Assembly (NCBI GenBank): GCA_017561025.1
Contig: JAFZDU010000112.1
Location: 1-46,887 of the forward strand
Source: Bacteroidales bacterium
Lineage (GTDB): Bacteria; Bacteroidota; Bacteroidia; Bacteroidales; F082
DNA: 46,887 bases
Reading direction: 5' to 3'
The notes below the pieces were generated by a model. That model was not told where the DNA came from and searched no databases. It saw only the letters and a list, made by a program, of their open reading frames with translations. The stretch's first letter is position 1. Every line of letters begins with the position of its first letter. The translations under genes and the position numbers were made by a program. Positions 1 to 46,887 of the stretch are shown here, one piece after another.

Positions 1-15
1 AAAGAAAATAATATC

Positions 16-70
16 GGTCACTGAGCTTGTCGAAGTGACAAACAAGATGCCTTCGACAGGCTCAGGCACC
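16..70. repeat. Imperfect inverted repeat, REP-like hairpin
   Basis: Bases 16-35 and 51-70 are near-perfect reverse complements: a 20-bp stem with about three mismatches around a 15-nt loop. The shared core reads TGAGCYTGTCGAAG on one arm and CTTCGACARGCTCA on the other. I recognise this core as a repeat type often scattered between genes in Bacteroidetes; that is recollection, not a search result. It lies just before the first gene, so it could be an mRNA hairpin or a leftover of a small mobile element. Confidence 0.75.
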
Positions 71-100
71 GTTCATAGCTCACAGCAAAAAAATAAAACC

Positions 101-1342
101 ATGAAAAAACTACTACTCACAATCACGCTTATTCTCTGCGGAATGTCACTTTTCGCGCAGAAGAATTACTCTGTCGTTAAAGGCAATGTGGCAGAGAAGA
201 ATGTTAACATCTCCATCATCAATACCGACTTTGGCGTAAGCTCCGACAATAACGGCGATTTCATCATGATGCTGCCTAAAACGGAAAAGCAAGTCGGTTT
301 GTTGTTTTCATGTATCGGTTATGAAGACACTTTGGTAAGCGTGATTCCTAATCGTGATACGATAAACATTAACTTCAAGATGAAAGAAACAATGTATATG
401 CTTGAAGCGGTAGGCGTGAGCGCTGACAAGATAAGACATTACAGCGAACCGACTTACGTGATATTTGACTTTGAAATTTATGATGATAAGGTCTTTATAT
501 TACAGAGAAGATGGAACTCTTTGAAAGAATGTAGGATTTTAGTTCAAGATTTATGGCTCAATCCAATCGACACTATCAATATTCCTGAATATATTGAATC
601 TGAAAAGATAATAGTCGATTGCACTGAAAGCTGTCAACTGATAGGAAAAGATTCCGTTTATCAGATTGTGAGGACAAATGATTCATACGAACTAATGTTT
701 CCAACCGAAAAAACACGTTATAATAAAGTGTTGAATAATATTATTTTCTTGACGGATAAATACATTTATTTCAATGAGTTGTTGATGGATGGATATATTT
801 CCAATTTCTTCAGGATTAAAAAAGAGTCCAAAGAAAAGGAGATGATGTTTGTCTGTAACGACATGAAATCGTACAGAGATATCAAAGTTGAAAGGCAATG
901 GCATATTGATCATCCTCTTGGCCGTGGTCCTAGTGCTGATGACTGGGAACGCTTTGTCAAGTTTGCATGGTATCATACAAAAGACAATCATCTTGACATA
1001 TTCGACAACACATTATATTATTTTGACCATTTCAACGGCAAAATACTTCGTTATGACGAAAGTATGTATAAGTTTGGAGAATGTGATATCACTTATCCTA
1101 CCGAAGAAGATTTCTGGCGTTATAAGATTTATAAAGACAAAGCCTTTGGAAAATTCTATACCATATTCGGTACCGTAGTGAATGAAATTGATCTCGAGAC
1201 AGGAAAAACGACCGCTGTGGCAGAAGCTGACAGCTGGCTTACAGAAAAGATAATCATCTACAAAGGAACTCTCTACTCGGTAACAAAAAGGAATAACGCT
1301 TTGAAAGAATTCAAATCGTATATTGAAAGGATTGGGTTATGA
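101..1342 (+). CDS. Exported carboxypeptidase-regulatory-like / propeller protein
   Basis: Start chosen at 101 because it opens with a signal peptide (MKKLLLTITLILCGMSLFAQ); the longer open frame from 35 runs through the upstream hairpin. After the signal peptide comes a domain of about 75 residues with the CarboxypepD_reg-like pattern (VKGNVAEKNVNIS, NNGDFIMMLP, FSCIGYEDT). The remaining ~310 residues contain repeated YFD/KILRYD-type strands suggestive of the 6-bladed beta-propeller proteins common in Bacteroidales. Expected location is the periplasm or outer membrane surface; no substrate can be named. Its stop overlaps the next start by ATGA, so the two are translationally coupled, and the next gene is a frameshifted paralogue. 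Family call moderate, function unknown. Confidence 0.7.
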   Translation: MKKLLLTITLILCGMSLFAQKNYSVVKGNVAEKNVNISIINTDFGVSSDNNGDFIMMLPKTEKQVGLLFSCIGYEDTLVSVIPNRDTININFKMKETMYMLEAVGVSADKIRHYSEPTYVIFDFEIYDDKVFILQRRWNSLKECRILVQDLWLNPIDTINIPEYIESEKIIVDCTESCQLIGKDSVYQIVRTNDSYELMFPTEKTRYNKVLNNIIFLTDKYIYFNELLMDGYISNFFRIKKESKEKEMMFVCNDMKSYRDIKVERQWHIDHPLGRGPSADDWERFVKFAWYHTKDNHLDIFDNTLYYFDHFNGKILRYDESMYKFGECDITYPTEEDFWRYKIYKDKAFGKFYTIFGTVVNEIDLETGKTTAVAEADSWLTEKIIIYKGTLYSVTKRNNALKEFKSYIERIGL

Positions 1343-2347
1343 AAAAACTGTTTCTTATAACAATGTTTCTATTGCTCTGCGTAATGACGTCTTTCGCGCA
1401 GAAGAAAGAATCTTTTGTCAACATAAAGGTTATTGTGTCTGACAACTATGGCAACGCTTTGAAAGACGTCGCTATTTATAATTCCAAAAGCAAACTAATC
1501 GGCATTACTAATCACGAAGGTATAACATGGATTACATCTTTTCGGCAACACTCATCTTCTTTCCATCGACTCGGCTTTTCAGTTCCATTCTGAAAAAGAC
1601 AATCTTCAGCTTCTCTATGGTGTTACTCTTGAAAAACACAAAACCACTTTTGGTAATCTTTATGCATTGACCGACAGTATAGTCGTGACAAGGAAAGAGT
1701 TTTACAGCGGACAAGAAATCGTGTATTTCATGACAAACAGAAATAATAGCAAAACCGAAGTTTTATGTGATGTTTACGGTTCTTCTCGCGAGATGGCAAA
1801 GAACTGGCAACTCGACAATATTCGCTTGAGGAGAGCTCTGAATCCTGGAGAAAGTGATTTTGTAAATCCTTACGAAAAACCTGCAGAATGGGAATCTTTC
1901 GAAGCGGATTTGTTAAAACGCGTCATGTTACAAGAGATTTACGTTCCTTTACTTAATGTCGATAATAAGATTTATATCTTTGACTTTCAAAAAGATTATA
2001 TCTATAAATATGATGCTAAAGGTGAATATCTTGGCAAGAAAGAAATAAGTTTTCATCTTAAAAGCAAATACGCTAGGAGAGACGCTCCTGGCAATCCGTG
2101 GGACAAGAAACTGATTTACGACAAGGCGAGAAAAGAATGTTACGCGCAATTCACTAGCAACGGCACCGTGACTTTGAAGAAGATAGATTTGGAAAGCGGA
2201 AGCGTCATCGCCACTTATGTACTTAACGATCATTATTTCCCGGAAAACATACAAGTGTATGACGACGTGGTATATTACCAATTCATCGACAACAGAATGA
2301 CATTCGGAAAAGATTGTAGAAGTCTGTATAAGATGAAACTTAATTAG
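1339..2347 (+). pseudogene. Frameshifted paralogue of the preceding gene
   Basis: The reading frame opens at 1339 with a signal peptide (MKKLFLITMFLLLCVMTSFAQ), runs through a carboxypeptidase-regulatory-like segment and stops at 1593. The rest of the protein continues in the +1 frame to 2347. Removing one T from the TTTT run at 1576-1579 joins the frames as ...HRLGFQFHSEKDNLQL..., restoring an approximately 335-residue protein. The C-terminal part has propeller-like strands (KIYIFDFQKDYIYKYDAKGE) and resembles the gene upstream, with which it overlaps by 4 bases. This is either a true single-base insertion in a homopolymer, a switchable tract, or a sequencing error. Function unknown. Confidence 0.75.
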
Positions 2348-2361
2348 TTAGAGGTTATGTA

Positions 2362-2413
2362 GAGACGTATTAATTACACCTTAAAAATGAACAATGAGTA
2401 ATTGCTGCGTCTC
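2362..2413. repeat. GAGACG...CGTCTC hairpin repeat
   Basis: GAGACG at 2362-2367 pairs with CGTCTC at 2408-2413. Inside it TAATTAC pairs with GTAATT, giving a two-step stem. The 14 bases at 2399-2412 recur exactly at 4730-4743, and a shorter GAGACG/CGTCTC hairpin lies at 5493-5516. This is a dispersed intergenic repeat family, probably REP-like. The rest of 2414-2497 is AT-rich with nothing else recognised. Confidence 0.65.
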
Positions 2414-2497
2414 AAAAATTAGATAGAATAAAAATGCATACCCAAAGTCTGTTGACTGTTAAGAAAAAAACGTTAAAATCTTTTATGATTTTTTTTC

Positions 2498-2529
2498 TTG
2501 ACAAAAGTAGTTTAAGATTGTAGATTTGC
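2498..2529 (+). promoter_or_regulatory. Bacteroidetes-type promoter (-33 TTG, -7 TAGATTTGC)
   Basis: TTG at 2498-2500 is followed by 20 bases and then TAGATTTGC at 2521-2529. This fits the Bacteroidetes sigma-ABfr consensus of -33 TTTG and -7 TAnnTTTG. Transcription would begin a few bases downstream, leaving a 5' leader of roughly 90 nt before the S41 protease start at 2624. Confidence 0.7.
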
Positions 2530-2623
2530 AGAACAAATGTTAATGTATAGAACTATGTAAATATTCTAATTATGGAGAATTCGCCATAATTAAAATTAAG
2601 CACTCAGAGTCAAATAAACCACT

Positions 2624-4723
2624 ATGAAAAAGTTCATTATCTTTTTAATCTTATCTCAAATATTTATCTTTGGATATTCGCAAAGTTATACTTGGCCTAT
2701 TGCTGGGAAAAATGCTGGTGATGATGTCATATATAAACCTCAGTCTTATCTGGATGGAAATCTTCTTTATGCGGATTTGATAATACGAGCAGAATTTATG
2801 ACACCAGTTGTGGCACCAACTGATGGAGAAATTGCTTCTTATTATTATACTTACCAAGATGCATATCAAAGATCAACGACTTATGGAGAAGTCAGTGATT
2901 GGTATAATGACTCATTAAAGTTCGTTGAATTTGGCGATATCGATATAAAGCATATTGGCGTAAGTGCAAAGATAATCGCGAAAGATGGCAGAAACATCTG
3001 GATTTCTGGATTGAGACCTTGTGATAACATTATTACAGGGAAAAATGTAAAATATGGCGACACAATAGGTTATGTCGGTTATTATTATAACATAATAAAT
3101 CATCCATGTATTAACGTAATGATTTCGGAAAAAGGAAAGACTTCCGCTGGCGATCCGATGACTCCTTTCGGATTGCAAACAACTTTTAAGAAAATTAAAA
3201 ATACTAAAAGAGCCACATCGCTGAGCAGAGAACAAGCTGTTGAAGATTACGCCATTCTTGTTGATGCATTGAAAGAAGGATTTCCCGGTCTGTATGATTA
3301 TGTATCAGAAGAAGAATTTAATGATTATGTAAAAACACAATTTGATGGTTTCGCAGAGAATGTTCCTATGGAAATTTTTGATAGAACGATTACGGGAACA
3401 TTATATAAGATAAAAGATAGTCATACGAGAGTGAAGAATCCTTACGATGAAAACCCCAAAACGAACTTGGTATCACTAAGTTATATAGATAGCAGTTTGA
3501 TGGTTCATAGGACAGTGCCTGCTTATTCGCAATATCAAGGAAAAAAGGTGAAATCAGTCGATGGAATAGAATCCTATTCTTTGATGAAGATGTTAAAAGA
3601 TTATATACAAATGTATGACGGATATAACCAGTCAGGCATTGAAGAAGATTTAGCTGTAATGTTTGATTCACGATATTCTCGTTACATTCAAGATTTGGAA
3701 AGGAATCATGACCTAACATTAGAGTTTGAAGATGGCGAGGCACAAACTTTCAAAGCGGAATCAATAGGCGGAGGCAAATGTATATCATTAAAACCTTATA
3801 TAAAAGATTGGTATATAATAAATCGTTTCGGACCAGGTTTGAATGGTGTCAATATAAAGAATATAAACGACAGCATCGCATATCTTGGAATACAAACTTT
3901 TGATTTGAAAGAAAAGCAGCTTGATGAAGTGGCGGATTTTATCAAGAAGATCAGTCGCGACAGCATCGATAATCTCATTATTGATATGAGAAACAACTTT
4001 GGAGGAAATGTTGAAGTATTGAATAAATTGTATTCATTTATCGCTCAGGATGATTTTCAACATGAAATGTACAATATAGTAACAAAGAAAGGTGATTTCG
4101 ATTTCTTTAAGCATAGTACAAATCACGTTATGGGAGACATACTTTTTAATGATTATGAATACGATGAACATTCCGGTTATTATGTCAAGTATCATAATGA
4201 AGTGTATTCTCCAGATACATCAGTGAATTATTCTGGAAAGGTTTATGTCATTACAAATGAATCAACCATGTCTGCCGCTTCTTCTTTTGCTGGGATGGTA
4301 AAGAAACAAGATAGGGGCGTTATTGTTGGGCGCGAGACAGGAACCGCATATCATCAAATGAAAGCTCTTAAATTTGAGAAACTATTTCTTCCAAATTCTT
4401 CTTACATAATAAACTTCCCACTTGTAAAAATTGTTGCCGACACGGTTTATAACGAACTATTTCCATACGGACGCGGCGTGCTGCCTGATTATCCCGTAAG
4501 AATTTCATTAGAAGAAATAGAATGCAGAAATGGTGATAAAGTTCTCAATTATACATTACAATTAATTGAAGAAAACCAATATATCGAATGTCCGAAAATT
4601 GAAACAGTTGTAGAACAAGAACTTGATATTAAAGATAATGATATAAACAGAATATGGACTTGGATTATAGCAGCAGTCTTACTTTTGTTTGGGATTATGA
4701 AATTAGTGAGGAACAAAAAATGA
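2624..4723 (+). CDS. S41-family serine protease with degenerate N-terminal M23-like domain
   Basis: 699 residues. Residues 1-20 are a signal peptide. Residues ~24-185 resemble the LytM/M23 fold (TPVVAPTDGEIAS at 60-72, KYGDTIGYVGY at 143-153, NHPCINVMI at 159-167), but the zinc-ligand patterns HxxxD and HxH are not recognisable, so this part is probably inactive. Residues ~205-630 are an S41 (tricorn/IRBP-like) peptidase: DSHT at 265-268 supplies a likely His, IDMRNNFGGN spans 453-462, the nucleophile is probably Ser550 in NESTMSAAS, and GRETGT at 569-574 supplies a Glu. A membrane helix (~677-693) with a short basic tail ends the protein, suggesting anchoring with the bulk in the periplasm. 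Substrate unknown. It has its own promoter at 2498-2529. Confidence 0.85.
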   Translation: MKKFIIFLILSQIFIFGYSQSYTWPIAGKNAGDDVIYKPQSYLDGNLLYADLIIRAEFMTPVVAPTDGEIASYYYTYQDAYQRSTTYGEVSDWYNDSLKFVEFGDIDIKHIGVSAKIIAKDGRNIWISGLRPCDNIITGKNVKYGDTIGYVGYYYNIINHPCINVMISEKGKTSAGDPMTPFGLQTTFKKIKNTKRATSLSREQAVEDYAILVDALKEGFPGLYDYVSEEEFNDYVKTQFDGFAENVPMEIFDRTITGTLYKIKDSHTRVKNPYDENPKTNLVSLSYIDSSLMVHRTVPAYSQYQGKKVKSVDGIESYSLMKMLKDYIQMYDGYNQSGIEEDLAVMFDSRYSRYIQDLERNHDLTLEFEDGEAQTFKAESIGGGKCISLKPYIKDWYIINRFGPGLNGVNIKNINDSIAYLGIQTFDLKEKQLDEVADFIKKISRDSIDNLIIDMRNNFGGNVEVLNKLYSFIAQDDFQHEMYNIVTKKGDFDFFKHSTNHVMGDILFNDYEYDEHSGYYVKYHNEVYSPDTSVNYSGKVYVITNESTMSAASSFAGMVKKQDRGVIVGRETGTAYHQMKALKFEKLFLPNSSYIINFPLVKIVADTVYNELFPYGRGVLPDYPVRISLEEIECRNGDKVLNYTLQLIEENQYIECPKIETVVEQELDIKDNDINRIWTWIIAAVLLLFGIMKLVRNKK

Positions 4724-4729
4724 ATGTAA

Positions 4730-4743
4730 TAATTGCTGCGTCT
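4730..4743. repeat. Second copy of 14-nt intergenic repeat
   Basis: TAATTGCTGCGTCT here is identical to 2399-2412. The bases that follow (AATTAGTTAGGAGTTA) resemble the sequence just after the preceding frameshifted gene (AATTAGTTAGAGGTTA at 2342-2357), so the two intergenic regions share a partly rearranged repeat unit. Confidence 0.6.
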
Positions 4744-4780
4744 AATTAGTTAGGAGTTAAGGAGCACCTAGCCAAAAACT

Positions 4781-4811
4781 TGTAGTCTTGTTGTCATGTA
4801 GTCTTGTTGTC
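4781..4811. repeat. Tandem direct repeat, 16-nt unit
   Basis: TGTAGTCTTGTTGTC occurs at 4781-4795 and again at 4797-4811, separated by one A. It lies in the leader 17 bases before the lipoprotein start at 4828. It is one of several short tandem-repeat patches at gene edges in this window. Confidence 0.8.
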
Positions 4812-4827
4812 TAAAAAAATAAAACCT

Positions 4828-5400
4828 ATGAAAAAACTATTAACAATCATCACATTAGCACTGGCAATGCAATCTTGTATATGTATAAAGATTATACATC
4901 CTTCATACGTAGAAGCCAGTTTCATGAGGGATCTTACCTCAGAACAGAAAAACAACGTCTATTGGACTTCAGATAGCACTTCGTTGTCAGACTTGACCAA
5001 CGACGGTCGTATCTATGCTATCAATCCTAATCAGATGAAAGAACTGCTTGCTACAAAAGAAAAAGCAATAATTTACCGCTGGTTGCCAATATGTAAATCA
5101 GAGAATTGCACTTCATTGGGCTTGACTCAATCATATTGCGATGATAAAGGCATTGAATTATTTGTGATTACAGACAGTTATACTGAAGCGTTTACGCAGA
5201 TTGAGAGCATAAAGAATCCTATGTTCTCGATAGATATAGCTTGTTTCAGAATTGAAATCAAGGATTATGATGATGATTTATTCTACAAAGAACTCTTGGG
5301 AGATAAATACGACAAAAAGAGTTATAGTCGTTTCTATTATTTTGAAAACGGAGAGTTCGTTAGAACGTATCAAAATATCATAGAAGCAACTAAAGACTAA
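4828..5400 (+). CDS. Putative lipoprotein, possibly thioredoxin-like fold
   Basis: Start at 4828 because the protein then opens with a lipoprotein signal (MKKLLTIITLALAMQSC, lipid-modified Cys17); the longer frame from 4804 begins in the tandem repeat. 190 residues. The central segment KAIIYRWLPICKSENCTSLG...GIELFVITDS resembles the beta-alpha-beta start of redoxin folds, with Cys residues spaced CKSENC rather than the classical CxxC. This could be a degenerate TlpA-like protein or an unrelated fold. Expected to be anchored to a membrane facing the periplasm or the surface. A terminator follows at 5456. Confidence 0.6.
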   Translation: MKKLLTIITLALAMQSCICIKIIHPSYVEASFMRDLTSEQKNNVYWTSDSTSLSDLTNDGRIYAINPNQMKELLATKEKAIIYRWLPICKSENCTSLGLTQSYCDDKGIELFVITDSYTEAFTQIESIKNPMFSIDIACFRIEIKDYDDDLFYKELLGDKYDKKSYSRFYYFENGEFVRTYQNIIEATKD

Positions 5401-5455
5401 TGTCGTATTTATGGTTGAAGCTAAAACTTTTAGTTCCTTTGATGTATATAACAAC

Positions 5456-5483
5456 AAAAGGCTGCCCTAAAGCAGCCTTTTTT
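5456..5483. terminator. Bidirectional rho-independent terminator
   Basis: GGCTGC (5460-5465) pairs with GCAGCC (5472-5477) around a 6-nt loop. It is flanked by AAAA upstream and TTTTTT downstream, so it can end the plus-strand lipoprotein transcript and, with a shorter U-tract, the minus-strand speA transcript. Confidence 0.85.
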
Positions 5484-5490
5484 ATATCTG

Positions 5491-5517
5491 TAGAGACGTC
5501 ACTCCCGTGGCGTCTCA
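5491..5517. repeat. GAGACG...CGTCTC hairpin repeat, short copy
   Basis: GAGACG at 5493-5498 pairs with CGTCTC at 5511-5516 across a 12-nt loop. Like the copy at 2362-2413 it is preceded by GTA or TGTA, marking the same repeat family. Confidence 0.65.
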
Positions 5518-5537
5518 TAATATCAATATTTCTTGGA

Positions 5538-5567
5538 GTCTCGGTGACTCGGTGTCTTGGCGTCTTA
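5538..5567. repeat. Degenerate 8-nt tandem repeat at the speA 3' end
   Basis: Four consecutive units GTCTCGGT, GACTCGGT, GTCTTGGC, GTCTTA. The last unit overlaps the speA stop codon (complement of TTA at 5565-5567), so the repeat has grown right up to the gene end. Confidence 0.6.
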
Positions 5568-7457
5568 TTCCAAATAAGTGTATCCGTAAAGTCCTGATCT
5601 GTAGTTGGACAAGAACTCTTTTCCTTCTTCAACTGTAATCTTGCCTTGTTTAACGCAGCTTGTAACCCATGACTCAACGGTTCTAACCAATTTCTTTGGA
5701 CTGTATTGTACGTATTCCAGAACTTCTGCTACAGTCTCACCGTCAATGATTTGGTCGATGTAATATCCTTTTTCATCAACTGTGACGTGAACAGCATTGG
5801 TGTCGCCGAACAGGTTGTGCAAGTCGCCCAAAATCTCTTGATAAGCACCTACCAAGAATACACCTATATAATAAGGGTCTTTTGTCTTGTTGTGAACAGG
5901 CAATGTATGTGATTGGTTCTTAGTTGTCACGTATGAAGAAACCTTGCCGTCAGAGTCGCAGGTGACGTCCTGCAATGTTGCCATTCTGCTTGGTTGCTCG
6001 TCTAATCTGTGAATTGGGATGATAGGGAAGATCTGGTCGATAGCCCAAGCATCTGGTAATGATTGGAATAATGAGAAGTTGCAGAAATATTTGTCGGCCA
6101 ATAATTTAGGCAAGTTATTAAAGTCTTCAGGTATGCGTTTCAACTCTGATGTCAACTGGTTGATTTCTCTTGCGATAGACCAGAACAATCTTTCAACTTT
6201 AGCTCTTGACTTGATGTCTAAAAGTCCGAGGCTGAACAAATCCAAGGCTTCTTCACGGATCTGTTGTGCGTCGTGCCATGTCTCAAGCATCGATGATTGT
6301 TTGTTGGTGAGTTTATCCCAAGCTTCGTTAAGTTCATGAATCAACTCGTGATCTTCTTCCAAAATCTCTTCGCTTTCGTCCCATTCTGGCAATGATGCTG
6401 TTTCAAGTACTTCGAAAACGAGAACAGAGTGATGTGCTGTCAATGCACGTCCTGATTCTGTGATTACGTTAGGATGTGGCAATTCGTTTTTGTCGCAAGC
6501 GTCAGCAACAGAGAAGATTACGTCGTTGACATATTCTTGGATGCTATAGTTGACGCTGCTTGCGCTGCTTGAACGTGAACCGTCATAGTCGACACCTAAA
6601 CCGCCGCCGACGTCAACGAATTCAATGTTGAAGCCCATTTTATGTAATTGAACGTAGAACTGAGCTGCTTCTTTCAAAGCAATCTTGATGCTTCTGATCT
6701 TAGTAACTTGACTGCCAATATGATAGTGAACAAGACGCAAGCATTCTTTCATGTTGTTCTTTTCGAGGTATTCAAGAGCTTCGAGCAATTCTGATGTTGT
6801 TAAACCGAATTTGCTGCCGTCGCCGCCTGATTCTTCCCATTTGCCGCTACCAGAGCTAGCCAATTTGATTCTAACGCCGATGCTTGGAACGACTTTAAGA
6901 CGTTTTGCAACGCGAGTGATGAGTTTTAACTCATTAAGTTTCTCAACAACAATGATGATTGTTCTGCCCATCTTCTGAGCTAAAAGAGCCAACTCAATGA
7001 AACTCTCATCTTTATATCCATTACAGATAATCAATGAGTTGGTATCTGTATTTGATGCGATGATAGCATGTAATTCTGGTTTAGAACCAGCTTCCAAACC
7101 GATATTGAATTTCTTACCGTGGCTGACGATTTCATCCACAACAGGACGCATCTGGTTGACTTTGATAGGGAAGACGATGAAATTCTTTCCTTTGTATTCA
7201 TATTCTTCAGCCGCTGACTTAAAACATGAATTGATAGTTTCAATACGAGTGTCGATGATGTCTGGGAAACGTATCAACATTGGAACTGAAACGTCACGAA
7301 GTTGTAATTCATCAACCAATTCGCGTAAATCTACAGAAGCACAACCTTCTCTTGGAGTTACTACAACATTTCCTTTATCATTGATAGAGAAATAGTTTAC
7401 ACCCCAGTTGTTGATGTTGTAAAGTTCTGCTGAATCTTCAATGCGCCATTTTCTCAT
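5565..7457 (-). CDS. speA: Biosynthetic arginine decarboxylase
   Basis: Decarboxylates arginine to agmatine with pyridoxal phosphate, the first step of the agmatine route to putrescine and spermidine; cytoplasmic. 630 residues from the chosen start MRKWRIEDSAELYNI, which matches the usual N-terminus of the family; the 12 extra codons upstream are not conserved-looking. The PLP lysine lies in FPIKVNQMRPVV, the HIGSQ phosphate-binding segment is in LVHYHIGSQ, and DVGGGLGVDYDG is the family's glycine loop. The C-terminal catalytic segment (SLPDAWAIDQIFPIIPIHRL, GVFLVGAYQEILGDLHNLFGD) is intact. Monocistronic, with a -7 box at 7519-7527. Confidence 0.97.
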   Translation of the reverse strand: MRKWRIEDSAELYNINNWGVNYFSINDKGNVVVTPREGCASVDLRELVDELQLRDVSVPMLIRFPDIIDTRIETINSCFKSAAEEYEYKGKNFIVFPIKVNQMRPVVDEIVSHGKKFNIGLEAGSKPELHAIIASNTDTNSLIICNGYKDESFIELALLAQKMGRTIIIVVEKLNELKLITRVAKRLKVVPSIGVRIKLASSGSGKWEESGGDGSKFGLTTSELLEALEYLEKNNMKECLRLVHYHIGSQVTKIRSIKIALKEAAQFYVQLHKMGFNIEFVDVGGGLGVDYDGSRSSSASSVNYSIQEYVNDVIFSVADACDKNELPHPNVITESGRALTAHHSVLVFEVLETASLPEWDESEEILEEDHELIHELNEAWDKLTNKQSSMLETWHDAQQIREEALDLFSLGLLDIKSRAKVERLFWSIAREINQLTSELKRIPEDFNNLPKLLADKYFCNFSLFQSLPDAWAIDQIFPIIPIHRLDEQPSRMATLQDVTCDSDGKVSSYVTTKNQSHTLPVHNKTKDPYYIGVFLVGAYQEILGDLHNLFGDTNAVHVTVDEKGYYIDQIIDGETVAEVLEYVQYSPKKLVRTVESWVTSCVKQGKITVEEGKEFLSNYRSGLYGYTYLE

Positions 7458-7518
7458 AATTCTGTTTACTTTTTTCGTTAAAAATAAATTCAATTACATG
7501 CTCATTATAAAATGAAAT

Positions 7519-7527
7519 GCAAATCTA
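7519..7527 (-). promoter_or_regulatory. Probable -7 box for speA
   Basis: On the minus strand this reads TAGATTTGC, matching TAnnTTTGC. It lies about 60 bases before the speA start. No convincing -33 TTG at the right spacing was seen. Confidence 0.5.
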
Positions 7528-7631
7528 ATAAAAAAAACACATATTTTAATATATAAGGAAAAATAAAATTAAGAGATTATAAGCCATTGAACCTTATCGT
7601 AAAAACATTGTTTAGCGATAAAATTAAAGTT

Positions 7632-8960
7632 ATGAAACACAGTAAATTTATCATTGCAATTTTAAGTGCAATTTTTCTTATCCCTCTGACATCCAATGCT
7701 CAAGAGGAAATTATTGTCAGAAAGGCTCACAGGCCTCATCATGCGGAATTGTTAATAATCAATAACGATTTGCCTCATGACAGCTCGTTAGTCATTATTT
7801 TTGAGGAGAATGCTCCTGAACGATTCAACGCTCCAAAGACACCGTCGTTCGCTTTTATGAGCAAAAGTCAGAAGTATATGATGGGTATTGGCGGCTATGT
7901 TAAAGGAACCATGTCGATGGACTTTGACGGCGCAATCAATAATGCGGCATATTTCACGACATCATCGATTCCTGTAAAACCTCAACCAGGTAATGATATG
8001 TTGATGCAATTCAATGCAAACCAAAGTACTTTATTCTACAACCTAGTTTCTCTCTCTGACAAAAAGGCAAAGTTTGGAGCTTACATTAACATGAACTTCT
8101 CTGGTACGGGCTATACTCCTGAGATTCAAGATGCTTACGTCACTTACGGCGACTTGCTTATTGGTAGAACAACCAGTCTTTTCACCGATGCTGCTGCAAT
8201 TCCTCCAACCATCGACTCGGAAGGTCCTAACGGACTGACATACAAGACAAATGACGTCTTGAATTTTAGAAGTCACTGGGGAAGAGGCGATCGTTTCAGT
8301 GCTGGTATCGGTCTCGAAATGCCATCGACAGATTTTACAGTATCTAATGAGCAACGCGTTACAAACCAATACATTCCTGACATACCATCATATCTCCAGT
8401 ATGCTTGGGGCGTCAACAACAGCAGTCACATCAGATTGAGCAGTTTGATTCGTAACGTCAATTACAGAAACGTAACTCAAGATAAGAACGACATTATTTC
8501 AACCTACGCTTGCCAACTCAGTGGTTTAGTGACAGTTAAACAGAAATTAGTAATCTACTATCAATGTGTTTACGGTAATGGTCTTACACCTTACATTCAA
8601 GATGTCAGCGGCTTGAAACTTGACTTTGTCCCTAGAATCGACAATACTAGAAAAGACAAGGATGAAGCTGGCAAGTTGGAGCAAGTGACATCAATGGCGT
8701 ATTATGCCGGTCTGCAGTACAACTTCACTCCAAGAGCGTTTATGTCGTGCACATTCAGTCAAGTGGCAGTTGAATTACCTGATTATTACAAAGATACAGA
8801 TATGTACAAAGAAGCATATTATTTAGCGACAAACTTCTTCTGGTACGCAAAACCTAACGTACAATTCGGTGCTGAGTATCTTTATGGCAAACGCGTTGAC
8901 CAAAATGATGACAATGGTCATGCTAACAGAATACAGCTAATGCTGCAATATAACTTCTAA
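7632..8960 (+). CDS. DcaP-like outer-membrane porin
   Basis: Start at 7632 gives a signal peptide (MKHSKFIIAILSAIFLIPLTSNAQ); the frame upstream from 7587 is non-coding leader. 442 residues. The mature protein is rich in alternating amphipathic strands and ends in an aromatic residue (QLMLQYNF), as outer-membrane barrels do. The segment KYMMGIGGYVKGTMSMDFDG and the later TYGDLLIGRTTSLFTDA fit the DcaP-like porin family, which admits small organic acids and similar solutes. Monocistronic, followed by a terminator at 8984. Substrate not inferable. Confidence 0.8.
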   Translation: MKHSKFIIAILSAIFLIPLTSNAQEEIIVRKAHRPHHAELLIINNDLPHDSSLVIIFEENAPERFNAPKTPSFAFMSKSQKYMMGIGGYVKGTMSMDFDGAINNAAYFTTSSIPVKPQPGNDMLMQFNANQSTLFYNLVSLSDKKAKFGAYINMNFSGTGYTPEIQDAYVTYGDLLIGRTTSLFTDAAAIPPTIDSEGPNGLTYKTNDVLNFRSHWGRGDRFSAGIGLEMPSTDFTVSNEQRVTNQYIPDIPSYLQYAWGVNNSSHIRLSSLIRNVNYRNVTQDKNDIISTYACQLSGLVTVKQKLVIYYQCVYGNGLTPYIQDVSGLKLDFVPRIDNTRKDKDEAGKLEQVTSMAYYAGLQYNFTPRAFMSCTFSQVAVELPDYYKDTDMYKEAYYLATNFFWYAKPNVQFGAEYLYGKRVDQNDDNGHANRIQLMLQYNF

Positions 8961-8983
8961 TTTTACTGATTTTTTCATGGTTG

Positions 8984-9009
8984 GGCTGCTTGTTTGAGCA
9001 GCCTTTTTT
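8984..9009 (+). terminator. Rho-independent terminator after the porin gene
   Basis: GGCTGC (8984-8989) pairs with GCAGCC (8998-9003) around an 8-nt loop and is followed by TTTTTT. The promoter of the next gene overlaps it. Confidence 0.85.
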
Positions 9010-9019
9010 GTATGTTTGC
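8990..9019 (+). promoter_or_regulatory. Promoter embedded in the porin terminator
   Basis: TTG at 8990-8992, in the terminator loop, is followed by 18 bases and then TATGTTTGC at 9011-9019, a full TAnnTTTGC -7 box. Transcription would start a few bases before the ATG at 9035, giving a very short leader. Confidence 0.6.
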
Positions 9020-9034
9020 AAAAAATATTTAACA

Positions 9035-9877
9035 ATGAAATTGATTATAGATTGCGGTTCGACAAAGGCTGATTGGGTCATCATAAATGATAAAAATATT
9101 GTTGTTTCTTTCCAAACAGAAGGCTTCAATCCTAATTATACTGATAAAAAATATATTTCAAGTATAATTTTAGATAATATCATATATCATCCATATATTC
9201 AAGAAATTACTGATGTTTACTTTTATGGTTCAGGTTGCGGAAAAGAAGAGAATTGTGCTTTGATCAAAGATATTTTATCATCAGTATTTGTCAATGCTGA
9301 AATCAGCGTTACACACGACATGTTGGCAGCTTGTCACGCTCTTTTAGGCGACCGAAATGGAATCGCATGCATATTGGGAACAGGATCTAATTCATGTCTT
9401 TATGATGGAAAAGAAATCGCTGAAAGATCAGTTTCATTAGGATATGTTTTAGGTGATGAAGGCAGCGCCAATCATATAGGTAAAAGAATAATCCATGACT
9501 ATTTCTATAAAATAATGCCAGACGATTTGATGGTTGAGTTCGAATCAGAATATGACATAAATATATCAGATTTTATAGAAAATATTTATCATAAGAATCA
9601 GGTTTCTAGATATTTAGCAGAGTTTACCAAATTCGCTTACGCCAACAAAGAACATGATTACATAAAGAGTTTATGTTCACTATGTTTCGATGAGTTTATA
9701 GAATACTTTATCTTAAAGTTCAAGCCAAGTGTAAACACGGAAATAGGTTTTGTTGGGTCAATAGCATATTATTTCCAAGACATATTATCCGAACGTCTTG
9801 AAGATAAAGGTTTGAAAATAAGTAAGATAGTTAAAAATCCTATTGAAGGACTTATTGATTATTATTCTCAGAAATGA
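9035..9877 (+). CDS. N-acetylglucosamine kinase-like protein (BadF/BadG ATPase family)
   Basis: 280 residues from MKLIIDCGSTKADWVII, where the DCGSTKADW stretch is the phosphate-1 motif of the ASKHA fold; the upstream extension to 8981 runs through the terminator and promoter. ILGTGSNS (phosphate-2) and LGYVLGDEGSANHIGK (substrate/adenosine region) fit BadF/BadG/BcrA/BcrD proteins related to N-acetylglucosamine kinase. It probably phosphorylates GlcNAc or a related amino sugar in the cytoplasm, feeding cell-wall sugar salvage. The last 26 bases overlap the end of miaA in convergent orientation. Family certain, substrate inferred. Confidence 0.85.
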   Translation: MKLIIDCGSTKADWVIINDKNIVVSFQTEGFNPNYTDKKYISSIILDNIIYHPYIQEITDVYFYGSGCGKEENCALIKDILSSVFVNAEISVTHDMLAACHALLGDRNGIACILGTGSNSCLYDGKEIAERSVSLGYVLGDEGSANHIGKRIIHDYFYKIMPDDLMVEFESEYDINISDFIENIYHKNQVSRYLAEFTKFAYANKEHDYIKSLCSLCFDEFIEYFILKFKPSVNTEIGFVGSIAYYFQDILSERLEDKGLKISKIVKNPIEGLIDYYSQK

Positions 9878-10772
9878 CAGTTTTGATGTAATTTATCATT
9901 TCTGGAATCTCGTCAATAGTAAACCATTGGTAATCATTATTCTTTCTTAACCAAGTCATTTGTCTTTTAGCATATTGACGTGTATTGATTTTGATATGTT
10001 CAATTGCTTCGTTAAGAGTTGCTTTTCCATCGAAATGCTCAAACAATTCTTTGTAACCAACAGTATTTAAACTATTTAGATGACGTTTAGGGTACATTGC
10101 TTTTGCTTCTTCCAGAAGACCTTCCGAAACCATTTTCTCGACTCTAAGGTTAATTCTTGATATGAGTTCGTTTCTATCCCAAAGCAAAGCGACTTTAATT
10201 ATTTTAAAATCACGGACTTTTGCTGTGTTATTTCTGAAAGAAGAGTAGGTGAGTCCTGTCTGATAACATACCTCCACTGCACGTTGCAATCGTCTAGGAT
10301 TATATTTATCAACGATATTATAATATTCAGGATCAAGATGTTGGACTTCGTTTTGAAGAGCAAACAGTCCGCCTTCTTCGTATAATTTATTGACTTTATT
10401 TCTTACTTCGTCGCTGATGTCCGGAATTGAGTCAAGACCTTTGCAAACGGCATCAATGAACAATCCTGATCCGCCTGTTAGAACAACAGTATCGTAGTTT
10501 ATATAGAGTTTTTTCAATAAAGCAAGAACATCATTTTCGTAATCAGCAACGTCATATTTATCTTCGACATTGAGATTGTGAATCATATGATGCTGAACTT
10601 CAGATTGTTCTTCTTTTGTAGGCGCTGCTGTTCCAATAGGAAGTTCCTTATAAAACTGACGACTATCGGCAGAGATGATCTCTGTGCCGAGGGCTTTAGC
10701 AACTTGGATTGCAGTAGCTGTTTTGCCCGAGGCTGTCGGTCCTGCTATTACAACGAGATATTTATCCATCAT
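9852..10772 (-). CDS. miaA: tRNA dimethylallyltransferase
   Basis: Transfers the dimethylallyl group from DMAPP to the N6 of A37 in tRNAs that read UNN codons, giving i6A. 306 residues, normal length. The P-loop GPTASGKT is at residues 11-18, followed by ISADSRQFYKELPIGTAAP, which binds the anticodon loop; PRRLQRAVEV and the C-terminal QYAKRQMTWLRK segment are also typical. The ATG overlaps the cca stop (AAATGATGG), so it is translationally coupled to cca and both genes act on tRNA. Met2, 3 bases in, is an equally possible start. Its 3' end overlaps the convergent kinase gene by 26 bp. Confidence 0.96.
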   Translation of the reverse strand: MMDKYLVVIAGPTASGKTATAIQVAKALGTEIISADSRQFYKELPIGTAAPTKEEQSEVQHHMIHNLNVEDKYDVADYENDVLALLKKLYINYDTVVLTGGSGLFIDAVCKGLDSIPDISDEVRNKVNKLYEEGGLFALQNEVQHLDPEYYNIVDKYNPRRLQRAVEVCYQTGLTYSSFRNNTAKVRDFKIIKVALLWDRNELISRINLRVEKMVSEGLLEEAKAMYPKRHLNSLNTVGYKELFEHFDGKATLNEAIEHIKINTRQYAKRQMTWLRKNNDYQWFTIDEIPEMINYIKTVISENNNQ

Positions 10773-12247
10773 TTCTCAATTTTATTTGGAACAGGTCCAT
10801 TAGATTTAACTTCAACAGGTTCAGTAACTTCTTGTACAACCGTCAAACCTAATTTAATGCCTTCAGCTTTCATGAATTCGTATGCTTCTTGGAAGTTGTT
10901 GCCGATGATGCCATCCAAAACAGCTTCACGAATGGCAGTCTTTATAACTCCGACATTTCTTCCTTCAGTAATACCGAAAGTTGTCATGATGACTTCACCA
11001 TTGACAGGAGGCTGCCAGTTCCTGAGGTGGTCTTTTTCCTCAAGTTCTTTGAGTTTCTTTCTGACTAACTGGAAGTTATTGTGATATTTGTTTCTCTTTT
11101 CTTCATTTTTTGAAGTGATGTCAGCGTCGCATAATATCATCAAATCATCAATATCGTCGCCAGCATCAAAAAGCAAACGTCTTACTGCTGAATCAGTTAC
11201 TTCTTCTTGTACTAAAGCGATAGGACGGAGGTGAAGTGAAATAAGTTTTTGTACATATTTCATTTTTTCATTAAGAGGAAGTTTCAATGCTGCGAAGATT
11301 TTTGGTGTCATTTTGGCACCTTTTGTCTCGTGACCATGGAATGTCCAACCTATACCTTTGTCATATTTCTTGGTAAGAGGTTTTGCAATATCATGAAGTA
11401 CGGCTGCCCATCTTAACCAGAGATCGCCGCCTGCTTCTGCAACATTGTCAAGTACTTCCATTGTATGATAGAAGTTGTCTTTATGACCTCTTCCGTCATG
11501 AACGTCAACGCCTTTAAGCGCAGAAAGTTGAGGAAATATAATCTTCAATAAACCAGATGCATCCAATAATTTAAAGCCGATACTAGGTTTAGAAGAAAGG
11601 ATTATTTTGTTAAGTTCCTCGTTGACGCGTTCCATTGAGATAATCTTAATTCTCTCAGCGTTTCTCTTGATAGAGTTAAACGATTCTTCTTCAATGGTAA
11701 AATGTAGTTGAGTTGCAAAACGAATCGCACGCATCATACGTAATGGGTCGTCAGAATATGTGACGTCAGGATCTAATGGGGTTCTGATGATTTTATTGTT
11801 TAAATCTTCCACGCCATTGAATGGGTCTACCAATTCACCGAAGTTGCCTTCGTTAAGACTTATCGCTAAAGCATTGATAGTGAAGTCTCTTCTGTTTTGG
11901 TCGTCTTCCAAAGTGCCGTCTTCAACCATTGGTTTTCTGCTTGATGGTTCGTATGACTCTCTTCGTGCTCCAACAAATTCTATCTCTTTGTCTTTCATCC
12001 GAATCATGGCAGTGCCAAAGCGTCCATAATATTTAACTTCTTTCTTTTCGTTGATGAGAGCTGCAGTCTTTTTCGCAAGTTCAATTCCGCTTCCAACTGT
12101 CACAACATCGATGTCGTTTGATGGACGTTTGAGTAAAATATCGCGTACATAACCTCCAATCACGTATGATTCGTAGTTAAGTTCGCGACTGGCCTTGGTG
12201 ATGACCTTAAAAAAATTGTTGTTTATATATTCTGACAAATTCTTCAT
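10769..12247 (-). CDS. cca: CCA-adding tRNA nucleotidyltransferase with HD domain
   Basis: Adds or repairs the 3' CCA of tRNA. 492 residues from MKNLSEYINNNFF; the 17 upstream codons would cross the promoter and were rejected. The nucleotidyltransferase core is at the N-terminus: YVIGGYVRDILL, then NDIDVVTVGSG with the two metal-binding Asp residues, and RRDFTINALAISL. An HD domain follows (HTMEVLDNVAEAGGD...WAAVLHDIAKP), typical of the HD-containing polyA polymerase/CCA family. A -7 box TACCTTTGC ends only about 6 bases from the ATG, so the transcript has almost no leader. The gene is coupled to miaA by an ATGA overlap. Confidence 0.95.
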   Translation of the reverse strand: MKNLSEYINNNFFKVITKASRELNYESYVIGGYVRDILLKRPSNDIDVVTVGSGIELAKKTAALINEKKEVKYYGRFGTAMIRMKDKEIEFVGARRESYEPSSRKPMVEDGTLEDDQNRRDFTINALAISLNEGNFGELVDPFNGVEDLNNKIIRTPLDPDVTYSDDPLRMMRAIRFATQLHFTIEEESFNSIKRNAERIKIISMERVNEELNKIILSSKPSIGFKLLDASGLLKIIFPQLSALKGVDVHDGRGHKDNFYHTMEVLDNVAEAGGDLWLRWAAVLHDIAKPLTKKYDKGIGWTFHGHETKGAKMTPKIFAALKLPLNEKMKYVQKLISLHLRPIALVQEEVTDSAVRRLLFDAGDDIDDLMILCDADITSKNEEKRNKYHNNFQLVRKKLKELEEKDHLRNWQPPVNGEVIMTTFGITEGRNVGVIKTAIREAVLDGIIGNNFQEAYEFMKAEGIKLGLTVVQEVTEPVEVKSNGPVPNKIEK

Positions 12248-12252
12248 AGTTT

Positions 12253-12261
12253 GCAAAGGTA
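12253..12261 (-). promoter_or_regulatory. -7 box of cca-miaA, nearly leaderless
   Basis: The minus strand reads TACCTTTGC immediately before AAACTATGAAG, so transcription would start at or within a few bases of the start codon. This promoter position is what decides the cca start at 12247. Confidence 0.6.
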
Positions 12262-12289
12262 ATAAATTTTCTCTTTGATTTGAAAAGAA

Positions 12290-12313
12290 AAAGCGCACCC
12301 ATAGATGCGCTTT
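12290..12313 (-). terminator. Rho-independent terminator after clpC
   Basis: AAAGCGCA (12290-12297) and TGCGCTTT (12306-12313) form an 8-bp stem around an 8-nt loop. On the minus strand it is followed by TTCTTTTC, and it lies 22 bases past the clpC stop. Confidence 0.8.
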
Positions 12314-12334
12314 ATGTCATTGATATTTATGTTG

Positions 12335-14878
12335 TTACTCTGTTAATATTCTTTCTCCAGCAGGTATTACATTAACAATCATATCATCTTTTGCATCGTC
12401 ATAGTCGATAACAATCTTTTCGCCGATGTTGATTTTAGTCTGTATTATTTTTTCAGCAAGAACGTCCTCGATATATTTTTGAATTGCACGTTTCAAAGGT
12501 CTTGCTCCATATTGGTCGTCCCATCCTTTTTCAGCGACGTAGTCGTGTGCTTTTTCTGTGAGTTCCAATGTGTAGCCCAGCTCTACTATACGTTTGTAAA
12601 CCTTCTTCAATTCGACATCGATAATCTTGTTGATATCGGCTTTTTCCAAGGAGTTGAATATCAAAACATCATCAATTCTATTGAGGAATTCCGGTGCGAA
12701 TGAACGTTTCAAAGCATTTTCTATCACGCTGCGACTATATTCATCTTTACCGTCCTTTTTAGCTTGTGTACCAAATCCGACACCTTGTCCGAAATCCTTC
12801 AACTGACGAGAACCGATATTGGATGTCATGATGATGATTGTGTTTTTAAAGTCGACTTTACGACCTAAGCTATCTGTGAGCTGACCATCATCAAGAACTT
12901 GAAGTAGAAGATGGAATACATCAGGATGTGCTTTCTCAATCTCGTCGAGGAGGACAATAGAATAAGGCTTGCGACGAACTTTTTCTGTAAGCTGACCGCC
13001 TTCTTCATAACCGACATAACCTGGAGGCGCTCCCACCAAACGAGATACTGCAAATTTCTCCATATATTCACTCATATCGATTCTAATCAAAGCATCTTCT
13101 GAATCAAAGAGATACTTGGCCAAAATCTTTGCGAGATATGTCTTTCCGACACCGGTAGGTCCTAAGAATATAAAGCTACCGATAGGTCTGTTAGGATCTT
13201 TCAAGCCTGCTCTGTTACGGCGTATTGCACGCACAATCTTCTTGATAGCGTCATCTTGACCTATGACGGAACCTTGTATTTCAGATTCCATATTCATGAG
13301 TTTGTCGCTTTCATTATGAGCTATTCTTTGTACAGGCACGCCTGTCATCATAGCGATAACTTCAGCTACATTTTCTTTTGTGACAATTTGGCGGTTGGTA
13401 TTGCTTTTAGCTTCCCACTCTTTTTTCTCTGTTTCAAGTTTGCCAATGATAGTCAATTCTTCGCTACGAAGTTCGCCAGCATCTTCGAATTTCTGTTCAG
13501 CGATGGCGATTTTCTTGAGTTCACGAATTTCTTCCAGTCTTTGTTCGTATTCTGTGATTTTTGAAGGGACATCAATGTTGCTGATATGAACTCTTGATCC
13601 AGCTTCATCCAAAGCATCTATAGCTTTGTCAGGAAGGCAACGGTCTGAGATATAACGTTCTGTGAGTTTAACGCAAGCTTCAATAGCTTCAGGATCATAT
13701 TTTACGAGATGGTGGTCTTCATATTTATCCTTGATATTATTAAGGATTTCAATTGTTTCTTCCGGTGTAGTAGGTTCAACCAAAACCTTTTGGAAACGAC
13801 GTTCCAAAGCTCCGTCTTTTTCAATATATTGGCGGTATTCGTCCAATGTTGTCGCTCCGATGCATTGAAGTTCGCCGCGTGCTAGAGCTGGTTTCAACAT
13901 ATTGCTTGCATCGAGGGAGCCATTAGCATTGCCAGCTCCTACGATAGTATGAATTTCGTCGATGAAAAGAATTATTTCAGGATTCTTTTCTAACTCGTTG
14001 AGTATTGATTTGATACGTTCTTCAAACTGACCTCTGTATTTTGTACCAGCGACAACTGATGCGAGGTCGAGCATGATTATTCTTTTGTTGTAAAGAGCTC
14101 TTGAGACCTTGCGTTGAACTATACGTAATGCCAATCCTTCTGCGATGGCAGACTTGCCAACGCCTGGTTCGCCGATCAGGATAGGGTTGTTTTTCTTGCG
14201 TCGGCTAAGTATCTGGGCCACACGTTCGAGTTCTTTCTCACGTCCGACGATAGGGTCGAGCCGTTTTTCTTCAGCAGCGCGTGTTAAATCGCGGCCGAAA
14301 TTATCCAAAACAGGAGTCTTAGATTTCACATTTGATGATTTTTGTGCAGGTTCCTTAGGCTTGACTTCTTCAAAGTCATCGTCAAAAAGAGTGTCTTTAG
14401 GTTCTTCTACGATATCGTCTTCCTTTATAGGGCTTTGTTTTATGATGCCGCTACCTTTAAGCTTGCTTTTGAAAATATCATAATTGATTCCTTCATATTC
14501 AAGTCGTTGTGAAACGATATTGTTATCGTCGTGTAAGATTGCGAGCATTAGGTGCTCTGGGTCAACGAATTCACAATTGAATTCTTTTGCAACGATATAG
14601 GTGAACTTTAAAGCTCTCTCTGTTTGTTTTGTAAGAGGAATATTGTCGGTATTGTTCTTCTCGACAATATTAGACTTTATTGATGCGACTAATTTTTGTT
14701 TAAAGGCTTCAATGTCAAGTTTTAGTTCATCAAGGATATGTGTTACTCCATTATCCTTTCCATCAATAATACCTAAAAAAAGATGCTCCAAGCCTATGTA
14801 AGAGTTTCCCAATTTCACAGCTTCCTCATGACTACGAAACATTATTTCACGAACTCTTGGAGAAAATTTTGCGTCCAT
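12335..14878 (-). CDS. clpC: ClpC-type AAA+ unfoldase, ATP-dependent Clp protease subunit
   Basis: 847 residues, full length. Order: Clp N-terminal repeat domain (1-145, [20 protein letters not shown]), acidic linker (150-190), AAA-1 with Walker A GEPGVGKS at 236-243 and Walker B ILFIDEIH at 303-310, a middle domain with a UVR motif (~452-485, [15 protein letters not shown]) that marks ClpC rather than ClpB, and AAA-2 with GPTGVGKT at 573-580. A GQGVGFG loop in AAA-2 could be the ClpP-docking tripeptide (VGF). Unfolds substrates for ClpP in protein quality control. Diverges from gyrA; ends at a clear terminator. Confidence 0.97.
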
Positions 14879-14947
14879 ATATTACTTTTGATATTATATT
14901 TACAAATCAATTTATGTTTATAACAAATCAATTACCATTTTGTCATA

Positions 14948-15009
14948 ACTGACAGGAAATTTTGTGCAAATATACAAACAAAATCCAAACCAATTTTTCA
15001 TCTGTCAGT
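14948..15009. promoter_or_regulatory. Inverted repeat ACTGACAG...CTGTCAGT around the clpC promoter
   Basis: ACTGACAG at 14948-14955 and CTGTCAGT at 15002-15009 are exact reverse complements 46 bases apart, on either side of the clpC -7 box. TTTTGTCA also occurs beside each arm (about 14938 and 15018). This could be a pair of half-sites for a regulator, or chance in AT-rich DNA. Confidence 0.35.
14966..14974 (-). promoter_or_regulatory. -7 box of clpC
   Basis: The minus strand reads TATATTTGC, a full TAnnTTTGC match about 88 bases before the clpC start. TTG triplets lie upstream but none at exactly the preferred spacing. Confidence 0.55.
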
Positions 15010-15079
15010 AAATAACATTTTGTCAAAAAAAAATTAGCAAAAAATAATTTTCAATAGGAAAAGCTAAAGGAAAAAACAT

Positions 15080-15088
15080 TATCTTTGC
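15080..15088 (+). promoter_or_regulatory. -7 box of gyrA
   Basis: TATCTTTGC matches the Bacteroidetes -7 consensus and lies 36 bases before the gyrA start. No clear -33 element was seen. Confidence 0.6.
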
Positions 15089-15123
15089 TACTTAATTTTA
15101 AAGGAAAAATATCTAAATAATAA

Positions 15124-17706
15124 ATGATGGAAGAACAATTAGGAGGAGAAAAAATAATTCCTATTAACATTGAGAATCACATGAAAACATCATACATCGA
15201 CTATTCGATGTCTGTTATTGTTGCACGTGCTCTTCCAGATGTTAGAGATGGATTGAAACCTGTACACCGTCGTATATTATACGGTATGATGGATATGGGC
15301 TTGTTATCAAATCGTCCTTATAAAAAATCCGCTAAGGTCGTAGGTGAGGTTTTGGGTAAGTACCACCCTCATGGCGACAGTTCTGTTTATGACGCTATGG
15401 TTCGTTTAGCTCAGGAATGGAACATGCGTTATCCAATGGTGGACGGACAAGGTAACTACGGTTCAATCGACGGTGACGGCGCAGCTGCTATGCGTTACAC
15501 GGAAACCAGATTAAGAAAGATTGCTGAAGAAATGCTGATCGACTTGGATAAAGATACAGTCGATTTCCAAAATAACTATGACGATTCTGAAAAAGAACCA
15601 GTCGTGCTTCCAGCTTTGATACCAAACCTCTTGGTTAATGGTGCAAGCGGTATCGCCGTCGGTATGGCAACAAATATGGCTCCACATAATCTCAGTGAGG
15701 TCATTGACGGTATTGTCGCTTATATCGACAATAAGGATATTACAATCAGCGAGCTGATGCAATATATCAAAGCCCCTGATTTCCCAACAGGCGGTATCAT
15801 TTATGGCTATGAAGGAGTAAGAGACGCTTTCGAAACAGGCCACGGCCGTATCATCTTAAGAGGTGAAACTACAATAGAACAACACGGCAATCACGAAAGA
15901 ATCATCGCTACATCAATACCATATCAGACAAACAAGGCTGATATGATCAAGAAGACAGCAGATCTTATCAACGATAAGAAACTTGAAGGTATTTCTGATA
16001 TACGCGACGAATCGGACCGTAAAGGTATGCGAATCGTTTATGAATTGAAGAAGGATGCTGTATCAAGCGTGGTTCTTAACAAGTTGTACCAGATGACTGG
16101 ATTGCAGAGCTCTTATTCAGTCAATAATGTAGCCCTTGTAAAAGGTCGCCCATATACTTTGAATTTAAAGCAACTCATCCAATATTATGTAGAGCATCGT
16201 CATGAGGTCGTTATCCGTCGTACACAACACGACTTGAGAGAGGCAAAGAAACGCGCTCATATATTGGAAGGTCTCGCAAGAGCAATTGATATCGTTGACC
16301 AAATCATCGCAACAATCCGCGCATGCAAAGGCGGTTCATCTGAAGCGAAACAGGCTTTGATGGAACAATATGGATTCGATGATCCTCAGGCAGCAGCTAT
16401 CGTGGCTTATCGTCTTGGTCAGTTGGCTGGCTTGGAAATCAAGAAGATCTTGGATGAATTAGATCAGTTGCAAAAGCTTATCCAACATCTCCAGGAAATC
16501 CTCGACAACGAAGGAATGCAGTTCGATATCATCAAGACAGAACTTCTTGCTATTAAAGAAAAATACGGCGACGAAAGAAAGACAACTATAGTTCATTCAG
16601 CAGATGACATCAGAATTGAAGACCTCATCTCTGACGACCCTGTAGTTGTTACAATTTCTCACCTTAATTATATAAAACGCACTAACCTCAGCGAATATAG
16701 AAGACAGAGTAGGGGAGGCAAGGGCTCAAAAGGCTCTGATGCTCGTGATGAAGACTTTATTGAACATCTCTTCGTGGCAACAAACCACAACTATATGCTG
16801 TTCTTTACTGAAAAAGGAAAGTGCTTCTGGCTTAGGGTATTCTCAATCCCTGAAGGCACAAAGACAAGCAAGGGTAGAGCAATTCAAAATCTTATCAACC
16901 TCGAACCAGGCGATAAAGTCAAGGCATTTATCAATGTCCCAACATTGAGCGATGAAGAATTCATTAATAACAACTATGTCATCATGGCAACCAAGAAAGG
17001 TGTTATTAAGAAGACTACACTCGAAGCTTATTCACGTCCACGTCAAAATGGTATCATTGCTTTGACAGTTAAAGACGGTGACGAATTGTTGTCAGTATGT
17101 CTAACAAATGGCCAACAAGAAATGTTAATGGCATTGCGTTCAGGTCGTGCCATCCGTTTCAACGAAAGCACAGTAAGACCAATGGGTAGAAGTGCTTCTG
17201 GTGTTAAGGGTGTTACATTAGCTGATGAAGAAACAGACGAAGTGGTAGGTTTGATCTGCGTCGACCCTAATGGTTCTTCAGATATCTTGGTCGTTTCTGA
17301 AAAAGGCTATGGAAAACGTTCTGAACTTGATGAATATCGTATCACCAATAGAGGTGGTAAAGGTGTCAAGACGCTCAATATCACAGACAAGACTGGTGAC
17401 TTGATAGCAATTAAAGATGTAAAAGATGGAGATGACTTGATGATTATCAATAAATCTGGTATCTTGATCCGTATTGCAGTCGACACATTGAGAGTTATGG
17501 GCCGCGCAACTCAAGGCGTCCGTTTGATTAACTTGCGCAACAATGATGAAATCGCAGCAGTTACAAAGGTAAGTGCCGACGTTATCGAAGAAGATGACGA
17601 GATACTTGAAAACGAAGGCATGAATGATGAACAAATTGTAGAAATACAAGTAACAGATGAAACTGATGCAACAGATGTGTCAAATAATTCAGAAGAAAAT
17701 AATTAA
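15124..17706 (+). CDS. gyrA: DNA gyrase subunit A
   Basis: Breakage-reunion subunit of DNA gyrase; cuts and rejoins DNA to introduce negative supercoils with GyrB. 860 residues. The catalytic Tyr is Y125 in MRYTETRL. The quinolone-resistance region is [12 protein letters not shown], with Ser86 and Asp90 corresponding to E. coli S83 and D87, so no classical resistance substitution. The GyrA box reads QSRGGKG at 528-534, one change from the canonical QRRGGKG. The C-terminal ~40 residues form an acidic tail ([11 protein letters not shown]...). It diverges from clpC; a TPR protein follows 25 bases after the stop and may be co-transcribed. Confidence 0.97.
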
Positions 17707-17731
17707 ATAATCAACACAAAAATTAAAAAAA

Positions 17732-18964
17732 ATGAAAAAAGTGACATTTTTAGTAGTTATGTTAGCTTTCTTAGCTAATGTAGCTATGGCACAAAACAAA
17801 GAACGCGTTAACGCATACAACTACAACAAAAATGCTCAGGCTTATATACAAACAGCAGAGCAACTTATGGTTCAAAACAGAACTGACAAGGCTGCCAAAG
17901 AAATGAATAATGCTAAAATAATGCTTGAAAGAGCTAAGACTTCAATCGATTTGGCTGCAAATCACGATGAAACAAAAAATGATGCTAAGACATGGCACTA
18001 CTATGCAGTTATCTATCTTAAGATAGCTACATATCCAGAATTCGCTTCATTAGATGCTGAAGCATTAGAAAAAACAGCAGACGCATTAAGAAAAGTCATC
18101 GAATTAGATGAAACATATTTCAAACAAAATGGCGGTGAAATTTTCACTTATATTCAATCAGTTACAACAAATTACTTCAACCAAGGTGCTGTAGCATACG
18201 AAACAGGCGATTACGTAAAAGCTATCGACTGTTATATCAATGCTTACGAAACAATGGCTATGATCGGTCAAAAAGATAACGAAGCTTTGATGGTTGCTGC
18301 TCAAATCGCTGTTATGGCAAGTGAATACAACAGAGCTATTGAACTCTGCACAACATTGTTGAACGATGGTTATGAAACACCTCAAGTATATCAATACATG
18401 GCAATCGCACAAGGTTCATTGGAAAACAACGACGCTATGGTTGAATATTTACAAAAAGGTAGAGAAAGATTCCCAGAAGATGAAAGCCTCATCAACGAAC
18501 AAATCAATGCTTACTTAAAGTTAAAGAGAGAAGCTGAAATTATCGACCAAATCAGAGAAATGGCTGAAAAGAACACAACAAATTCAGTTTATTACTTTAT
18601 CTTAGGTACAATCTACGGCAACCCTGAATCAGAATTATACAATGTTGAAGAAGCTTTGAGCTGCTATAACAAAGTTATCGAAATCAATCCTAACGATGAA
18701 AATGCTTACATCAACATCGCTGGTATTTATATCGACAGATCAAATGCTTTAAAACACGAAGCTGATGAATTGCCACTCAATGAAACAAAGAAATATGACG
18801 AAATGATGGCTCAAATCGACGAAGTAAGAAAACAAGCTTTACCATACGTTGAAAAAGCACACGAATTATTACCACAAGACGAAGCTATCAAACAAATCCT
18901 CAAATCTTTGTATGTCAACTTGAAAATGATGGACAAAGCTAAAGCATTAGAAGGAGCTGAATAA
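17732..18964 (+). CDS. Exported tetratricopeptide-repeat protein
   Basis: 410 residues with a signal peptide (MKKVTFLVVMLAFLANVAMAQ), so periplasmic. TPR-like helical pairs cover most of the protein: TWHYYAVIYLKIATYPEF, YFNQGAVAYETGDYVKAIDCY, YYFILGTIYGNPESELYNVEEALSCYNKVIEINPNDENAYINIAGIY. Such proteins act as scaffolds; no partner can be named. It lies 25 bases downstream of gyrA and ends before a hairpin at 18987, so it may be read from the gyrA transcript. Confidence 0.85.
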   Translation: MKKVTFLVVMLAFLANVAMAQNKERVNAYNYNKNAQAYIQTAEQLMVQNRTDKAAKEMNNAKIMLERAKTSIDLAANHDETKNDAKTWHYYAVIYLKIATYPEFASLDAEALEKTADALRKVIELDETYFKQNGGEIFTYIQSVTTNYFNQGAVAYETGDYVKAIDCYINAYETMAMIGQKDNEALMVAAQIAVMASEYNRAIELCTTLLNDGYETPQVYQYMAIAQGSLENNDAMVEYLQKGRERFPEDESLINEQINAYLKLKREAEIIDQIREMAEKNTTNSVYYFILGTIYGNPESELYNVEEALSCYNKVIEINPNDENAYINIAGIYIDRSNALKHEADELPLNETKKYDEMMAQIDEVRKQALPYVEKAHELLPQDEAIKQILKSLYVNLKMMDKAKALEGAE

Positions 18965-18986
18965 TTTAAATTATAATTAAAAAATT

Positions 18987-19017
18987 AAGTCGTGGAGTCG
19001 GTAACACTTCACGACTT
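18987..19017 (+). terminator. Terminator-like hairpin after the TPR gene
   Basis: AAGTCGTG (18987-18994) pairs exactly with CACGACTT (19010-19017) around a 15-nt loop and is followed by the T-rich ATTCTTTTA. It is weaker than the other terminators because the U-tract is interrupted. From 19018 to 19160 only AT-rich DNA without recognised features is seen. Confidence 0.65.
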
Positions 19018-19160
19018 ATTCTTTTATAAACACTATTTAACATAATATATATTATATTCCAAAAGTGGCAAACTATAAATTCAAAGAAAAATTTAATGTT
19101 AATTATTGTTAAGAAACAATTTTATTATCATTTAACATCTTTTCGTACAATATTTTTTGA

Positions 19161-19169
19161 TAAATTTGC
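19161..19169 (+). promoter_or_regulatory. -7 box of the DUF3127 gene
   Basis: TAAATTTGC matches TAnnTTTGC and lies 67 bases before the start at 19237. No clear -33 element. Confidence 0.5.
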
Positions 19170-19236
19170 TCATGAGAATCAAAAACGTTTTACTTTTTTA
19201 ATTCTTTAGTAATCAATAATTAAAATATAGTGCGAA

Positions 19237-19647
19237 ATGGAAATTCAAGGTAAAGTAGTTCGTTTAGGTAGTTTGACCGAAGGAACAAGTGCTCGCGGAG
19301 CATGGAGAAAACAGGAACTTATTATTGAAACAATTGAGCAATATCCAAAACAGGTTTGCTTGGTATGCTGGGGCGACAGAGTCGTTGAAGCTCAAAACTT
19401 CACACCAGGACAGACAATCAAGGCTCAAATCAGCATCGAATCAAGAGAATTCAATGGTAAATGGTATACAGATGTAAAGCCTTTCAGATTTGATCTCGAA
19501 AATGCACCTCAACAAAATCAGCAATTTCAACAGCCTATGATGCAACAACCAACAATGCCTCAACAGCAGTTTGCATCATTTGAACAAAATAATATTCCTG
19601 TAACAGATTATTTTGAAACAGACAATGGCGATGATTTGCCATTCTAA
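19237..19647 (+). CDS. DUF3127 OB-fold protein with SSB-like C-terminal tail
   Basis: 136 residues. The N-terminal ~88 residues (MEIQGKVVRLGSLTEGTSARG...ESREFNGKWYTDVKPFRFD) fit DUF3127, a Bacteroidetes family with a beta-rich, probably OB-type fold. A Gln/Met/Pro-rich linker follows (~90-113), then an acidic end, DNGDDLPF at 129-136, strikingly like the tip of single-stranded DNA-binding protein (DDDIPF) that docks repair and replication enzymes. This suggests a nucleic-acid-binding protein that recruits partners as SSB does; the family has no established function that I know of. Own promoter and own terminator. Confidence 0.8.
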   Translation: MEIQGKVVRLGSLTEGTSARGAWRKQELIIETIEQYPKQVCLVCWGDRVVEAQNFTPGQTIKAQISIESREFNGKWYTDVKPFRFDLENAPQQNQQFQQPMMQQPTMPQQQFASFEQNNIPVTDYFETDNGDDLPF

Positions 19648-19667
19648 ATTCTAAGAATACAAATAAC

Positions 19668-19697
19668 AAAAAAAGACGCTATAAAGCGTCTTTTTTG
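19668..19697. terminator. Bidirectional rho-independent terminator
   Basis: GACGC (19675-19679) pairs with GCGTC (19686-19690), extended by the flanking A-run and T-run. It serves both the DUF3127 gene and the convergent DUF4831 operon. Confidence 0.85.
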
Positions 19698-20789
19698 TTA
19701 TTCCTTGATGATTGATAGTATTTGGCCGTTATTGGTGTCAAAAGTCAATTTCATCTTATTCATTGGAATCAAGCTTACATTTCCTAACTGACTTAGCTTA
19801 ATTCTGCTTTCATATATTTTCTTTTCTCCAGACATTATCTGCATTGTGACATTTGCTGGGTTTCTATAGAACAGCTTGTTATTGTATGTCGTGTTCTCTA
19901 TCTCATCTTTTGATAATTTGTTGACATGTGAACTAATTGCAATGTCTGTGAAATTAATTTTGATAGTTTCCCCTGCTTTGTTGTTAAATCCTTCTGTCTC
20001 AGAGAATTTTCCTATTGTTATTGCATTCTTGTTTTCTTCAGGAATTATATAAAATGTTTGTGTGTATTCTTCCTTGATTGTTTTTCCGACAAACATGCTT
20101 AAATATTCATTTTCTAATTCTTTGATTTGATCTACCATATAATTGATGGTATTTCCATAGTTTACTTCTTGATATCCTGTGATCAAGTCAAAATATGCTA
20201 CACGAAGATTCTTTATTTCTTCTATTATTGACATGGCAATTTCTTCTTCTGTCAATTTTGAACTTGATGCAGATTCTTCGTCATCATCATCTTCTTCTAT
20301 AGTTGGAATATAATAGAATTCTGATAATTGACAGTTGCTTGAAACAGCATTTTCAACAAATACAGTTTGTTTATTGTCAGTTTGATTTAGTATATGTCCG
20401 ACAGTTTGGATTATGCCTTCTGAATCCAATTCTATATTTATGTTAACGGATTCCTTGCTTTTTTCGTCGACTACAGTAGAAATGGCGAATACCATATTAG
20501 GATCAGCTTCTGTAAATGTATTGATGTTTACGCTTTTTATACTGTAAGTAGTTTTGTTTTCTTTGATAAAATGGTCGGTGTTAAGCATTTCTTTTGCGAA
20601 GGAGCTGTATTTTCCTTTAAAGTCGTGGCTTTTTTCGATTGTGAAATCTATTTTGATAATGTTACGTGGCAAATGATAATAAACAACATCAATGTCTTTA
20701 TTGTTGACGTTTTTTGCAAAATTTGTAACGTATTGTGCATTAGAGTTTAATGCGATAACTACAAAGAGTAATACTAATAACTTTTTCAT
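19698..20789 (-). CDS. DUF4831 family exported protein
   Basis: 363 residues from MKKLLVLLFVVIALNSNAQ, a signal peptide; the ATG seven codons upstream overlaps the symporter gene and is less likely. Matches the DUF4831 pattern: an N-terminal YHLPRNIIKIDFTIEKS strand region, a middle acidic low-complexity stretch (EEDDDDEESASSS), and a C-terminal GNVSLIPMNKMKLTFDTNNGQI. Presumably periplasmic; function unknown. Last gene of the gmhA-gmhB-symporter operon, 10 bases after the symporter stop. Confidence 0.8.
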   Translation of the reverse strand: MKKLLVLLFVVIALNSNAQYVTNFAKNVNNKDIDVVYYHLPRNIIKIDFTIEKSHDFKGKYSSFAKEMLNTDHFIKENKTTYSIKSVNINTFTEADPNMVFAISTVVDEKSKESVNINIELDSEGIIQTVGHILNQTDNKQTVFVENAVSSNCQLSEFYYIPTIEEDDDDEESASSSKLTEEEIAMSIIEEIKNLRVAYFDLITGYQEVNYGNTINYMVDQIKELENEYLSMFVGKTIKEEYTQTFYIIPEENKNAITIGKFSETEGFNNKAGETIKINFTDIAISSHVNKLSKDEIENTTYNNKLFYRNPANVTMQIMSGEKKIYESRIKLSQLGNVSLIPMNKMKLTFDTNNGQILSIIKE

Positions 20790-20799
20790 TTTTATAATT

Positions 20800-22272
20800 T
20801 TATTTAACATTTTCTTTTTTACTGCATGCCAATAATGCCATAAATGTCAGCAAACCATTGACAATTAAAATCTCAAATCCAAATTGATAGCCAAAGAATA
20901 TATCTTTTGAATATATGTTCAACAAGTAACTTATTATAGGAGAACTTATTGCAATAACTGGTACATATTGGTCTTTGACTTTTCTGTTTTTAACGAAAAG
21001 TCCGAATGAATAAAGCCCTAATAGTGGACCGTAAGTGTAGCCTGCTATTTCAAAAATTTTGTCTATAAGAGATTCGTTGTGAAATGGTCTGAACATTATG
21101 ATGACAAGAAGATATAAAAGTGCGAATCCAACATGTATAAGTTTTCTGTATCTGATCTTTTGCTCTTCTGTTATCTTCTCATTTTGATTGAAATGAAGGA
21201 AATCGAAGCAGAATGTTGTTGTCAATGCTGTCAATGTTCCGTCGGCGCTGGAGTAACCTGCTGCTATAAGGCCAATCATGAAAACGATACTTGTGAGTTT
21301 GTCAAGAGAAAATGCTACTGCCGGGAATATTTTGTCGTTAACCACTACTCCACTTCCGTTTGTTGGCAGTTGTATTCCTGTTTCATGTACGTAATATATA
21401 AGTGCAGCACCCAGTGACATGAATAAAACATTGACTATTACTAAGAAGAAACTTGAGGTAAGAACGTTTTTTTGTGCATCTCTCAAAGTTTTGCATGTAA
21501 GGTTTTTCTGCATCATATCCTGGTCTAGACCAGTCATTGTTATTGTAATAAAGGCTCCGCTAAGTATCTGCTTTACAAAGAACTTACTATGAGACCAGTC
21601 AGTCTCGAATAATTTTGTGTAACCTCTTTCTGTTGAAATCGACATCAATTCTCCGAAAGATATGTTTAATGTTTTGAGTATTATAACAACTGTCATTACG
21701 GCCGCTAGCAAAAGGAATGTAGTTTGCAAAGTGTCAGTCCATACTACAGTTTTGATTCCGCCTTTGAAAGTGTAAACCAATATCAGTGCAATGAAAATTA
21801 CAGCCGGTACCCAAAATGGAATTCCCCATGCTTTAAAGACAAATTCATATAGCACGAAGACAACCAGATACATGCGAATAGCTGAACCTATAAGTCGTGA
21901 TATTATGAATAATAAAGCGCCTGTCTTTTCTGACGATTTTCCAAACTTTATATCCAGATATGAATAAATCGAAGTGAGGTTTAATTTGTAGTATAAAGGT
22001 AGAAGCAGTAATGCTATTACAGCATAGCCTATTATATATCCCAAGACAATTCCGAAATATGTAAATTGTCCGGAATAGACACCTCCTGGGACAGACATGA
22101 AAGTCACTCCTGACAATGAGGCTCCTATCATTCCGTAGGCAACTACAAACCAAGGTGATTTTCTGTTGCCAGTGAAAAAAGAGTTGTTATTTGATTTTCT
22201 TGATGTCAGATGCGACACCAATAATATTAATAGTGTATATGCTATAAAGACTATGAGGATGAGATTTTCCAT
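20800..22272 (-). CDS. Sodium:solute symporter (SSS family)
   Basis: 490 residues with about 13 hydrophobic segments, the normal SSS architecture. Family signatures include MIGASLSGVTFMSVPGGVYSG near the N-terminus, GGIKTVVWTDTLQTTFLL in the middle and GLIAAGYSSADGTLTALTTTF with the sodium-site serines. It imports a small solute with Na+ across the inner membrane; the substrate cannot be told. It begins 2 bases after the gmhB stop, so it belongs to the gmhA-gmhB transcript, which hints at a sugar or sugar-derived solute but proves nothing. Confidence 0.9.
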   Translation of the reverse strand: MENLILIVFIAYTLLILLVSHLTSRKSNNNSFFTGNRKSPWFVVAYGMIGASLSGVTFMSVPGGVYSGQFTYFGIVLGYIIGYAVIALLLLPLYYKLNLTSIYSYLDIKFGKSSEKTGALLFIISRLIGSAIRMYLVVFVLYEFVFKAWGIPFWVPAVIFIALILVYTFKGGIKTVVWTDTLQTTFLLLAAVMTVVIILKTLNISFGELMSISTERGYTKLFETDWSHSKFFVKQILSGAFITITMTGLDQDMMQKNLTCKTLRDAQKNVLTSSFFLVIVNVLFMSLGAALIYYVHETGIQLPTNGSGVVVNDKIFPAVAFSLDKLTSIVFMIGLIAAGYSSADGTLTALTTTFCFDFLHFNQNEKITEEQKIRYRKLIHVGFALLYLLVIIMFRPFHNESLIDKIFEIAGYTYGPLLGLYSFGLFVKNRKVKDQYVPVIAISSPIISYLLNIYSKDIFFGYQFGFEILIVNGLLTFMALLACSKKENVK

Positions 22273-22274
22273 AT

Positions 22275-22811
22275 TTATAAACTTTTTGCAAAATCATAAA
22301 GTGAGTCGTATCTTGCATCTGGATTTAACTTTAATTCGTTGTCACCTACGAAAACAGTTTTCATTCCTGCGTTCATCCCAAATTCTATGTCTGAATTCAT
22401 ATCGCCAACCATTATTGATTTTGACAGATCTATGTCAGGAAAATCCTCTTTGGCAAAATAAGCCATTTTAGGACTAGGTTTTCTATAGTTGTCAACGACA
22501 GATTTCAACTGTGGACAGCAATATATTTTATCTATTCTACCGCCATTCCTTTCAATCTGCTGAATCATAAAGTCATGAACCTTATCCACATCTTCAATTG
22601 TCATCAGACTTTTGCCTATCCCCTGTTGGTTTGTCACTATTATGAGTCTTCTAAATCTGTCTTTAAAGATTTTAAAGGCATCAATTACGCCAGGAAGGAA
22701 TTCGAACTCTTCTATCTTTTTTACATATCCGTCAATAATCCTTACGTTAATGACGCCATCGCGATCAAGGAAAAGTGTCCAATCGTCCTTAATTATATTA
22801 TTCCAATCCAT
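22275..22811 (-). CDS. gmhB: D-glycero-D-manno-heptose-1,7-bisphosphate phosphatase (HAD-IIIA)
   Basis: 178 residues. HAD motif I is FLDRDGVIN at 14-22 (nucleophile Asp16, acid Asp18); motif II is VTNQQGIGK; motif III/IV is KPSPKMAYFAKEDF...MVGDMNSDIEFGMNAG. The RKPSPKM and IVTNQQGI stretches are those of GmhB/histidinol-phosphatase-like HAD proteins. It removes the 7-phosphate from heptose bisphosphate in ADP-heptose synthesis. It directly follows gmhA, the first enzyme of that route, which supports the call. The kinase HldE is not in the window. Confidence 0.88.
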   Translation of the reverse strand: MDWNNIIKDDWTLFLDRDGVINVRIIDGYVKKIEEFEFLPGVIDAFKIFKDRFRRLIIVTNQQGIGKSLMTIEDVDKVHDFMIQQIERNGGRIDKIYCCPQLKSVVDNYRKPSPKMAYFAKEDFPDIDLSKSIMVGDMNSDIEFGMNAGMKTVFVGDNELKLNPDARYDSLYDFAKSL

Positions 22812-22813
22812 GT

Positions 22814-23386
22814 TTATCTTGGGAAGATTGTTGATTCTATGATTTCACAAATAATATGTCCTACCATGATATGAGATTCCTGGATTCTAGGTGTGCATGT
22901 ACTTGGAACGTTGAGTAATACGTCACACATATCAGACATTTTTCCTCCGCTCTCCCCTGTCATTCCAATTATAGTCATGTCTTTTTCCTTGGCTGATTCA
23001 ATGGCTTTTATGATATTGCTTGAATTGCCAGAGGTGCTGATGGCTATAAGTACATCACCTTTTTTAGCTGATGCATCTACCATTCTTGAATATATTGCAT
23101 CGAAAGAATAATCGTTAGCCACAGCTGTGAGGTAACTGCTGTTTACGTGCAGCGCTTCTGCATTGAGTGGTTTTCTGTCATAATAAAAGCGTCCGCTGAG
23201 TTCTGCTGCAATATGTTGTGCGTCGGCAGCGCTGCCGCCATTGCCGCATAAATGAATCTTGCCACCATTTCGCAAGGAATTGATACATAGTTCGGCTGCT
23301 TTTTCTATTCGTTTAAGGAAATCAATGTCGGCAAGAATAGCTTCTTTTACTTTTATTGAATCTTTAATGATATTTTCGATGGACAT
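22814..23386 (-). CDS. gmhA: Phosphoheptose isomerase (SIS domain)
   Basis: 190 residues, the usual GmhA length. CGNGGSAADAQHIAAELSGRF (47-67) and ISTSGNSSNIIKAIESAK are the SIS-fold phosphosugar loops, and the C-terminal TPRIQESHIMVGHIICE carries the GmhA-type Gln/His pair that binds zinc and catalyses. Converts sedoheptulose 7-phosphate to D-glycero-D-manno-heptose 7-phosphate in the cytoplasm for LPS-core or surface-glycan heptose. First gene of the operon gmhA-gmhB-symporter-DUF4831. Confidence 0.93.
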   Translation of the reverse strand: MSIENIIKDSIKVKEAILADIDFLKRIEKAAELCINSLRNGGKIHLCGNGGSAADAQHIAAELSGRFYYDRKPLNAEALHVNSSYLTAVANDYSFDAIYSRMVDASAKKGDVLIAISTSGNSSNIIKAIESAKEKDMTIIGMTGESGGKMSDMCDVLLNVPSTCTPRIQESHIMVGHIICEIIESTIFPR

Positions 23387-23399
23387 ATTACTTTTTTTT

Positions 23400-23408
23400 G
23401 CAAAAATA
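23400..23408 (-). promoter_or_regulatory. -7 box of the gmhA operon
   Basis: The minus strand reads TATTTTTGC, a TAnnTTTGC match 14-22 bases before the gmhA ATG, so the leader is very short. Confidence 0.55.
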
Positions 23409-23493
23409 ATAAAATTAAATCATAAAATTGCGGATATTTGCATGCATTTTCAAATGGATAGAAATGTAATTTTTAACAAAATATTTTTAGTTT

Positions 23494-23862
23494 ATGAAAG
23501 GAATTTATACTGTATTATTGTTAATTGTGTCAAACATCTTTATGACGTTTGCATGGTATGGAAACTTGAAGTTGTCAGAGATGAAGATCATGACAGATTG
23601 GCCTTTGATTTTGATTATTTTATGCAGTTGGGGCTTGGCATTCTTTGAATATTCATTTATGATACCAGCAAACAGAATTGGTTCTGAAATAAACGGCGGC
23701 CCGTTTTCCTTGGTTCAGCTTAAGGTTATTCAAGAAGTTATCTCATTGACGGTCTTTATGATTATCAGTGTGACTATTTTCAAGAATGAGACATTGAGAT
23801 GGAACCATCTGATAGGTTTCGGATTCTTGGTGTTGGCTGTTTATTTTATTTTCAAAAAATAG
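23494..23862 (+). CDS. DMT-family membrane protein (DUF486)
   Basis: 122 residues with four predicted membrane helices (3-22, 33-53, 73-95, 102-119). The segment CSWGLAFFEYSFMIPANRIGSEINGGPFSLVQLKVIQEVI is the conserved core of DUF486, a small branch of the drug/metabolite transporter superfamily. Inner membrane; substrate unknown. Diverges from gmhA and is followed 63 bases later by the acidic protein, which has its own -7 box. Confidence 0.88.
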   Translation: MKGIYTVLLLIVSNIFMTFAWYGNLKLSEMKIMTDWPLILIILCSWGLAFFEYSFMIPANRIGSEINGGPFSLVQLKVIQEVISLTVFMIISVTIFKNETLRWNHLIGFGFLVLAVYFIFKK

Positions 23863-23894
23863 ACAAAAACGATTCTTTTATTAAAAAAAAGATA

Positions 23895-23902
23895 TATCTT
23901 TG
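23895..23902 (+). promoter_or_regulatory. -7 box of the acidic protein gene
   Basis: TATCTTTG matches TAnnTTTG 24 bases before the ATG at 23926. No -33 element seen. Confidence 0.45.
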
Positions 23903-23925
23903 GAAAAATTTAAAAGTTAAGAGTT

Positions 23926-24312
23926 ATGAAATTTTACGATATTGATTCTGTGTTTATTTCCGGAAAATATGCCGGTGAAACCTTAGCAGAAGTCTTTGAG
24001 AAAGACCCTAAGTACATTAATTATTGTCAAGAAAACGATGACGATTTTTATGTCTCTCCAGAAGTTATGAAGGAATTGAGATCACTTGCTCGTGACCATA
24101 AATTGTTGACTCAGGATTTGGATAAGATGACCGATGATGAGTTGGCTGAATTCATGGAAGAAATGAACGATATCGATGTTTTTGATGAAAACAATTTCGA
24201 TGACGATTTCAACTGGGATGAAGAAGATGATATATTTGCTGAATTTGAAGATGAATATGATTTAGAAGATGAAGACTATAGCATTGAAGACTTCGAAGAT
24301 CAGATTTTCTAA
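23926..24312 (+). CDS. Small highly acidic protein with ExoX-C-like N-terminus
   Basis: 128 residues. Residues 8-35 (SVFISGKYAGETLAEVFEKDPKYINYC) follow the pattern FGKYKGKTLEEVxxxDPxYLxW of the C-terminal domain found after exonuclease X and in several DNA-associated proteins. From about residue 75 on, roughly half the residues are Asp or Glu, so the C-terminal half is probably disordered and could act as a DNA mimic or a protein-docking tail. No catalytic motif seen. Monocistronic, with its own promoter and a strong terminator. Function unknown. Confidence 0.65.
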   Translation: MKFYDIDSVFISGKYAGETLAEVFEKDPKYINYCQENDDDFYVSPEVMKELRSLARDHKLLTQDLDKMTDDELAEFMEEMNDIDVFDENNFDDDFNWDEEDDIFAEFEDEYDLEDEDYSIEDFEDQIF

Positions 24313-24327
24313 TAACCATAATGAAAC

Positions 24328-24357
24328 AAAAAAAGTCGTGATTTCACGACTTTTTTA
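24328..24357. terminator. Bidirectional rho-independent terminator
   Basis: GTCGTGA (24335-24341) and TCACGAC (24344-24350) form a 7-bp stem, flanked by an A-run upstream and TTTTTT downstream. It lies between the convergent acidic-protein and glycosyltransferase genes. Confidence 0.88.
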
Positions 24358-24358
24358 T

Positions 24359-25294
24359 TTATATCTTTTCTGCTATTCCGTATTGTTTCTTGTTTGCTGA
24401 ATTGGTTTGAATCAGTTCGGCAAGGAATCCTGTCAAGAAGAACTGACAGCCTATAATCATACATATCAACGCTAAATAGAATAACGGTCTGTCGGTCATG
24501 CCATAAACAGAGTGGAAAAGCTTTTCAAATACCAGATATGCACCCATTATAAAACCTGCAAGGAATAAAATAGTTCCAAGGCCACCGAACAAGTGCATAG
24601 GACGTTTTCCGAATTTGGATATAAAGGATATTGTAAGCAAATCCAAATAGCCTCTCACAAATCTGTTCATTCCGAATTTTGTGGTTCCGAACTTTCTCTT
24701 CTGATGGTGGACGACTTTCTCTCCAATATGACCGAATCCTGCTGCTTTTGCAATAACAGGAATATAACGATGCATCTCGCCGTATACCTCAATGTTTTTG
24801 ACAACATCGTTGCGATATGCTTTCAATCCGCAGTTGAAATCGTGCAACTTGATGCCTGTCATAAGACGTGTAGTAAAGTTAAAGAACTTTGATGGTATAT
24901 TTTTAGCGAATTTGGAGTCGTAACGTTTTTTCTTCCATCCTGAAACGAGGTCGTATCCCTTGTTCTTTATCATATCATAAAGTTCAGGAATCTCATCAGG
25001 ACTGTCTTGAAGATCAGCGTCCATAGTGATGACGACATCACCCTCTACTATTTTGAAGCCTTCGTTAAGAGCTGGCGATTTTCCATAATTTCTTCTGAAA
25101 CGAATTGCTTTGATGTTTTCGTTATTCTTTGATAATTCTTTGATGATATGCCAAGAAGCATCTGTAGAGCCATCATCGACGAAGACGATTTCGTATGAGA
25201 AATTGTTTTCGTTCATGACGCGTCTAATCCATGACTCCAATTCTGGAAGTGATTCTTCTTCGTTGAGAAGAGGTATTACAACAGAAATATCCAT
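24359..25294 (-). CDS. Family 2 glycosyltransferase (DPM1/ArnC-like), membrane anchored
   Basis: 311 residues from MDISVVIPLLNEEESLPEL. GT-A motifs: VIPLLNEEESL, FVDDGSTDASW, ITMDADLQDSPDEIPEL with the DxD-like metal site, and GFGHIGEKVVHHQKRKFGTTKFG. Two membrane helices at the C-terminus (~235-257 and ~272-300) anchor it in the inner membrane. Such enzymes usually move a sugar from a nucleotide donor to polyprenyl phosphate. It follows the DUF4199 gene, whose end it nearly touches, and has its own -7 box inside that gene. The acceptor is not known. Confidence 0.9.
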   Translation of the reverse strand: MDISVVIPLLNEEESLPELESWIRRVMNENNFSYEIVFVDDGSTDASWHIIKELSKNNENIKAIRFRRNYGKSPALNEGFKIVEGDVVITMDADLQDSPDEIPELYDMIKNKGYDLVSGWKKKRYDSKFAKNIPSKFFNFTTRLMTGIKLHDFNCGLKAYRNDVVKNIEVYGEMHRYIPVIAKAAGFGHIGEKVVHHQKRKFGTTKFGMNRFVRGYLDLLTISFISKFGKRPMHLFGGLGTILFLAGFIMGAYLVFEKLFHSVYGMTDRPLFYLALICMIIGCQFFLTGFLAELIQTNSANKKQYGIAEKI

Positions 25295-25301
25295 TATTCT
25301 T

Positions 25302-25769
25302 TTATTTTCTTTTTGCAAAGATAGCAAATATCAGTGAGTATAATAGGGATAAAATAATATTAATTAAAAACATCGATAGTGAAACTGCTGTTGGTGACAT
25401 GAAACGTTGCAGTGTTTCGTTATTGATGTTGTTGAAAAGATCTATTCTTGACTCTAATATGGAGTTATACGCGAAATATAATGCTGTGCTTAAAATGATG
25501 GCGGACAATATTCCTGAGAAGAATGACATTGAGAAAGCTGCTCCATACGAAAACTTGTTCCAAACGAATTTTTGTTTGAAATAAATTGTGGTTACTGTGG
25601 AACCTAGCAATGGAATCAGATATATCAATGAAAAAACAAACGATTGCTGCACATAGAAAAACCAATATAAAATAAAATAAACCACTGAGGACAAGATGCC
25701 TATTGAGAATCCTGCTGTTAATATTGTTGACCAATATTGTTTTTTCGTGTATGTGGGTTCTATGAGCAT
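25302..25769 (-). CDS. DUF4199 family membrane protein
   Basis: 155 residues from MLIEPTYTKKQYW. The longer frame from 25817 was rejected because its first 16 codons lie within the SRP RNA gene. About four hydrophobic helices, with KFVWNKFSYGAAFSMSFFSGILSAIILSTALYF typical of DUF4199, a Bacteroidetes-specific inner-membrane family. It is next to a GT2 glycosyltransferase. Function unknown. The start is about 15 bases downstream of the SRP RNA end, so part of its transcription may be read-through from that strong promoter. Confidence 0.78.
   Translation of the reverse strand: MLIEPTYTKKQYWSTILTAGFSIGILSSVVYFILYWFFYVQQSFVFSLIYLIPLLGSTVTTIYFKQKFVWNKFSYGAAFSMSFFSGILSAIILSTALYFAYNSILESRIDLFNNINNETLQRFMSPTAVSLSMFLINIILSLLYSLIFAIFAKRK
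25315..25323 (-). promoter_or_regulatory. -7 box for the glycosyltransferase, inside the DUF4199 3' end
   Basis: The minus strand reads TATCTTTGC, a full TAnnTTTGC match 21-29 bases before the GT2 start. It lies in the last codons of the DUF4199 gene. Confidence 0.5.
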
Positions 25770-25784
25770 AATAGATATAAAAAA

Positions 25785-25877
25785 AGGTAAGCTTGATATC
25801 GCACCGCTCAACCACATACCCTTGCTACCTTCCGGTCCTGGGGGATTCTGCAGGAGCTGGTCGTATAAGACTTACCC
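25785..25877 (-). ncRNA. ffs: Bacterial small signal recognition particle RNA (4.5S-type)
   Basis: The minus strand contains CAGGACCGGAAGGTAGCAAGG at about 25821-25841, the universally conserved apical loop region of SRP RNA that binds Ffh, within the hairpin CCAGCTCCTGCAGAAT...GGTATGTGG. The ends close on each other: GGTAAG near 25869-25874 pairs with CTTACC at 25786-25791. Length about 93 nt, the small bacterial form without Alu domain. A T-run (25780-25785 on the minus strand) follows the stem as terminator. The promoter directly precedes it. The ends are estimates within a few bases. Confidence 0.92.
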
Positions 25878-25880
25878 ACT

Positions 25881-25910
25881 GCAAAAATACAATTTTTTTT
25901 TATATTACAA
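25881..25910 (-). promoter_or_regulatory. SRP RNA promoter (-33 TTG, -7 TATTTTTGC)
   Basis: The minus strand reads TTG, 18 bases, then TATTTTTGC ending at 25881. This is a complete Bacteroidetes housekeeping promoter directly in front of the first base of the SRP RNA stem. Confidence 0.75.
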
Positions 25911-26031
25911 GCGTTTTTGTGATATTTTTTTAAACTTTTTTTAAAGTGCTGTATTTCTTTTAGTTCTAGTAAAATAAGGCCTTTCGAAAGCCTGGATATA
26001 TGAATTCTTTGGTTATTATGAATAAAAAAAA

Positions 26032-26052
26032 GTCGGTATTCACCGACTTTTT
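26032..26052 (-). terminator. Rho-independent terminator downstream of uvrB
   Basis: GTCGGT (26032-26037) and ACCGAC (26042-26047) form a 6-bp stem with a 4-nt loop, with A- and T-runs on both sides. It lies 190 bases beyond the uvrB stop, so it ends either the long uvrB mRNA or a separate small RNA. Confidence 0.8.
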
Positions 26053-26175
26053 CTCTTTGGTCAAACATTTATTTCTCTAATTTGAAAAGCACTGATATTA
26101 TCAAAACAAAAACAACAAAAAACAAATTTGTAATATCAGCATTGTTTGATCCTAAAACAACCAACCAATTTTGAT
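26053..26175 (-). ncRNA. Possible small RNA between uvrB and the SRP RNA gene
   Basis: On the minus strand a TATTTTTG box (26185-26178) precedes about 120 nt that end at the terminator at 26032-26052. Inside, CTGATATTA (26131-26139, read on minus) pairs with TAATATCAG (26092-26100), and a second complementary pair (ATCAAACAA with TTGTTTTGAT) crosses it, allowing a pseudoknot-like fold. No coding potential stands out. The -33 spacing is poor, so this could equally be the uvrB 3' untranslated region. No known RNA family recognised. Confidence 0.3.
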
Positions 26176-26241
26176 AACAAAAATACAAACTATTTTATTT
26201 AATATTTATTAACAAATAAGTTAACGGCACTGTTTCGTAAG

Positions 26242-28248
26242 TTATCGGAGTCTTTCTTCTAATGCTATTATCAAGTCACGGTATTTAGCAGCTTCCATGA
26301 AGTTTAATTCTTTGGCGGCCTTTTCCATTTCTTTCTTAGCATCAAGAATTGCTTTTTTGATTTGTTTATCTGATTTATATGAGGTTTCTGATTCTTCTGC
26401 GACAGAATTGACTTTTTCTTCTGCGATAGAATAATCCTTGTTTTGTTTTGATAATGTTTTGCTTAATGATGTATCTATTGCTTTTATGATTGTCTTTGGA
26501 GTGATTCCGTGTTCTATGTTGTATGCCATCTGGATCTCTCTCCTTCTTGCAGTTTCATCAATAGTCTTTCTCATCGAGTCAGTAATCTTGTCGGCATACA
26601 TGATTACCAAGCTATCAGCATTACGAGCGGCGCGTCCTGCTGTCTGTGTCAATGATCGTTCAGATCTCAAGAATCCTTCTTTGTCAGCATCCATGATTGC
26701 GACAAGTTGTACTTCTGGTAAGTCAAGGCCTTCACGAAGCAGGTTTACACCAACAAGAACATCTATTATTCCGCTTCTTAATTCTGTCATTATCTCAACT
26801 CTTTCCAATGTGTCAACATCAGAATGTATGTATCTTGTGTTGATATTTAAACTATTGAGATAACGTGTCAGTTCTTCTGCCATTCTTTTGGTCAAAGTTG
26901 TGACAAGGACTCTTTGTCCGCCATTTACAACTCTATGTATTTCATTTATAAGATCATCGACTTGGTTTTTACACGGTCTAACTTCTATAACCGGATCAAG
27001 CAAACCAGTAGGACGAATGAGTTGCTCTATATAAATACCTTCTGTTTTCTGTAATTCATAGTCGGCAGGTGTCGCGCTTACATATACGGTTTGTCCTGTA
27101 AGTGATTCAAATTCATCAAATTTAAGAGGCCTGTTATCTAATGCTGAAGGTAATCTGAATCCATATTCCACTAATGTCTGTTTTCTTGAACGGTCGCCGC
27201 CATACATTCCTCTGATTTGTGGCACTGTTACATGGCTTTCATCAATGACTGTTATGAAGTCGTCGGGGAAATAATCTATGAGGCAGAAAGGACGTGTTCC
27301 TGGTTCTCTTCCGTCAAAATATCGTGAATAATTTTCGATACCGCTGCAATATCCAAGCTCTCTAATCATCTCGATGTCGTAGCATACTCTATCTTCAAGA
27401 CGTTTGGCTTCTTCGAATTTTCCAATTTCTTTATAATATTCTACCTGTTTGAACATGTCGAGTTGAATCTCATGTGTTGCAGATTTGATTTTGTCTTTAG
27501 ATGTTACGAAGATGTTAGCAGGGAACAATGTCAGGCTAGAAAGAGGCTCAATGCGAGTGCCATTGATAGGGTCGAATGATTCAATCTCCTCAATTTCGTC
27601 ATCCCAGAAAATTATTCTGTATGCGATGTCGGAATAAGCAGGGAAAACGTCAACCGTGTCGCCTTTGACTCTGAATTTTCCATGTGTGAATTCAATGTCA
27701 TTACGACTATATAATGAATCTGAAAACTGTCTTAATAAATCGTCTCTGTTGATTCTTTTTCCAACCTCTATATATATAACATTTTTTCCGAAATCATCAG
27801 GATTGCCAATGCCGTAGATGCATGAAACTGATGACACTACTATTATGTCACGTCGTCCAGACAACAATGCTGTTGTTGCACTGAGTCGTAATTTTTCTAT
27901 TTCATCATTGATAGAAAGGTCTTTTTCTATGTATGTATTAGTCTGTGGAATAAAAGCTTCAGGTTGGTAATAGTCGTAGTAAGAGACAAAGTATTCCACA
28001 GCATTTTCAGGGAAAAACTGTTTGAATTCGCTATAGAGCTGAGCTGCAAGTGTTTTGTTATGGCTTAGTATCAAGGCTGGACGGTTTAGTTCAGCAATCA
28101 TATTTGCAATAGTGAATGTCTTTCCTGATCCTGTGACACCTAAAAGTGTCTGGCTTCTTTCACCATTCATAATGCCTTGTTTTAGCTGTTCTATAGCACG
28201 TGGCTGATCGCCTGTTGGCTTGAAGTCAGATACTAACTTGAAGTTCAT
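26242..28248 (-). CDS. uvrB: Excinuclease ABC subunit B
   Basis: Damage-recognition helicase of nucleotide excision repair; loads on DNA with UvrA and recruits UvrC. 668 residues, normal. Walker A is GVTGSGKTFT near residue 39; the beta-hairpin that probes DNA is YYDYYQPEAFIPQTNTYIEKD (~92-112); DESH is helicase motif II; the QTAGRAARN segment is motif VI; and the C-terminal UVR motif EAAKYRDLIIALEERL contacts UvrC. Its start overlaps the stop of the EEP-family gene by 4 bases, the last gene of the mutL operon. Confidence 0.98.
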   Translation of the reverse strand: MNFKLVSDFKPTGDQPRAIEQLKQGIMNGERSQTLLGVTGSGKTFTIANMIAELNRPALILSHNKTLAAQLYSEFKQFFPENAVEYFVSYYDYYQPEAFIPQTNTYIEKDLSINDEIEKLRLSATTALLSGRRDIIVVSSVSCIYGIGNPDDFGKNVIYIEVGKRINRDDLLRQFSDSLYSRNDIEFTHGKFRVKGDTVDVFPAYSDIAYRIIFWDDEIEEIESFDPINGTRIEPLSSLTLFPANIFVTSKDKIKSATHEIQLDMFKQVEYYKEIGKFEEAKRLEDRVCYDIEMIRELGYCSGIENYSRYFDGREPGTRPFCLIDYFPDDFITVIDESHVTVPQIRGMYGGDRSRKQTLVEYGFRLPSALDNRPLKFDEFESLTGQTVYVSATPADYELQKTEGIYIEQLIRPTGLLDPVIEVRPCKNQVDDLINEIHRVVNGGQRVLVTTLTKRMAEELTRYLNSLNINTRYIHSDVDTLERVEIMTELRSGIIDVLVGVNLLREGLDLPEVQLVAIMDADKEGFLRSERSLTQTAGRAARNADSLVIMYADKITDSMRKTIDETARRREIQMAYNIEHGITPKTIIKAIDTSLSKTLSKQNKDYSIAEEKVNSVAEESETSYKSDKQIKKAILDAKKEMEKAAKELNFMEAAKYRDLIIALEERLR

Positions 28249-29378
28249 TGCTCCTCTCCTATCTTTTCTAACTCTTGTTTTATATTGAAACTCATTATCA
28301 ATGGATAATGGTCTGAGGTTGTCTGCTTAATTCTATTATAATCAATTATATCAATTTGGTCGTTATACCAGAAATAATCAATTCTTAATAATGGCAGAGA
28401 TCCGCAGTACGTTTTTCCAATTCCTTTTGAAGCTGTAATGAAAGCATCGTTCAGGCCTGCGTTTGCCATTTGCTTATATGTATATGATAAAGGTGTATCG
28501 TTGAAGTCGCCGCATATTATGAGAGGCAAATTGTCATCAGGGAGCTTGTCTAATAGGACCTTGGTGTTTTTTGTCCTTAATTTGAATCCTTTTGTTAGCT
28601 TGGTTATCAATGATTTACCATATATTTCAGAATCTTTCACGATATTCTTTGTGTCGTTGATATATTCAATCTCTTCGCTTGATATTCCAAATGAGTTGAA
28701 ATGACAATTGACGAGATAGAAAGAATCGTTTTTATTTATCTTGACTTTTTTAATGTCTGCAAATTTGCTTATGTTTTCATTTTCAAATGAGTTGACATTT
28801 TCTAAAGGAAACTTTGAAAAATAGCTGTTACCATTGCTTGGGTTTACGCTATAGTATTTGTAACCAATCATTTTAGAAAATTCCATGGCAGTATTGTTTG
28901 GCCATTTGCCTGATTCTTGAAGACATAATATGTCTGGATTTTGTTCCTTTACTAGTTTGGCCAATGATTGTTTGACCTCAGATACTTTCCGTGATTGTAT
29001 TTTGTAATCTCTGAAGACGCATATATTGTATGTCATTATCTTGACAGTGTGTTCTTGAGGATTTGATTCACCAAAAGAATATGATTTCGTGAAACCTGGA
29101 ATGGAAATCATGAGAGCTAATATTGGAATCAATAGCGTTCTTCTTGATTTTAAAGATATTAGTATGATGAGTATAATTATGTTATAGAAAAATATCATCC
29201 AAAATGCCAACCCAAAGAAAGCTGTCCATACGAAGGTTGAAGGATTGATAAGAGGGCACACGCTGCATAGGAAAGCTGCCATGAGGCCAGCGATTCCGCA
29301 GATGCCTATTATCAGCTTGCCAGCACCCTGGAAAAAAGTGTTTCTCTTATTAGTTCCTTTAATCTTCTTTTCAGCCAT
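28245..29378 (-). CDS. Endonuclease/exonuclease/phosphatase family protein with membrane N-terminus
   Basis: 377 residues. Three hydrophobic segments at ~18-45, 49-75 and 80-95 precede an EEP domain. Catalytic motifs are visible: MTYNICVFRD, CLQESGKWP (metal-binding Glu), NCHFNSFG, CGDFNDTPLSYTY and SDHYPLIMSF (catalytic His). The domain would face the periplasm. EEP proteins hydrolyse phosphodiesters of nucleic acids, lipids or inositol phosphates; the substrate here is unknown. It sits between a rhomboid gene (overlap of 1 base) and uvrB (overlap of 4), in the mutL operon. Confidence 0.88.
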   Translation of the reverse strand: MAEKKIKGTNKRNTFFQGAGKLIIGICGIAGLMAAFLCSVCPLINPSTFVWTAFFGLAFWMIFFYNIIILIILISLKSRRTLLIPILALMISIPGFTKSYSFGESNPQEHTVKIMTYNICVFRDYKIQSRKVSEVKQSLAKLVKEQNPDILCLQESGKWPNNTAMEFSKMIGYKYYSVNPSNGNSYFSKFPLENVNSFENENISKFADIKKVKINKNDSFYLVNCHFNSFGISSEEIEYINDTKNIVKDSEIYGKSLITKLTKGFKLRTKNTKVLLDKLPDDNLPLIICGDFNDTPLSYTYKQMANAGLNDAFITASKGIGKTYCGSLPLLRIDYFWYNDQIDIIDYNRIKQTTSDHYPLIMSFNIKQELEKIGEEQ

Positions 29379-30259
29379 TATTTTTTGCTTTGTCTGAATA
29401 AAAACTCTTTTTCTTTATCACTTAAGCTTGAATAACCGTTTTTAGCTATTTTCTCAAGTATTCTATCTGTTTCTTCCTGTGCTTGAGCACGTTCTGCATT
29501 ATATTGTTCGTCTGTCTTAGGTCTTCCTTGGTAGTTTTCGGTATTTACGGTCTTTACTTTTATGCGAGCCCTTTTCTTGAATATTCTATAGATGTCAAAA
29601 TCTTTGTTTAGCATGTAGGCATATAAGAAACCCCATAAAGCACCGCCGAGATGTGCTATATGACCTCCGGAATTGCCTTTTGATATGCTTAAAAAGTCTA
29701 TGACAACGAATACTATGGCAATCCATTTCATCTTTACCTGTCCTAAAAGGAAGAGGTTTAGTGTGTAATCAGGTCGATATGTTGCTGCGGCTATTAAGAT
29801 TGACAGCACTGAAGCGGAAGATCCTAAAGCTACTGCATGACCTTTCATATTCTCGAAAACAGGAAATGCGTTGAAAGCTAATATGAAAAACAATGCCCCG
29901 ACCAATCCGCCTATTATATATGTCAATAGCAATTGTTTTTGTGAGAAATATTGAAGAAATATTTTTGCTCCGTAATAAAGCATCAACATGTTGAAAAACA
30001 AATGTCCGAACTGTTCTTGTAGAAACATATATGTGAAGATGCTCCATGGCTTCTCTGCCAATGTGGCGATGTCAGAAGGAACAGCGAAAAGCTTTGTGAC
30101 AAAAGAAATGTCGCTGATATTGAAAAGCCATGTGAATACGCAGATGAACAGACATATAAGCCATATTGTAATATTGATTAACATCAATCTTGACAATACG
30201 TTCTTTTGCAGGAAAAACCTTTTTAATCCTTCTAATATGTTAATTTGCATTGATCTCAT
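29378..30259 (-). CDS. Rhomboid intramembrane serine protease with cytosolic tail
   Basis: 293 residues from MRSMQINILEGLKRFF; the TTG-initiated extension to 30289 would overlap the previous gene by 28 bases. Six or so membrane helices. The catalytic serine is Ser148 in GSSAS, where the usual GxSG has Ala for the second Gly, and the histidine is His203 in GGHIAHLGGALWG. GHLFFNM at 85-91 is the conserved oxyanion-hole region. After the last helix about 75 residues of charged tail (DKEKEFLFRQSKK end) are typical of Bacteroidetes rhomboids. It cleaves membrane proteins; targets unknown. Second of two tandem rhomboids. Confidence 0.88.
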   Translation of the reverse strand: MRSMQINILEGLKRFFLQKNVLSRLMLINITIWLICLFICVFTWLFNISDISFVTKLFAVPSDIATLAEKPWSIFTYMFLQEQFGHLFFNMLMLYYGAKIFLQYFSQKQLLLTYIIGGLVGALFFILAFNAFPVFENMKGHAVALGSSASVLSILIAAATYRPDYTLNLFLLGQVKMKWIAIVFVVIDFLSISKGNSGGHIAHLGGALWGFLYAYMLNKDFDIYRIFKKRARIKVKTVNTENYQGRPKTDEQYNAERAQAQEETDRILEKIAKNGYSSLSDKEKEFLFRQSKK

Positions 30260-30261
30260 GA

Positions 30262-30948
30262 TTAATATAGATTTCCTTTCTTTTTCCAATAAAGAATCAA
30301 GATCAAACCGAATAGCATACCTCCTAGGTGTGCGAAATGTGCTACGTTGTCGGCAGATGTGAGTCCAGAGAACAATTCAATTATACCATAAATCAACACA
30401 AACCACTTGGCTTTGATTGGAATAGCGAAATATATGTAAAGTGTTGAGTTTGGGAACATCATGCCGAAAGCAAGCAATATTCCGTATACGGCGCCAGATG
30501 CGCCTACTGTAGTTAACATATTAAGGTATTCACTCATTGGGATGATGTGTCCGCCCATGTTTACGCTAGTGTAATCTGCTAATGTGGTTGCGTACTGAAT
30601 ATATTGAACAAATTCTTGAATGAATCCGGCTCCTATTCCGCACACGAAATAAAAAAGCAAGAATCTATTTGGTCCCCAGATGTTTTCAAGCGTGTTGCCA
30701 AACATCCATAAAGCAAACATGTTAAAGAATAGATGAGTGAAATTACCATGCATAAACATGTATGTTACAAGCTGATATGGCTTGAAATCAGATGCTCCGA
30801 TATAATGTAGGCCAAGATAATCAGAGAGGTTTATGCGTAAAGTTGTCTCAGCTGCAATTGTCGCTAGGAAGAACAGGATGTTTATAATCAAAAGGTTTTT
30901 CACAACTGTTGGCAGGACAGAAAAACCGCTTGGTCTGAAATTGCTCAT
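30262..30948 (-). CDS. Rhomboid intramembrane serine protease
   Basis: 228 residues. HGNFTHLFFNM at 67-77, the canonical GASG at 149-152 with catalytic Ser151, and AHFAHLGGMLFG with catalytic His207. Six membrane helices, short basic C-terminus. It lies one base beyond the mutL stop and two before the second rhomboid, so it is part of the mutL-rhomboid-rhomboid-EEP-uvrB transcript. Substrates unknown. Confidence 0.93.
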   Translation of the reverse strand: MSNFRPSGFSVLPTVVKNLLIINILFFLATIAAETTLRINLSDYLGLHYIGASDFKPYQLVTYMFMHGNFTHLFFNMFALWMFGNTLENIWGPNRFLLFYFVCGIGAGFIQEFVQYIQYATTLADYTSVNMGGHIIPMSEYLNMLTTVGASGAVYGILLAFGMMFPNSTLYIYFAIPIKAKWFVLIYGIIELFSGLTSADNVAHFAHLGGMLFGLILILYWKKKGNLY

Positions 30949-30949
30949 A

Positions 30950-32761
30950 TTAGTTCAATCGTGTTTTTAATTCATTAACATTCAATATTGTATATATCTT
31001 TTTGCCGTCAGGTGATACTTCAGCAACGGCACAACCGAACAGACGATCAATAAGGTCTTGCATTTCGACAGGATTTAATGTCTGACCAGATTTTATTGCC
31101 AATTGAGAAGCCAATGAACGAGCTAGGTTCAATTTCTTATCTAACTTCAAATCAACGAGATTTGTTTTATACATATCCAAAATCTTTTCAAGAAGAGCAA
31201 CGGCATCATTGTTCTTGCTGTCGGCGGGAGTTCCGTTAATCAAGAAAGTGGAGTTATTCATCTGTTGTATTCTGAAGCCTATCTTCTCAAGATCAGGCAT
31301 TATCTCTTTTAATAATGAAACGTCGTTGGGGTTTAATGTTATATGTTGAGGGAACAGCTCTTGCTGTGATGCTTCAACGCAGTTTTCCATCTCTTTGAGA
31401 TATTTTTCATATAGAATTCTCATGTGTGCAAGATGCTGGTCTACAACAAGAAGTCCTGATTTTACAGTTGTTATTATATATGTCTGCTGCAGTTGGATGT
31501 ATAGGTTTTTGTTTTCGACTACTGTAGAAATGTTTACATCATCTATATTACTGATTTTATTGATATTGCTTGATACAGTGTCGTTGCTGTCTTCGTACAT
31601 GATTCTCCAGTTTCCTGAACTCTGACGTGTTTGTCCTTGTGTTTTAAAAGGGTTGAAGCTAGGATTGAAGTCTATTTTAGGCTCGATTACAGGACGATCC
31701 ATTCTGCTCATTTCTCCGAAATCTATTCCCAAATCTGGTGTTACGTCGAAGTCAAGCATCGGGGCTAAGTTGTTTTGTCCTATTGCTTTACGTACTGCAG
31801 AGTGAAGTATTGCATAAACTAATTTTACGTCTTGGAAATTGACCTCTGTCTTTGTTGGATGTATGTTGATGTCAATCTCTTTTGGGTCGATGTCAATGTC
31901 GATGAAGTATCCTGGATAGCAGTCTTTTGGTATAAGTTCCTGGTAGGCATTTTCAATAGCATGATGCAGATATGAATGTTTTATGAAGCGTTTGTTTACA
32001 AAGAAATATTGTTCTCCGCGTGTCTTTCTGAGGAACTCAGGCTTAACGATGAATCCATTGATTGTTGCGGTTTCTGTCTCTTGTTGTACAGGAAGAATCT
32101 TCTTGTCGTAGTCTTTGCCATAAAGTCCAACTATTCTTTGTTTTAGATTTCCTTTAGGCAGGTGGTATATTTCCTTTTCGTTGTTTGTCAGTGTAAATGC
32201 TACTTGAGGATTCATCATTGACACTCTATAGAATTCATCGGTGATGTGACGCATTTCCACTTCGTTAGATTTAAGGAAGTTGCGACGTGCTGGTATGTTG
32301 AAGAACAGGTTTTTAACAGTGAAATTGGTGCCAACGGACATTGGTTTTGGCAGCTGTTCTTTCACCTGTGATCCTTCGATGAGTATTTTTGTTCCTAATT
32401 CGTCTTCTTTGCGTCGTGTCATTAGTTCAACCTGAGCTACAGCGGCGATACTGGCAAGAGCTTCACCTCTGAATCCCATGGTTCTGATTGAGAAAAGGTC
32501 TTCTGCTTTTTTGATTTTAGATGTGGCGTGACGTTCAAAGCATAGACGAGCGTCTGTCTCTGACATTCCATGGCCGTTGTCAATCACAGTAATCATTGTC
32601 TTGCCGGAATCTTTGACTATTAAATCGATTTGAGTCGCACCTGCATCTAAAGCATTTTCCATCAATTCTTTAACTACAGATGCTGGGCGTTGTATAACTT
32701 CGCCGGCTGCAATTTGATTGGCAACAGAATCAGGTAGTAATTTAATTATATCGAAGGACAT
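30950..32761 (-). CDS. mutL: DNA mismatch repair protein MutL
   Basis: 603 residues. GHKL ATPase at the N-terminus: ELMENALDAGA at 32-42, IDNGHGM at 60-66, TMGFRGEALASI at 94-105; transducer with PTKTEVNF at 302-309. The C-terminal dimerisation region carries DQHLAHMRILYE at 441-452, where the endonuclease motif DQHAxxExxxxE would stand; Ala and the first Glu are replaced. The later CPHGRP-type motif reads VSPDGKKIY. So the ATPase and scaffold parts are intact but the latent nicking site looks degenerate. Couples mismatch recognition by MutS to repair. Begins 12 bases after the small membrane protein. Confidence 0.96.
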   Translation of the reverse strand: MSFDIIKLLPDSVANQIAAGEVIQRPASVVKELMENALDAGATQIDLIVKDSGKTMITVIDNGHGMSETDARLCFERHATSKIKKAEDLFSIRTMGFRGEALASIAAVAQVELMTRRKEDELGTKILIEGSQVKEQLPKPMSVGTNFTVKNLFFNIPARRNFLKSNEVEMRHITDEFYRVSMMNPQVAFTLTNNEKEIYHLPKGNLKQRIVGLYGKDYDKKILPVQQETETATINGFIVKPEFLRKTRGEQYFFVNKRFIKHSYLHHAIENAYQELIPKDCYPGYFIDIDIDPKEIDINIHPTKTEVNFQDVKLVYAILHSAVRKAIGQNNLAPMLDFDVTPDLGIDFGEMSRMDRPVIEPKIDFNPSFNPFKTQGQTRQSSGNWRIMYEDSNDTVSSNINKISNIDDVNISTVVENKNLYIQLQQTYIITTVKSGLLVVDQHLAHMRILYEKYLKEMENCVEASQQELFPQHITLNPNDVSLLKEIMPDLEKIGFRIQQMNNSTFLINGTPADSKNNDAVALLEKILDMYKTNLVDLKLDKKLNLARSLASQLAIKSGQTLNPVEMQDLIDRLFGCAVAEVSPDGKKIYTILNVNELKTRLN

Positions 32762-32772
32762 AAATATTGATT

Positions 32773-33099
32773 TTATTTTCCTAAACTAAGAAACATTTGA
32801 ATGAAATTCTCTACTAATGGAGTGCCGAAAATTATGTATGTGAGCAAACCTACCATTCCGAAGAAAACGACGAAACGCATTCCTTTGAATCCGATTTTTT
32901 CTCTTTTTTCCTTGACTTCTTCTGGTTCATGGCCAAAACCTGTTCTGATTCTCATCCTGCGTTTTTCATATTCAGTAAGATTTGAATCAAGGCCCATAGC
33001 AGCCTTTTTCTTTTCAAGAGCTTCCTGATTAGGATCAAAGTAACGAGGAGTGTAATTGAACTTCCTCGGTTTTGGTGTATGAAATATGTAAAATGCCAT
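32773..33099 (-). CDS. Small single-pass membrane protein upstream of mutL
   Basis: 108 residues from MAFYIFHTPKPRKFNYTPRYF; the upstream extension to 33192 crosses the promoter. A basic, charged N-terminal ~70 residues (EALEKKKAAMG...YEKRRMRIRTGFGHEPEEVKEKREK) precede one membrane helix (~78-98, RFVVFFGMVGLLTYIIFGTPL). I do not recognise a named domain. It heads the mutL-rhomboid-rhomboid-EEP-uvrB operon, 12 bases before mutL. Function unknown. Confidence 0.75.
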   Translation of the reverse strand: MAFYIFHTPKPRKFNYTPRYFDPNQEALEKKKAAMGLDSNLTEYEKRRMRIRTGFGHEPEEVKEKREKIGFKGMRFVVFFGMVGLLTYIIFGTPLVENFIQMFLSLGK

Positions 33100-33124
33100 A
33101 AATTTTCTTTTTAAATTAAGCGTA

Positions 33125-33132
33125 CAAAGATA
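33125..33132 (-). promoter_or_regulatory. -7 box of the mutL operon
   Basis: The minus strand reads TATCTTTG, matching TAnnTTTG 26 bases before the small membrane protein start at 33099. It would drive the six-gene operon ending with uvrB. Confidence 0.5.
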
Positions 33133-33177
33133 ATTATTTTTTCCGAGTTTTCCACCTATAACCAATGCCTTTTTTCG

Positions 33178-33185
33178 TATCTTTG
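33178..33185 (+). promoter_or_regulatory. -7 box of the ABC-importer operon
   Basis: TATCTTTG matches TAnnTTTG 35 bases before the CWC gene. It is back to back with the mutL operon promoter. No -33 element was recognised, and no cobalamin or other riboswitch fits in the short leader. Confidence 0.45.
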
Positions 33186-33219
33186 GCGTCAATTATTTTT
33201 AATATAAAATTGTTAAAAA

Positions 33220-33390
33220 ATGACTAAAAACTGTCCTCGTTGCAACAAGGAATTTGAATGCCAACACAAAGCAACTTGTTGGTGCTCAAAATATTCAATC
33301 TCAGATAATGTAAGATTATTTTTAAAAGATAATTTCTCCGATTGTCTTTGCGAAGATTGCTTAAAAGCCCTCATAAAACTGCACGAATAA
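33220..33390 (+). CDS. Cysteine-rich CWC family peptide
   Basis: 56 residues. Eight cysteines in the pattern CPRC (5-8), C14, CWC (20-22) and CLCEDC (42-47), which matches the Cys_rich_CWC family. It probably binds a metal such as zinc. The ATG at 33220 follows an A-rich leader and the stop lies one base before the next gene, the importer lipoprotein, so it is the first gene of that operon. Role unknown; a metal sensor or chaperone linked to the importer is one possibility. Confidence 0.85.
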   Translation: MTKNCPRCNKEFECQHKATCWCSKYSISDNVRLFLKDNFSDCLCEDCLKALIKLHE

Positions 33391-33391
33391 G

Positions 33392-34531
33392 ATGAAAAAA
33401 ATCATACTCATTTTGTTTTCAATCGTTTACATGATGAGTTCATGTAATGTCGCTTCAAAAGGCAAAAGCGACAAACATGACATCAACGACACATTAAACC
33501 TAGTTACTTACGCCAAAAACTTTAAAATACTTCCAATAGAAAGAGGTTACAGACTCACGATTAAAGACGGTTTTGGTTCCGACAAAGAATACTATCTCTT
33601 CAACGATACAGTCTCAATTCCTAATCAATTTACTGATAAGCAAATTATAAAGACTCCTGTAAGTAGTGCTGTTGCCTTTTCTTCAACGCAATGGTCTGTA
33701 TTCCAAAAACTTGGAGAAATTAATAGAGTTAAAGGCTTACTAGAAAGCAACTACTCCAACAACGAGGAAATATTAAGACTCGTTGCAGAAGGAAAAATAA
33801 CTGACGTTGGAATGTCGACCAATGTTAACACCGAGAAACTCATTTACTTACAACCTGATTTAATCTTGTACACACCATATCCTGGCATTGATTTTTCACA
33901 TCTGGGAGAATTGAGCGGAGCGACAATGCTTTCATTCCCTGATTACCTTGAAAGTCATCCACTTGGACGCGCTGAATGGATGAAAGTCGTGGGACTTTTA
34001 TGCGGAAAAGAAGACGTCACTAACAAATGGTTCAACGATGTGGTAAGAAGATATGAGACATTATCAGAAAAATGCTCTTCTGTTGAAGATAAACCTACAA
34101 TCTTTTCAGATTTACCTTTTGAAAACCAATGGTATGTTCCAGGCGGCAACAGTTATATAGCAAGGATTTTCGCTGACGCCGGCGGCGACTACATATGGAA
34201 AGACAATGAGTCGACAGGAAGCCTCCACATCGATGCAGAAAGCGTTTTGTTGAAAGCGCAGCAAGCAGATTTCTGGAGAGTCATCAATTCATACGACACC
34301 CCTTTCACATACGAAAGATTGAAAAATGAAAACGAATTATATCCGCTATTCAAAGCATTTGAAAAGAAACAACTGCTCGTGTGCGACGTAAGAGAATGCG
34401 GTTATTTCGAAAAATCACAATATGAACCCGACGTGCTTTTGGCAGATTTTATCTATCATTTTCATCCAGAATTATTAACCGATGAGTGGGAAAACTACAC
34501 TCCAACATACTTCAAGCAATTAGTTAAATAA
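33392..34531 (+). CDS. ABC-importer substrate-binding lipoprotein (BtuF/FepB type)
   Basis: 379 residues. Lipoprotein signal with Cys18 (IVYMMSSC). The body is a periplasmic-binding-protein class III fold: SSAVAFSSTQWSVFQKLGEINRVKGL, then DVGMSTNVNTEKLIYLQPDLILY, a helical bridge, and VPGGNSYIARIFADAGGDYIW. Such proteins carry iron-siderophore, haem or cobalamin complexes to FecCD permeases; the cargo cannot be told here and no TonB receptor is in the window. The stop shares a base with the permease start (TAATG). Confidence 0.9.
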   Translation: MKKIILILFSIVYMMSSCNVASKGKSDKHDINDTLNLVTYAKNFKILPIERGYRLTIKDGFGSDKEYYLFNDTVSIPNQFTDKQIIKTPVSSAVAFSSTQWSVFQKLGEINRVKGLLESNYSNNEEILRLVAEGKITDVGMSTNVNTEKLIYLQPDLILYTPYPGIDFSHLGELSGATMLSFPDYLESHPLGRAEWMKVVGLLCGKEDVTNKWFNDVVRRYETLSEKCSSVEDKPTIFSDLPFENQWYVPGGNSYIARIFADAGGDYIWKDNESTGSLHIDAESVLLKAQQADFWRVINSYDTPFTYERLKNENELYPLFKAFEKKQLLVCDVRECGYFEKSQYEPDVLLADFIYHFHPELLTDEWENYTPTYFKQLVK

Positions 34532-35553
34532 TGTCTCGTAACAAAATAAATATCATCATTTTAATTTCGATAATATTTTTAGGAATAATATTATTTATCC
34601 TTAACTTATTCATCGGCTCTGTTACCATTCCATTCAGTGATTTATTCAACGTATTTTTCAGCGAAGAATCCAACCCAACCGTCAGAACAATCGTCATGGA
34701 TTACAGATTACCGCAGGCAGTGACAGCCATGTTTGCAGGAGCAGCACTTTCCATCTCTGGTCTCTTGATGCAGACTTTATTCAGGAATCCTCTCGCCGAC
34801 CCTTCGATGCTTGGAATCAGCAGCGGCGCTGGTTTGGGCGTAGCGATAACCATATTGTTAACTGGAATTTTGGGCGGTTCAGCTCTTTCTACTATGGGGA
34901 TATGGTCCAACCTCGGTGTAAGTCTTGCCGCTTTTGTAGGAGCGACATTCGTTTTAATGCTGATATTAGGATTCAGTAGCAGACTAAGAAATATGACCAC
35001 ATTGATTATCATTGGTCTGATGATTTCATATCTAGCAGGATCATTGACGGATATAATGAAATTTTTTAGCATGAAAGAAGATATACATGCTTTTGTTATA
35101 TGGGGAATGGGATCGTTTTCGGCAGTGGGAACAAGCAAACTGATGTTCTTCTCGATAAGTGTAATTATTGGGCTTTTTGCGAGTTTATTCTTATCAAAAA
35201 ATCTGAATGTCATATTGTTAGGTGACTTGTATGCTGAGAACCTCGGTATAAACGTGAAGAGAAATAATCTATTTATCATTCTCATTTCAGGATATTTGAC
35301 AGCAATTGTAACAGCTTATTGTGGACCTATCGCATTTTTAGGACTAGCCATTCCGCATCTCGCAAGATTCACCTTCAAGACCAGTGACCATAGAATTCTC
35401 ACACCAGCAGTAATGCTTATAGGAATGACTGTCAGCCTTTTATGCAACCTAGTTGCAAGGATGCCTGGATTTGAAGGAAACCTTCCTATCAATGCCGTCA
35501 CTGCTTTCATAGGAGCGCCTGTAGTGATATGGGTGATTTTAAGAAAAAGATAA
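34531..35553 (+). CDS. FecCD-family ABC permease
   Basis: 340 residues with ~10 membrane helices. Family signatures: DYRLPQAVTAMFAGAALSISG near 60, QTLFRNPLADPSMLGISSGAGLG at ~85-107, and the C-terminal CGPIAFLGLAIPHLARF loop that contacts the ATPase. It forms the inner-membrane channel for the metal-chelate taken up by the preceding lipoprotein. The gene overlaps its neighbour by one base, and the ATPase gene starts 26 bases after its stop. Confidence 0.95.
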   Translation: MSRNKINIIILISIIFLGIILFILNLFIGSVTIPFSDLFNVFFSEESNPTVRTIVMDYRLPQAVTAMFAGAALSISGLLMQTLFRNPLADPSMLGISSGAGLGVAITILLTGILGGSALSTMGIWSNLGVSLAAFVGATFVLMLILGFSSRLRNMTTLIIIGLMISYLAGSLTDIMKFFSMKEDIHAFVIWGMGSFSAVGTSKLMFFSISVIIGLFASLFLSKNLNVILLGDLYAENLGINVKRNNLFIILISGYLTAIVTAYCGPIAFLGLAIPHLARFTFKTSDHRILTPAVMLIGMTVSLLCNLVARMPGFEGNLPINAVTAFIGAPVVIWVILRKR

Positions 35554-35579
35554 AGTGTTTGATTTTTAACGATATAGCA

Positions 35580-36317
35580 ATGGAAGTCTTAAAAACAAAG
35601 GATTTACATATTGGATATAAAGACAAGGCTATCTTGCCTCCTATCAACGTAAGCTTGAATGAAGGCAGCCTTATTGCTTTGATTGGTCCTAACGGCTCCG
35701 GAAAATCGACACTTTTCAAGACGCTGACAGCACACATCAAACCAATAAGCGGAAGTATTGAATTGATGGGAAAAGAGCTTTCTGACTACTCTTCAAAAGA
35801 GAAAGCTATGTTGATAGGTTTGGTTCTTACCGAGCGTCCTGACGATATGTTCTTAAAAGTGTATGATGTCGTCGCGAGTGGACGATGCCCGTATACAAAC
35901 TTCTTCGGAAAGATAGAAAAAGAAGATGAAAAAATAATTCAAGAATCACTTGAGATAGTTAGAATAAACCATTTGAAAGACAGGTATTTCAATACATTAA
36001 GCGATGGTGAAAAACAGAAGGTGATGATAGCAAAGACATTGGCGCAGAACACTCCTATTATATTTATGGATGAGCCCACTGCCTTCATCGATTATCCAAG
36101 TAAAATAGAACTGTTTTCACTGATGAAAATGCTGACAAAAGAACGTAACAAAACCATAATTTTCAGTTCTCATGACTTAGAACTATTGTTACGTTATACA
36201 GATGACATCTGGGTCATCTCCAAAGGAAAAGAGTTCGTCTCAGCGAAGAAAGACGATTTGCTCGGCAGTGACATTTTAAAAGAATATTTCAACTTGAAAG
36301 AAAACATCAAAATCTAA
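35580..36317 (+). CDS. ABC-importer ATP-binding protein (FecE/BtuD type)
   Basis: 245 residues from MEVLKTKDLHIGY; the earlier frame start at 35529 lies inside the permease gene. Walker A GPNGSGKST, signature LSDGEKQKVMIAKTLAQ (LSDGE instead of LSGGQ), Walker B IIFMDEPTAFIDYP and the switch His in IIFSSHDLELL. Powers uptake through the FecCD permease. Followed with a 1-base overlap by a thioesterase gene. Confidence 0.95.
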   Translation: MEVLKTKDLHIGYKDKAILPPINVSLNEGSLIALIGPNGSGKSTLFKTLTAHIKPISGSIELMGKELSDYSSKEKAMLIGLVLTERPDDMFLKVYDVVASGRCPYTNFFGKIEKEDEKIIQESLEIVRINHLKDRYFNTLSDGEKQKVMIAKTLAQNTPIIFMDEPTAFIDYPSKIELFSLMKMLTKERNKTIIFSSHDLELLLRYTDDIWVISKGKEFVSAKKDDLLGSDILKEYFNLKENIKI

Positions 36318-36709
36318 TGGAAAACTATATTTTTGAACTCAAAATGAAAGTTCGCGACTACGAATGTGACGGACAAGGAATAGTCAACAATGCCAACTAC
36401 CAACATTACACAGAACACACACGTCATGAATTCATAGAATCAAGAGGCGTGAAGTTCGCCGACTTACACGAACAGGGCATTGACCCTGTCGTCGCTCGCA
36501 TTTCTTTAACATACAAAACACCGCTCAGAGGTGGCGATGAGTTTATATGCAGACTTAATGTAAAAAAAGAAGGAATACGATATGTTTTCTACCAAGATAT
36601 ATACAGAGCTTCTGATGAAAAGCTATGTGTCAAAGCTGTTGTTGAATGCGTATGTGTCATCAAAGGCAAACTTGGAACACACGAAAAGTTCGACGCAATG
36701 TGCGAGTAG
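36317..36709 (+). CDS. Acyl-CoA thioesterase, hot-dog fold (4HBT)
   Basis: 130 residues. KVRDYECDGQGIVNNANYQHYTEHTRHEFIESRG is the 4HBT active-site region, with GIVNNANYQHY corresponding to the G-V-h-N-h-x-Y motif and Asp in DGQG. Hydrolyses acyl-CoA or aryl-CoA thioesters in the cytoplasm. It overlaps the ABC ATPase gene by one base, so it is the last gene of the importer operon although a functional link is not obvious. Ends 9 bases before a convergent gene with no terminator between. Confidence 0.9.
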   Translation: MENYIFELKMKVRDYECDGQGIVNNANYQHYTEHTRHEFIESRGVKFADLHEQGIDPVVARISLTYKTPLRGGDEFICRLNVKKEGIRYVFYQDIYRASDEKLCVKAVVECVCVIKGKLGTHEKFDAMCE

Positions 36710-36718
36710 ACAACAAAA

Positions 36719-37054
36719 TTAAATATCAAAGGATTGTGTACTTCCGTCTTTCATTACGAGAAGTACATACTCCTTAACTTCTTTTTTTCTTGACAAGAAA
36801 GTTCGTTTTACTTCCGATGCATACTGCTTAAAATATGCTTCTGCAATATTTCCCTCTGCTATCATTCTGACGAGTTGATTCTTTCTGTCTCTCAGTTCGC
36901 ATCTCCCTGAATTATATGTTATTACAAACATTTCTTCATTATTGTTGAAGTCTGCATGATTTACTGATTCACCATTGCCGACTTTACGGATAATTGTTCC
37001 ACTGTCTGTTCTGATGTAAGCCTGTCCGTCTGGTTTTATCTCGAAGTAATTCAT
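36719..37054 (-). CDS. Hypothetical protein
   Basis: 111 residues, no signal peptide, no membrane helix. The N-terminal 55 residues look like short beta strands (YFEIKPDGQAYIRTDSGTII, EEMFVITYNSGRCELRD). The rest is a helix followed by strands (KEYVLLVMKDGSTQSF). I recognise no family. It begins one base after the MGMT-like gene, so the two form an operon with the fucosidase upstream. Confidence 0.55.
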   Translation of the reverse strand: MNYFEIKPDGQAYIRTDSGTIIRKVGNGESVNHADFNNNEEMFVITYNSGRCELRDRKNQLVRMIAEGNIAEAYFKQYASEVKRTFLSRKKEVKEYVLLVMKDGSTQSFDI

Positions 37055-37055
37055 T

Positions 37056-37352
37056 TTATAGCATGTGTTTTTTCAATACTTTATAATCTACTATTTCAAC
37101 ACCTTCTGATTCAAGGAGTTCTTTTTGCTTTTCTATCCCGCAAAATCCGAAGTTTTTAGCCAATTCGCCTTTTGAATTGACAACTCTATGACATGGCACA
37201 ATTATCGGAGTAGGATTCTTATGTAGTACATTGCCAACGACTCTAGACAGATTCTTGTTACCAAGCTTTTCTCCTATCTGACCATAAGTCATTACATAGC
37301 CTCGAGGGATATTGCTGACAATTTCATATATCTTATCTGATAACTTACTCAT
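37056..37352 (-). CDS. MGMT-like DNA-binding domain protein
   Basis: 98 residues, corresponding only to the C-terminal domain of O6-alkylguanine-DNA alkyltransferase: IPRGYVMTYGQIGEKLG (helix-turn-helix with the arginine finger region), VVGNVLHKNPTPIIVPCHRVVNSKG. The active-site PCHRV motif retains cysteine at about residue 54, whereas alkyltransferase-like proteins (ATL) have Trp there. So it could still accept an alkyl group, or act as a damage sensor. Its gene directly abuts the fucosidase stop. Confidence 0.88.
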   Translation of the reverse strand: MSKLSDKIYEIVSNIPRGYVMTYGQIGEKLGNKNLSRVVGNVLHKNPTPIIVPCHRVVNSKGELAKNFGFCGIEKQKELLESEGVEIVDYKVLKKHML

Positions 37353-39398
37353 TTAGTTTGTTATTATTGAGAATTCTGCTATGCCGCAGTTTTTACTTCC
37401 ATCCGTGTTTCTCGTAGGAACAAATGTCACGGTTTTTCCTTTTATACCATCAAATCTTACGACTTGCTCTATCGGGTTGTTTTTAATATTTCCGAATGTT
37501 CCGGATTGGACTTTCTTTCCGTCAATATATAATTCATAATCAACGATATGACGTGAAGCATCTCTGCTCTGGTTTGGAATATATCTGAACCCAGAAATAA
37601 CTTTATCATCTTCAAAAGTCACCTTAATAGAATCATTAAGATTGAGATAGAATGCAACGTTTAGATTTCCATCAAACAACTTCTTATATCCATCAACAAA
37701 GCTAGACATCAAAAAATATTCCTTCGGCAAATCTAATTCTTTAACAGCCACTGCGCTTTTCTTTTTAGTTATAGGATCAAAAGCAATAGCCTTAACAACA
37801 CCTTTATCATTGTATACGAAAGACTTTTCATATTTCATTGACTTCTCATCAGGATCAGAACCATCCAGAGTATAATAAACAAGAGCATCGCTATCAAATG
37901 ACTTTATCTCAACAATATTGTCATAATTTCTAGTAATGTTAGGTTCTGTCAATAAAACTGGCGCACAATATGCTTCTATATTATTGATGCACAACGGACC
38001 TCTGCTTTCTTCAAAGTATATTATCAGTTTATCAAGTTCCACAGTGTTGAAACGAACTATGCGCTTATAACCAATCGTTGACAATGTGTCGAAAGCATTG
38101 ATTTTAAACCATTCACCATTCAATTCACCTTCCATATAAAAATCCTTCACTCTTTGTCCAAGAGGAATATATTCCTGAAGCACTACCCTATTCATTTTCA
38201 CAGGCTTATCGAATGTAAATGAAATAGTTCCGAAGTTATAATCATCTTCTGTTGCCCAATAAGTATTCCAATCGCCATCGATGACATTTTCCGCTTTAAA
38301 CTTACGACCTCTTTCATTATCGACATTCACTTTAGCATCTTTCAAGAGATTATCTTTCAAATCGTTAGTAATAACGTCATGCCATTCCATAATTCTAATA
38401 GAATCCTGTGCAGGGATTTTTCCGTCAAGGTTTATTGGGAAATTAAGGAGAAGATTAGCGTTATGACCGACGCTACGATAATAAATATCAGTGAGTTGCG
38501 CAATGCTTTTCACCTGATGGTCTTCACGTTGATGATAGAACCAACCTGGACGAATCGAGACATCCACTTCCGCTGGAATCCAATGAGTTCCGTTTTCAGA
38601 ACCATGATTAAGATGTTTCGTATTATTATCATTTTCTGGATTTATCATACACCAATCGGTGTCGCCTGCCCAGCCTTGTTCATTGCCAACCCAACGTATT
38701 GTCTGACAAGTGCCTCCAAATATCATCGCGTTAGGATGACGTTTTAAGATAGTATCGCGAGCACGTTCATAGTCATAATATTCCTTTGCATTTATCGAGC
38801 GAGATTCGTTAGTTCCACCATAGTAACCATTACCGCCGTTAGCACCATCGAACCAGAATTCAAACAACTCACCGTAATTACTTGTGAGTTCATCTATTTG
38901 ATTATGATACACTTCAACATAATCTTCATAAGAATACTGAGCATGATTTCTATCCCATGGAGAAAGGTAAAGACCGAATTTTAAACCATGTTTCTTGCAG
39001 GCATCTGAGAGCTCTTTTACCATATCGCCATTGCCGTTTTTATAAGGAGAATTAGCGATGCTGTAATCTGTTGTTTTTGTTTGCCAGAGGCAGAATCCGT
39101 CGTGATGTTTTGCGGTGAGAATCACGCCTTTCATGCCACATTGTTTAAGAGTCTTGACCCATTGATCGCAGTCGAGATTCGTCGGATTGAAAGTTGACGC
39201 CGGAGTATCACCGTAACCCCATTCCAAGTCGTTGTAAGTATTTAATCCGAAATGCACAAAGGCGTAGGTTTCAAATTTATGCCAATCGATTTGTTCTTGA
39301 GTTGGTATTGGTTCTATTGGCGCAGGGACACGATTAATTGCGTCTGTACAAGATGATAATATACTAATTATCAATATGTAAAATAATGTCTTTTTCAT
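37353..39398 (-). CDS. GH29 alpha-L-fucosidase lipoprotein with discoidin-like domain
   Basis: 681 residues from MKKTLFYILIISILSSC, a lipoprotein signal with Cys17; the frame upstream to 39473 is leader. GH29 barrel at ~35-370: FVHFGLNTYNDLEWG, LTAKHHDGFCLW (His98/His99), YLSPWDRN and FEFWFDGANGG with the likely nucleophile Asp184. Then an F5/8-type C domain (~375-510, AENVIDGDWNTYWATEDD) and a chitobiase-like C-terminal strand domain (~515-580, VYYTLDGSDPDEKS). Removes alpha-L-fucose from host or plant glycans at the cell surface or in the periplasm. It precedes the MGMT-like and hypothetical genes, without spacing. Confidence 0.93.
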   Translation of the reverse strand: MKKTLFYILIISILSSCTDAINRVPAPIEPIPTQEQIDWHKFETYAFVHFGLNTYNDLEWGYGDTPASTFNPTNLDCDQWVKTLKQCGMKGVILTAKHHDGFCLWQTKTTDYSIANSPYKNGNGDMVKELSDACKKHGLKFGLYLSPWDRNHAQYSYEDYVEVYHNQIDELTSNYGELFEFWFDGANGGNGYYGGTNESRSINAKEYYDYERARDTILKRHPNAMIFGGTCQTIRWVGNEQGWAGDTDWCMINPENDNNTKHLNHGSENGTHWIPAEVDVSIRPGWFYHQREDHQVKSIAQLTDIYYRSVGHNANLLLNFPINLDGKIPAQDSIRIMEWHDVITNDLKDNLLKDAKVNVDNERGRKFKAENVIDGDWNTYWATEDDYNFGTISFTFDKPVKMNRVVLQEYIPLGQRVKDFYMEGELNGEWFKINAFDTLSTIGYKRIVRFNTVELDKLIIYFEESRGPLCINNIEAYCAPVLLTEPNITRNYDNIVEIKSFDSDALVYYTLDGSDPDEKSMKYEKSFVYNDKGVVKAIAFDPITKKKSAVAVKELDLPKEYFLMSSFVDGYKKLFDGNLNVAFYLNLNDSIKVTFEDDKVISGFRYIPNQSRDASRHIVDYELYIDGKKVQSGTFGNIKNNPIEQVVRFDGIKGKTVTFVPTRNTDGSKNCGIAEFSIITN

Positions 39399-39412
39399 GA
39401 TAAAATTTTGTG

Positions 39413-39420
39413 TAAAGATA
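39413..39420 (-). promoter_or_regulatory. Weak -7-like box of the fucosidase gene
   Basis: The minus strand reads TATCTTTA 15 bases before the start, one change from TAnnTTTG. No -33 TTG at the right distance was seen. Confidence 0.35.
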
Positions 39421-39493
39421 AGTAAAATAGCAGTTGAATGATTTAATAAATTAAATTTTTCCTTAATCCTCACTCCTCACTGAATTAGTGGAG

Positions 39494-39526
39494 TTGGTAC
39501 GGACTTGGTACGGAGAAGGTATGGAG
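39494..39526. repeat. 11-nt tandem repeat, left cluster
   Basis: Three units: TTGGTACGGAC, TTGGTACGGAG, AAGGTATGGAG. Similar degenerate units recur at 39809-39841. Confidence 0.7.
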
Positions 39527-39617
39527 AAAATCCTCTCCTATTTTGCATAAATGATTTCGTTTTTGAATGATTATCTTTCTCTTTTATACCGCAAAAAAGA
39601 GAAACAGAAAAAGCTCG

Positions 39618-39742
39618 CCGCTTCGGAGAAATCTGCTAAAATTATGATTCTTTCGCTAAACAAAAACCTCGCTACGCTCAGATAACTTTTTGTCCTTAAC
39701 GCTCCAGACTCATAATTCCTTAACGCGATTTCTCCGAAGCGG
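39618..39742. mobile_element. 125-bp palindromic, MITE-like element
   Basis: CCGCTTCGGAGAAATC at 39618-39633 is the exact reverse complement of 39727-39742 (16 bp). Nested inside, AATTATGA (39640-39647) pairs with TCATAATT (39710-39717). No open reading frame, and no target-site duplication that I could make out. A non-autonomous element or a large REP/BIME-type repeat fits best. It sits in the intergenic stretch between the fucosidase and the defence genes (39399-39847); apart from it and the 11-nt repeats nothing else is seen there. Confidence 0.6.
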
Positions 39743-39808
39743 GATTACTACCAATAACAAAGATTCTATAAAAACAAAAGTCTGTTGCTCTTTAATTGAA
39801 CAATGGAC

Positions 39809-39841
39809 TTGGCACGGAGGAAGTACGACTTTGGTATGAGT
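39809..39841. repeat. 11-nt tandem repeat, right cluster
   Basis: Units TTGGCACGGAG, GAAGTACGACT, TTGGTATGAGT, continuing into ATGGCACTA at the stop of the DUF4276 gene. Same 11-nt period and similar sequence as the left cluster. Confidence 0.55.
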
Positions 39842-39847
39842 ATGGCA

Positions 39848-40501
39848 CTACTTGCACTTTTGAATCAAACTACTCACCCATGTTGCAAATCTGGGACAAC
39901 GTTCCAACATGGTGTTTATACCAATTTCAAGTGCTATAAGATTTCCCTCAAGTGGTTTATTATAGTTTTCCTTTATGCTTAGAATACGTTTAGAAGGTGC
40001 AAGTTGTGGACGTGTATTTATGTCTTCAGGATTATGAAACTCTTTTACTATAGCATCGGTTAATTTAGATTGTTCTTCTGTAAAATACTCTTCAAAACCA
40101 TTGTTATTTGAAAACAACAGCGCCTCAAACTCATGTAATTGTATATATGAAAAGAATCTTCTATCATCAATATTTTTATCTATACATTGTTCCAATTTTT
40201 CAACTTTTTCTTTATTGGAACCAGCCTGGATACATTCTTCATACTTAGGAATATTGGTTGGTATTCTAAAATAATCAATAAACGTAGTGACAATAATATC
40301 TTCCCCTTTTGTCTTCAATAATGGTTTTATCGTATTTTTCAAATGTTCATAATTCACCAGTCCACCTCGTCCTGTTCTGCTCGTATGAATAAGAACCGGC
40401 GTAATACCATAAATATCGTATAAATTTAAGTATGGACATAGTATCTCATTCACAAAGTTTTGTTCTGTCTGACCTTCTACAACTATATACAACCGCTTCA
40501 T
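39848..40501 (-). CDS. DUF4276 TOPRIM-like protein, partner of the AAA ATPase
   Basis: 217 residues from MKRLYIVVEGQTEQNF; the ATG overlaps the ATPase stop (ATGA), which decides the start. Residues 5-14 (YIVVEGQTEQ) with Glu9 and residues 70-78 (IVTTFIDYF) with Asp76 follow the TOPRIM pattern, and YIQLHEFEALLF at 119-130 is the DUF4276 hallmark. TOPRIM proteins of this kind cut nucleic acid in OLD-family and related systems. Together with the ATPase it forms a two-gene 'split OLD' pair, a type often found among phage-defence genes. Function inferred. Confidence 0.82.
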   Translation of the reverse strand: MKRLYIVVEGQTEQNFVNEILCPYLNLYDIYGITPVLIHTSRTGRGGLVNYEHLKNTIKPLLKTKGEDIIVTTFIDYFRIPTNIPKYEECIQAGSNKEKVEKLEQCIDKNIDDRRFFSYIQLHEFEALLFSNNNGFEEYFTEEQSKLTDAIVKEFHNPEDINTRPQLAPSKRILSIKENYNKPLEGNLIALEIGINTMLERCPRFATWVSSLIQKCK

Positions 40502-41592
40502 AATTGTCCTCCTATTAAATTCTTCTCCCACATATCACTTAATGAATATTCGTATTCATTCAACCATATATTCAATTCTTCATTTGACAATCTTTTAAAT
40601 ACAGACTGACCATCTTCTCTATCCACAACCACAATATTCTCTGGTTCAAAGCAATTAACCAAATTTGTTGATTGGGTTGACAATATAATCTGACTCTTGA
40701 ACGATGCTTTCTTAATCATTTCTGCGAATTTATTAATTGCAGCAGGATGCAAACCAAGTTCAGGTTCATCAATAATAATTACCTTTGGGGTATTTGTCTG
40801 TAATAACAATGTCGCTAACGCAATAAATCGTATAGTTCCATCAGAAAAACTATATCCGTTCAGATACATGTCAGTATCTTTTTCTTCCCATTCAAGTGAT
40901 ATTTTATTTGGATTTATTGGGTTGGGTCTTAACTTAAAACATTTAAAATATGGAGCTATAGACCTTACGACACCCTCTATCAATTTGAATCCTTTTTCAT
41001 CTGTCTGTTGTAAACGGTATAAGTAAGCTGCAAGATTTGAACCATTATCCCTCAATGAATCATTGTCGTAAATTTCACACTCGCCCCTCATCGGAGATTT
41101 GGTGCTTGTATCATGGAAATGGTATATAGTAAAACTCTTGAAATGATTTCTTATATACCCTGCTCTCCATTTTGTATTATCCAACAAACAAGATTCTTCT
41201 ACCGTAGAATCCCAGATAGTCTGGTTCCATGATGTATATTTTTTTTCATTGTTTCTACTTTTATTGAAATAATCTCCAGTGAGTTCAATATAACCTTTAT
41301 TAGACTGCGCAGGTCTAAGCGTAAAAAAGAAGGCATTTGTATTGTCAAAATCTAGAAGTCCATTTATACAATCGGATTCTCTTCTAGTTCTGTAAAGCAA
41401 ATTATCAATTCCGCCTTTTTCGAGTGTATAACGCCCAAAGCGCTTCTCTATAATAGATTTTGCCAATTCAAAAAAAGATATAAGATTACTCTTACCTACG
41501 CCATTAGACCCTATCAATACATTAATAGACTGCAATGGCAACTCTAAATTTCTAATAGACTTATAGTTTGATATAATTACTTTCTCTATCAT
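40498..41592 (-). CDS. AAA family ATPase (OLD/RecF-like)
   Basis: 364 residues. Walker A GSNGVGKSN at 28-36; ABC-like signature YSFSDGTIRFIALATLL at 247-263; Walker B VIIIDEPELGLHP at 271-283; and ILSTQSTNLVNCF at 303-315 at the position of the switch region. The insertion between Walker A and the signature is short, without a long SMC coiled coil. It resembles AAA_21/AAA_15 ATPases that partner with TOPRIM or nuclease subunits in defence. It overlaps its DUF4276 partner by 4 bases. A candidate -7 box at 41704 suggests independent transcription. Confidence 0.88.
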   Translation of the reverse strand: MIEKVIISNYKSIRNLELPLQSINVLIGSNGVGKSNLISFFELAKSIIEKRFGRYTLEKGGIDNLLYRTRRESDCINGLLDFDNTNAFFFTLRPAQSNKGYIELTGDYFNKSRNNEKKYTSWNQTIWDSTVEESCLLDNTKWRAGYIRNHFKSFTIYHFHDTSTKSPMRGECEIYDNDSLRDNGSNLAAYLYRLQQTDEKGFKLIEGVVRSIAPYFKCFKLRPNPINPNKISLEWEEKDTDMYLNGYSFSDGTIRFIALATLLLQTNTPKVIIIDEPELGLHPAAINKFAEMIKKASFKSQIILSTQSTNLVNCFEPENIVVVDREDGQSVFKRLSNEELNIWLNEYEYSLSDMWEKNLIGGQL

Positions 41593-41703
41593 AAATACCT
41601 CTTATTATCAACCAGATACATTTTTATCGCACTAACAACTTATGCGCTATAAAAGTACAAAAAAATATATTGTTAATTGCTGTTATAATTTAATTTTCAT
41701 AGT

Positions 41704-41712
41704 GCAAAGTTA
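41704..41712 (-). promoter_or_regulatory. -7 box before the ATPase/DUF4276 pair
   Basis: The minus strand reads TAACTTTGC, matching TAnnTTTGC; its TAA is the stop codon of the small upstream gene. A TTG lies 17 bases further upstream. The leader to the ATPase start would be about 105 nt, AT-rich, with a small CGCA...TGCG hairpin. Confidence 0.5.
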
Positions 41713-41970
41713 CTCAATCAATCTGTTCTCAACACGAAAACGTTCTTTGCAATATTCTTTTATATTGTCCGCTGCGTTATCGTAGAGGAATTTCAATTTT
41801 TTTCTTTGTGTTTCTGTTAAATTATCATCATTATCAACATTACTCTCATGATCTTTTTTACAGGATTCTATATAAACATCCAATTCTTCTTTTCTAATAT
41901 TCTGACCTTTCGAGTATTTATCGTATAAAACCAAGAGCAATGTTTCTGTTAATATTTTCATATTTTGCAT
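41710..41970 (-). CDS. Small hypothetical protein in the defence island
   Basis: 86 residues, or 83 from the second Met (MKILTETLLL). Charged and mostly helical: a hydrophobic N-terminal helix (ILTETLLLVLYDKY), then KEELDVYIESCKKDHES and a C-terminal helix (ETQRKKLKFLYDNAADNIKEYCKERF). No family recognised. It lies 40 bases after the TIR gene. It could be a regulatory or antitoxin-like partner for one of its neighbours, but nothing in its sequence shows that. Confidence 0.5.
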   Translation of the reverse strand: MQNMKILTETLLLVLYDKYSKGQNIRKEELDVYIESCKKDHESNVDNDDNLTETQRKKLKFLYDNAADNIKEYCKERFRVENRLIE

Positions 41971-42010
41971 TATTATTGTGATTTGGTTAATACGGTTTTA
42001 AATTCTTTTA

Positions 42011-42811
42011 TTAACCTATAACAATCTTTCCTATAGATTTGTTTCTTTCATTAATAAAATCTATAAAACTATCTTTTGACTTATTGAAATTTATCCAGTC
42101 TTGTTTTATTTGGTAGAAAGAACAAACTTCACTATATAATTCATCTAATTTGCTTTTATCTGTAACAAGTGCTCCTTGCTTCACAACATTTAAAAATCCC
42201 ATTTGTGAAAATGATATTCCTGGTAATACAAATGGCAATACTCTTTTCCCTAAAGCCCAAGCCGCTCCCATTTCATTTTTACAGACATCACTTTGGTTGT
42301 AATTTTCAGAAATAAACAAGAGTACATAATCACATTCTCTCATATTTTTGACTATTTCTTCTCTAAAATCATCACCTGTACGAATTGACGTTGTATCTAA
42401 AGTGCAGAATATGTCATCATACTTAAAACCACAGCCTAACATTAATATTTCTTTGACAAATGCATTAACTATATCTTTATCAGAAGATGAATGACTGATA
42501 AAGAACTTTTTCTTATTATTTACATTAATATACTTCATTTTAAGTATACCAACAATAGCATTAACAGCTCCAAAAGAAAATGGATTAACACAATTAGGGG
42601 TTCTTAAATTCTTAAGTTCTTTATTAAGACGTATATAACATTCCGGTTCTACATCCTTTATCTCTATAGTTAATTTATTCAATACGTTAACCAAAGCATC
42701 CTCGCCAGGACAATACGAATGACAATTGAGGTTTCCCCTATTTCTTTGATTAATAGCTTTGACAACATTTTCACATACTAAAGCTGCATCTTCTATTATT
42801 TTTTTATTCAT
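42011..42811 (-). CDS. TIR-domain protein
   Basis: 266 residues. Residues 1-100 form an unidentified helical domain with several Cys. Residues ~102-235 are a TIR domain: KKFFISHSSSDKDIVNAFVKE (box 1), CTLDTTSIRTGDDFREEIVKNMRECDYVLLFIS and NQSDVCKNEMGAAWALGKRVLPFVLPG, with Glu180 at the place of the catalytic glutamate of NAD-cleaving TIRs. Bacterial TIR effectors often deplete NAD+ to stop phage growth. It starts 6 bases after the HEPN-motif gene, so it is almost certainly co-expressed with it and with the RM gene. No SIR2, SLOG or nucleotide cyclase partner is in the window, so it is not Thoeris or CBASS as known. Confidence 0.87.
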   Translation of the reverse strand: MNKKIIEDAALVCENVVKAINQRNRGNLNCHSYCPGEDALVNVLNKLTIEIKDVEPECYIRLNKELKNLRTPNCVNPFSFGAVNAIVGILKMKYINVNNKKKFFISHSSSDKDIVNAFVKEILMLGCGFKYDDIFCTLDTTSIRTGDDFREEIVKNMRECDYVLLFISENYNQSDVCKNEMGAAWALGKRVLPFVLPGISFSQMGFLNVVKQGALVTDKSKLDELYSEVCSFYQIKQDWINFNKSKDSFIDFINERNKSIGKIVIG

Positions 42812-42817
42812 AATCCT

Positions 42818-44002
42818 CTATTTTAATTGAAATTCTTTACTTTGCCTTCCGTTCCAAATAAACAAACATTCACACAACTTAACCATAAACTCATTTAATT
42901 GTTCCATATCTTCTTCAGGACATTCTCTACCTGTAAAATTATAGTTTGACTTCGCATGCACGATGCTATTTCTAGTAGCGTACAGAATTTCTGCTATTTC
43001 TTTTTTTACCGCATCTATGTCAGAAGTACCTATAGAAGTTATGTTTTTAATTTCAATATGACATTTCTTTGAAATTGACTTCTGAATGTCTTCTGGCAAA
43101 AATTGGAAAAGTAAAGTGATATCAACACATTCATTCAATACAGTGTTAGCCAATTCTTTGTCTTTTAAAGATATTTCATACTGCTTTGTGAGTTTAAATA
43201 TAGACTCAAGATAATCTGAATCTCTGTCTACAATTTGTAAGGCATCTAATCTTTTATTTAGTTGTTCATATGAAGATTTCTTAGATACAATAGGAGAAAA
43301 ATATTCAATTATCTTGTATAAATGAAGATATTTTATATCTGTTTTTCCTATAGAAAGTCCTTCAATGTAGTAATCCATAGCTTTACAATATGGTATAAGT
43401 TCTGATGAACCAACAATTACAGACTCATCATTCAACTCATCTGTAATATCATCCCATGTCATGAATTCTCCAATAGATATTGGTACATTATATTTGCTTG
43501 CTATATGATACAAACAAGTTTTTATAAACTTAATATCATCTTCCTCACAAGTTCTTTCTTTTTTATAGGTAAGTTCTACAGCCATATAAACCGAACACGG
43601 GTAAACTCCAAAATCCTCATTATAGATTCCATCCCTAGAAGCAACTATTCCTATTAAAAAAGGATTGTCCACTATTCTCATAGAATACTCATCTGTCTCA
43701 AACTTTACATTTGGAACCAAATAATCATAATAATATTCATTCACGGATATGATTGTTTGTCTAATCTTACCAGAAATGACAGTATGATTCTCTTTAATTT
43801 GAATATTATCTAAATCATCAGTGTATCTCAAAAAATCCTCAACTAAATACCAAGTATCATTGCTCCATTCATCAGGGTAATTTATATATATACTTTCCTC
43901 ACCGATTTTAACTTCTTCACTTAATGGATCTATATTAAAATTTTTATACAGATAATCTAGGCGTGCATTTATTTTCCTTATGTTTCTAGCTGACACTTTC
44001 AT
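42818..44002 (-). CDS. Uncharacterised protein with C-terminal HEPN-type Rx4H motif
   Basis: 394 residues. The N-terminal ~200 residues are of mixed strand and helix, with no recognised family. From ~205 on it is helical, and AEILYATRNSIVHAKSNY at 337-354 holds R344-N-S-I-V-H349, the Rx4-6H signature of HEPN domains, preceded by the YRxIEYF-like LYKIIEYFSP at 228-237 seen in ApeA-type HEPN proteins. HEPN proteins are often RNases in defence and toxin systems, although some are inactive. It overlaps the RM gene by ATGA and precedes the TIR gene by 6 bases, so it may bridge the two. Confidence 0.6.
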   Translation of the reverse strand: MKVSARNIRKINARLDYLYKNFNIDPLSEEVKIGEESIYINYPDEWSNDTWYLVEDFLRYTDDLDNIQIKENHTVISGKIRQTIISVNEYYYDYLVPNVKFETDEYSMRIVDNPFLIGIVASRDGIYNEDFGVYPCSVYMAVELTYKKERTCEEDDIKFIKTCLYHIASKYNVPISIGEFMTWDDITDELNDESVIVGSSELIPYCKAMDYYIEGLSIGKTDIKYLHLYKIIEYFSPIVSKKSSYEQLNKRLDALQIVDRDSDYLESIFKLTKQYEISLKDKELANTVLNECVDITLLFQFLPEDIQKSISKKCHIEIKNITSIGTSDIDAVKKEIAEILYATRNSIVHAKSNYNFTGRECPEEDMEQLNEFMVKLCECLFIWNGRQSKEFQLK

Positions 44003-46887
44003 ACACCATCTCCTTCCTCATATTCTCCCCTACTCATCTTTATATCCATATCTATAACCAACACCTCATCGTAAGTTAGACCATAAAGCTTATATACCAT
44101 TAAATCTATCTGGTTTTCTAATTCACTTGTGTCTGCTTGAGGATTGGTTCTCTTGAGCATAAGTATATTATCAACAATCCTAACAATTGCGTCCTCAATC
44201 TTTTGTGGAATATCTTTTGGCACTGGAAATGGTTTTACATAATCCGTTTTGAAAGTATAATATCCTCCACGAAGAACATAACCTGTATTTTGAATAAAGA
44301 ACCAAAATAATCGGGAATTAAATAATGCCATCCAAAATTTATATCCTTCTACAATATTGCTCTTTTTAATATACCCATAAATCTTTGTAGTAGAATAAAA
44401 TTTCCCCTTATCATCATAAGCAAAATTACCTCCCAAAGATATTTCGGGAGCAACAAGTTTTTCATGGTCAAACAGAACAAGATTCTTTGGGTATATGTAC
44501 CTAAACCAATATTCATCATTCATTAACCGTCCTTTTTCTCTACCTCGAAGAATATCTTCGCAGTCTTTCAAATACGAATACCCCAAAGGAAATGTATCTG
44601 ACAATTCTTTTTCGGTATATAATATAGCCTTACCATCAATTAGTTTATATGGAAATATAACGTATCTATCGGTTTTAATATCATCATATCGATGCACATC
44701 TTCGCCTTTTAATAAGGGTTTTACAAGCCCTTTTTCTATTTCAATATTGCGTTCCAATTGCTTCGAATAGCCAATAATATTCTTATCATTTTCTACACAA
44801 TTATATAGGAAATATACATCATCTTTACTTGTTGCCAAGCCTTGAAATATCTTATCAAAAATATCTGATATACGTCTTGGATGCGATTCTAATTTTTGTA
44901 AAATATTTGAAGTAGCACCCACTGTTAAAACCCAAGGATTCTTATCAAGTTTATCCATTCCAATAACAGACGCATCACTATATTTTATTGATTTTAGATA
45001 TATATCAAGTTCGTTATTTGTTTCCAAATTTCTATCTAATTGATAATAATTCAAGCAATCGCTTTCTGGTTTAAACCATTGCAAAGCAGTATATGTTGAT
45101 GCATTAAAAACTTGATATGCACCAAAACTTATTATTTTATTAGCTGCTTTTTTATTAGAAATTATATCCCTAAGTCCTTTACCAAAAGCTGCATTAGTCC
45201 ATTTATCTGGCATTATATAATTTACAATACCAGTTGCTTTTATAATTTGAAGGCCTCTTTCTGCAAATGTTACATATAGGTCAAAAGAGCCAGTGGCTGA
45301 TTGATACTTTTTAACTAACTCATCTGCAAACTCAGGTTCATTGTCACGAATACCTTGAATTCTTAAATATGGTGGATTTCCAATCACGATATCAAAACCT
45401 GTAAAATCGCCTTTTTCATCAAGCAATTGTGGGAATTCAAATCTCCATTCAAAGGCATCTTCATAGACTTTGTTGTTTAAAACATCTTCTCTTTCAGACT
45501 CTAACTTCTCAAGTTTAGCCTTCAGTTTCTTCAATTCGCTTTTTTGTGCTTTGGTTAGTTCTTCACCAAAAAGATTAGGCTGTTCTAAATCGTAAATATC
45601 CTTCTTAACACTAACTATCTTATTAATTTCCTTCTTGCTTAATTCTGTTTTGAATGTTTTCTTTATCTCTTCAATTATCTTTCTGAACAAATCTTTCTTT
45701 GTATGATTTGAAGTGTTTGTGTAATCATTTACAAGTTGCTTGTATTTTTCCAAAGATAACTTCTCATCATCGTTCTTATCCTTATTGTATTCTATAAACA
45801 CATTATCCAAAGGTGTGTCTAATGCATATCTGTTCAATAATGAATTTCCGCAAGTGATTTTATAATCCAAGTTTGGCAATGGATGTGGTTCATCTGCATC
45901 TACTACCAATGCTAACCAGAAACGCAGACGTGCTATGTCAACAGCTCCTTGTTCAATGTCAACGCCAAAGATATTATTCTGTATTATGTTTCGTTTTGTC
46001 TTTGTAGAATCAAAACTTTTGTTTGGTTCGGCATGTGATTGCAGATGATGCAATGCATAATACAAAACATAAAGAATTCCCATTGGAAAAGCACCAGAAC
46101 CAATGGCTGGGTCACAAACCTTAACATCCTTTAACAATTCAATAAAACGTGAAGCAGTTTCTTTGTTTTGCAACACAGGTTCAACAACACTTTCGTTTAT
46201 AAGTCTTTCTATTGCCAAAGAATATTTCTCGTCTGGCTCGTGTGTCTTCAGATATTGTATGACACTTTGCCTGCACATATACTGTACAATTTCCTTTGGA
46301 GTATAAAAAGCACCTTTATCTTTGTTGTCTTCCAATAGGTTTTCAAAAATATGTCCGAGCATTTCTGGGTCAACTCCAACTTCTGCATCATCAGGGTCGT
46401 TTTCGTCAATTGTGAAGTTATACTCATTAAAGAACTTCATCAAATCTTCGAAATAGGAATATGGGAAATCTATATCCAAAGCATCAATTTTGTCCTTATC
46501 GAACAAGCCTCCGTTAAGATATGGAATCTTTATGTTGTTGCCAAGTCTAGAATCTGCAATATCACCTACCCTTTCTTTGTTTAAAGTATCGAAGAACAAA
46601 GGTTCTAATACATCACTCAAAATTCTGTCGTTGCCTTTATATCTCTCAATAAGATTTGCCAGATAGTTTTTATCTCCGCCCTCCCAATTTTCGTTAGACG
46701 CAGGAACACCCATCCAGCCTTTTTTCTGAAGGAATTGCAAAAACACCAAACGACCTAATAACTTCTTGACATAATCACGATGTTGCTTTTTATCTTCGAG
46801 CAGTTTGAGGAATTTTGCATATTGTTCCTTATAACCTTTGAAAAATTCTTTATTAAGACGCTCAACGGAGAATGTATCAGTAACATC
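43999..46887 (-). CDS. Type IIG-like restriction-modification protein, N-terminus beyond window
   Basis: 962 residues are visible; the frame is open to the window end, so the gene starts outside. The first visible part (VERLNKEFFKGYKEQYAKFL, RLVFLQFLQKKGWMGV) is the helical linker seen before the methylase of Eco57I/BREX PglX-type enzymes. Counting from the Leu at 46749: motif X region KGAFYTPKEIVQYM (146-159), SAM motif I VCDPAIGSGAF (211-221), FGVDIEQGAVDIARLR (261-276) and NPPY (458-461), so it is an N6-adenine methyltransferase. The last ~350 residues resemble a target-recognition domain of the TaqI/Eco57I type. A PD-(D/E)xK nuclease would be expected upstream of the window edge. Coupled to the HEPN-motif gene by ATGA. 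Confidence 0.88.
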   Translation of the reverse strand, partial: DVTDTFSVERLNKEFFKGYKEQYAKFLKLLEDKKQHRDYVKKLLGRLVFLQFLQKKGWMGVPASNENWEGGDKNYLANLIERYKGNDRILSDVLEPLFFDTLNKERVGDIADSRLGNNIKIPYLNGGLFDKDKIDALDIDFPYSYFEDLMKFFNEYNFTIDENDPDDAEVGVDPEMLGHIFENLLEDNKDKGAFYTPKEIVQYMCRQSVIQYLKTHEPDEKYSLAIERLINESVVEPVLQNKETASRFIELLKDVKVCDPAIGSGAFPMGILYVLYYALHHLQSHAEPNKSFDSTKTKRNIIQNNIFGVDIEQGAVDIARLRFWLALVVDADEPHPLPNLDYKITCGNSLLNRYALDTPLDNVFIEYNKDKNDDEKLSLEKYKQLVNDYTNTSNHTKKDLFRKIIEEIKKTFKTELSKKEINKIVSVKKDIYDLEQPNLFGEELTKAQKSELKKLKAKLEKLESEREDVLNNKVYEDAFEWRFEFPQLLDEKGDFTGFDIVIGNPPYLRIQGIRDNEPEFADELVKKYQSATGSFDLYVTFAERGLQIIKATGIVNYIMPDKWTNAAFGKGLRDIISNKKAANKIISFGAYQVFNASTYTALQWFKPESDCLNYYQLDRNLETNNELDIYLKSIKYSDASVIGMDKLDKNPWVLTVGATSNILQKLESHPRRISDIFDKIFQGLATSKDDVYFLYNCVENDKNIIGYSKQLERNIEIEKGLVKPLLKGEDVHRYDDIKTDRYVIFPYKLIDGKAILYTEKELSDTFPLGYSYLKDCEDILRGREKGRLMNDEYWFRYIYPKNLVLFDHEKLVAPEISLGGNFAYDDKGKFYSTTKIYGYIKKSNIVEGYKFWMALFNSRLFWFFIQNTGYVLRGGYYTFKTDYVKPFPVPKDIPQKIEDAIVRIVDNILMLKRTNPQADTSELENQIDLMVYKLYGLTYDEVLVIDMDIKMSRGEYEEGDGV

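Follow-up and report, generated by a model that had tools for sequence, protein, structure and literature searches.

A candidate anti-phage operon in a Bacteroidales genome joining a restriction core to HEPN-motif and TIR genes

We have analyzed a window of 46,887 nucleotides, the entire contig C118 of an incomplete Bacteroidales genome assembly (126 contigs), and found what is probably, judging from gene order and homology, an operon of four genes coding for an HKD-SNF2 helicase, an Eco57I-type methylase, a HEPN-motif protein and a SpbK-like TIR protein. The explanation that we favor, with a probability of about 0.6, is an anti-phage operon in which a two-subunit restriction (RM) core would be accompanied by a mobile HEPN/TIR effector cassette acting as a second line.

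The probable operon and its putative restriction core

The features concerned are the following (window coordinates, except where C47, another contig of the same genome, is indicated).

42011..42811, minus strand: gene 3, TIR protein, 266 aa (Pfam TIR_2), with a TIR domain beginning near residue 97; among solved structures SpbK is the closest relative
42272..42274, minus strand: E180 in NEMGAAW, aligned with the glutamate counted as SpbK E192
42527..42811, minus strand: residues 1-95 of gene 3, an N-terminal domain without meaningful Pfam match
42818..44002, minus strand: gene 2, HEPN-motif protein, 394 aa, with a DzbB-like C-terminal region; its start overlaps the methylase stop
42956..42973, minus strand: R344-N-S-I-V-H349, putative RNase motif (HEPN R-(N)-x3-H pattern)
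43999..46887, minus strand: gene 1, Eco57I/TaqI_C-type adenine methylase (Pfam Eco57I and TaqI_C)
44120..45362, minus strand: target-recognition half of the methylase
45367..45378, minus strand: NPPY catalytic motif
46747..46887: 141-base terminal overlap, identical to C47:1-141
C47:658-3924, minus strand: HKD-SNF2 helicase (phospholipase-D type), 12 bases upstream of the methylase

The ORF coordinates bear out the three minus-strand genes of the preliminary description, with a 4-base overlap between genes 1 and 2 (43999-44002) and a 6-base gap between genes 2 and 3 (42812-42817). The NPPY, R-x4-H and catalytic glutamate signatures that it listed are all present. The ORF of gene 1 is open at the contig end and, because the window is a whole contig of an incomplete assembly, the gene must be truncated at its 5' end. 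Through the terminal overlap it continues into C47 (7.9 kb), where the methylase starts at base 645 of the minus strand; the full gene would then have 1130 codons, the first 168 on C47 and the 3' 962 in the window. The upstream flank recovered in this way contains the helicase and, adjoining it, three divergent genes, among which inspection by eye, rather than with a BREX model, recognised no BREX gene. Against our explanation, the 141-base overlap is a branch in the assembly graph, and the join is thus unproven. We nevertheless consider the four-gene operon probable, since the C47 overlap adds the helicase and a helicase was upstream of the methylase in all six methylase-related loci inspected (five genomes; methylase matches were present in 45 of 172 genomes).

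The helicase matched the Pfam families PLDc_2, SNF2-rel_dom and Helicase_C and carries H-x-K, GSSN and DEAH motifs together with a Walker-type SDVVGLGKT (a simple Walker-A pattern missed 4 of 8 helicases; a looser one was positive in 5 of 5 re-examined, this one included). Via the C47 overlap the helicase gene adjoins an Eco57I-type methylase gene, as in an HKD-SNF2 helicase plus methylase RM core. The preliminary description had taken gene 1 for a type IIG RM enzyme, which would combine nuclease, methylase and specificity functions in a single chain, and here we have to correct it. The methylase and specificity regions do match PADLOC IIG models, but residues 1-215 gave no Pfam match at E<=10 (a very distant nuclease could be missed by Pfam) and the HKD nuclease-type domain is in the separate helicase gene. 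At the possible E-x-K place this methylase has E-V-A, and its relatives EVA, EVK, EVR or EIR. By domain content, then, gene 1 codes for the methylase subunit of a helicase/methylase pair. In such a core the methylase would mark self DNA and the helicase, a putative translocase with a PLD-type nuclease domain, would attack unmarked DNA.

The HEPN-motif and TIR proteins

No Pfam family reached the cut-off for gene 2, and PDB searches gave no HEPN relative. We have labelled it HEPN because of the R-x4-H motif, the sub-cut-off Pfam HEPN matches (E<=0.1) among 30 homologues (HEPN_Apea in 3, RiboL-PSP in 2 and MAE_28990 in 1) and the match of its C-terminal region to the PADLOC DzbB model (7.4e-8). 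The R-(N)-x3-H motif was invariant across 30 aligned homologues, which the scan pattern had partly selected for this motif. Alignment A5 comprised 29 of 39 loci plus the window (L056, L059, L063, L068 and L080-L085, broken, partial or very distant, were omitted) and alignment A4 omitted L013 and L014 (broken) and L016 (16% identity). In the eight genomes found by phmmer or profile the motif was intact in six; a weak match in G849 had RCKIVH, and the G488 gene was broken across two contigs, the second piece carrying TRNRIVH. The protein is expected to cleave RNA. Single-protein HEPN searches of the phages, plasmids, viral_contigs and genome_contigs sets gave no match, nor did alignment-based viral scans with HEPN and with TIR.

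The likeness to DzbB brings Dazbog into consideration, and in a Sulfurovum MAG a distant homologue of the HEPN gene is separated by 9 bases from the DzbA gene that precedes it. The partner of the HEPN protein in Dazbog is DzbA, whereas here it is the RM core, and for the six proteins encoded at 39848-46887 the PADLOC listing contains no DzbA (for two of them, among the best 25 families). More generally, the relatives of gene 2 adjoin Septu, AbiL, PDC-M12, PDC-M59 or DzbA genes, or no recognised partner: 15 of the 27 loci scanned had no PADLOC-positive neighbour and 7 more were beside other defence genes (PADLOC was run on the neighbours of 26 of the 39 HEPN loci, often on one side only). That most of these relatives do not adjoin RM genes speaks against our explanation and for a different one, in which HEPN and TIR would be self-sufficient abortive-infection genes lodged in a cargo slot, with no cross-talk with the methylase. 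The TIR N-terminal domain would then sense a phage protein, as in the SpbK/portal case, and the HEPN protein would act as in its other contexts. We regard this alternative as somewhat unlikely, for reasons given in the next section.

The resemblance of the TIR protein to SpbK in length and layout, and the related TIRs that have no recognised RM gene, give it further support. SpbK was the best match of the TIR domain (PADLOC, 1.3e-27; PDB 9phb, 1.2e-17), the two proteins have the same length and share NEMG..W around E180, and the SpbK layout of residues 1-94, a linker and a TIR domain to residue 266 (PMC12847820) is alike. By homology, a SpbK-type NADase domain appears to be present and the protein is expected to cleave NAD+. 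Between the N-terminal domains, however, no sequence similarity was seen, all matches beginning at about residue 97; Cys 13, 30, 34 and 74 of this domain were invariant among 4 aligned homologues. Another difference is that the TIR gene of the window sits in an RM operon, a membership that the available part of PMC12847820 does not describe for SpbK. As to Thoeris, ThsB models scored below SpbK on the TIR protein and PADLOC listed no ThsA among the same six proteins. The preliminary description had stated that Thoeris, CBASS and BREX genes are missing from the window; the PADLOC scan bearing on this covered those six proteins. When the TIR protein alone was the query, relatives at E<=1e-30 came from 8 genomes, and in 5 of them they belong to RM operons, which favors our explanation. 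The related TIRs of G513, G504 and G963 had no recognised RM gene in the 14-17 kb examined, and in G488 and G1072 the relatedness was limited to about the TIR domain, the N-terminal domain being excluded; both observations weigh against our explanation. In a tblastn search of plasmids with the TIR protein the matches were confined to the TIR domain and in no case reached 80% coverage.

Recurrence of the pair behind restriction cores

The preliminary description proposed a conserved operon of RM, HEPN and TIR genes, and comparison with other genomes supports this. A HEPN gene followed by a TIR gene at 6-8 bases was found in two other Bacteroidales genomes (L047 and L049), behind another core. 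Compared with the window, HEPN was 73-75% and TIR 70-73% identical (70-76% for the pair overall), while the methylases were only 24-26% identical; this similarity pattern gives the pair the appearance of a cassette that moved between RM cores. The dN/dS values in the close group, window included, were 0.065-0.123 (dS was above 1, and the values are therefore rough), a pattern of purifying selection. Recurrence in these two loci at a dN/dS of about 0.07-0.12 versus the window indicates that the arrangement is not due to chance. The four HEPN genes of this clade (support 100/98) are all directly behind an HKD-SNF2/methylase-type core, with TIR next in three, and the methylase and HEPN genes overlap by 7 bases in L047 and by 4 in the other three loci (L048, L049 and the window). 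Such tight coupling, with a 4-base overlap kept with two methylase subfamilies, four of four close HEPNs on this core type and the HEPN-TIR order kept in three, is what argues against independent cargo genes. On the other side, the slot behind the core is variable, containing in different relatives PRTase-CE, LmuA, a DpnII-MboI nuclease or SEFIR/TIR and, as we read them, also P-loop proteins.

Finding the pair together behind cores of two subfamilies could also mean that HEPN and TIR are a two-gene system of their own (sensor and killer, or toxin and restrainer), merely co-transcribed with the RM genes. We consider this very improbable. L048 has the HEPN gene behind the RM core without TIR, in the stretch of G273 examined TIR is present but HEPN is not, and thus neither seems to need the other. 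The missing TIR in L048 also counts against the RM core with a HEPN/TIR second line. The gene after the L048 HEPN had a RES domain match (0.0078, below the cut-off) too weak for us to claim it as a TIR stand-in. A P. distasonis plasmid locus was rejected as a second HEPN-TIR case because a simple pattern search detected no R-x-H motif in the 304-aa gene of its cargo slot (which also had no Pfam match) and its SEFIR/TIR gene was unrelated to the window TIR (tblastn, E<=1e-3).

The methylase itself is, from its pattern of identities, a mosaic. Against the allele of a genus relative (G444, locus L102) identity is 91-98% up to about NPPY and 16-32% thereafter (60-residue blocks, residue 541 onward), the DNA match stopping 4 bases past the motif. 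No DNA match to G444 was found in the flanks outside the methylase, and the target-recognition half had no blastn match in any of seven loci compared. A Prevotella nigrescens relative has inverted repeats at the NPPY region and an annotated invertase; the 146-nt repeat gave no Rfam family above threshold. These patterns suggest that the NPPY motif of the methylase also serves as a site of recombination. We would only speculate, considering it quite unlikely, that the recognition half is swapped together with the downstream effector genes, as a single block with its boundary at the NPPY codons, and that some relatives do this by programmed inversion. A single recombination step would then change both the DNA attacked and the suicide weapons held by a cell or lineage.

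Relation to known systems and significance

We found no description in the literature of an HKD-SNF2/methylase core combined with HEPN and TIR, and to this extent the locus matches no named system, as had been proposed. Its parts are less novel, the HEPN having a relative in Dazbog DzbB and the TIR domain one in SpbK, and the idea of HEPN genes as a suicidal back-up to RM was already published in 2013 (PMC3710099). In the available text of that work PrrC/PrrI and a predicted wider set likewise have a HEPN gene in an RM operon, proposed to act upon restriction failure. PrrC, however, belongs to a type Ic RM locus and combines an ABC ATPase with HEPN; the HEPN of the window is DzbB-like, has no ATPase match and goes with an HKD-SNF2/methylase core and a TIR. 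Back-up effectors were also reported in 2026 for BREX-related systems, whose Type-2 members, in the part of the source available, likewise have an N-terminal HKD nuclease on an SNF2 helicase and an adenine methylase (PMC12839542). They also have a DUF499 ATPase and a DUF3780 gene; inspection, rather than a model, recognised neither on C47 or beside the core of the window.

In the operon that we propose, the cassette would most likely stop or kill the cell upon sensing of an infection or once the core has been defeated; that the proteins have these catalytic activities, form complexes and are activated through the core are all predictions from sequence. The locus would be a concrete case of restriction apparently wired to two different cell-stopping effectors, whose genes seem to travel as a unit between distant restriction cores. 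Since DzbB-like HEPN proteins link RM, Septu, AbiL and Dazbog loci, a single experiment on this family could shed light on several systems at once. For this gut-type bacterium, the locus most likely represents a restriction system supported by effectors that destroy RNA and NAD.

A probable four-gene operon with a helicase-methylase core

We have read the genes at the 3' end of the window as follows, and the three-gene layout proposed in the preliminary description was borne out, with both the 4-base overlap and the 6-base gap present.

Genes at the 3' end of the window (ORF reading)
43999-46887, minus strand: methylase gene, running off the contig end
42818-44002, minus strand: HEPN-motif gene
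42011-42811, minus strand: TIR gene

The window is a whole contig (C118) of an assembly of 126 contigs, 84% complete, and its first gene, the methylase, is therefore open at the contig end. Searching the same genome with the proteins of a relative, we found another contig, C47, that carries an HKD-SNF2 helicase (92% identical to that of genome G444) and methylase residues 1-215, and whose first 141 bases are identical to the final 141 of the window. Joined at the overlap, the two contigs give one uninterrupted methylase frame (1130 aa; DPAIGSG at 427, NPPY at 672), which starts 12 bases after the end of the helicase. The join is likely but not proven, because contig ends that overlap in this way reflect a branching assembly graph. 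By their translations, the remaining three genes of C47 are divergent and resemble galactokinase, nucleotidyltransferase and aldose epimerase; no BREX genes were recognised among the translations of this contig.

The label "type IIG" had to be abandoned: the helicase, which matches Pfam PLDc_2, SNF2-rel_dom and Helicase_C, is a separate gene, and the methylase N-terminus has no Pfam match of any kind. Methylase matches at E<=1e-50 were found in 45 of the 172 genomes of the family (own genome counted), and the helicase lay upstream in all six loci inspected, from five of these genomes, with one extra gene in between in four (L103, L104, L105 and L106). Records of Parabacteroides and Prevotella that are classed as plasmids contain the same kind of core. 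A second methylase relative, 5'-truncated (829 aa) and about 53% identical over part, lies on contig C29 of the same genome (L125, 1-2490). According to PMC12839542, Type-2 BREX-related systems likewise bring together HKD-SNF2 helicases and adenine methylases, but add DUF499 and DUF3780 genes, none of which was recognised on inspection at the window core. Predicted RM operons with SNF2 helicases were described in 2008, as were HKD domains on a different helicase type (PMC2292703).

Downstream, about 400 bases beyond the TIR gene, there is a second defence pair of known type, HEC-01 (39848-41592), formed by an AAA_21 ATPase gene (40498-41592; PADLOC HEC-01A, 4e-132) and a DUF4276 gene (39848-40531; HEC-01B, 7e-79). 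An 86-aa ORF between this pair and the TIR gene (41710-41970) had no match in Pfam or PADLOC. At 39600-39746 an element of about 146 nt folds as one long hairpin (z -5.4), had no Rfam family above threshold and recurs across the genus in several genomes; the region 39600-42000 was matched in 10 of 99 genomes (own counted), nearly always within this element.

Apparent exchange of the HEPN-TIR cassette and the methylase break point

A six-sequence HEPN alignment was used to scan a collection with one genome per species and retrieved 39 loci. The four closest HEPNs form one clade (support 100/98): the window, L047 (a Phocaeicola MAG), L048 (a Paludibacteraceae MAG) and L049 (a Bacteroidales MAG). 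In all four the gene is directly behind an HKD-SNF2/methylase core, in the window through the contig overlap, and TIR comes next in three (the window, L047 and L049), so that the proposed association of RM, HEPN and TIR genes recurs elsewhere. The window HEPN is 73-75% identical to those behind the other cores (73-78% among themselves) and its TIR 70-73% (73% to each other), whereas its methylase is only 24-26% identical to theirs, which share 52-59%. In L047 and L049 DNA identity of about 75% spans the TIR-HEPN block, in L048 identity of 73% spans the HEPN gene, and the match stops 24-117 bases into the methylase gene. Close HEPN and TIR, distant methylases and this end of the match suggest that the pair has been exchanged between cores belonging to two subfamilies. 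Within the close group dN/dS was 0.065-0.115 for HEPN and 0.074-0.123 for TIR, rough values because dS was above 1.

The methylase itself is a mosaic. Of the part encoded in the window, the initial 480 residues are 91-98% identical to the G444 methylase, the following block 49% and further blocks 16-32%. The DNA match to G444 (88%, 45363-46887) stops 4 bases past the NPPY codons, differences becoming frequent about 45 bases ahead of their end. A related core in a Prevotella nigrescens record (L141) has a 47-base inverted repeat (96%) at the same codons. Both copies encode ...EGFDIVIGNPPY, one within the methylase that is expressed and the other within an inverted 3' half that is silent; alongside are another inverted 3' half and an annotated Mpi-family invertase gene.

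Related core in the Prevotella nigrescens record
12272-20402: HKD-SNF2/methylase core, two silent inverted methylase 3' halves with an AAA_14/DUF4143 gene between, annotated invertase

We infer that, in this methylase family, recombination takes place at the NPPY codons. In a motif scan of 19 sequences L141 alone had an invertase-like start, and thus no invertase was seen beside the window genes; a strict motif pattern, which missed even the second inverted methylase half in L141, found no extra methylase half in the other 18.

HEPN and TIR as putative second-line effectors

R344, N345, V348 and H349 of the HEPN-motif protein show no variation across 30 homologues with identities as low as 24%, the scan pattern (TRN..VH) having partly selected for the motif. 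Eight genomes had homologues from phmmer or profile only, and six of them keep the motif intact; a weak G849 match has RCKIVH, and the G488 gene is broken across two contigs, the second piece carrying TRNRIVH. Pfam backs HEPN weakly (HEPN_Apea 3/30, best 3.4e-4; RiboL-PSP 2/30; MAE_28990 1/30), and a MauJ match in 28/30 is of equivocal meaning. The protein resembles Dazbog DzbB (PADLOC, 7.4e-8), and in a Sulfurovum MAG a DzbA gene (2.8e-34) is followed after 9 bases by the gene for a distant homologue.

The PADLOC neighbour scan (E<=1e-9) covered 27 loci, the window plus 26 of the 39. A positive gene adjoined HEPN in 12, the RM core in four (that of L048 assigned by identity to the others) and, in the other eight, PDC-S47-like, PDC-M59, PDC-M12, Septu, a IIG-like methylase (next to a broken HEPN), AbiL (255 bases away), PDC-S15 and DzbA. 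The relatives adjoining Septu, AbiL, PDC-M12 and PDC-M59 genes lie at L012 8416-11733, L015 7791-11205, L054 8039-11188 and L053 8414-11131. Fifteen loci had no positive neighbour, among them L052 with an nSTAND3 gene; distant control genes gave 0/5, too few for statistics. It is possible that the HEPN-motif gene is an accessory common to several defence systems.

The TIR domain is nearest to SpbK and keeps the NEMG..W segment, including the residues counted as SpbK N191, E192, G194 and W197; SpbK mutants N191R, G194R and W197A are defective in NADase activity (PMC12847820). Residues 1-95 have no meaningful Pfam match and four cysteines invariant in four homologues. Searches with TIR alone covered partly overlapping sets of 295, 172, 140 and 8 genomes, with eight genomes at E<=1e-30. 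An RM operon surrounds it in five: behind the HKD-SNF2/methylase core in the own genome and G028, with a type I-like methylase plus specificity gene in G273 and G488, and with the HKD-SNF2/methylase type of core, two genes between, in G1072. None was seen in the 14-17 kb examined in each of G513, G504 and G963. In G488, G963 and G1072 similarity is limited to about the TIR domain.

Taken together, the locus is probably a restriction core with second-line effectors. The analogy is with PrrC-PrrI and with HEPN genes in RM operons, for which a role as a second line was proposed in 2013 (PMC3710099). The helicase-nuclease and methylase would perform restriction, HEPN would act on RNA and TIR on NAD. 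Its strongest competitor is the view that the HEPN and TIR genes are independent of each other and of the core and merely occupy a cargo slot behind it, a view favoured by the great variability of this slot and by the occurrence of both families elsewhere.

A literature search, largely confined to papers outside subscription, returned no paper on this combination of core, HEPN and TIR, judged on titles, abstract openings and selected passages. The principle of restriction with back-up effectors is already known; the new details, as far as we have seen, are that these genes stand together, that the cassette appears to have been exchanged and that the methylase has its break point at NPPY.
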